Shown one piece after another: positions 1-32,152 of a DNA stretch of 32,152 bases; position 1 is the stretch's first letter, and each line of letters begins with the position of its first letter. The position numbers were made by a program, and so were the translations under genes. Origin of the DNA: Candidatus Saccharimonadota bacterium (lineage in GTDB: Bacteria; Patescibacteriota; Saccharimonadia; Saccharimonadales; Saccharimonadaceae); the NCBI GenBank assembly GCA_020428315.1, contig JAGQNA010000007.1:16475-48626 (forward strand). The letters are read 5' to 3'. The notes below the pieces were generated by a model, which did no database searches, was not told where the DNA came from, and worked only from the letters and a program-made list of their open reading frames with translations.

Positions 1-573
1 ACAATTCTCACCAAGGCAGGTACGAAAATGGCATTTGTAACAGTAGAGGATAAATTTTCTGAAACCGAAGTTATCATTTTCCCGAATTTATATAAAGACA
101 TTGGACCAAGCCTCGCACTTGATACCATCGTGAGAGTGAGCGGTAAGATAAATTCACGCGATAAGGACGGTAGTCCGACTACAGAAGTTAAGATTATCGC
201 TGATGAGATGTTCATCGTCAGCGACAAAGAGCTAGCTAGCTACGAGTCGACGGGCGGAAAGGTTAAGCAACCAAAAGTTAGTAAAGCATCTAAGAAAGTG
301 GTGGTGAAAAAAACGGACCCGGGTTCAGCTCCGAAGCCAGAGGAATCAAATCTCAAGACCTTATACGTTCAGGTGAAGGATCCCGATAACTTATCTGCAT
401 TGAGCAGCTTTAAAGCAATTTGTGCTGATTTTCCAGGTGTGCAGAAAGTCGTCTTGGTGCTTGGTGACGATCGTAAATCGGCAATTCGTATGCCCTTTGG
501 TGTTGACTATAATGAGACTCTGCTGAGTAGACTACGCGATGCACTAGGCGAAGACTCAGTTAAGTTACGCTAG
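1..573 (+). CDS. dnaE: DNA polymerase III subunit alpha, C-terminal end (5' truncated by the window)
   Basis: The frame is open from base 1, so this is the 3' end of a longer gene and the ATG at base 28 is internal. The first 75 or so residues are the OB-fold found near the C terminus of bacterial DnaE: the stretch KMAFVTVEDKFSETEVIIF matches the family pattern MAFVTLED followed by a hydrophobic strand ending in FP. A basic linker rich in K, V and S follows (about residues 85-115), then the small C-terminal domain that contacts clamp or tau in other DnaE proteins. The protein is the replicative polymerase of chromosome synthesis; polymerase and PHP domains lie outside the window. Its stop codon abuts the stop of the facing trmH-like gene with no gap. 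Identification rests on this C-terminal part only. Confidence 0.9.
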   Translation, partial: TILTKAGTKMAFVTVEDKFSETEVIIFPNLYKDIGPSLALDTIVRVSGKINSRDKDGSPTTEVKIIADEMFIVSDKELASYESTGGKVKQPKVSKASKKVVVKKTDPGSAPKPEESNLKTLYVQVKDPDNLSALSSFKAICADFPGVQKVVLVLGDDRKSAIRMPFGVDYNETLLSRLRDALGEDSVKLR

Positions 574-1077
574 CTATATTCGCTGATCGCTTAAGCTGAA
601 CAATGCTATTCCGGTCGCTACAGACACGTTGAAGGATTCTTTTTTACCGTGCATGGGGATTTCTAATATTTCATCGCACCACTCAAGTAAATCTGGTGCT
701 ATGCCATGGACTTCCTCGCCTAGAAGTAGTGCAAACGACTGGCTCGGGCGGAAGGATCGAATATTCTTACTGCCAGTGTGTTGCTCTAGGGCGTAAACTG
801 GCTTCCTGTCCGTTTTTTTGTTAATTTCTAGCCAAGTGTGAATGTCAGATATGTACCTGATACTAACCAGGGTTTCTGCGCCTAACGAGGTTTTATGTAT
901 TTGACGTGTTAATTTTTCGACCATGTGAGGTAGTCTATTGTCATCAGGTAACTTTGGATAGGGAGTATAGCCACTGCAAATAATTTCTTTCACTCCAAAA
1001 CCTTCTGCTGTGCGTAAGATTGAGCCAACATTGTGAGTAGAGCGTATATTATGAGCTAGTAATGTTATTTCAGGCAT
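574..1077 (-). CDS. TrmH/SpoU-family RNA 2'-O-methyltransferase
   Basis: A 167-residue SPOUT methyltransferase transferring methyl from S-adenosylmethionine to a ribose 2'-OH of tRNA or rRNA. All three SpoU motifs are visible: N10-I-R12 through N16-V-G (motif 1), LLLGEEVHG near residues 117-125 (motif 2) and IPMHG at 140-144 followed by SFNVSVATGIALF (motif 3), which form the trefoil knot that holds the cofactor. It has no N-terminal substrate-binding domain, so it is the minimal type resembling TrmL or stand-alone SpoU proteins; the target nucleotide cannot be read from the sequence. I chose the ATG at 1077 over GTG at 1083 because a TGn-TATAAT box ends 6 bases upstream of the ATG, which would place the transcription start at the start codon. 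It converges on dnaE with zero spacing. Confidence 0.9.
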   Translation of the reverse strand: MPEITLLAHNIRSTHNVGSILRTAEGFGVKEIICSGYTPYPKLPDDNRLPHMVEKLTRQIHKTSLGAETLVSIRYISDIHTWLEINKKTDRKPVYALEQHTGSKNIRSFRPSQSFALLLGEEVHGIAPDLLEWCDEILEIPMHGKKESFNVSVATGIALFSLSDQRI

Positions 1078-1083
1078 TGCCAC

Positions 1084-1092
1084 ATTATATCA
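1084..1092 (-). promoter_or_regulatory. Extended -10 promoter of the trmH-like gene (leaderless)
   Basis: On the minus strand TGA is followed by TATAAT (1089 to 1084), and six bases later comes the ATG at 1077. This gives a perfect extended -10 with the expected transcription start at or next to the start codon. No Shine-Dalgarno sequence fits in between. Confidence 0.65.
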
Positions 1093-1138
1093 TTCTAGGA
1101 TTGAGTCGTGTAAGAATATATAAAAACCATGAGCAATT

Positions 1139-1147
1139 TGATATAGT
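1139..1147 (+). promoter_or_regulatory. Extended -10 promoter of pilB-like gene (leaderless)
   Basis: TGA-TATAGT (the hexamer is 1142-1147) lies 8 bases before the ATG at 1156. No Shine-Dalgarno sequence is present, so the mRNA probably starts at or just before the start codon. Confidence 0.6.
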
Positions 1148-1155
1148 AGATTTAT

Positions 1156-2781
1156 ATGAATGAAGACAATGTGCAGGCAAAGCGACGCGAGCACGAGGAG
1201 CAATCAACAAGTCAAAGATCAGCTATCTTGGGTGTTCAGTATCTAGATACTAGAGAATTTGAAAATGAATTGCCGTTAATCCGGGATGTCCTCGATATAC
1301 CAGTCATGTATAAGTCATATATGGTACCACTGAAAGTATCGGAAGACAGGTCTGCCTATCAGTTTGCTATTACTAGCCAAACCCCTCAGTCTGCTATGCA
1401 GACAATGAGGCGCGAGTATAATGATAAGGGATTGAACGTCCAATTCATTATGATAAGTGGTTCGGCCTTCAAGGCATTTATGAATCGCTTTGATCCTCCG
1501 CGTGAAGTTATCTATGATGATATCGAAATTGCTAAGGATGGAGATAGCGATACAATTAGTCAGGTTAGTCAGACTCTCAACAGTGTCGGTACGGACAGGG
1601 TATTTGATTATTTGATTGACCAGGCCGATAAACTAGGTGCCAGTGACATCCATATTGAAAATATGCGTGATAAGATTCGGGTTCGAATGCGTGTTGATGG
1701 TGCGCTTCATCCAGTGGCCGACCTCGAGAAAGACCGATATAGAGTGATTATGGCTACGCTAAGTAGCAGGGCTAACATATCCACTGCAGCCAATAATCCA
1801 CAGAGCGGTCATATGCAAAAAGATATAACCAGGGGTGGAGCAACCCATCTATTAAATCTAAGGGTTGAGGCTGTGCCAACTATGTATGGGCAAGACGTCG
1901 TTATGCGACTGTTTAATTTCGACGAAAGTCTTTTGAATCTAGACCTACTTAATATACCCGAGGATCAGCGTAAGCAAATCGATGAAGTAATTGCTCATCC
2001 TCGTGGCATGGTACTGATGGTCGGGCCGACAGGGAGCGGTAAAAGTACTACACTCTACAGTATGTTAAATGCATTGAATACACTTGACAAGAAGCTAATT
2101 ACCCTCGAAGACCCAATAGAATACGGCCTGACTGGCATCTCGCAAATACCAATCGACACGACTAGTGGACAGAATTTTGGCGATGGACTACGCAGTATTT
2201 TGCGACTCGACCCAGATGTAGTGATGGTTGGTGAAATCCGAGATCAGGATACTGCCAAAACTGCGATCCAGGCTTCAATTACTGGACATTTAGTACTTTC
2301 CAGCTTCCACGCCAATTCTACTGCGTCCGCATTTAGTAGGATGATTGACCTTATAGGTCAAAATCCAATTTTTGCAACGGCGATTCGTTTATTAATTGCC
2401 CAGCGTCTAGTTCGACGGTTGGTCGATGAAACAAAACAGGAATATACTCCAGATGATGCTGAGATTAGGTATATACGCGAAGCTCTTGACGGTGTTGAGC
2501 TTGATAAGATTCCAGTAAATCTAGATGGCGAATTCAAGCTCTATAAGCCGGTTCCAAGCAGTGATGCCCCGTTTGGCTACAAGGGGCGAGTTGTCATAAT
2601 GGAGCAAATGATTGTAGACGAAGATATCCAGCAATTTATTAGAGGTGATATTGGTGAGCTCCATGCCGAAGCAATCGAAAAAGCTGCAAAGTCTAAAGGT
2701 ATGCTCACTCTTGAGCAAGTCGGTATAATAGCTGCACTCCGTGGCGAGACGACTTTATCTGAGGTTGGTAGAGTAATTTAA
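1156..2781 (+). CDS. pilB: Type IV pilus / type II secretion assembly ATPase, PilB/GspE family
   Basis: A 541-residue hexameric secretion ATPase that powers pilin polymerisation on the cytoplasmic face of the inner membrane. Residues 20-115 resemble the N-terminal MshEN-like domain. The ATPase core shows a Walker A GPTGSGKSTT (290-299), an Asp box LITLEDPIEY (314-323), a Walker B region LRLDPDVVMVGEIRD (349-363) and a His box TGHLVLSSFHAN (377-388), in the family order. The zinc-binding tetracysteine site usual in PilB/GspE is absent: after QRLVRRL comes VDETKQEY where CxxC is usual, and the second pair is replaced by SSDAP before GYKGR. There are no pilin, PilC or PilD genes nearby, so it is an orphan here. 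Full-length relative to the family (about 550-570). A PilT role is unlikely given the long N terminus. Confidence 0.9.
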   Translation: MNEDNVQAKRREHEEQSTSQRSAILGVQYLDTREFENELPLIRDVLDIPVMYKSYMVPLKVSEDRSAYQFAITSQTPQSAMQTMRREYNDKGLNVQFIMISGSAFKAFMNRFDPPREVIYDDIEIAKDGDSDTISQVSQTLNSVGTDRVFDYLIDQADKLGASDIHIENMRDKIRVRMRVDGALHPVADLEKDRYRVIMATLSSRANISTAANNPQSGHMQKDITRGGATHLLNLRVEAVPTMYGQDVVMRLFNFDESLLNLDLLNIPEDQRKQIDEVIAHPRGMVLMVGPTGSGKSTTLYSMLNALNTLDKKLITLEDPIEYGLTGISQIPIDTTSGQNFGDGLRSILRLDPDVVMVGEIRDQDTAKTAIQASITGHLVLSSFHANSTASAFSRMIDLIGQNPIFATAIRLLIAQRLVRRLVDETKQEYTPDDAEIRYIREALDGVELDKIPVNLDGEFKLYKPVPSSDAPFGYKGRVVIMEQMIVDEDIQQFIRGDIGELHAEAIEKAAKSKGMLTLEQVGIIAALRGETTLSEVGRVI

Positions 2782-2806
2782 AATATGCTTGTAAAATCCA
2801 CAGGTT

Positions 2807-2847
2807 TATAATATAGTTAGAAATAGATTCATACCTCACAAAGAGGT
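2807..2847 (+). promoter_or_regulatory. Possible promoter and leader hairpin of the alpha/beta hydrolase
   Basis: TATAAT at 2807-2812 could be a -10 box with a start near 2819. The leader then holds a small perfect hairpin, ACCTC (2833-2837), loop ACAAA, GAGGT (2843-2847), about 20 bases before the GTG at 2868. No good -35 is seen. The hairpin lacks a T-run, so it is not a convincing terminator for pilB. Confidence 0.3.
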
Positions 2848-2867
2848 GTTCAGGTAACGAGAGTATC

Positions 2868-3496
2868 GTGTCAGAGGTCGTATATGTTAGTGGGTTCGCC
2901 AACCCTAAACATGAGACAAGGAAGGTTGCAGCTGACATCGCCTCGTTTTTCGACAAGGACGTTGAAGGACTTAGTCTTTTATCCGCAATGAATAAATTTC
3001 CGGGGTATTTTGAAGGCAAATCAATGGTAACACATTCTGGTGGCTTGCTAGTTGCGGATAGAGCTCACCCGGCTGAAGTAATAGCGGTAGCACCACCAGT
3101 ACCGATGCCACTGTCTCGACTTATAGACGTGGTATTGCCCTAGGCGAAGAGCAAGGTAAGCAGCCTGGTACAGGTAAGCTAGAACTAACAAACCATACAG
3201 AATACGAACTGCTTCGTCATCTGATAGCTGATATCCGTGTATTACAAGAAATCAGTCGATTTAATGCATTTGACAGTGCTGCGAAATTGGCAGCTCACGG
3301 AACTGGTATAACTTTAGCACTGATGAATAATGATGGCATATATAGCTATGAGGAATATAAACTAGGAAGGGGTGCAAAACTTGCAGCCGAACTTGGAGCC
3401 AGAGTACTTACTTTAGAAGGAAACCATGTACGCATTCTTAATGACGCAGACGGCATACTAAGCGAGGCCACCGCAGAGCCTAAAGATATCCATTAG
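2868..3496 (+). pseudogene. Alpha/beta hydrolase-like protein, broken by a -1 frameshift near 3125
   Basis: Two reading frames join into one protein of about 209 residues. The first (GTG 2868 to TAG 3141) gives a start strand YVSGFANP, a nucleophile-elbow-like MVTHSGGLLV (about residues 53-62; GxSxG with H in place of the first G), a strand EVIAVAPPVP and then PLSRLI. The second frame resumes at once with RRGIALGEEQ (from 3125), continues through GITLALMNNDG, a likely acid-bearing loop, and ends with LTLEGNHVRIL, fitting the catalytic His loop. This order is that of small alpha/beta hydrolases. Joining them needs one extra base around 3120-3128. No slippery heptamer is present, so programmed frameshifting is unlikely. 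It is either a decayed gene or a sequence error. Substrate unknown. It faces malic enzyme with a gap of 4 bases. Confidence 0.6.
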
Positions 3497-3500
3497 GGAA

Positions 3501-4634
3501 CTATTTAACTGCAGATGCAACCGCATCTACCACCCGTTTATCAAATATCGATGGGATTATCTTGTCGGCGGTTGGTGTTGCTACTAGCGAAGCCAAGGTT
3601 TCTGCTACCTTAATCTTATGCTGATCGGTAATCTTTTGCACGCGATTACCTAAGGCCCCTCTAAATATGCCAGGGAAGGCCAGCGCGTTGTTGATCTGAT
3701 TCGGGAAATCGCTACGACCAGTCGCTACAACGGCTGCACCAGCCATCTTGGCTTCATCGGGCATGATTTCAGGCGTTGGATTAGACAGAGCAAAAATAAT
3801 AGAATCACTTGTCATTTTACGGACCATTTCTTGAGTTAAAACCCCCGGCCTAGAAACGCCGATAAAAACATCAGCACCGACAACCGCATCATCAAGTGAG
3901 CCAGATTGTGAAGAATCTAAGAAAGGGAGTAGCGCTTGTTTTTCGTCATTTAGATCAGTACGCGAATTATTAATTATCCCTCGCGAATCAACGGCCACTA
4001 TTGAGCTTACTCCGTACTTATGTAGTAACTTTATGATCGCAGTACCTGCTGCTCCAGCGCCGATCGTTACAACTTTACAGCTCGCAATATCTTTTTCAAC
4101 TACCTTCATGGCGTTTATTAGCCCAGCCAACACTACGATCGCCGTGCCGTGTTGGTCATCATGAAAAACAGGAATGTTTAATTCGGCTTTTAGTTTTTCT
4201 TCAATCTCAAAACACTGTGGAGCAGCAATATCTTCTAAGTTAATTGCACCAAAGCTCGGCGCAATAGCCTTAACTGTAGCTATGATCTCGTCGGGGGAGT
4301 GAACATCTAGTGTAATCGGCACACTATCAATATCGGCAAAATGCTTAAACAGTAAAGCCTTACCTTCCATTACCGGCATGCTGGCTTTTGGGCCAACATT
4401 ACCAAGCCCGAGTACAGCTGAGCCGTCGCTTATGATTGCAACCAGGTTATTGGTCCAGGTATAATCTGGCAGCAAGTCCGCGTTTTGTGCGATAGCCTGA
4501 CTAACCGCTGCTACTCCAGGCGTGTAGTATGTACTTAATTTGTCCTTATCTAAGATACTATCATCTCGTAATTTAGTAGAAATCTTTCCACTATACTTTT
4601 TATGTAGCTCTAAAGCGTTTTTAGCGTAGTCCAT
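3501..4634 (-). CDS. Malic enzyme (NAD(P)-dependent, short prokaryotic type)
   Basis: A 377-residue enzyme that decarboxylates malate to pyruvate with reduction of NAD or NADP. Family landmarks in order: [12 protein letters not shown] at the N terminus, YYTPGVA (36-42), the catalytic-lysine segment [10 protein letters not shown] (K92), NLEDI (132-136) and HDDQHGTA (158-165) carrying the metal-binding acidic residues, and the dinucleotide-binding turn IGAGAAG (191-197). It is the short form without the phosphotransacetylase extension and is about the normal length for it. The cofactor preference cannot be decided by eye. In an organism with few central-carbon genes it may supply pyruvate or reducing power, which is inference. 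The ATG sits 8 bases after a TGC-TATAAT box, so it is probably leaderless. Confidence 0.92.
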
Positions 4635-4642
4635 ATTGATTT

Positions 4643-4651
4643 ATTATAGCA
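4643..4651 (-). promoter_or_regulatory. Extended -10 promoter of malic enzyme (leaderless)
   Basis: On the minus strand TGC-TATAAT (hexamer 4648 to 4643) precedes the ATG at 4634 by 8 bases, with no ribosome-binding site between. Confidence 0.65.
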
Positions 4652-4711
4652 AAAAACTGAAGCTATACTCCGATCGATGAGGATTTATGGTGCTATATGA
4701 CCACGTATTCC

Positions 4712-5113
4712 TTAACTGATTAGCTGCTCTTCTCGCAATCTGGCGAAGAAAGCGTCTAAAATTGCTTTGTTTCGAGCTGTTATATTTGATTCGTTGAACA
4801 GCTCAAGCTTAGTCAACTCATTAATCTCCGCGATATCACTCTTGGCTCGTTTGCGACTGCAGCTAATCTCGCCAGAATATATCTTTTTCTTGTCTTCAAA
4901 CCGATAGTCAGAGGCACGGATATGCCATTACTTCTGGGGTTGTACCGATACTTTAATTATTTTTCAGTTCTTCTTTGAGCCGCGTGACTCATGCGTAACA
5001 TATTCTGAATCTCCGTTATAGAATAGAAGCAGAAGCTCAATCTTTAAGAGAGTATTTTTGTAGGAATTACACCCTTTGGTGAGGCTGGATAGTATGCCCA
5101 AACTACTAGAGGA
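4712..5113 (-). pseudogene. Possible decayed gene, unrecognised, with two in-frame stops
   Basis: The 580-base gap between malic enzyme and rplS is not empty. One minus-strand frame runs from 5113 to the stop at 4712-4714 with only two internal stops, TGA at 4964-4966 and TAA at 4928-4930. About 133 codons with two stops is fewer than chance would give in such AT-rich DNA. The last 71 codons are uninterrupted and protein-like in composition, rich in K, E, D and R, with segments such as YRFEDKKKIYSGEIS and ARNKAILDAFFARLREEQL. There is no obvious start codon with a promoter. I do not recognise the family. It could be a gene remnant or a chance opening. The rest of the gap holds the malic enzyme promoter on one side and the rplS promoter on the other. 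Confidence 0.35.
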
Positions 5114-5145
5114 CTATGTTCATACAGGTTAGGTAGTGCAAGCAC

Positions 5146-5174
5146 TTCACAGAAAGACATAAACATGCTACAAT
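5146..5174 (+). promoter_or_regulatory. Sigma70-type promoter of rplS
   Basis: TTCACA (5146-5151), a 17-base spacer and TACAAT (5169-5174) with an upstream TGC (extended -10) form a near-consensus promoter. Transcription would start near 5181, leaving a 34-base leader with an AAGGTG Shine-Dalgarno (5202-5207) 7 bases before the ATG. A small inverted repeat, CAATC (5171-5175) and GATTG (5183-5187), covers the -10 box and start point. Confidence 0.75.
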
Positions 5175-5214
5175 CTAATATTGATTGTAAATATAAATTG
5201 TAAGGTGATAATAT

Positions 5215-5742
5215 ATGAGTTTTGCATTAATTCAAAAGGTTAACGATGAGCAGAAAAAAACTGTCGTTGTAGACGTCCGTAGTGGTGACACTGTTCGTGT
5301 GCATCAGAAGATTAAAGAGGGTAACAAAGAACGAGTTCAGATTTTCGAGGGCGTGGTTATTCGTACAGATAACAAAAATCAGCATACAGCCAGAATCACC
5401 GTACGAAAAATTGCTAGTGGCGTGGGTGTTGAGAAGAGCTTCCTGATTCATAACCCACTTGTTTTGAAGATTGAGGTAGTACGTCGTAGTAAAGTCCGTC
5501 GCAATTTCTTGAGCTACTTGCGACAACGAAGCGGTAAGAGCGCACGATTAGCTGCAGTCCAGTTTGACCGTGAAGCAGTAAACAACGTACACGATGCAAA
5601 GTCAGAAGCAGCCGAAGAAGACGCAAAAGCAGCAGCGATGAGTGAGGCCGAAGCAAAGCAGGCCAAAAAAGCGACAGAAGATGCTGAGCTGAAAGCTAAG
5701 CAAGATGCGGTAGAAGCTGCACATAAAGCTAACGAAAAATAG
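5215..5742 (+). CDS. rplS: 50S ribosomal protein L19 with a long charged C-terminal extension
   Basis: The first 112 or so residues are L19, a large-subunit protein at the 30S-50S interface: it starts with MSFALIQKVN, contains the SGDTVRVHQKI and RVQIFEGVVI strands and the RITVRKIASGVGVEKSF core, and ends in the KVRRNFLSYLRQRSGKSARL signature. Residues 113-175 are an extra tail, low in complexity and rich in A, K and E, predicted to be helical or coiled. Ordinary L19 proteins are about 115 residues, so the tail adds more than half again. The start is set by AAGGTG at 5202. The gene has its own promoter and is closed by a strong terminator, so it is a single-gene unit here rather than part of the usual rpsP-rimM-trmD-rplS operon. 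Confidence 0.95.
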   Translation: MSFALIQKVNDEQKKTVVVDVRSGDTVRVHQKIKEGNKERVQIFEGVVIRTDNKNQHTARITVRKIASGVGVEKSFLIHNPLVLKIEVVRRSKVRRNFLSYLRQRSGKSARLAAVQFDREAVNNVHDAKSEAAEEDAKAAAMSEAEAKQAKKATEDAELKAKQDAVEAAHKANEK

Positions 5743-5760
5743 CAACTTAGGCTAATCTGG

Positions 5761-5790
5761 AAACTCCTCGCACTTATGCGAGGAGTTTTT
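5761..5790 (+). terminator. Intrinsic terminator of rplS
   Basis: A perfect 12-bp stem with arms 5761-5772 and 5777-5788 (core ACTCCTCGCA against its complement), a 4-base loop CTTA, and a T-run to 5790. It separates rplS from rnhB, whose own -10 box begins 3 bases after it. Confidence 0.92.
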
Positions 5791-5798
5791 GCTAATAT
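5790..5798 (+). promoter_or_regulatory. Extended -10 promoter of rnhB-yraN (leaderless)
   Basis: TGC-TAATAT (hexamer 5793-5798) lies directly after the rplS terminator and 6 bases before the ATG at 5805. The transcription start should coincide with the start codon. There is no Shine-Dalgarno sequence. Confidence 0.6.
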
Positions 5799-5804
5799 TG
5801 ATAT

Positions 5805-6749
5805 ATGATATTAGGTATTGATGAAGTCGGTCGTGGCCCATGGGCTGGCCCACTGGTAGTTGGTGCAGTTGTACTTGGTGATGGTGTATTGATTGAGGGA
5901 TTGACCGATAGTAAAAAGTTAACCGCCAAGCGTCGGCAACTATTAGCAGCAGAAATCAAACAGCGAGCACAAGCTATCGGTCTTGGCTGGGTTGACGCGA
6001 GTGAGCTAGATGAACTAGGTATTAGTAGGAGCTTAGTAGAAGCAACCAAGCGAGCCATTAATCAAATCAAAGTACCCTATCATGAGATTATAATTGATGG
6101 TACAGTCAATTTCTTGGCAGGTACTGGTAAGGGTAAATATGTAACTATTCTAAAAAAAGCTGATTTGTTAATATCTAGTGTATCGGCAGCATCTGTTGTG
6201 GCTAAAGTGGCGCGAGATGAATATATGACAGCACAAGCTAAGTTGTATCCAGAATATAATTTTGATCTACATGTTGGTTACGGCACAGCAAAACACCGGG
6301 CTGCAATCGAAGAGTATGGCGTAACGCCATTGCATCGTTTAAGCTTCGCACCATTAGCCAAGTATCGGAATGATGCTATTGAGCCTTCAGTGAAACGGCC
6401 GGCTTCAACCAGTAAGCAGATTGGTGATAACGCCGAGACTGCTGTAGCCGAACATCTTGTGAGGTTAGGACATAAAATTTTAGATAGAAACTGGAAAACA
6501 AAGTATTGTGAAATAGATATTATTAGTCAAAAAACAGATACTATATATTTTACAGAGGTAAAATATCGTAAAAACGATCAACAGGGTGGCGGTCTAGCCG
6601 CGATTACGGACCGAAAGCTAAAGCAAATGCGTTACGCAGCAGATTTTTACAGGCATGTTGGTAAAATTACTAGCTTAAACGCAAGATTGATAGTAGTTTC
6701 GGTGGGAGGACAGCCACCGATGGTTCGTGATTTGGTGTTAATTGATTAG
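5805..6749 (+). CDS. rnhB: RNase HII fused to a YraN (UPF0102) nuclease-like domain
   Basis: One 314-residue chain with two domains. Residues 1-190 are RNase HII, which removes ribonucleotides and RNA from RNA-DNA hybrids: the DEVGRG box (D6, E7), DSKKL (35-39), IIIDG (D98) and KKADLLISSVSAASVVAKVARDEY with D120 supply the four acidic metal ligands, and GYGTAKH (158-164) is the conserved substrate loop. A short linker (190-204) leads to residues 205-314, a YraN domain of the PD-(D/E)xK nuclease fold: E211, the EID triad at 236-238 and the EVK triad at 251-253 give the expected E, D, ExK set. rnhB and yraN are often adjacent in bacteria, and here they are joined in frame without a stop. Length equals the sum of the two families. 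The biochemical role of YraN is poorly defined in general. Confidence 0.93.
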   Translation: MILGIDEVGRGPWAGPLVVGAVVLGDGVLIEGLTDSKKLTAKRRQLLAAEIKQRAQAIGLGWVDASELDELGISRSLVEATKRAINQIKVPYHEIIIDGTVNFLAGTGKGKYVTILKKADLLISSVSAASVVAKVARDEYMTAQAKLYPEYNFDLHVGYGTAKHRAAIEEYGVTPLHRLSFAPLAKYRNDAIEPSVKRPASTSKQIGDNAETAVAEHLVRLGHKILDRNWKTKYCEIDIISQKTDTIYFTEVKYRKNDQQGGGLAAITDRKLKQMRYAADFYRHVGKITSLNARLIVVSVGGQPPMVRDLVLID

Positions 6750-6758
6750 GTAATTACC

Positions 6759-7079
6759 TTAACATCTACAGGATGCACAATGTTTCTTTTTTGCAGATTG
6801 CTTTAGCCTCTTTGAGCGATAGATGATAATTATCGTTAGTATGGCTGCAGGTAGTCCAATCCAAGCGTAGGCGTGAGCTTCCCATAGCCCAGCTTGACTA
6901 TCCCAAATTAACCAAGCACAGTACGCGATAATTGCTAGCCAGATTGTTAGTGTTGATATACCGCTGAGAGCGTTGGGATTGTTACGGTTCTTCCAGGCCT
7001 GAATAGTTTGCGGTACAAAGATAGCTGCATCGATTACAGATATAACTAGACCAAAAACTACTAACTGTTCAGCTGACAA
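6759..7079 (-). CDS. PQ-loop / SemiSWEET-like small membrane transporter
   Basis: A 106-residue protein with three hydrophobic helices (about 5-23, 43-61, 70-88) and a PQ-loop in helix 1, FVPQTIQAW (21-29), the hallmark of SemiSWEET and PQ-loop proteins, which dimerise to form a small-solute or sugar pore. The substrate cannot be inferred. The start is TTG at 7079, supported by an AAGGAG Shine-Dalgarno (plus-strand 7087-7092) 7 bases upstream inside the end of pepN; the pepN stop TGA lies one base from the TTG, so the two are translationally coupled. The C-terminal tail is unusual: KKKHCASCRC carries three cysteines at the cytoplasmic or exterior end, reminiscent of a metal-binding or redox knuckle. 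It faces rnhB-yraN with a 9-base gap. Confidence 0.8.
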   Translation of the reverse strand: MSAEQLVVFGLVISVIDAAIFVPQTIQAWKNRNNPNALSGISTLTIWLAIIAYCAWLIWDSQAGLWEAHAYAWIGLPAAILTIIIIYRSKRLKQSAKKKHCASCRC

Positions 7080-7080
7080 A

Positions 7081-9597
7081 TCAAAGCTCCTTCAGTGCTC
7101 GACAGACATCTTCGCCATCACGTTCAATAAGCTCAACACGTGCCTCGATTTCTGTGATACCAAGCTGTATTACCCGTTTTAGTGCTGGCTGACTCTGCAA
7201 AGGTGTAAAGAACTGACGATAGTCGTCGAGCAACTGACGGCTTGCGAGACCCGATGCTGAGTAGCGTGGAAAATCGTCAAAGCTTTTGTCGCCACCAAAG
7301 ACCTCTTCGATCCATAGCCAGTTGTCTTTCATCCATTGCCATGTGCCGTTGCGGCTGTGCCGGTTACGAATTAGATAGACGAACCAACGTGAGATATCTT
7401 GGTTGCGTATTATAGTCGAGCCCTTGAGTAATGTGATTAGTCTTGTGTTGACAGTGTCCTGCTTTGAGGACGTTAAACCAGCGGCAATATCGAGCTGTAA
7501 ATCGGCAGATACGGTACTTTGATATATCTCGAGTAAGTTATCAATGACATCCGCTGCAAGCTCGTGGTGGACAACAGCACTCAGTATGGTCGCTCTCAGC
7601 TCTGGATTGATTTTGTCAATATCTTGATTGGTATAGATCTCTTTCACTATCGTCAGTACATCAGTATCTTGGCTATATATCATCAGGCTAATAATCGTAG
7701 CCCGTAGTTTGGTATCGTCTTCGGGTTCGTCAGCTTTAGTTTGCCAGCCGAGTCGTTGGTATTGACTTCTTGCTAGCCTCCCGGAAAGTCCACGCAATTT
7801 ATCCTCAGCAAGCTTATCACCTTCAACGAATTTTTTAAGTTCACCGATTGTCAGCGCAATGATATCCCAGATATGTTCGTTAGTCTCATTAGCATATGCA
7901 TTAAGTAGAGGTAGTAATTCGGCAGATTTAATAACGCCAGCACGGGCCAGCAGAGTCTGCTCGTGCAGAAGCTGTAGGCGAGTAATAACATCTAGCTGAC
8001 CGTCTTTAACTTGATCAACTAGAAGTTTTAGATGATCTGGCGTGTAATGGCTAATAAAATGGGCACTATCTGCATTATTGAAACGTAATGGTGAGCTATG
8101 TTCACGTTTAATAGTTAATTCACGCGACTCAAGCATCGCAGGCATCTCCTTGCAAGGTGAATTGAGTGGAATTGGCCAGAGCTGTTCAGAAGGCTTATGT
8201 TTACCGATGAAAAACTGATCTTGTCGTAAAGTAATCTCTCCTTGGCTGCCTGAAACTGTTAACAGTGGATAGCCAGATTGTGAAATCCAGGTATTCATAA
8301 AAACAGCTATGTCTTTACCGCTAACGGTAGATAGTTCGGTCCATAAATCGTTACCCTCAGTATTGCTGTAGGCAAATTTTGAGAAATAGTTTTTTAGGCC
8401 AGTTTGGAATGCATCGTCACCAATATAGGCTTGCAGCATACGTAACAAGCGTGCACCTTTTGCATAGACAATCGCACCGTCAAACAAACTAGTAATTTCA
8501 TCTGGGTGGCTAACGTCAGTCTGTACTGCTTGCACCCCATATGTAGCGTCACGTCGCAAGGCTAGAATTGTTTCATGCGATGAGAAGTCGAGCCATATAT
8601 TCCATTCTGGATGCAAAGCGTCGATGGCGATGTATTCCATAAGAGTGGCAAAACTCTCATTTAGCCATAGGTCATTCCACCATTTCATTGTGACAAGGTT
8701 GCCGAACCATTGATGGCTAAGCTCATGTGCAATAACTGTTGCAATGTAGTGCTTGCTAGAGATACTGGTGGTCTGCTGGTCAGCCAGTAGGGCTACTTCA
8801 CGGTAGGTTACCAAGCCCCAGTTCTCCATCGCACCTGACGTGAAATCGGGCAGGGCAACATGGTCAGACTTTGGTAGCGGATAGGGCGTATCAAAGTATT
8901 TATCAAAAAAGTCAATAGTGCGAGTCGCGATATCAAGTGCGAAATCTAGACTATCAGATGATTGAGCGGGAGTTGCCCAGACGTTTACTTCAACACCACT
9001 TTTTGTGGTGGCAGTTTTGCGGTGTAGCTCACCAGTCACCCAGGCAAGTAAATACGTACTCATGCGTGGTGTACGCTCAAATTCTGTAGTTAACTTTCCG
9101 TTGGTTTCAGCCTGCTCCTTAATCGGCATGTTACCAAGCACAGTTACACCAGTTTCTGTCGTGAGAGTTAAGTCAAATGTCGCCTTCGCTTCGGGCTCGT
9201 CAATGCACGGGAAAGCCTCACGCGCATGATGACTTTCAAACTGAGTGGCTAGCAACTCCTTCTTGTCGCCGTCGTGTTCGTAATAGCACGGATACAGACC
9301 ATGCATGCCATCAGTAATTTTGCCTGAGAAATTTACCTCAATAGTTTGATTTTTATCCACTGGGGTACCGGCTACAATTGTTAGTTCATCTCCAGCGAGT
9401 GCGAACTCTTTCTTTTGGTTGTTGACACTCACTCCTTGTATAGCGAGGTCTTTACTATGAAGAACTACGTTGTCCTTAATTTGTTGACCCTGGATTGTAA
9501 CAGTACCTATGAATGTACGCTCAGTACGGTTAATGTCTATAGATAGGTTGTAGTGTTTTGGTTTGAAATGGTTGATTAATCTATTTGCTGTATGCAT
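7081..9597 (-). CDS. pepN: M1-family zinc aminopeptidase (PepN-like)
   Basis: An 838-residue gluzincin that removes N-terminal residues from peptides, normally in the cytoplasm. Residues 1-200 form the N-terminal beta saddle; the exopeptidase motif GAMENWG is at 255-261, the zinc site HELSHQW at 291-297 with the third ligand E314 in NESFATLMEY, followed by a long helical ERAP1-like C-terminal region (about 510-838). All catalytic residues are present and the length is normal. No signal peptide is seen. It heads a two-gene minus-strand operon with the PQ-loop protein, a pairing that suggests peptide or amino-acid salvage (inference). The ATG at 9597 lies 7 bases after a TATACT box, so the message is predicted to be leaderless; the box abuts that of the divergent nuclease gene. 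Confidence 0.95.
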   Translation of the reverse strand: MHTANRLINHFKPKHYNLSIDINRTERTFIGTVTIQGQQIKDNVVLHSKDLAIQGVSVNNQKKEFALAGDELTIVAGTPVDKNQTIEVNFSGKITDGMHGLYPCYYEHDGDKKELLATQFESHHAREAFPCIDEPEAKATFDLTLTTETGVTVLGNMPIKEQAETNGKLTTEFERTPRMSTYLLAWVTGELHRKTATTKSGVEVNVWATPAQSSDSLDFALDIATRTIDFFDKYFDTPYPLPKSDHVALPDFTSGAMENWGLVTYREVALLADQQTTSISSKHYIATVIAHELSHQWFGNLVTMKWWNDLWLNESFATLMEYIAIDALHPEWNIWLDFSSHETILALRRDATYGVQAVQTDVSHPDEITSLFDGAIVYAKGARLLRMLQAYIGDDAFQTGLKNYFSKFAYSNTEGNDLWTELSTVSGKDIAVFMNTWISQSGYPLLTVSGSQGEITLRQDQFFIGKHKPSEQLWPIPLNSPCKEMPAMLESRELTIKREHSSPLRFNNADSAHFISHYTPDHLKLLVDQVKDGQLDVITRLQLLHEQTLLARAGVIKSAELLPLLNAYANETNEHIWDIIALTIGELKKFVEGDKLAEDKLRGLSGRLARSQYQRLGWQTKADEPEDDTKLRATIISLMIYSQDTDVLTIVKEIYTNQDIDKINPELRATILSAVVHHELAADVIDNLLEIYQSTVSADLQLDIAAGLTSSKQDTVNTRLITLLKGSTIIRNQDISRWFVYLIRNRHSRNGTWQWMKDNWLWIEEVFGGDKSFDDFPRYSASGLASRQLLDDYRQFFTPLQSQPALKRVIQLGITEIEARVELIERDGEDVCRALKEL

Positions 9598-9598
9598 A

Positions 9599-9610
9599 TA
9601 TACTAGTATA
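9599..9610. promoter_or_regulatory. Palindromic pair of back-to-back -10 boxes driving pepN (-) and the nuclease (+)
   Basis: The perfect 12-bp palindrome TATACTAGTATA reads as TATACT on both strands. The plus-strand box 9599-9604 is 7 bases from the ATG at 9612; the minus-strand box 9610-9605 is 7 bases from the ATG at 9597. Both genes would therefore be leaderless, and one polymerase would occlude the other. No convincing -35 box is visible for either direction. Confidence 0.6.
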
Positions 9611-9611
9611 C

Positions 9612-10283
9612 ATGAGTGGAAAGATATGGCGTAAAAGAAGACTGACCGGGGTGCTTATCTTGATAGCATTCCTGATATTTTCAATTTCACTCCACCCGAG
9701 CTTTTATCAACAAATACCAGTACAAGATACAACTGAAAGGGCTGATAGAGCTATTAAGGATCTGCATGCACTCAAAGTAAAGGGTCGAGCCCCAAAAACT
9801 GGGTACAGCCGTAAGGAGTTTGGTAATGGTTGGAAGAAGCAAGGTGATTGTGACACACGAAATATGATACTACTTCGTGATTTAAAGAAAGTAAGTGTCG
9901 ATGATAATTGTAAAGTAATGGCAGGGCAGCTAAATGACCCGTACACAGGTAAGTTGATTCTATTTAAGCGTGGCCCTGACACAAGTGATGATGTGCAGAT
10001 TGATCATGTCGTAGCATTGTCAAACGCTTGGCAGACTGGGGCGCAGCAGATGTCTTATGAACGAAGAATTGAGCTTGCTAATGATTCGCTTGAGTTATTG
10101 GCGGTTGACGGACAAGCGAACCAAGATAAATCAGATGGTGATGCCGCTACGTGGTTACCAAAAAATAAAACATTCCGGTGTCAATATGTAGCGCGACAAA
10201 TTCAAGTAAAAACAAAGTATGCGTTGTGGCTGACAGAGCCTGAAAAAGCAGCAATGGTGCGGGTGCTTGCAGCATGCAAGTAA
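9612..10283 (+). CDS. Membrane-anchored or secreted HNH nuclease, DUF1524/GmrSD-C type
   Basis: A 223-residue protein with a basic start, one hydrophobic helix (about 11-27) and an extracytoplasmic DUF1524 domain. Conserved family blocks in order: GYSRKEFGNGW (64-74), CDTRNMILLRDL (80-91), NDPYTGKLI (108-116), the active-site VQIDHVVALSNAW with D131-H132, ANDSLELLAVDGQANQDKSDGDAATWLP (156-183) and YVARQIQVKTKYALWLT. Four cysteines (C80, C100, C190, C222) could pair as disulfides, which fits export. Such nucleases are common in Actinobacteria as secreted enzymes. I chose ATG 9612 over the upstream TTG 9585 because the TATACT box lies in between and the helix is then at a normal distance. In a small-genome cell it may degrade external DNA for nucleotides (inference). 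Confidence 0.85.
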   Translation: MSGKIWRKRRLTGVLILIAFLIFSISLHPSFYQQIPVQDTTERADRAIKDLHALKVKGRAPKTGYSRKEFGNGWKKQGDCDTRNMILLRDLKKVSVDDNCKVMAGQLNDPYTGKLILFKRGPDTSDDVQIDHVVALSNAWQTGAQQMSYERRIELANDSLELLAVDGQANQDKSDGDAATWLPKNKTFRCQYVARQIQVKTKYALWLTEPEKAAMVRVLAACK

Positions 10284-10292
10284 TGATAGTAT

Positions 10293-10359
10293 GAAGCTTT
10301 ACGGGCTCCTTAGTGTTTAATAAGGTCTCCCGACCCTCATTCAGCGACCTTTAAGCTTC
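10293..10359. other. Structured convergent intergenic element, possible weak terminator
   Basis: Between the nuclease gene and the facing isochorismatase-like gene are nested inverted repeats: outer arms GAAGCTT (10293-10299) and AAGCTTC (10353-10359), inner CGGG with CCCG, and CCTTA with TAAGG around a short loop. No strong T-run follows on either strand, so termination is possible but not well supported. The 7-bp outer stem superficially resembles a tRNA acceptor, but no T-arm or anticodon arm is present. Confidence 0.35.
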
Positions 10360-10367
10360 GCAAAAAG

Positions 10368-10934
10368 CTAATAACTAGTGCTCCAGGCATCCTTAAATCT
10401 TGATACCGGCACAACGTGGCCATAAATTGCGTTTACAATTGAAAAGGTAGCTGGAACTTCGTGCCAATAGTTATCGGAGTTGGCGACGAGCTCTTCAGGA
10501 ATAACAATCTTAAAATCACTATCGAGAGCACTTGCCGCTGTTGCTAAAATGCACCTCGAGGCATAGCCGCCCACAAGTATCACGGTGTCGATTCCATTTT
10601 CTCTAAGTGAAGATTCGAGGTTTGTTTTATTAAAAGCATTATAGTATCTCTTCTCAATAATGCTTTCTCCTTCTTTAGGCTGTAGTCCAATGATTTCGTA
10701 GGACTTATTATTTTTTCGTGTTAGATCAACATACCCGTTGTCATGATTCATCACATATTGAATGGTCGGTGGTGAGTCATCGATGTTTTCCAACATCTTT
10801 GTCCAGTAAACGGCAACACCTGCACTACGTGACTGCTGAATGAAATCATCAATCAAAGGCAAGGTATTACGTACTCTTTTTACATTAGTCCCATCCCTTT
10901 CAAAATACCCGTACTGTTTATCAATCACGATCAA
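10368..10934 (-). CDS. Isochorismatase-like cysteine hydrolase, 5' end apparently frameshifted
   Basis: The 188-residue frame belongs to the isochorismatase/nicotinamidase superfamily: D5 in MIVIDKQ, the lysine in IIEKRYYNAF and the nucleophile cysteine in GGYASRCILATAA form the Asp-Lys-Cys triad; VILVGGYASRC is the typical strand-turn. The substrate is not identifiable. The only in-frame start is a TTG at 10934, which trims the first strand, yet the same frame stays open and family-like for 23 more codons upstream (LVTPKSTALIVID). A TATACT box at 11023-11018 sits 6 bases before an ATG at 11011 in a different frame that ends after 10 codons. Adding one A near 10999-11003 would join that ATG to this frame and give a normal N terminus. 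So either the gene lost one base, or the sequence has an error, or translation starts at TTG. Confidence 0.7.
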   Translation of the reverse strand: MIVIDKQYGYFERDGTNVKRVRNTLPLIDDFIQQSRSAGVAVYWTKMLENIDDSPPTIQYVMNHDNGYVDLTRKNNKSYEIIGLQPKEGESIIEKRYYNAFNKTNLESSLRENGIDTVILVGGYASRCILATAASALDSDFKIVIPEELVANSDNYWHEVPATFSIVNAIYGHVVPVSRFKDAWSTSY

Positions 10935-11017
10935 TGCTGTACTCTTAGGGGTAACTAATTTTCTAAAATCAATGCTACTTAGTGCCGTATCAAGTACTTT
11001 ACATTATGCATATGATG

Positions 11018-11023
11018 AGTATA
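11018..11023 (-). promoter_or_regulatory. -10 box of the isochorismatase-like gene (leaderless, before the frameshift)
   Basis: Minus-strand TATACT (11023 to 11018) is followed after 6 bases by an ATG at 11011, the same geometry as the other leaderless genes of this window. It marks 11011 as the likely original start of the downstream gene. Confidence 0.5.
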
Positions 11024-11085
11024 CAATGCCTAAATTCTTGGCACAAGCAACTAGCAGAAGGAATCTGATATAAACAAAGTAAATC

Positions 11086-11094
11086 TGTTAAAAT
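11086..11094 (+). promoter_or_regulatory. Extended -10 promoter of peptide deformylase (leaderless)
   Basis: TGT-TAAAAT (hexamer 11089-11094) is followed by ATGCCT and then ATG at 11101. The spacing predicts transcription from the second ATG, 6 bases after the box. Confidence 0.5.
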
Positions 11095-11100
11095 ATGCCT

Positions 11101-11748
11101 ATGAAAGAATCTGAGCGTATCTTTGACAAACACAAGCATACTCTCGTGTCGCCAGGCAGTGGAATTCTTAATCAGGTTGCTGAGCCGATTGAAATCAATC
11201 AAATTAGCAGCCAAGAAATTCAGCAACTTGTTGATAGTATGCTCCGTATAGCTAGTAGTGAACAGGGTAACATGAAGCGTCGAACAATGGTTGGGCTGGC
11301 CGCTCCCCAGCTAGGAATTAGTAAAAGAATAATTATTGTCGATACTGCCTCAACAGGTATGGGCGAAATCCCTGGTTTATGTGTTTACATAAATCCAGCC
11401 ATAACTTCTAAATCAAAGCAACTAGAACAAGGGCGTGAAGGTTGCTTTTCAACAGGTAGCGTGTGCGGAATTGTAAATCGCTCAAGTAAGGTAGTAGTTA
11501 GTGCATATAACAGACAGGGAGAATTGATTTCCGAAGTTTGGACTGGATTTACCGCACGAATTTTTCAGCACGAGATTGACCACCTCGACGGTGTCCGTTT
11601 CCCAGATCGTATAACAGATGCCTCTAAGCTCCATTGGGTAGAGCCTGACAGATTTGGGGAGTATCGCACCAAGTGGGTGGAATGGCAAGAGTTGTGTTCG
11701 CGTGAGCAATGGGAGAGAGTCAGAGGTGGGAACAATGAAAGAAAATAA
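11101..11748 (+). CDS. def: Peptide deformylase
   Basis: A 215-residue metalloenzyme that removes the formyl group from nascent N-terminal methionine at the ribosome exit. The three motifs are all present: GLAAPQLG (65-72, motif I), EGCFS with the metal ligand C115 (motif II) and QHEIDH with H157, E158 and H161 (motif III). It is longer than the common 150-190 residues because of an extended N terminus and a C-terminal region rich in W, E and R (about 180-215), as in type II or III-like variants. I prefer ATG 11101 to ATG 11095 because the -10 box ends at 11094, directly against the earlier ATG. It is divergent from the isochorismatase-like gene; no methionyl-tRNA formyltransferase gene is in view. 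Confidence 0.93.
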   Translation: MKESERIFDKHKHTLVSPGSGILNQVAEPIEINQISSQEIQQLVDSMLRIASSEQGNMKRRTMVGLAAPQLGISKRIIIVDTASTGMGEIPGLCVYINPAITSKSKQLEQGREGCFSTGSVCGIVNRSSKVVVSAYNRQGELISEVWTGFTARIFQHEIDHLDGVRFPDRITDASKLHWVEPDRFGEYRTKWVEWQELCSREQWERVRGGNNERK

Positions 11749-11794
11749 AATAAAGGTCCAACCTTCTAAGATCTGGTGACCAGTCCCTATCTAA

Positions 11795-11905
11795 GTCGTC
11801 ATCGACATATTTGATGCAAGACTTTATTGCCAGTTGCGTATTGGACGAACTGGTCGTGATGGCCAAAAGGGTAAAGCACTAACGTTTATTGCGCCGCGGC
11901 GGTAA
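11795..11905 (+). pseudogene. DEAD-box RNA helicase fragment (motif VI region)
   Basis: In the 200-base gap after def, one frame reads 36 codons ending in TAA at 11903 and contains RIGRTGRDGQKGKALTFI, a clear match to motif VI of DEAD-box helicases (HRIGRTGR, then GxxGxAxTF). The normally conserved histidine before RIGRTGR is leucine here (QLRIGRTGR), and the codons upstream (VVIDIFDARLY) keep the hydrophobic pattern of the preceding strand. Nothing else of a helicase is present and a stop precedes it, so it is a leftover of a deleted gene or a recombination scar. The following promoter of the 11950 gene overlaps the end of this region. Confidence 0.55.
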
Positions 11906-11915
11906 CGCCAACGTC

Positions 11916-11944
11916 TGCTATAATAAGTGCATAAACGAAGGAGG
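11916..11944 (+). promoter_or_regulatory. Extended -10 promoter and strong ribosome-binding site of the 11950 gene
   Basis: TGC-TATAAT (hexamer 11919-11924) predicts a start near 11931. AAGGAGG (11938-11944) lies 5 bases before the GTG at 11950, a near-perfect Shine-Dalgarno that fixes this start codon. Confidence 0.75.
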
Positions 11945-11949
11945 ACATT

Positions 11950-12510
11950 GTGAAAAAGAGTATCATTGTAGGAGCTGTTATAGTTATTGTTTTGGCTATC
12001 GGCGGCTTTTATGCCATTAACAGCAAGCAAACCACGACTAGCGACAGTAAACAGCAATCTGCCGTAAAAACTAATAACACAGAAGCCAAGCTGAAGATTT
12101 TTGACGCTTGCAAGATATTTACGCTAGAGAGCGCCAAGCAGATTTTGGGCGAGGCGACCACTCTTTCTCCGGGCACCTCACCTGCCTCTAGTGATGACCT
12201 AAAGGTTAGCAATTGCTCGTACAGCAACGAAGCCCCAACAGTGGCGGATATGAGAACCGCCAGCGTGCTAGTAAGGTCTCCTTTGACTCAAACTGGTGCT
12301 GACGACAACAAGCAAGCTTTTGGCGAGCAAAAACCTACGACAGCTCAATCTGTTGTCGGATACGGACAGAGTGCTTTTTGGGATACGCAGACCCACCAAC
12401 TAAATATACTGCAAGACAACAACTGGATTATCATTACTCACGGCGGAACGAACCCAGCTAATAACACTCTTGAAGACGCCAAAAAAGTAGCCGACAAACT
12501 GAGTTATTAG
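11950..12510 (+). CDS. Membrane-anchored exported protein, unknown function (DUF3558-like pattern)
   Basis: A 186-residue protein starting at GTG with KK, one hydrophobic helix (about 5-23) and no lipobox cysteine, so it is probably a signal anchor. A linker rich in T, S, K and Q (24-46) leads to an exterior domain. Within it, DACKIFTLESAKQILGEA (from about residue 52) and a second cysteine in VSNCSY (about 88-93) resemble the pattern of DUF3558-type actinobacterial lipoproteins, where two cysteines pair and a C..LT..E....LG helix opens the domain; the later QSAFWD and LNILQDNNWIIITHGG strands also fit. This similarity is a judgement by eye. The function is unknown. Together with the following NHL protein it forms a pair of exterior proteins between def and nusA, more C-rich than neighbouring genes. 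Confidence 0.75.
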   Translation: MKKSIIVGAVIVIVLAIGGFYAINSKQTTTSDSKQQSAVKTNNTEAKLKIFDACKIFTLESAKQILGEATTLSPGTSPASSDDLKVSNCSYSNEAPTVADMRTASVLVRSPLTQTGADDNKQAFGEQKPTTAQSVVGYGQSAFWDTQTHQLNILQDNNWIIITHGGTNPANNTLEDAKKVADKLSY

Positions 12511-12534
12511 CATACGATATTTTTGCAATTGCCC

Positions 12535-12564
12535 TTGACCATAACCATAACCACAGTGTACTAT
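12535..12564 (+). promoter_or_regulatory. Likely promoter of the NHL-repeat protein
   Basis: TTGACC (12535-12540), an 18-base spacer and TACTAT (12559-12564) predict a start near 12571. The ATG at 12616 then has a 45-base leader with a GGGAG (12601-12605) ribosome-binding site about 10 bases upstream. Confidence 0.55.
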
Positions 12565-12615
12565 TACACCTAGATCAAGGTGACCAAAAGAGGTGTCATA
12601 GGGAGTAGAGCTTGC

Positions 12616-14859
12616 ATGTATAAACATCCATCTAAACAAAACACATATGGCATAGCAAAACTAAGCATAACAAAGCTAGTCATGGCCTTGTTACTAATAC
12701 TAACTACCCTAACCTCCACCATCCTTCAAACCACCCGTACCTATGCCGCCCCCCAGCCTACAGATGTGCCACAATATAGTTTTAGCATTGGAGATATTCG
12801 AGGTAAGTTTACGGATTCATTCCTTACCATCGCCACCGACCAATCTGGTAATGTCTATGTCGCAGATAAAGGCAGTGGACGTATTCAGAAGTTCAATGGT
12901 AGCGGAACCTACCTTACGGAATGGGGTGGCTATGCTATGTTTGGCGAGGAAGATGGCAAGTTTAGTGGTTCGATTTATGGCATCACCACCGACCAAGCCG
13001 GAAATGTCTACGTTGTTGACACTTCCAGCAATCGTATCCAAAAATTCGACAGTAACGGTATTTTTCTGACTAAATGGGGTAGTATGGGCTCGGGCGACGG
13101 CCAGTTCTATGATCCGTACGGAATCGCCACCGACCAATCTGGTAACGTCTATGTGTCGGACAAGAGCAATACCCGTATCCAAAAATTCGACAGTAACGGT
13201 ATTTTTCTGACTAAATGGGGTAGTTCGGGATCAGGTGATGGTGAGTTTAGTACTCCACAGGCAGTCGCCATCGATCAATCTGGCAATGTCTATGTCATCG
13301 ACCAAAGCAACAACCGCATCCAAAAGTTCGATAGTAACGGTAACTTCCTAGCCAAATGGGGTAGTAGCGGTTCAGGCGACGGCCAGTTCGATGATCCTTA
13401 TGGCATCGCCACCGACCAATCAGGCAACGTCTATGTTGCTGATGCTCGTAACAACCGTGTTCAGAAGTTCGACAGCAACGGCAACTTCCTAGCTAAATGG
13501 GGCGGTAGTGGCTCGGGCAATGGCCAGTTCGACTATTCTCCTGGTATTGCTATAGACCAATCTGGCAATGTCTATGTAACAGATGATGGTAATACCCGTG
13601 TTCAGAAGTTCGACAGCAACGGCAACTTCCTAGCTAAGTGGGGGGGAGTAATGTATGGCTTGGGGGCTGGTGAGTTTTACATGCCCTTCGGTACTGCTGC
13701 GGACCGATCTGGCAATTTTTATGTAACTGACCAGTACCACCACCGCATCCAAAAGTTCACTGCCAATGGCACCTACTTAGCCCAGTGGGGTAGCCAGGGT
13801 ACGGGTAATGGACAGTTCGATAGCCCTGTAGGTATTACTACAGACAAATCCGGCAATATCTATGTCACCGAACAGGGCAACAACCGTATTCAGAAGTTTA
13901 CCGCCAATGGTGCCTACATATCTCAATGGGGTAGTAGTGGCATCGGTGAGGGTGAGTTTCAGTACGCAACGGACATCACCACCGACCAATCTGGCAATGT
14001 CTATGTCGCCGATACTTTCAATAACCGTATCCAAAAGTTTTCTGCTAATGGCACCTACTTAGCCCAGTGGGGTAGCCAGGGTACGGGTAATGGACAGTTC
14101 GATACGCCCGCAGGCCTCGCCACTGACCAATTCGGCAATATCTATGTTGCAGACGCTGAAAATAACCGTATCCAAAAGTTCAACAGCAACGGCACCTACT
14201 TAGCTCAGTGGGGTAGCGTAGGAGCTAGTCATGGCAAATTCAACATGCCAGTTGGTATTACAGTTAGTGCAGACGGTACTATATATGTCAGTGAGTATAT
14301 GGGAAACCGCATCCAAGCCTTCAAATACCCCTCCGACCCAACACCTCCGGTTTCTTCAACTCCATCTACTACCGACCTCAACGGTGACAGCATTCCCGAC
14401 ACCACCCAGCCACATGTGGCTGGTATGGTAGCCAGCACCGTCACCGGCAAGAGCGTAGCTCTAGAACTAAGTCCTAGCTGCAATCTCACAAACTTTAACA
14501 TCACTAACCAAAACCAACTAGCCACCAAAGACCCAGCCTACAAATACACTGATGGCCTATGGGACTTTGAAGCTAACTGTGGCACACCTGGCTACACTAC
14601 AACAGTCAAGCTTTACTACTACGACGTAACACCAGACAACAAGCTACTACGTAAATACAACCCTAACACCAATGCCTTCTTTAACATTACTAACTCTAGT
14701 ATCACTACCCAAACCATAAACAACCGTAACGTAACTGTCGTAACCTACCAAATCACTGACGGTGGCCCACTAGACACAGACAACCAAGTCAACGGCACCA
14801 TAGTAGACCCAGCCGGCCTAGCAACCGCCAAGATAGGGGTGCCGAGTACGGGGTTGTAG
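12616..14859 (+). CDS. Secreted NHL-repeat beta-propeller protein with a choice-of-anchor-U-like C-terminal domain
   Basis: A 747-residue exported protein. A signal peptide of about 43 residues has a basic start, a hydrophobic core (LVMALLLILTTLTSTIL) and a TYA-A cleavage site. Eleven NHL repeats of 47 residues follow (about 50-570), each with GQF, GIATDQSGNVYVAD, NNRIQKF, SNGTYLAKWGS; such repeats fold as beta-propellers that bind proteins, glycans or RNA. A Pro/Thr linker precedes a last domain (about 590-747) starting DLNGDSIPDTTQ, with two cysteines, DGLWDFEANCGTPG and TDGGPLDTDNQVNGTIVDP; this matches the choice-of-anchor U pattern found before cell-surface sorting tails. The protein ends exactly at VPSTGL, like an LPxTG-type motif without the usual membrane helix. 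I prefer ATG 12616 to GTG 12580, which lies only about 9 bases after the predicted transcription start. Confidence 0.85.
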   Translation: MYKHPSKQNTYGIAKLSITKLVMALLLILTTLTSTILQTTRTYAAPQPTDVPQYSFSIGDIRGKFTDSFLTIATDQSGNVYVADKGSGRIQKFNGSGTYLTEWGGYAMFGEEDGKFSGSIYGITTDQAGNVYVVDTSSNRIQKFDSNGIFLTKWGSMGSGDGQFYDPYGIATDQSGNVYVSDKSNTRIQKFDSNGIFLTKWGSSGSGDGEFSTPQAVAIDQSGNVYVIDQSNNRIQKFDSNGNFLAKWGSSGSGDGQFDDPYGIATDQSGNVYVADARNNRVQKFDSNGNFLAKWGGSGSGNGQFDYSPGIAIDQSGNVYVTDDGNTRVQKFDSNGNFLAKWGGVMYGLGAGEFYMPFGTAADRSGNFYVTDQYHHRIQKFTANGTYLAQWGSQGTGNGQFDSPVGITTDKSGNIYVTEQGNNRIQKFTANGAYISQWGSSGIGEGEFQYATDITTDQSGNVYVADTFNNRIQKFSANGTYLAQWGSQGTGNGQFDTPAGLATDQFGNIYVADAENNRIQKFNSNGTYLAQWGSVGASHGKFNMPVGITVSADGTIYVSEYMGNRIQAFKYPSDPTPPVSSTPSTTDLNGDSIPDTTQPHVAGMVASTVTGKSVALELSPSCNLTNFNITNQNQLATKDPAYKYTDGLWDFEANCGTPGYTTTVKLYYYDVTPDNKLLRKYNPNTNAFFNITNSSITTQTINNRNVTVVTYQITDGGPLDTDNQVNGTIVDPAGLATAKIGVPSTGL
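12783..14335 (+). repeat. 141-bp tandem coding repeats (11 NHL units)
   Basis: The NHL units repeat at 141 bp in the DNA as well as the protein. Some blocks are identical: 51 bases at 13033-13083 and 13174-13224 (one period apart), and 58 bases at 13765-13822 and 14047-14104 (two periods apart). Such identity points to recent duplication or gene conversion, so copy number may vary between strains or collapse in assembly. Confidence 0.85.
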
Positions 14860-14936
14860 GGTTTGGCCATAAAGTTCCGCCTCCTCTTTATACTCACATG
14901 GGGGTAGTTATGTAGATGAACTAAGTAGGGTAATAA

Positions 14937-14972
14937 CTGTATAAAGGATGGATATTACGATAAGTTATACAG
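14937..14972. repeat. Inverted repeat just upstream of the nusA promoter
   Basis: CTGTATAA (14937-14944) and TTATACAG (14965-14972) are perfect 8-bp arms separated by 20 bases and end 4 bases before the -35 box of nusA. It could be a regulator site or a weak hairpin. It has no T-run, so it is not a terminator of the NHL gene; I see no convincing terminator between 14860 and 14976. Confidence 0.35.
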
Positions 14973-14976
14973 CTTC

Positions 14977-15004
14977 TTGATTTTAGGCAGCAAAGGTGTA
15001 TACT
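14977..15004 (+). promoter_or_regulatory. Promoter of nusA
   Basis: TTGATT (14977-14982), a 16-base spacer and TATACT (14999-15004) form a plausible sigma70 promoter with a start near 15011, giving a leader of about 60 bases. Confidence 0.55.
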
Positions 15005-15026
15005 AAGAGAGTAGCTATTTATGCAC

Positions 15027-15052
15027 AATCCGGCCGGCAGGTCGGATTTTTT
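15027..15052 (+). terminator. Terminator-like hairpin inside the nusA leader (attenuator candidate)
   Basis: AATCCGGCC (15027-15035), loop GGCA, GGTCGGATT (15040-15048) forms a 9-bp stem with one G-U pair and runs into six Ts (15047-15052). It lies about 16 bases after the predicted transcription start and 20 bases before the nusA start codon, so it would terminate transcripts from the nusA promoter itself. Confidence 0.7.
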
Positions 15053-15071
15053 CATAAAAAGAAAGGAAACT

Positions 15072-16202
15072 ATGGAAGAGATAAATTTAAAACAATTAAC
15101 GCTAGCGATGAGGACTATTGCTGAAGAAAAAAATCTACCCGAGGATACAGTTCTGTCAATAATCGAGCAGGCTGTAGCAGCTGCTTGGCGACGTGATAAT
15201 GGTGAGCGCGATCAGGAAGTAAGGGCAGAATTAAATATCAACGACGGAACCGCCAAGGTATTTGTTGGTCATGAAGTGGTTGAAGAAGTGGGGAGTCCAG
15301 CTCATGAGATTAGTTTGGTTGATGCACAAAAAGTAAAATCAGATGCTCAACTTGGCGACCTAGTTGAAGAAGAGCACATCGTAACCGGTTTTGGCCGTGT
15401 TGCAGCTCAAACAGCTAAACAAGTTGTTTTACAGCGGTTACGAGAAGCAGAGCGCGAGGTCGTATTGGCTGAGTATGAAGATAAGATCGGGACTATCGTA
15501 ACCGGCACTGTTCAGCGAGTTGAACCGCGAGTAGTTCGGGTTGAGCTTGGCAAAGCGGTTGGAATTATTCCTCAGAGTGAGCAGATCCAGGGCGAGTTCT
15601 ATAGCATTGGTAGCCGTATAAAGGTGTTCATAAAAGATATTGAGCGTGACAATCGTGGACCGCAGTTAATTCTCAGTCGTGGAAATGAAGCATTTGTCGA
15701 ATGTCTATTTCAGCAAGAAGTTCCTGAGCTCGAATCAGGTGCAGTTGAAATTAAGGCAATTGCACGTGAGGCAGGTCGTCGTACAAAAATTGCTGTTCAT
15801 TCGTCGGTTCCTGGTGTCGATCCTGTTGGGACATTTGTTGGCGGCAGAGGAACACGTGTACAAGCAGTAATGAACGAAATTGGTGACCAAGAGAAAATTG
15901 ATATTATTACTTTTAGTGACGAAATTGAGGTCTTTATTCGTGAATCACTGAGTCCAGCAGAGATTGCCAAGGTAGAGATTAACAAAGAAGATAAATCAGC
16001 CAAGGTGTATGTAAATGAGGATCAGCAGTCAATCGCGATTGGACGAGGTGGTCAAAACGTACGACTAGCTAGTCGACTTACTGGATACGAGCTTGATATT
16101 GAGGCAGTATCTGAAAGTATTGTTAAACCAAAGTCTAAACCAAAGAAGAATATAGAGGAAGGACTGTTTGAAGCAATCGAAAGTAGTGAGACAGAGGAAT
16201 AA
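15072..16202 (+). CDS. nusA: Transcription termination/antitermination factor NusA
   Basis: A 376-residue RNA polymerase-binding factor that modulates pausing, intrinsic termination and antitermination. Order of domains: NusA N-terminal domain (1-120, with the helix EEKNLPEDTVLSIIEQAVAAA), S1 domain (about 125-195, GTIVTGTVQRVEP to LILSR), and two KH domains (about 200-350) with GRGTRVQAV and the second GRGGQNVRLASRLTGYELDI loop. The C terminus is a short K/E-rich tail with no acidic repeats, the usual compact form. The start is ATG 15072 with an AAAGGAAA ribosome-binding site 5 bases upstream; an open frame from 15021 runs through the leader hairpin and is not the start. The usual rimP upstream and infB downstream are absent: NHL and clpC genes flank it. 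Confidence 0.95.
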   Translation: MEEINLKQLTLAMRTIAEEKNLPEDTVLSIIEQAVAAAWRRDNGERDQEVRAELNINDGTAKVFVGHEVVEEVGSPAHEISLVDAQKVKSDAQLGDLVEEEHIVTGFGRVAAQTAKQVVLQRLREAEREVVLAEYEDKIGTIVTGTVQRVEPRVVRVELGKAVGIIPQSEQIQGEFYSIGSRIKVFIKDIERDNRGPQLILSRGNEAFVECLFQQEVPELESGAVEIKAIAREAGRRTKIAVHSSVPGVDPVGTFVGGRGTRVQAVMNEIGDQEKIDIITFSDEIEVFIRESLSPAEIAKVEINKEDKSAKVYVNEDQQSIAIGRGGQNVRLASRLTGYELDIEAVSESIVKPKSKPKKNIEEGLFEAIESSETEE

Positions 16203-16221
16203 GTTTCAATTCAGTATTGAA

Positions 16222-16248
16222 TTAGCACTCGCTTGACCTGAGTGCTAA
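16222..16248. promoter_or_regulatory. CIRCE operator (HrcA binding site) of clpC
   Basis: TTAGCACTC (16222-16230), a 9-base spacer and GAGTGCTAA (16240-16248) match the canonical CIRCE element exactly in both arms and spacing. In other bacteria it is bound by the heat-shock repressor HrcA. The clpC -35 box lies inside the spacer. The palindrome is followed by TTTTT, so in RNA it would also form a 9-bp hairpin with a T-run behind nusA. Confidence 0.95.
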
Positions 16249-16262
16249 TTTTTGTGTACAAT
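16233..16262 (+). promoter_or_regulatory. clpC promoter embedded in CIRCE
   Basis: TTGACC (16233-16238), an 18-base spacer and TACAAT (16257-16262) form a good sigma70 promoter whose -35 sits between the CIRCE arms. A bound repressor would block polymerase directly. The start is expected near 16269. Confidence 0.8.
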
Positions 16263-16267
16263 AGAGT

Positions 16268-16287
16268 AAGCACAATCACAAGTGCTT
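16268..16287. repeat. Second inverted repeat in the clpC leader
   Basis: AAGCAC (16268-16273) and GTGCTT (16282-16287) flank an 8-base loop at the predicted transcription start. The arms share the core AGCAC with CIRCE half-sites, but length and spacing differ. It may be a degenerate second operator or a 5' mRNA hairpin. Confidence 0.4.
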
Positions 16288-16320
16288 GCACGCTATCAAG
16301 GAGAGGAGCATAATAAGCAT

Positions 16321-18789
16321 ATGGCAGACGAATTCGCAGAATTTGTTTCACGTCTCACCGACAACGCTAAGACGAGCTTGCAACAAGCAAACGCCATAGC
16401 ACGAGGCTACGGCAGTTCGTATATAGGTACCGAACATTTGTTGCTTGGAGTATTGGCTCAGGGTACTTCAGTTGGTGCCAAGCTTCTAGCTGATGCACAT
16501 ATTACACTGGACAGGGCTGAAATGGCATTAAATCTGTCTCCTCGAAATATTACAACCAGCGTTGGTGCTACCTCTCTGAGCGAAACAGCTAAGCTGACTT
16601 TAAAAATGGCATGGGATATGGCTCAAGAGTACCATCAGGATTTTCTAGGCACCGAACATATACTATATAGCTTGATTAACCAAAAAAATGCTCGGGCAAC
16701 TGTTCTACTGAAAGACCTTGGGGTTGATATAGATAGCTTCAAGGCTGACTTAGAAGAGTTTTTGGAAAGACAGCAGAATACTGAACAGACCGAAACGACT
16801 ACTAAGCCGCGGCGTGCACGTGGCGGAGCTTTGGAAGTGTTTGGAACTGACTTGACCGCTCAGGCAAGGTCTGCCAGTCTGGACAAGGTGATTGGCCGAG
16901 ACAAAGAGCTGGAGCGAATGATCACTATTTTGATGCGTCGAGCGAAAAACAATCCCGTGCTGATCGGTGAACCAGGAGTTGGAAAGACAGCAATTGCCGA
17001 AGGGCTTGCCCACAAAATTGCCTCAGAGGATGTGCCAGAGTATCTACTTGATAAAAGGGTTATTCAGCTTGACCTTGCAGGTATGATTGCTGGAACGAAA
17101 TACCGTGGTGAATTTGAAGAACGGTTAAAAAAAGTACTTGACGAAGTCCAGAGTCAAAAAAATATAATCTTATTTATTGATGAATTACACTTGTTAGTCG
17201 GTGCTGGTGCTGCTGAGGGTGCACTTGATGCCGCAAATATTCTTAAGCCAGCACTGGCTCGGGGCCATTTGCATCTCATTGGTGCAACTACCTTGGATGA
17301 GTATCGTAAATATATCGAAAAGGATAGCGCACTTGAAAGGAGGTTCCAGACAATAATCGTAAAAGAACCAAGCCTGAAGGATACGCTCGCTATACTAAAA
17401 GGGTTACGTCCCTACTACGAAAAGCACCATAACGTCACATTAAACGACGAGGTTTTACAGGATGCAGTGTATATGGCTGACCGCTATCTTAGCGAGAGAT
17501 TTATGCCAGATAAAGCCATAGATGTTGTTGATGAAGCCTCAGCGAAACGCCGTGCCATGCTTGGTAAGCAGCCATCAAAAATACGTGATTACAAAAAACA
17601 GGTATCCAGTCTCGATGACAAAATGGAAGAAGCTGTAGCTGCCGAGGATTATGAGCGGGCAGCTCTGTATAAGACTCGGCTTGTCCAGCTTCAAGAAGCC
17701 TTGAACTTAATGCTTGAAAAAAATGATAAAAAGCAAGTAATAGAGATTAGAGGCAATGATATTGCACAAGCAATTTCTATGATGACTGGAATTCCAGCAA
17801 GCAAAATCAAACGGTCCGAGGCGTCTATATTAAAAAATCTAGAAAAACATCTTTCAAAGAGTATTATTGGGCAGCCTGAGGCGGTTGAGCAGGTAGCACG
17901 TGCAGTTCGGCGCAGTAGAAGCGGAGTTTCTAGCCAAAAACGTCCTATCGGTAGTTTTGTATTCATGGGTCCAACTGGAGTTGGGAAGACAGAGCTTGCT
18001 AGAGTTCTTGCAAAAGAGGTTTTTGGAAGTGACGATGCATTGATAAAAATAGATATGAGTGAGTTTAAGCAAGGACATAACAGTTCTAGGTTACTTGGCG
18101 CGCCTGCGGGCTATGTTGGGTATGAAGACGGCGGTCAGCTTACCGACAAGATACGTCGTCAGCCGTATAGTGTAGTACTTTTTGACGAGATCGAAAAAGC
18201 CCACCCTGATGTAATGCACATGCTTCTCCAGTTGCTTGAAGACGGGACAGTAACAGACGCAAAGGGGCACTCAGTTGATTTCAGTAATACGATTATAATA
18301 TTGACTAGCAATCTCGGTGCGGATGCGATGATGCGCGAATCGACGCTAGGCTTCCATGCAAAATCTAAATCCGATACTGAGTATTTAAGCCAGGTTCATG
18401 ACGATAATTCTGTGATTGCGAAAAAGTCACTTGGAAAACTGCTTCGCCCTGAGCTTATTAATCGATTTGATGCAATTATTACATTCCGTGCACTGACTAG
18501 ACCACAAGTTTCAAAGATTTTTGATAATCTAATACTAGAGCTAAATCAGCGACTCACTCGCAAGGGTATGAGTGTGGTGGTAAGCAAAAGTCTTAAGAGT
18601 TTCATAATCAAAAAAGGATATGATGAGAAATTTGGTGCGAGACCGCTTAGGCGCACTATTCAAGATGAGCTAGAGCATCCGGTTGCAGAAAAAATTATTA
18701 ATGGAGAGTTTGGAAAAGGAACTATTATTGATGCGGGCCTTGAAGATGGTCAGGCGATGGTAAGAGTATTGCACGAGAAAGTAGCCTAG
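16321..18789 (+). CDS. clpC: ClpC-type AAA+ unfoldase (Hsp100) of the Clp protease
   Basis: An 822-residue two-ring-domain ATPase that unfolds proteins for the ClpP peptidase. It has a double Clp N-domain (1-150), AAA1 with Walker [10 protein letters not shown] (216-224) and Walker B ILFIDELH (283-290), a central region with a UVR-like motif ([19 protein letters not shown], 435-453), and AAA2 with Walker [10 protein letters not shown] (550-558) and the arginine-finger region [11 protein letters not shown]. An LGF tripeptide after REST in the AAA2 loop matches the ClpP-docking loop (V/I/L-G-F), so it should pair with ClpP rather than act as ClpB; the middle domain is also too short for ClpB. 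Expression is under CIRCE. The GAGGAG ribosome-binding site is about 12 bases from the ATG, unusually far. The next gene starts directly after its stop. Confidence 0.95.
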
Positions 18790-19794
18790 GTGAGACACGG
18801 AGTAAAATGGCTACTATTTCTAGGCTTCATTATTGGTTCTATCTTTATAGCAGTTAATCATCTGGCTGCTTATGATTTATGGATGGCATCTAGAACTAAA
18901 CTGGATGATGAAACTCTTCGTAGCATTGAAAGGACTAAACTATCTGACGAAAGTATATTTCTAGCGCGTGCTACCCAGGCATCATTTGCAGGTGCTACCG
19001 AATTTAATGCTGCATGTCGAGAGTCGAACGATTCTGGTCAGGGCGGCTATACCACCCTAGGTTGTTATATTGCGCCATACGGTCGAGTATACGTATATCG
19101 TATAGACGACAAGCGAGTGGAGGGAATTGACGATGCTGTACTTGTCCATGAAATTCTTCACGTGGCTTGGGCTAGACTAGGCAAAGGCGAGCAGGATCGA
19201 CTAAGTAAAATATTAACCGACACCTATAATCAAATTAGCTCACCAAAGCTAGCCGATAGAATGAAGAAGTACGACAAGACTGAACCCGGCCAGCGTGCAA
19301 ATGAACTACATAGTATATTGCCGACCGAGATAAAAGATCTACCAGCAGAGCTTGAAGAGTATTATAGCCGCTACTTCGACGATAGGCAGATAGTTGTTGG
19401 CTTGTTTTCTAAGTATAGCAAGCCATTTGACGATATTGAAACTAAACTGAGTAACATAAAGACTAAGATCGAGAAGACAGAAAAGTTTATAAAGACAGAG
19501 AATAGAGAGCTAGAACAGCTAGTTGATGATTTTCAGTCTGACAGTGTAGCACTAAGCAACCGGCGCAACTCGATTAATCGATATAACCATAATACGGTGA
19601 GTCAGTATAACACACAGATTGATTTATTGAACACTAGAGCTAGCGATCTTAATCGTCGAATTGCAAAGCTTAAGAAAGCCTACCAGGAATATACACAAGA
19701 CATAAAGTCATATAACCAGGCTGGAGTCACTCTGAATAGTCTGAACGCATCAATAGATAGCACGACCTTATCTAGCGTGAGAGAGCTTAAATGA
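18790..19794 (+). CDS. Membrane-anchored HExxH metallopeptidase-like protein with coiled-coil tail
   Basis: A 334-residue protein whose GTG start abuts the clpC stop, so it is co-transcribed and probably translationally coupled. One helix (about 7-25) anchors it. The exterior domain carries HEILH (120-124), a zinc-protease motif, and a possible third ligand E172 in NELHSILPTE 48 residues later, followed by LPAELEEYYSRYF. C76 and C92 may form a disulfide. Residues 215-310 are a strongly predicted coiled coil rich in K, E, N and Q with many heptads. I do not recognise a named family. It could be a peptidase for cell-wall or membrane proteins, or a structural protein with a residual zinc site. 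Its place in the ClpC heat-shock unit suggests envelope quality control, which is inference. Confidence 0.75.
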   Translation: MRHGVKWLLFLGFIIGSIFIAVNHLAAYDLWMASRTKLDDETLRSIERTKLSDESIFLARATQASFAGATEFNAACRESNDSGQGGYTTLGCYIAPYGRVYVYRIDDKRVEGIDDAVLVHEILHVAWARLGKGEQDRLSKILTDTYNQISSPKLADRMKKYDKTEPGQRANELHSILPTEIKDLPAELEEYYSRYFDDRQIVVGLFSKYSKPFDDIETKLSNIKTKIEKTEKFIKTENRELEQLVDDFQSDSVALSNRRNSINRYNHNTVSQYNTQIDLLNTRASDLNRRIAKLKKAYQEYTQDIKSYNQAGVTLNSLNASIDSTTLSSVRELK

Positions 19795-19800
19795 TATACT
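19792..19800 (+). promoter_or_regulatory. Extended -10 promoter of radA overlapping the upstream stop codon (leaderless)
   Basis: TGA-TATACT: the TGA stop codon of the upstream gene (19792-19794) doubles as the TGn of an extended -10 (hexamer 19795-19800), 7 bases before the radA ATG at 19808. No ribosome-binding site is visible. Confidence 0.55.
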
Positions 19801-19807
19801 ACATAAG

Positions 19808-21154
19808 ATGGGAAAAATAAAATCAACCTATGTATGCCAACAGTGCATGGCTAGTTATCCAAAATGGTCTGGTAGGTGCGAGAACTGTGGGGAATGGAAT
19901 AGTCTTGTTGAACAAGCTAACCAAGCCTCAGGCGCAAGCGCAGTATCACGAAGCGCCGGTAAGGTGTTAAGTGCTAAGTCTATTGGGGATATTTCATCTC
20001 AGGAGCACGGAGGCCGTCTAGATACCGGTCTGAGTGACCTTAATGATGTACTTGGTGGTGGAGTTTTACCAGGAAGCGTAATACTGTTAGCCGGACAGCC
20101 GGGAATCGGCAAAAGTACTTTACTACTACAGGTTACGTCTAGTATTGCGAAAACAGCATCTGTATTGTATGTAAGTGGGGAAGAAAGCGCAAGCCAAGTA
20201 AAGATGCGCGCAATCAGAATCGACGCTGTCTCAAGTGGTCAGCTTGAGTTTGTGGCAAGTACTAACGCAGATGATATTGCAGCGACAATCGCAAAGAGCG
20301 GCCATAAGTTAGTGGTTGTTGATTCAATTCAGACCTTAAGTATGAATGAGATATCTAGTGCTCCAGGAAGCGTTAGTCAAATAACTAACTCGGCAAATCT
20401 GATTATACGGGCAGCCAAATACGCTGGTGCGGCAGTCGTTTTGGTCGGTCATGTCACAAAAGAAGGTGCAATCGCCGGCCCAAAAGTATTAGAGCATTTA
20501 GTTGATGTCGTGCTGCAGTTCGAAGGCGATCGATATGGTGGTTTTAAAATGGTCCGAGCTGCTAAGAATCGATTTGGCGGAACGAATGAAGTGGCTATTT
20601 TTGAGATGAATGAAAAAGGTTTGGAGTTGGTCAGTAATCCTTCAGAAGCATTGCTAGCCGAACGACAGAACGTGGACGGGAGTGTTGTGCTAGCGACCGT
20701 CGAAGGCACGCGGTCTCTATTGGTTGAGATTCAGGCACTGGTCACTAAAACTAATTATGGATATCCAAAGCGAACCGCCAGTGGCTTTGATATTAATCGG
20801 CTTAACTTGCTAATTGCGGTAGTCGAACGACGTACAAAGTTAAATTTATCGGACATGGACATCTTTATAAATGTTGTGGGTGGTCTTAGGCTAAGTGACC
20901 CTGCGGCTGACCTGGCAGTTTGTATGGCAATTGCCAGTGCTGCAAGTGGACGAAAGGTGCCTGATGACGTTGTAATTTGCGGAGAGGTTGGATTGGGTGG
21001 CGAAGTCCGTCACGTTGTACAACTTGAAAAGCGAATTGCAGAAGCGAAGAAGCTTGGATTTAAAAAAGTTCTTTGTTCACCAACTAGCACGAATCAGAAG
21101 ATTGTCCAGACAGTTAAATCTGTGCGTGAGGCTCTAATAAATTATGTCACATAA
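19808..21154 (+). CDS. radA: DNA repair protein RadA (Sms)
   Basis: A 448-residue RecA-related helicase that promotes branch migration in recombination and, in several bacteria, natural transformation. The zinc finger has C10, C13, C24 and C27 (YVCQQCMASYPKWSGRCENCG). The RecA core has Walker A GQPGIGKST (96-104), a Walker B-like LVVVDSIQTL (168-177) and the RadA signature KNRFG (253-257). The C-terminal third (about 290-448) is the Lon-protease-like domain with DLAVCMAIASA and GEVGLGGEVRHV. All parts are intact and the length is standard. It is followed after 18 bases by the PIN-TRAM gene, the same partner as in Firmicutes (radA-disA-yacL) but with no disA between. Confidence 0.96.
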   Translation: MGKIKSTYVCQQCMASYPKWSGRCENCGEWNSLVEQANQASGASAVSRSAGKVLSAKSIGDISSQEHGGRLDTGLSDLNDVLGGGVLPGSVILLAGQPGIGKSTLLLQVTSSIAKTASVLYVSGEESASQVKMRAIRIDAVSSGQLEFVASTNADDIAATIAKSGHKLVVVDSIQTLSMNEISSAPGSVSQITNSANLIIRAAKYAGAAVVLVGHVTKEGAIAGPKVLEHLVDVVLQFEGDRYGGFKMVRAAKNRFGGTNEVAIFEMNEKGLELVSNPSEALLAERQNVDGSVVLATVEGTRSLLVEIQALVTKTNYGYPKRTASGFDINRLNLLIAVVERRTKLNLSDMDIFINVVGGLRLSDPAADLAVCMAIASAASGRKVPDDVVICGEVGLGGEVRHVVQLEKRIAEAKKLGFKKVLCSPTSTNQKIVQTVKSVREALINYVT

Positions 21155-21172
21155 CCTAACTACGGAGGAAGC

Positions 21173-22006
21173 ATGACTCTAATAGTAATATCACTACTAG
21201 TTTTGAATTTAACACTAACTACGTATTTGGTGTATAGATCTGGAATTATCCGCCTAGTCACACAGGGAAATAAACCGGTATTCTTGGATACCTCGGTGCT
21301 CATAGATGGTCGGATTGAGGCGTTAGCTAGGACAGGATTTTTACGAGGAACGTACTTCATCCCCCGGAGTGTAATAGCAGAGTTGCAATATATGGCTGAT
21401 TCTGCGGACGGCGAGAAGCGAACTCGTGCAAGACATGGTCTAGACGTAGCCGTAAGGCTGCAGTCGGGTATGATACCAGTTAAATTATTTCAAGATGTCA
21501 GAGTTCCAAAGCATGGCGTCGATAATCAGCTTCTTGAGCTTGCCCAAAAGTATGGTGGAGCAATATGTACGATTGATTACAATTTAAATAAGGTAGCACA
21601 AGTTGAGTCAATACCTGTATTGAATATTAATGAGCTTGCTAAGGTTTTGAGAGTGACTTATCTACCGGGTGAAGATATCGAGCTGACAGTAAAACAGAAA
21701 GGTAACGAGCCTAATCAGGGCGTTGCCTATCTAGACGACGGTACTATGGTGGTGATTGAGCAAGCCGGTACAGAAATCGGCAAGAACTTAAAAGTAGAGG
21801 TGATTAGATATCTTCAAACTGATGCTGGTCGAATGATATTCGCTCGTAAGCGTAAAATTGCTAATACATCATCTAAGTCGAATACTGCCAAAATGACTGC
21901 GACGGCAAAGAAGATTCGTAGCCCAAGAAAGCCAAGTGCTAAATCTAGTTCACGGAACAATCAAGGCAGTAAGGAAGATGAACTCGTACGACTAGCGAAT
22001 AAATAG
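21173..22006 (+). CDS. PIN-TRAM domain protein (YacL-like) with one membrane helix
   Basis: A 277-residue protein with a single N-terminal helix (2-21), a PIN domain (35-160) and a TRAM domain (165-225). PIN acidic residues fit a nuclease active site: D39 in FLDTSVLIDG, E70 in SVIAELQYM, D117 in GVDNQLLELA and D135 in TIDYNLNK. TRAM has the GVAYLDDGTMVVIEQA strand pair that binds RNA. This is the architecture of B. subtilis YacL, though YacL has four helices. The last 50 residues are a basic, Ser- and Lys-rich tail that may add RNA or DNA binding. A strong GGAGGA ribosome-binding site precedes the ATG by a few bases. Its link to radA suggests RNA or DNA processing at the membrane, but the substrate is unknown. 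Confidence 0.88.
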   Translation: MTLIVISLLVLNLTLTTYLVYRSGIIRLVTQGNKPVFLDTSVLIDGRIEALARTGFLRGTYFIPRSVIAELQYMADSADGEKRTRARHGLDVAVRLQSGMIPVKLFQDVRVPKHGVDNQLLELAQKYGGAICTIDYNLNKVAQVESIPVLNINELAKVLRVTYLPGEDIELTVKQKGNEPNQGVAYLDDGTMVVIEQAGTEIGKNLKVEVIRYLQTDAGRMIFARKRKIANTSSKSNTAKMTATAKKIRSPRKPSAKSSSRNNQGSKEDELVRLANK

Positions 22007-22028
22007 AGTAAAGTAAAACGAACCTAGA

Positions 22029-24668
22029 CTAATCATCTACAGTCGGTTCAGTAGCCGCCATAGAGTACTGTTGAGAAGCTGAGCCTTGATAGTAGCCTTT
22101 GTCTTTTACGGTAATGCTGACCGTAGATGATTTTTTAAAATTATATGGTATCTTATATACTCCACTGCTTGATAAGTTAGGTGATGCTATTACAGTACCA
22201 TTTACCTTTACATCCATTGAATCCAAGCCAAATGTTCCCTTTGATACTCTAACGGTTATCAATGAGTCAGTAACGGTAATACCTGAGACTGACGGCTTAT
22301 CATCGCTACATTCGTGTACATCATCATCTTTGGTTGCGTCGTAGCCGTCTGGGGCAATATAGATGGGCTTATTAGTTATTGGGTCTATCGTCTTAGTAAC
22401 GCCTAGCTCGATACGAGCACTATCTGGGGTGCATGATGTAGCTTTCTTTTTTGAGACACGATCAAAAGTTAATTTTGAGTTGGTCCGAGCGTATTTTTTG
22501 TCAAACCATGATGGGTAGAGCTCACCACCTATATTCTGAATTCCTGCTGGTTGACGATACCATTCACCAGGATGAGCATTCTGGTTGTTTTCTCGATATA
22601 GGAGTGTCGCATAGGATAGTACTGGATCTAGAATGCCAATAGGTATAGAGGAGGTTCCACTTATAAGTGGTCTTGTATCAGGATTCCCAAGCCATACCGA
22701 CATTGCAAGAGACGGAGTATACCCTACCGACCAAATATCCTTAGCCTGACCCCCGATATCAGACGTACCAGTTTTTACTGCAGTTTTTATACCATTCGCG
22801 TTTAGGTTACGAAGTGCGTTGTGCGTACCGAGTCCAGAGCTTGCGCGTGCATCGCTTAGGATGTCTGCAATTATGTACGATGACTGCTGACTCAAGATCC
22901 GTTTTTGGGTGTCCTCGAATTTCTTTAATACCTGTCCGTCACTATTCTTAACTTCTAATATTGAAGACTGTGGCTTGTATACTCCAAGCCGAGCTAGGGT
23001 TGTAAATGCGTTCACGTGATCGATCATTCGTGTACCGCAACCACCGATTGCAGATGATAGGCCTGCCTGTTTCTCTTGACCTTGGGTGCAATAGTAAGTG
23101 TCGCCCATTTGTCGTATTGCCTTAAGAGTCTCATCTACTCCTACGATTTGCATGGCTTTGATTGCCGGGATATTTCTAGATAGCCCCAGACTTCGTCGAA
23201 TATTTATATTTCCATAAAATCCACGGTCTGCGTTATTTGGGCGATAGCCGTTAAAATCTGTTCTGGTGTCGGACAGAATTGAGCCACTACCAAAATTAAG
23301 ATTTCTTTTACCTCGATCCTCGAAGAGCTTTGCATACACTAAAGGCTTAATCGATGAACCGGGTTGTATGAAAGATTTAGTGGCATTATCTTGGCCGTAT
23401 CCAGGGTAATTGAAATTGCGTGACCCCATCATAGCGATAATTTGACCTGAGCGCACATCCTCGACTACGGCTGCACCATTCGAGAAGCCAGATGCTGCGG
23501 GTACATATGAATTAAACATGTTTGTCATTTCTTTGTTTAATTTATTTTGAACCCTTAAATCAAGTGTGGTTTTAACTATTAAGCCACCACGGCCAACAGT
23601 AGCCTTTCCTAGTTCTTCCTCCAGATTATTCCTAACCATTTGTACGAAATGGGGTGCTTTGATGTCCTTGTATTGATTTGTTACCGGCTTTATCTTATCA
23701 AGGATATGGACTTCTTTAGCTGCGTCTGCCTGGTCCCTAGTGATGAATTTCTGTTCAACCATATTGTCTAGTACAAGACGTTGCCTATTGAGCAATTGCT
23801 TATTCCCAGCAGTATTGTATGGGTCATATAGACCAGGCTGATTTGGAATTGCCGCTAGCAACGCAGATTCTGCGAGGGTAAGATTTTTTGCGTGTTTGCC
23901 AAAGTATGTTTGAGAGGCAGATTCTACACCATTTCTGCGCCCACCATATGGACTTTCGTTTAGGTAGAGAGTTAATATTTGTTCTTTGTTATACATGCGT
24001 TCAACTTCTATAGAAAGGATTACCTCTTTAATTTTTCTAGGTATCCCATCAAAGCCACGCTTCTGTGATTCGTCAGCGAAGAATACTTGCTTAACTAGTT
24101 GTTGAGTCAAGGTCGAGCCTCCTTGTACACTTCCACTTTGAGAATTGTTTATCGCAGCACGTGCGATTCCGCTGATGCTGATACCGTTATGATTATAAAA
24201 TTCCTTGTCTTCGATAGCGACGGTAGCCTGACGCATATACTTAGCAATTTCATCTTGATCGACGGCAATTTTATAGTTACCACTACCTTTGTCCACCCAG
24301 AGTTCTTTTCCATTTCGATCTGTGTATGTAGTAACTGTTGTTTGTACGCGCTTATTCAGTTCTCCCGGTCGTATCTTATCTAAGTCTTTACGGTAAAATG
24401 CAAATAACCCTCCAACCATAAGTACTATTAGTAGTACTGATAAGCCACTAAACTTTAATATCATGAATAGACCGCGCTTTGAAAACCAAAAGCTGAGAAC
24501 ACGCTTTGGGTGTAGTCGATAGAAGAATCTCTTTACTGGATGCTTAGGGAGTGTAGCTAAGTACTCTGCTCGCCTACGATAGGCAGCATCTTTCTTCCTT
24601 CGTCGTCGATGTTTAATGTCGCTGTAGATGTTGAGTCGTTTTTTCGAAACAGATCTTCGTTTTACCAC
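22029..24668 (-). CDS. Class A penicillin-binding protein (glycosyltransferase/transpeptidase)
   Basis: An 879-residue bifunctional peptidoglycan synthase. A strongly basic cytoplasmic tail (1-65) precedes one helix (about 69-90). The GT51 domain shows EDKEFYNH with catalytic E153, GGSTLTQQLVKQ (183-194), a KIKEVILSIEVER segment and LTLAESALLAAIPNQP. The transpeptidase domain shows SSIK (438-441, nucleophile S438 or S439 by register), SRN (497-499) and KTGTSD (632-637). The last 140 or so residues hold an Ig-like or PASTA-like beta domain ahead of a short acidic tail. All catalytic motifs are intact. The start is GTG 24668 with an AGGGGAAG ribosome-binding site 6 bases upstream. It is convergent with the PIN-TRAM gene and divergent from tyrS. 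Confidence 0.95.
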   Translation of the reverse strand: MVKRRSVSKKRLNIYSDIKHRRRRKKDAAYRRRAEYLATLPKHPVKRFFYRLHPKRVLSFWFSKRGLFMILKFSGLSVLLIVLMVGGLFAFYRKDLDKIRPGELNKRVQTTVTTYTDRNGKELWVDKGSGNYKIAVDQDEIAKYMRQATVAIEDKEFYNHNGISISGIARAAINNSQSGSVQGGSTLTQQLVKQVFFADESQKRGFDGIPRKIKEVILSIEVERMYNKEQILTLYLNESPYGGRRNGVESASQTYFGKHAKNLTLAESALLAAIPNQPGLYDPYNTAGNKQLLNRQRLVLDNMVEQKFITRDQADAAKEVHILDKIKPVTNQYKDIKAPHFVQMVRNNLEEELGKATVGRGGLIVKTTLDLRVQNKLNKEMTNMFNSYVPAASGFSNGAAVVEDVRSGQIIAMMGSRNFNYPGYGQDNATKSFIQPGSSIKPLVYAKLFEDRGKRNLNFGSGSILSDTRTDFNGYRPNNADRGFYGNINIRRSLGLSRNIPAIKAMQIVGVDETLKAIRQMGDTYYCTQGQEKQAGLSSAIGGCGTRMIDHVNAFTTLARLGVYKPQSSILEVKNSDGQVLKKFEDTQKRILSQQSSYIIADILSDARASSGLGTHNALRNLNANGIKTAVKTGTSDIGGQAKDIWSVGYTPSLAMSVWLGNPDTRPLISGTSSIPIGILDPVLSYATLLYRENNQNAHPGEWYRQPAGIQNIGGELYPSWFDKKYARTNSKLTFDRVSKKKATSCTPDSARIELGVTKTIDPITNKPIYIAPDGYDATKDDDVHECSDDKPSVSGITVTDSLITVRVSKGTFGLDSMDVKVNGTVIASPNLSSSGVYKIPYNFKKSSTVSITVKDKGYYQGSASQQYSMAATEPTVDD

Positions 24669-24698
24669 TTGTTGCTTCCCCTAATGTATATCTAAACC

Positions 24699-24707
24699 AT
24701 TATATCA
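24699..24707 (-). promoter_or_regulatory. Extended -10 promoter of the PBP gene
   Basis: Minus-strand TGA-TATAAT (hexamer 24704 to 24699) predicts a start near 24692, giving a leader of about 24 bases that holds the AGGGGAAG ribosome-binding site. Unlike many neighbours this gene is therefore not leaderless. Confidence 0.6.
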
Positions 24708-24757
24708 TTAAAACAACGAGGTTATGCAAACATAATATCCGAATGCTTGAAGGACGA

Positions 24758-24766
24758 TGGTATAAT
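24758..24766 (+). promoter_or_regulatory. Extended -10 promoter of tyrS (leaderless)
   Basis: TGG-TATAAT (hexamer 24761-24766) is followed by eight bases, almost all A, and ATG at 24775. The start site and start codon should nearly coincide. Confidence 0.65.
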
Positions 24767-24774
24767 AAAAAAAT

Positions 24775-25992
24775 ATGATGAAACTATCTGAAGAACTCAG
24801 TTGGCGAGGATTAATTAATCAGACCACTTACAAAAACATTTCCGATCTTGATAACCAGCACATTAATTTTTATTTTGGTGTTGATCCAAGTGCTTCAAGT
24901 ATGACGATTGGTAATTTAGCTGCGGCTATGGTGGTTAGGCATTTTATCAATGCAGGCCATAGCGCATATCTACTGGTTGGTGGTGCTACTGGTGTCATTG
25001 GTGATCCAGATGGTAAGAAAGACGAGCGAAGGCTAAAAACCTTAGATGAAATAAATTACAATAAAGCTAAAATTTCTAAACAATATAGGGCTATTTTTGA
25101 TCGTCAAGAATTTAAGATTGTTGATAACTACGATTGGTTTAAGGATATAGGATACTTGGACTTCTTAAGGGATGTTGGTAAGCATACTAGCATGACGCAG
25201 CTGTTGGGGCGTGATTTCGTACAGCAAAGGCTTGGAGAGGGTGGCAGCGGAATCAGCTATGCGGAATTTAGTTATAGTCTTATGCAGGGATATGATTTTT
25301 TAAATCTTTATAGAAATCATGGTGTGAGCCTACAGCTTGCAGGTGCAGATCAGTGGGGGAATTGCCTAGCTGGAGTAGATCTAGTTCGTCGCATTGACGG
25401 AGGAGAGGCCCATGCTTTGAGTACCCCGTTGGTCGTTAACAAGAACACTGGTGTAAAATTTGGCAAAAGTGAGGATGGTGCTGTATGGCTTGATCCTGAG
25501 CTCACAAGCCCGTATAAATTTTATCAGTTTTGGCTAAATGTTGATGATGATATGGCCGAGAGCCTAATAAAGATATATACGCTTCTAGATAAGAACAGTG
25601 TGGAGCTTATCATTAGTAAGCATAATCAAGCTAGGTCTGAGCGTGGGCTGCAAAAAGTCTTAGCAAGGGAAGTCACTGACCTTGTACATGGTGCTGCTAG
25701 GCGTCAGTCAGTAGAACGCGTTACAGCAGTTTTATTTGGTAAGGAAAACTTTAGTAGCTTGTCTACTGATGATATCAGCGAATTGGCGAATGAAATCCCT
25801 GTTTTGCATATGGGGACTGTCGTTGGTGCACTTGTTGCAGCTGGAGTAGTGGCATCGAATGGAGAGGCTAAGCGACTGATTTCTGCTGGTGCTATTTCGG
25901 TGAACGGTAGCAGAATAGAGGAAGATATGCACCTGAGCGTACCTTCGCTAATAAAAAAGGGCAAAAACAGCTTTATCCTTGTGCTTCAATAG
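24775..25992 (+). CDS. tyrS: Tyrosyl-tRNA synthetase
   Basis: A 405-residue class I synthetase that charges tRNA-Tyr. Tyrosine-site landmarks are intact: the FSYSLMQGYDF segment (Y166, Q170, D173 by comparison with the Bacillus enzyme) and AGADQWGN (188-195), plus a KFGKS version of the KMSKS loop (227-231). The C-terminal S4-type RNA-binding domain is at about 345-400 (EAKRLISAGAISVNGSRI). The HIGH signature is unusual: PSASSMTIGNL (38-48) has T44 and N47 where most bacterial enzymes have H in the first position and H or N in the fourth. The protein is otherwise full-length. Two ATGs are adjacent; I keep the first. Its 3' end overlaps the end of the facing mutase gene by 20 bases. Confidence 0.95.
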   Translation: MMKLSEELSWRGLINQTTYKNISDLDNQHINFYFGVDPSASSMTIGNLAAAMVVRHFINAGHSAYLLVGGATGVIGDPDGKKDERRLKTLDEINYNKAKISKQYRAIFDRQEFKIVDNYDWFKDIGYLDFLRDVGKHTSMTQLLGRDFVQQRLGEGGSGISYAEFSYSLMQGYDFLNLYRNHGVSLQLAGADQWGNCLAGVDLVRRIDGGEAHALSTPLVVNKNTGVKFGKSEDGAVWLDPELTSPYKFYQFWLNVDDDMAESLIKIYTLLDKNSVELIISKHNQARSERGLQKVLAREVTDLVHGAARRQSVERVTAVLFGKENFSSLSTDDISELANEIPVLHMGTVVGALVAAGVVASNGEAKRLISAGAISVNGSRIEEDMHLSVPSLIKKGKNSFILVLQ

Positions 25993-27322
25993 CCGACTCG
26001 ACATCCAATAAAAGGCTTTCAAGCTGAGCTTGGGACGCTGCCTCGATATTTAAGCGCATGACCGGCTCGGTGTTACTGGCACGTAGATTAAACCAGGCAT
26101 CTTTCAGCTCAACGGTAAGCCCATCAAGTTCGTCTTGTTGATATTCCGAGAATTTTTCCTTTAAGGTGTCAAAAACTAGTTTCTTGTTGGCTACCTTGTA
26201 ATTTTTTTCTATGGGCATAACATAGCGTCGGTATTCGTCTACCAGTTCCGACAACTTCCTATTTGATTCACTTAAGGCTTGTATCACCATTAATGCTGCG
26301 ATCAATCCTGAGTCAGCATCATAATTTTTCTTAAAGAAGAGATGCCCAGTTGTCTCTCCTCCGAAGCTTGCACCTAACTCTCGTACTAATGCACCGATGT
26401 AGACCCTGCCGGCTTTAGTTCGCACCGGCTCGCCTCCCCATTCTTTAATCAGCTCCCTGGTCGCGCGGCTAGTGCGCACATCGTGGACAATTTTGCTACC
26501 CTCATCGCTACTCAGTATGTACTTTGATACAATTGATATCAAGTCGGTACCTAGCACAGGACGTCCTTTGTCATCAACAAAACCAGCACGATCACCATCT
26601 CCGTCAAAGGCAATGCCGAAGTCGTATGAATGTGATTTAACAGTAGCAATTAAATCCTGTAGGTTTTCTTCCTTTTGTGGATTTGCTTCGTGGTTAGGGA
26701 AGGTACCGTCCAGGTCAAAGTACATATTTTCCGACTGAAGGGGGAGCTTGGGTAGAATATATGGCAGTATTGCTCCGGCCATTCCGTTGCCAGCATCAAT
26801 TGCAACTCGATACTCTGGCCATTTACTAGCGTCGATCATACTGATACAGTGATCGATCCATGCTTCGTTTATGTTTTTCTGTTCGTAGCTTCCAGATAGT
26901 TCAGGTTTCTCATCGTCTATCGATGCAGCAATATCACGAATTTCAGCAAGGCCGCTGTCAAGACCTACGGGAGTTACTTTATCTCGATAGATCTTAATGC
27001 CGTTATAGTCATTACCGTTGTGACTGGCTGTAATCACTAGTCCTCCGGCAAGGTTATATTTTCCAACTGCGAAGTAGATCATATCACTTGTTACTTTGCC
27101 AATATCCCAGACATTTCGACCTTCTGCTCGTAAACCGCTTATTACTTCACTAGCTAGTTGCTCGGAGTCCGGTCGCATGTCACGCCCTACAGCCACAATC
27201 CCTTTGCTCGGCAGCCATTGAGCAGTAGCTCTACCAATCTTGTAAGCTGTATCAGCATTTAGTTCACTTTTAACTTTTCCCCTAATATCGTATGCCTTAA
27301 AGATTTCAAATGGAAATGACAC
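25973..27322 (-). CDS. Phosphomannomutase/phosphoglucomutase
   Basis: A 449-residue alpha-D-phosphohexomutase that interconverts hexose-1- and hexose-6-phosphates for cell-surface sugar precursors. Signature parts: FKAYDIRG (8-15), the phosphoserine loop ITASHNGNDYNGIK with S100, the metal-binding DGDGDR box, the sugar-specificity loop GGETTGHLFF (usual form GGExSGH), and the phosphate loop RASNTEP near the C terminus. The length is normal for the bifunctional AlgC/ManB class rather than the larger PgcA. The start is GTG 27322 with a perfect AGGAGGA ribosome-binding site. Specificity between mannose and glucose cannot be read. It is divergent from recG; the 3' end overlaps tyrS. Confidence 0.93.
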   Translation of the reverse strand: MSFPFEIFKAYDIRGKVKSELNADTAYKIGRATAQWLPSKGIVAVGRDMRPDSEQLASEVISGLRAEGRNVWDIGKVTSDMIYFAVGKYNLAGGLVITASHNGNDYNGIKIYRDKVTPVGLDSGLAEIRDIAASIDDEKPELSGSYEQKNINEAWIDHCISMIDASKWPEYRVAIDAGNGMAGAILPYILPKLPLQSENMYFDLDGTFPNHEANPQKEENLQDLIATVKSHSYDFGIAFDGDGDRAGFVDDKGRPVLGTDLISIVSKYILSSDEGSKIVHDVRTSRATRELIKEWGGEPVRTKAGRVYIGALVRELGASFGGETTGHLFFKKNYDADSGLIAALMVIQALSESNRKLSELVDEYRRYVMPIEKNYKVANKKLVFDTLKEKFSEYQQDELDGLTVELKDAWFNLRASNTEPVMRLNIEAASQAQLESLLLDVESAIEAQG

Positions 27323-27356
27323 GAGTCCTCCTAAATTATTATTCCCTTGAGCTTTT

Positions 27357-27365
27357 ATTATAGCA
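27357..27365 (-). promoter_or_regulatory. Extended -10 promoter of the phosphohexomutase gene
   Basis: Minus-strand TGC-TATAAT (hexamer 27362 to 27357) predicts a start near 27350 and a leader of about 27 bases carrying the AGGAGGA ribosome-binding site (plus-strand 27326-27332). Confidence 0.65.
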
Positions 27366-27370
27366 AATCT

Positions 27371-27379
27371 TGGTACACT
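27371..27379 (+). promoter_or_regulatory. Extended -10 promoter of the recG operon (leaderless)
   Basis: TGG-TACACT (hexamer 27374-27379) lies 7 bases before the GTG at 27387, 11 bases from the divergent mutase -10 box. No ribosome-binding site is visible for recG. Confidence 0.55.
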
Positions 27380-27386
27380 AATATAT

Positions 27387-29423
27387 GTGAACTATGATAT
27401 GGACATTGAAGCAATAAAGGGAGTCGGGCCTAAGAGCGCTGAGCAGCTTAGGCTAGCAGGGCTTGGTACCCCCCGTAAGATAATAGAGTTCTTGCCAAGA
27501 AAGTACGATGACTTTAATAACCTAGAGAATATTGCTGATATAAAACCAGGTAACATTACTGTTCAGGCCTCGGTAGACTCTATTTCGGTAAAGCAAGTCC
27601 GACGCGGGATGACGATTACCACCGCAGCACTAAGTGACGATACGGGAAAGATAAACGCTGTCTGGTTTAATCAGCCCTATCGAAAGAACCAGCTGGCCAG
27701 TACTGGTAAACACGAGTCCAGGTATTTTTTTTCTGGTAGCTTTGAATTCAGTTATGGTAAATATCAGCTATTAAACCCGAGTGCTGAAAAAGTTTCAGAT
27801 ATAACTACTCAAGCTGGTTGCATGTTACCAACCTACCGTGCGTTAAAGGGTTTGAAAAGTCAGCTCATACGGAAGGTACTTCTTGAGCTTAAGCCTGCCA
27901 TTACTATGCTAAAGGAGACATTGCCACCCGACATAATTAAAAAGTATGGACTGGTCAGCAGATCAAATGCCTATCTCGGTGTGCACTTTCCAAAGACGAG
28001 AGAAGATATGCTAGCCGCAAAAAGACGGCTCGGCTTTGAAGAGATACTTTCATTACTGATTGCAAGCCAGTTGAATCGTCGACAAAATAATCAATTGAAA
28101 TCTACACCAGTTAGATTTATAGAAAGTGAGGTTCGGGCCTTCGTAAAATCGCTACCATTCAGCCTGACGGATGATCAACGACGAGCATCCTGGGATATTA
28201 TTAAGGACATGACTTTAGAAACACCGATGAACCGGCTTGTTCAAGGAGATGTTGGTGCTGGCAAAACAATAGTTGCAGCCATAGCAGCCTTTCTGACGAT
28301 CAGAAACGGATACCAGGTTGCTATTATGGCTCCAACTGAAATACTTGCCCGACAGCATGCCGAAACACTAGATGGTTTGTTTCGGGATTTCAATATTAAA
28401 GTTGGTTTGCTCGTTGGCGGTATCAAGAAGGATGATCGGGGGCAGCTACTGGAAAACATAAGCAGCGGTAGTATCGATTTAGTTGTTGGAACTCATGCAT
28501 TAATTCAAGAAGGAGTAAAATTCAATAAGCTAAACCTAGTCATTATCGATGAGCAGCATAGGTTCGGTGTGGCACAACGGCAAAAATTACTCCAAAAAGC
28601 TGAACTGACACCTCATTTATTGACTATGACTGCTACCCCAATCCCAAGAAGCTTAGCTTTGACTTTGTATGGAGATTTAGATATGACAATTATTCGTAAT
28701 AAGCCAGCTGGCCGTCGTGATATAATAACTCGACTTATTTCACCGACCAGTCGAGGACAGATAGAACAGGCAATTGATGATGAGCTGGCAAAAGGGCATC
28801 AAGCATACGTAGTCTGCCCATTAATAGATGAGTCTGAGAATGAGCAGAAGAGCGCAGAGGCTGAATATAAAAGACTCAGTGGGGGTGTATTCAGCCATCG
28901 TCGAATTGGATTACTTCATGGCAAGCTAAAGCCCGCAGAAAAAGACGTAGTACTGAATCAATTTGTCAATCGTAAAATAGATATAATGGTTAGTACTACA
29001 GTAGTTGAGGTTGGAGTTGATGTACCAAATGCAACCGTAATACTAATTGAATCTGCTGACAGATTCGGGCTAAGTCAGCTTCATCAATTACGAGGAAGGG
29101 TAGGCAGGAGTGATCATCAAAGCTATTGCTATCTAATGCTGACGGACAATTTGAAGCCCTCAGCACGGCTTAAGGAAATTGAGAAGAGTACCGATGGATT
29201 TTACCTTTCCGAGCGTGATCTTGAGTTGCGTGGCCCAGGCGAGATATACGGAAAAGCGCAACATGGTACATTAAATTTGCAAGTTGCAAGTCTGGGTGAC
29301 ACTGAATTGATTTCTGAGGCGCAGAAGGCTGCCAGCTGGTGTGTAGAAAAAATCAAGTTAAATGAGTATAGAGAGCTGTATGAACAGGTACAATATTATC
29401 AACGCTTAACAGTATTAAATTAG
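27387..29423 (+). CDS. recG: ATP-dependent DNA helicase RecG
   Basis: A 678-residue helicase that remodels stalled forks and Holliday junctions. It begins with the helix-hairpin region IKGVGPKSAEQL (9-20) and FLPRKYDDF, followed by the wedge OB domain (60-150). The helicase core has Walker A GDVGAGKTI (about 287-295), PTEILARQHAE (motif Ia), DEQHRFG (about 388-394, RecG-specific DEQH), TATPIPRSLAL (motif III) and QLHQLRGRVGR (motif VI, about 565-575). The C-terminal RecG wing includes SERDLELRGPGEIYG. Full-length and intact. It starts a tight operon: the next start codons follow after 3 bases, 2 bases and a 1-base overlap. Confidence 0.96.
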   Translation: MNYDMDIEAIKGVGPKSAEQLRLAGLGTPRKIIEFLPRKYDDFNNLENIADIKPGNITVQASVDSISVKQVRRGMTITTAALSDDTGKINAVWFNQPYRKNQLASTGKHESRYFFSGSFEFSYGKYQLLNPSAEKVSDITTQAGCMLPTYRALKGLKSQLIRKVLLELKPAITMLKETLPPDIIKKYGLVSRSNAYLGVHFPKTREDMLAAKRRLGFEEILSLLIASQLNRRQNNQLKSTPVRFIESEVRAFVKSLPFSLTDDQRRASWDIIKDMTLETPMNRLVQGDVGAGKTIVAAIAAFLTIRNGYQVAIMAPTEILARQHAETLDGLFRDFNIKVGLLVGGIKKDDRGQLLENISSGSIDLVVGTHALIQEGVKFNKLNLVIIDEQHRFGVAQRQKLLQKAELTPHLLTMTATPIPRSLALTLYGDLDMTIIRNKPAGRRDIITRLISPTSRGQIEQAIDDELAKGHQAYVVCPLIDESENEQKSAEAEYKRLSGGVFSHRRIGLLHGKLKPAEKDVVLNQFVNRKIDIMVSTTVVEVGVDVPNATVILIESADRFGLSQLHQLRGRVGRSDHQSYCYLMLTDNLKPSARLKEIEKSTDGFYLSERDLELRGPGEIYGKAQHGTLNLQVASLGDTELISEAQKAASWCVEKIKLNEYRELYEQVQYYQRLTVLN

Positions 29424-29426
29424 AAT

Positions 29427-30119
29427 ATGCAAACACCCTTTATTTATCTACACACTCATACACTTACCAGTAGTTTATTGAAAGAAGTGATAAGTAAACA
29501 TATACCGATCGAGGTGGATATATCTATCGATAACAACGCGATATATGTCGGACACCCGCTGGCTTGGTATGAGCTTAACGATATGGTGCGGCCAAATAAC
29601 CTAGTAACTATTAATCTACTGGAGAAGCTACTGTCTGAATCAAAACTACCTTACGTGATCGACATCAAAGACCAGAATGCTTATCCTGAGATTAAAAAAT
29701 TTATAAAGAGAATCGGTACGACGAACTGCTATATTCATCTGTTTGCCAAATCGTTAGTTTTTGACACATACGAGGAAGTCGTTGAGTCACATCGTATGAA
29801 CGAAGATATTTCAAATAGTATAATCCGAGATATCTACACTGATCTTAATGTTCCTATCATTGCTTCTTCGCGTGGATCCAGGCGTATATCGGATCAGTCG
29901 ACAATTGTTGAGTCAATCAAAGAAATCGAGGAGTACCTGGATGTAATAAATCTTGACATTACTGAAAGCGAGGTTGCTCCAGCTCTGCGTAGCTATTTAC
30001 TAGACAAGAGAATCATCCTTCATAAGCATCTGTCAGACTCAGCCAATGTGCAGCTTTGTGATAATGATGTTGCAAGCACAGATAGTGTAGAAATAGCAGA
30101 GTCGTATATAATTAAGTAG
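29427..30119 (+). CDS. Putative glycerophosphodiester phosphodiesterase-like protein (PLC-like TIM barrel)
   Basis: A 230-residue cytoplasmic-looking protein with alternating strands and helices. Points of contact with GDPD-type phosphodiesterases: histidines in LHTHTL (H9, H11) at the end of strand 1, EVD at 29-31 with H43 in VGHPLAWYEL 12 residues later (as in ExD...H of GDPD), and VIDIKDQ (78-83) in the place of the later ExK motif. The remaining strands are less typical, and the usual HRG is not present. So this is a divergent member of the PLC-like phosphodiesterase superfamily or a relative such as the FAM151/menorin group. It is 3 bases after recG and 2 bases before a zinc phospholipase C-like gene, which supports a shared lipid or phosphodiester role. 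Confidence 0.45.
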   Translation: MQTPFIYLHTHTLTSSLLKEVISKHIPIEVDISIDNNAIYVGHPLAWYELNDMVRPNNLVTINLLEKLLSESKLPYVIDIKDQNAYPEIKKFIKRIGTTNCYIHLFAKSLVFDTYEEVVESHRMNEDISNSIIRDIYTDLNVPIIASSRGSRRISDQSTIVESIKEIEEYLDVINLDITESEVAPALRSYLLDKRIILHKHLSDSANVQLCDNDVASTDSVEIAESYIIK

Positions 30120-30121
30120 TT

Positions 30122-30934
30122 ATGTATTCGGGGACAACAATTCGTACAAAATCTGGCCGCATCATGGGGGCGCACCAGCGTATTGATCGGATTGCTAGAC
30201 GTTACATCAATTCGATCAGCGATAATAAATATTTCCCGTCAATTTCAGAGATACTACATTTCGAAGGAAAACATGGTCCAGATGGCATAAAGCGGAAGAG
30301 CCCGGGCGTAGATGAGCCTTGGCATTTTATTGAACCCAAGGAAGCATCGCTCCATCATCCGCTAATCAAGATAATCGAAGACCATATAATCAACTTGCGA
30401 CAGGCATTGATAAATAATAACAATGAAAGGTCTGCTTTTGAGGCGGCATGGCTTGCGCATGTAATTACTGATGGTCTAACACCAGCTCATCATCACGCGT
30501 ATGAAGATGAGCTAGCAAGTCTTCGTAAGGGTGAGCACCATAGTACGCGCAATACGAAGCTCCAAAAAGTTCTAATGCCTGGCGACAATGTGCCTGAGCT
30601 AATTCGCAACAATTGGAAGTACTGGGGATCAAAAGGGCTAATGACGATGCATCTTGGCTTTGAGCTAGGAGTTGCTGCAGCTATAACCCCATATAATACC
30701 TTAGACATACCGTCGCCAACCGATGACGAGCTGTCGCTTGCAAGAGAAGACCGATACAATCAGTTATTTATAGATTCACTAATTAAAATTAATTCCATAC
30801 AGATGTATAAGGCCTATGAATTAAAGGGGTGGAGCCGGCAACTAGCGCGACAAACCCGGAACGAACTAGTACCAGAGATCGTAAAGGCTGTAGTGTTGGC
30901 ATGGTATACAGCGCTGCATGGAGTTGATCGATAA
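30122..30934 (+). CDS. Putative zinc-dependent phospholipase C / P1 nuclease-fold protein
   Basis: A 270-residue mostly helical protein rich in histidine and tryptophan. The core motif H113-x3-D117-x5-H123 in WLAHVITDGLTPAHHH reproduces the spacing of zinc ligands H118, D122 and H128 of Bacillus cereus phospholipase C. A later HxxxE (H178, E182 in MHLGFELG) matches its H142/E146, and H18 and D64 could replace H11 and D55. This fits a trinuclear zinc site that cleaves phosphodiesters of phospholipids or nucleic acids. No signal peptide is seen, so it may act in the cytoplasm or be exported by another route. It shares an operon with recG, the GDPD-like gene and rsmD (1-base overlap TAATG). Fold assignment is by motif spacing only. 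Confidence 0.55.
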   Translation: MYSGTTIRTKSGRIMGAHQRIDRIARRYINSISDNKYFPSISEILHFEGKHGPDGIKRKSPGVDEPWHFIEPKEASLHHPLIKIIEDHIINLRQALINNNNERSAFEAAWLAHVITDGLTPAHHHAYEDELASLRKGEHHSTRNTKLQKVLMPGDNVPELIRNNWKYWGSKGLMTMHLGFELGVAAAITPYNTLDIPSPTDDELSLAREDRYNQLFIDSLIKINSIQMYKAYELKGWSRQLARQTRNELVPEIVKAVVLAWYTALHGVDR

Positions 30935-31482
30935 TGAAGCTACGGATAATAGCTGGTAGATTAGGTGGTCGCACTATTTCCTCGGCTGGTAGATCCAGCA
31001 CTCATGCAATGAGCGAGCGAGGCCGCAACAGCTTATTCAATATTCTCGGTACAGAAATAATACAAAATGTCAAAGTTCTTGATTGTTTTGCTGGTAGTGG
31101 TGCGCTAGGGCTGGAAGCTATTAGTAGAGGTGCTGGGTCTTGTATTTTTGTTGAGAAAGACCGTGTTGCAGCAAAAATATTACAAGAAAATATCGATACA
31201 CTTGCAGTAACTGAGTGCAGAGTTGTGAGAGCGACTGTTGCATCCTGGGAGTCGACCACTAAGGACGCCAGTTTTGATATTATATTTGCGGATCCACCGT
31301 ATCACGATTTGCAGTTTTCCACAGTTAAGAAACTTTTTAGACTTCTCAAACCAGGTGGAACTATGGTATTATCGCACACAGGAAAGGGTGAGGTGCCAAT
31401 CCAAGACGGAATTGTTGTGGTGGACAATCGTAGTTATGGGAATCTTAACCTCACCTTTTTCTGTAAAGTGACAGACCTATAG
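30934..31482 (+). CDS. rsmD: 16S rRNA (guanine-966 N2)-methyltransferase RsmD
   Basis: A 182-residue S-adenosylmethionine-dependent methyltransferase acting on the small ribosomal subunit. It starts with the family opening MKLRIIAGRLGGRTI, has the SAM loop VLDCFAGSGALGLEAISRG (48-66), the acidic strand end IFVEKD (71-76) and the catalytic DPPY at 120-123. Length is normal. Its ATG overlaps the stop of the preceding gene (TAATG). The stop codon lies in the loop of a terminator hairpin that closes the recG operon. The next gene, on the other strand, ends 18 bases later once its frameshift is allowed for. Confidence 0.93.
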   Translation: MKLRIIAGRLGGRTISSAGRSSTHAMSERGRNSLFNILGTEIIQNVKVLDCFAGSGALGLEAISRGAGSCIFVEKDRVAAKILQENIDTLAVTECRVVRATVASWESTTKDASFDIIFADPPYHDLQFSTVKKLFRLLKPGGTMVLSHTGKGEVPIQDGIVVVDNRSYGNLNLTFFCKVTDL

Positions 31483-31497
31483 TTCGTAGGTCTTTTT
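31473..31497 (+). terminator. Intrinsic terminator of the recG-rsmD operon
   Basis: AGACCTA (31473-31479), a 7-base loop and TAGGTCT (31487-31493) running into TTTTT. The rsmD stop codon is inside the loop. On the minus strand the hairpin lacks a T-run. Confidence 0.85.
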
Positions 31498-31499
31498 GT

Positions 31500-32152
31500 T
31501 TACCTATAATCCCCACCAGATACCCCGAAATACTCCTCCAGACTCTTCCCAGATTGGTAGATTGACAACGCTTGAGAGCCGATATAGCGAAGATGCCATG
31601 GTTCAGACATGTAGCCGTAATTTTTTCTTTACCTGGCTGGTATCGGACGATAAAACCATATTTATGAGCATTATTTGATATCCATTTTGCTTCAGGCCCT
31701 GAATCAATTAATCCACCACTTGAGTACGTCAAGTCAAAGGTTAGCCCGGTCTGGTGTTCACTGTGGCCCGGTCTAGCACTATAGGTGTCGGCTGCAGACT
31801 GGCCATCTCGTGATACGTAGCCCCAGTAGAGCTGTTTTTGGTAGGCGTAGCTTCGATAGCCGCTGTATGAGTTTCCTACATTTAAACCAGCTTTTCGCAT
31901 TGCTGCGATTAGTTTCAGAAGTTGTTGTTTCGCCATACTATTCTCGCCCGGTGCATAGCTACTTGGGAGCGGGTGTTTTTTATTAGCGATAATAATACCA
32001 TTAACGTATGTGGCTTTTGTATTTGCCGGCACATCATCATTAGTGTGGCTTTCAACCGGAGTAGCTTGCGGCTTAGGTTTAACTGTAACTTGGAACTTTA
32101 CAGCTGTCTTATTGCCGTAGATATCCTCGGCAATGACTGGCACTGAGTATTT
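31500..32152 (-). pseudogene. VanY-type D-alanyl-D-alanine carboxypeptidase, frameshifted near 31612-31627 and 5' truncated by the window
   Basis: The frame is open to the window edge (KYSV before PVIAEDIYGN), so the GTG at 32143 is probably internal; the visible N-terminal part is an Ig-like strand, then a Thr/Pro linker, then a peptidase M15 VanY domain: NSYSGYRSYAYQKQLYWGY, PGHSEHQTGLTFDL (with zinc ligands H and D) and KYGFIVRYQPGKEKIT. There the frame drifts into unrelated residues up to 31451. Reading one base over instead gives GYMSEPWHLRYIG, the conserved EPWH block with the catalytic Glu and last zinc His, then SIYQSGKSLEEYF and a stop at 31500. One base is missing next to a run of six As (minus strand). 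It is either an inactive gene or a sequencing error. VanY enzymes trim the terminal D-Ala from peptidoglycan peptides. Confidence 0.85.

Follow-up and report, generated by a model that had tools for sequence, protein, structure and literature searches.

The CIRCE palindrome ahead of the clpC gene in this DNA raises the question of how many functions a single short element can carry. The window (the whole stretch of 32,152 nucleotides that was analysed) contains clpC at 16321 to 18789 of the forward strand, encoding a protein of 822 amino acids in which Pfam recognises Clp_N, AAA, UVR, AAA_2 and ClpB_D2-small domains. The co-directional nusA gene (15021 to 16202, forward strand, identified with Pfam) ends 19 nt 5' of the palindrome. 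Directly upstream of nusA, positions 12580 to 14859 encode a 759-amino acid protein made up largely of NHL β-propeller repeats. The initial annotation gave the palindrome three roles, i.e. the operator of clpC, the site of its −35 box and a possible intrinsic terminator of transcripts coming from nusA. We consider it very probable that at 16222 to 16248 the operator through which HrcA controls clpC is merged with the core promoter of the gene, that bound HrcA would occlude the −35 box, and that most chaperone and Clp operons share this layout.

The forward-strand sequence at 16222 to 16248 is TTAGCACTC-GCTTGACCT-GAGTGCTAA, which matches the CIRCE inverted repeat TTAGCACTC-N9-GAGTGCTAA with 0 mismatches. 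The perfect 9-9-9 element is thus confirmed, and its assignment as a predicted HrcA site is based on this pattern match together with conservation. It is the only match with ≤3 mismatches in the whole window, and 100 shuffles gave 0. The spacer contains the predicted −35 hexamer TTGACC at 16233 to 16238, in a position common to most clpC loci of the family, and the predicted −10 hexamer TACAAT lies 18 bp further on at 16257 to 16262 (both forward strand), as found by a promoter scan and by comparison of clpC loci. The hexamers and spacing given in the initial annotation are thus confirmed. The pair scores 10/12 against a σ70-type consensus (TTGACA/TATAAT-like, 16–18 bp spacing), and its placement is conserved. 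It is the best promoter-like match in a 5-kb region, and the regional scan taken alone is near chance (9 found vs 7.9 expected). The latter result would also be expected if TTGACC fell within the spacer by chance, clpC being transcribed by read-through from nusA or from another promoter, with CIRCE, in the leader or close to it, serving as a roadblock. The wider comparisons described below bear on that reading.

The search for hrcA suggested at the outset revealed a single copy in the genome (816 kb in 69 contigs, 98% complete), with a match to PF01628 at E = 2.9e-18. The parallel search for further CIRCE sites gave eight in all with ≤3 mismatches, including that of clpC, vs one with a reversed control pattern. 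They precede clpB (whose ORF runs off the contig end), dnaJ, dnaK (two sites), hrcA-grpE, clpP, groESL and clpC, and so the occurrence of several CIRCE elements before chaperone operons, a feature of the HrcA/CIRCE regulon, is found in this genome. In the family hrcA is present in 40 of 41 genomes, and no match to CtsR was obtained in 61 genomes (0/61). Given CIRCE at the clp genes, the presence of hrcA and the lack of a CtsR match, HrcA probably regulates the Clp genes as well.

Most of the sites in this genome have a −35-like hexamer within the spacer. These are TTGCCC for clpB, TTTACA for dnaJ, TTGACA for the distal dnaK site, TTGAAA for hrcA, TTGACT for clpP and TTGACC for clpC, each located 17–18 bp 5' of a −10-like box. 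The groES site has TTGACG in its spacer and a weak −10, and the proximal dnaK site is without a nested −35. The predicted layout is therefore common to most of the regulon, and is not peculiar to clpC.

Some further properties of these loci may be described. Where dnaK has two CIRCE sites (positions 8593 to 8665 of locus L007, and dnaK loci of the family) it is the distal one that bears the −35; the proximal one is degenerate and lies directly 3' of the −10 box. All seven CIRCE operons closely follow a co-directional gene, and at dnaJ and hrcA a TAG in the left arm of CIRCE is apparently the stop codon of that preceding gene (L007, 3430 to 3432 and 10613 to 10615). The clpP mRNA is apparently almost leaderless, with an ATG approximately 6 nt past TACAAT (L008, 2837 to 2885).

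We examined the placement of the −35 in related genomes. Related loci were taken from genome searches, as a search for loci based on ClpC yielded hits mainly in Verrucomicrobia/Lentisphaerae and none in close relatives. The orientation of each family site was taken from the ORF that follows it, irrespective of the promoter. The best promoter has its −35 within the CIRCE spacer at 53 of 67 distinct family sites vs 4.6 expected on shuffling spacers and flanks, and at 19 of 27 sites elsewhere in the class vs 2.5 expected, although the genomes are related, so that the counts are not independent trials and the numbers expected from shuffling cannot be read as p-values. TTGAC occurs in the spacers of the family sites 40 times in the sense orientation vs 2 antisense, and in the remainder of the class 17 times sense and 0 antisense. 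The phase of the −35 is specific to the gene, being mostly at spacer position 1 for dnaK and dnaJ, 3 for clpC and 5 for groES. In six genera the groES site has the right arm AAGTGCTAA in place of GAGTGCTAA, and the altered base completes a TTGCAA −35. The strand asymmetry of TTGAC, together with position-specific conservation over many genera, makes it very unlikely that the clpC hexamer is there by chance with CIRCE functioning as a roadblock.

The clpC loci themselves conform closely to this behavior. CIRCE with ≤2 mismatches is present at 30 of 30 loci (the best-scoring among 51 genomes with a ClpC match), and nearly all 30 have a spacer −35 of the TTGA or TTGC type. At several of them paired changes in the arms (CTAGCACTC/GAGTGCTAG or TTGGCACTC/GAGTGCCAA) preserve the palindrome. 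CIRCE was said to be less usual on clpC, but in the host lineage it is the rule. The assignment of CIRCE as the clpC operator is supported by the perfect site, the presence of hrcA and the clpC loci, and the class-wide comparison provides strong support for the −35 role of TTGACC. From sequence comparison, then, both of these predicted roles of the clpC CIRCE are well supported.

The palindrome could also act as RNA, since it is predicted to fold with −16.6 kcal/mol (z = −3.4); a comparison of the window with Rfam gave no match. If CIRCE were mainly a hairpin in the 5' leader it might stabilise the mRNA or mask the ribosome site. Yet the predicted transcription start is 3' of 16262, which places CIRCE outside the clpC mRNA, and the Shine-Dalgarno sequence is ~50 nt further on. 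We regard a leader function as extremely improbable.

The same fold is relevant to the third role proposed, in which the palindrome and the TTTTT run at 16249 to 16253 (forward strand) would terminate transcripts from nusA and thereby insulate clpC. The proximity of the end of nusA is consistent with this, and within 120 nt past nusA there is no better hairpin. The terminator-type score of the clpC CIRCE is 1.2, close to that of another candidate behind a gene in the window, at 31474 (4.3), but this is middling compared with the score of 20.4 for the candidate terminator at 5764. A T-run of ≥4 is commoner at clpC (18 of 30 sites vs 7 of 37 other CIRCE sites). Yet its presence in clpC loci is independent of an upstream gene that might require termination. 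Of the 20 loci where a co-directional gene ends no more than 120 nt away, 12 have such a run, and so do 6 of the 10 that lack such a gene (p = 1). Moreover, five of the seven CIRCE sites scored in this genome gave strongly negative values of −48 to −79 with no usable T-run, though they lie close behind co-directional genes. Long T-runs are also found at those groES sites whose −35 is similarly phased, fitting AT-rich promoter spacing, and the excess at clpC probably arises because its −35 phase leaves a longer gap from the right arm to the −10. On the basis of the T-run and terminator-score comparisons we think it more likely that the run at 16249 to 16253 is AT-rich promoter spacer rather than the tail of a terminator. 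The role as nusA terminator is not supported by these data, and we consider it unlikely.

Downstream of the promoter, the most likely start of clpC is the ATG at 16321, behind the Shine-Dalgarno sequence AAGGAGAGG at 16298 to 16306 (forward strand), which aligns among clpC leaders. A start at GTG 16282 was rejected, as the conserved Shine-Dalgarno sequence fits with ATG 16321. Shortly 5' of the Shine-Dalgarno sequence lies the motif GCTTGCAC (16284 to 16291, forward strand), corresponding to a consensus GCTTGCGC that is strongly conserved in clpC leaders of the family (GGAGG-N4-ATAAT; relatives' loci L120 to L143). Within the family, matches to this pattern are almost exclusively at clpC. Comparison of 22 clpC leaders for conserved RNA structure gave no consensus pairs.

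The repressor itself is unusual in length. HrcA of this genome has about 234 amino acids, vs about 340 for the full-length protein (1STZ). Full length is no accepted criterion for the regulon, so this leaves the assignment of CIRCE as operator unchanged. The protein aligns by sequence to the winged helix of 1STZ, and its model (pLDDT 80) matches that fold over its length with E 1.6e-12 and a TM score of 0.72 of the query. In comparison with clostridial HrcA ~100 central residues are missing, and the same is true of 28 relatives with 228–246 amino acids, i.e. family-wide. The missing center presumably comprises part of the GAF-like domain and the inserted dimerisation domain. The gene is at 9868 to 10569 of L007 on the reverse strand, and here and in the relatives (L207 to L235) the winged helix and a C-terminal part are retained. 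HrcA-like proteins of other phylum members, where they could be read whole, have about 229–256 amino acids. The short form may have a DNA-binding mode that differs from canonical HrcA.

Outside the host class the element is placed differently. In other families of the phylum (28 oriented sites) the commonest recognisable layout has CIRCE directly 3' of the −10, with 11 found vs 4.0 expected; a spacer −35 occurs in 4 of the 28, all from one family. None of 11 clostridial sites was classed as having a spacer −35, and one clpB-like site overlaps TTGACA. Some other lineages have TATAAT-like CIRCE spacers. The more frequent position 3' of the −10 would fit with a chance hexamer at clpC, as discussed above. 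We think it likely that in the host class, whose members have small genomes, the spacer encodes the −35 across most of the regulon in gene-specific phase, giving a composite operator-promoter that would be read by the shortened HrcA, with CIRCE 3' of the −10 in other lineages of the phylum. If so, the operator would have moved with respect to the promoter from one lineage to another.

The recurrence of the nested layout in the genome and across the class suggests that the repressor acts by directly covering the promoter. From the sequence, its conservation, the presence of hrcA and the absence of CtsR from the matches, we infer binding, occlusion and heat control as follows. In the unstressed cell the compact HrcA would occupy CIRCE and so mask the −35 from σ70-type RNA polymerase. 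The promoter would open once HrcA is lost or inactivated, for which GroE-modulated HrcA of other organisms suggests heat or misfolded protein as the trigger, and release of the repressor would permit transcription of clpC from a predicted start at ~16268–16271, about 7 nt past 16262. Since most chaperone and Clp operons of the genome and class share the layout, HrcA probably runs the ClpC/ClpP branch, the task of CtsR in many Firmicutes. This would account for the role of the CIRCE spacer in the host lineage, and may provide a simple, testable rule whereby one repressor governs chaperones and Clp protease in a largely uncultured, regulator-poor group.

The system is thus a known switch, HrcA/CIRCE, in a regulon-wide nested variant. 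Our search of openly licensed papers found no description of this variant and no paper on the placement of CIRCE in the host group. It shares with the established HrcA/CIRCE regulon the operator, a winged-helix hrcA product and the targets groESL, dnaK, grpE, dnaJ and hrcA itself. It differs in that most operons carry the −35 within the N9 spacer, the targets include clpC and clpP, and HrcA lacks about 100 central residues. In M. gallisepticum the HrcA regulon comprises clpB, dnaK, lon and dnaJ (PMC4245973), so that there too, in a reduced genome, HrcA is placed over chaperones and an ATP-dependent protease (PMC4245973). The protease genes of the present regulon, in contrast, are clpC and clpP, and its operator encloses the −35. 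Firmicutes CtsR is likewise a negative heat-shock regulator of these protease genes, as we presume HrcA to be in the present system, but it is another repressor with another operator, and it has no match in the host family. In Campylobacter jejuni the transcription start of Pgro and of Phrc falls inside the HrcA footprint (PMC7464140). HrcA is similarly located over a compact core-promoter region there and is believed to obstruct RNA polymerase (PMC7464140), whereas the predicted contact in the present promoters is the −35 box. Related promoters with different placement of the repressor, at −35 vs +1, should be useful for relating operator position to repression strength.
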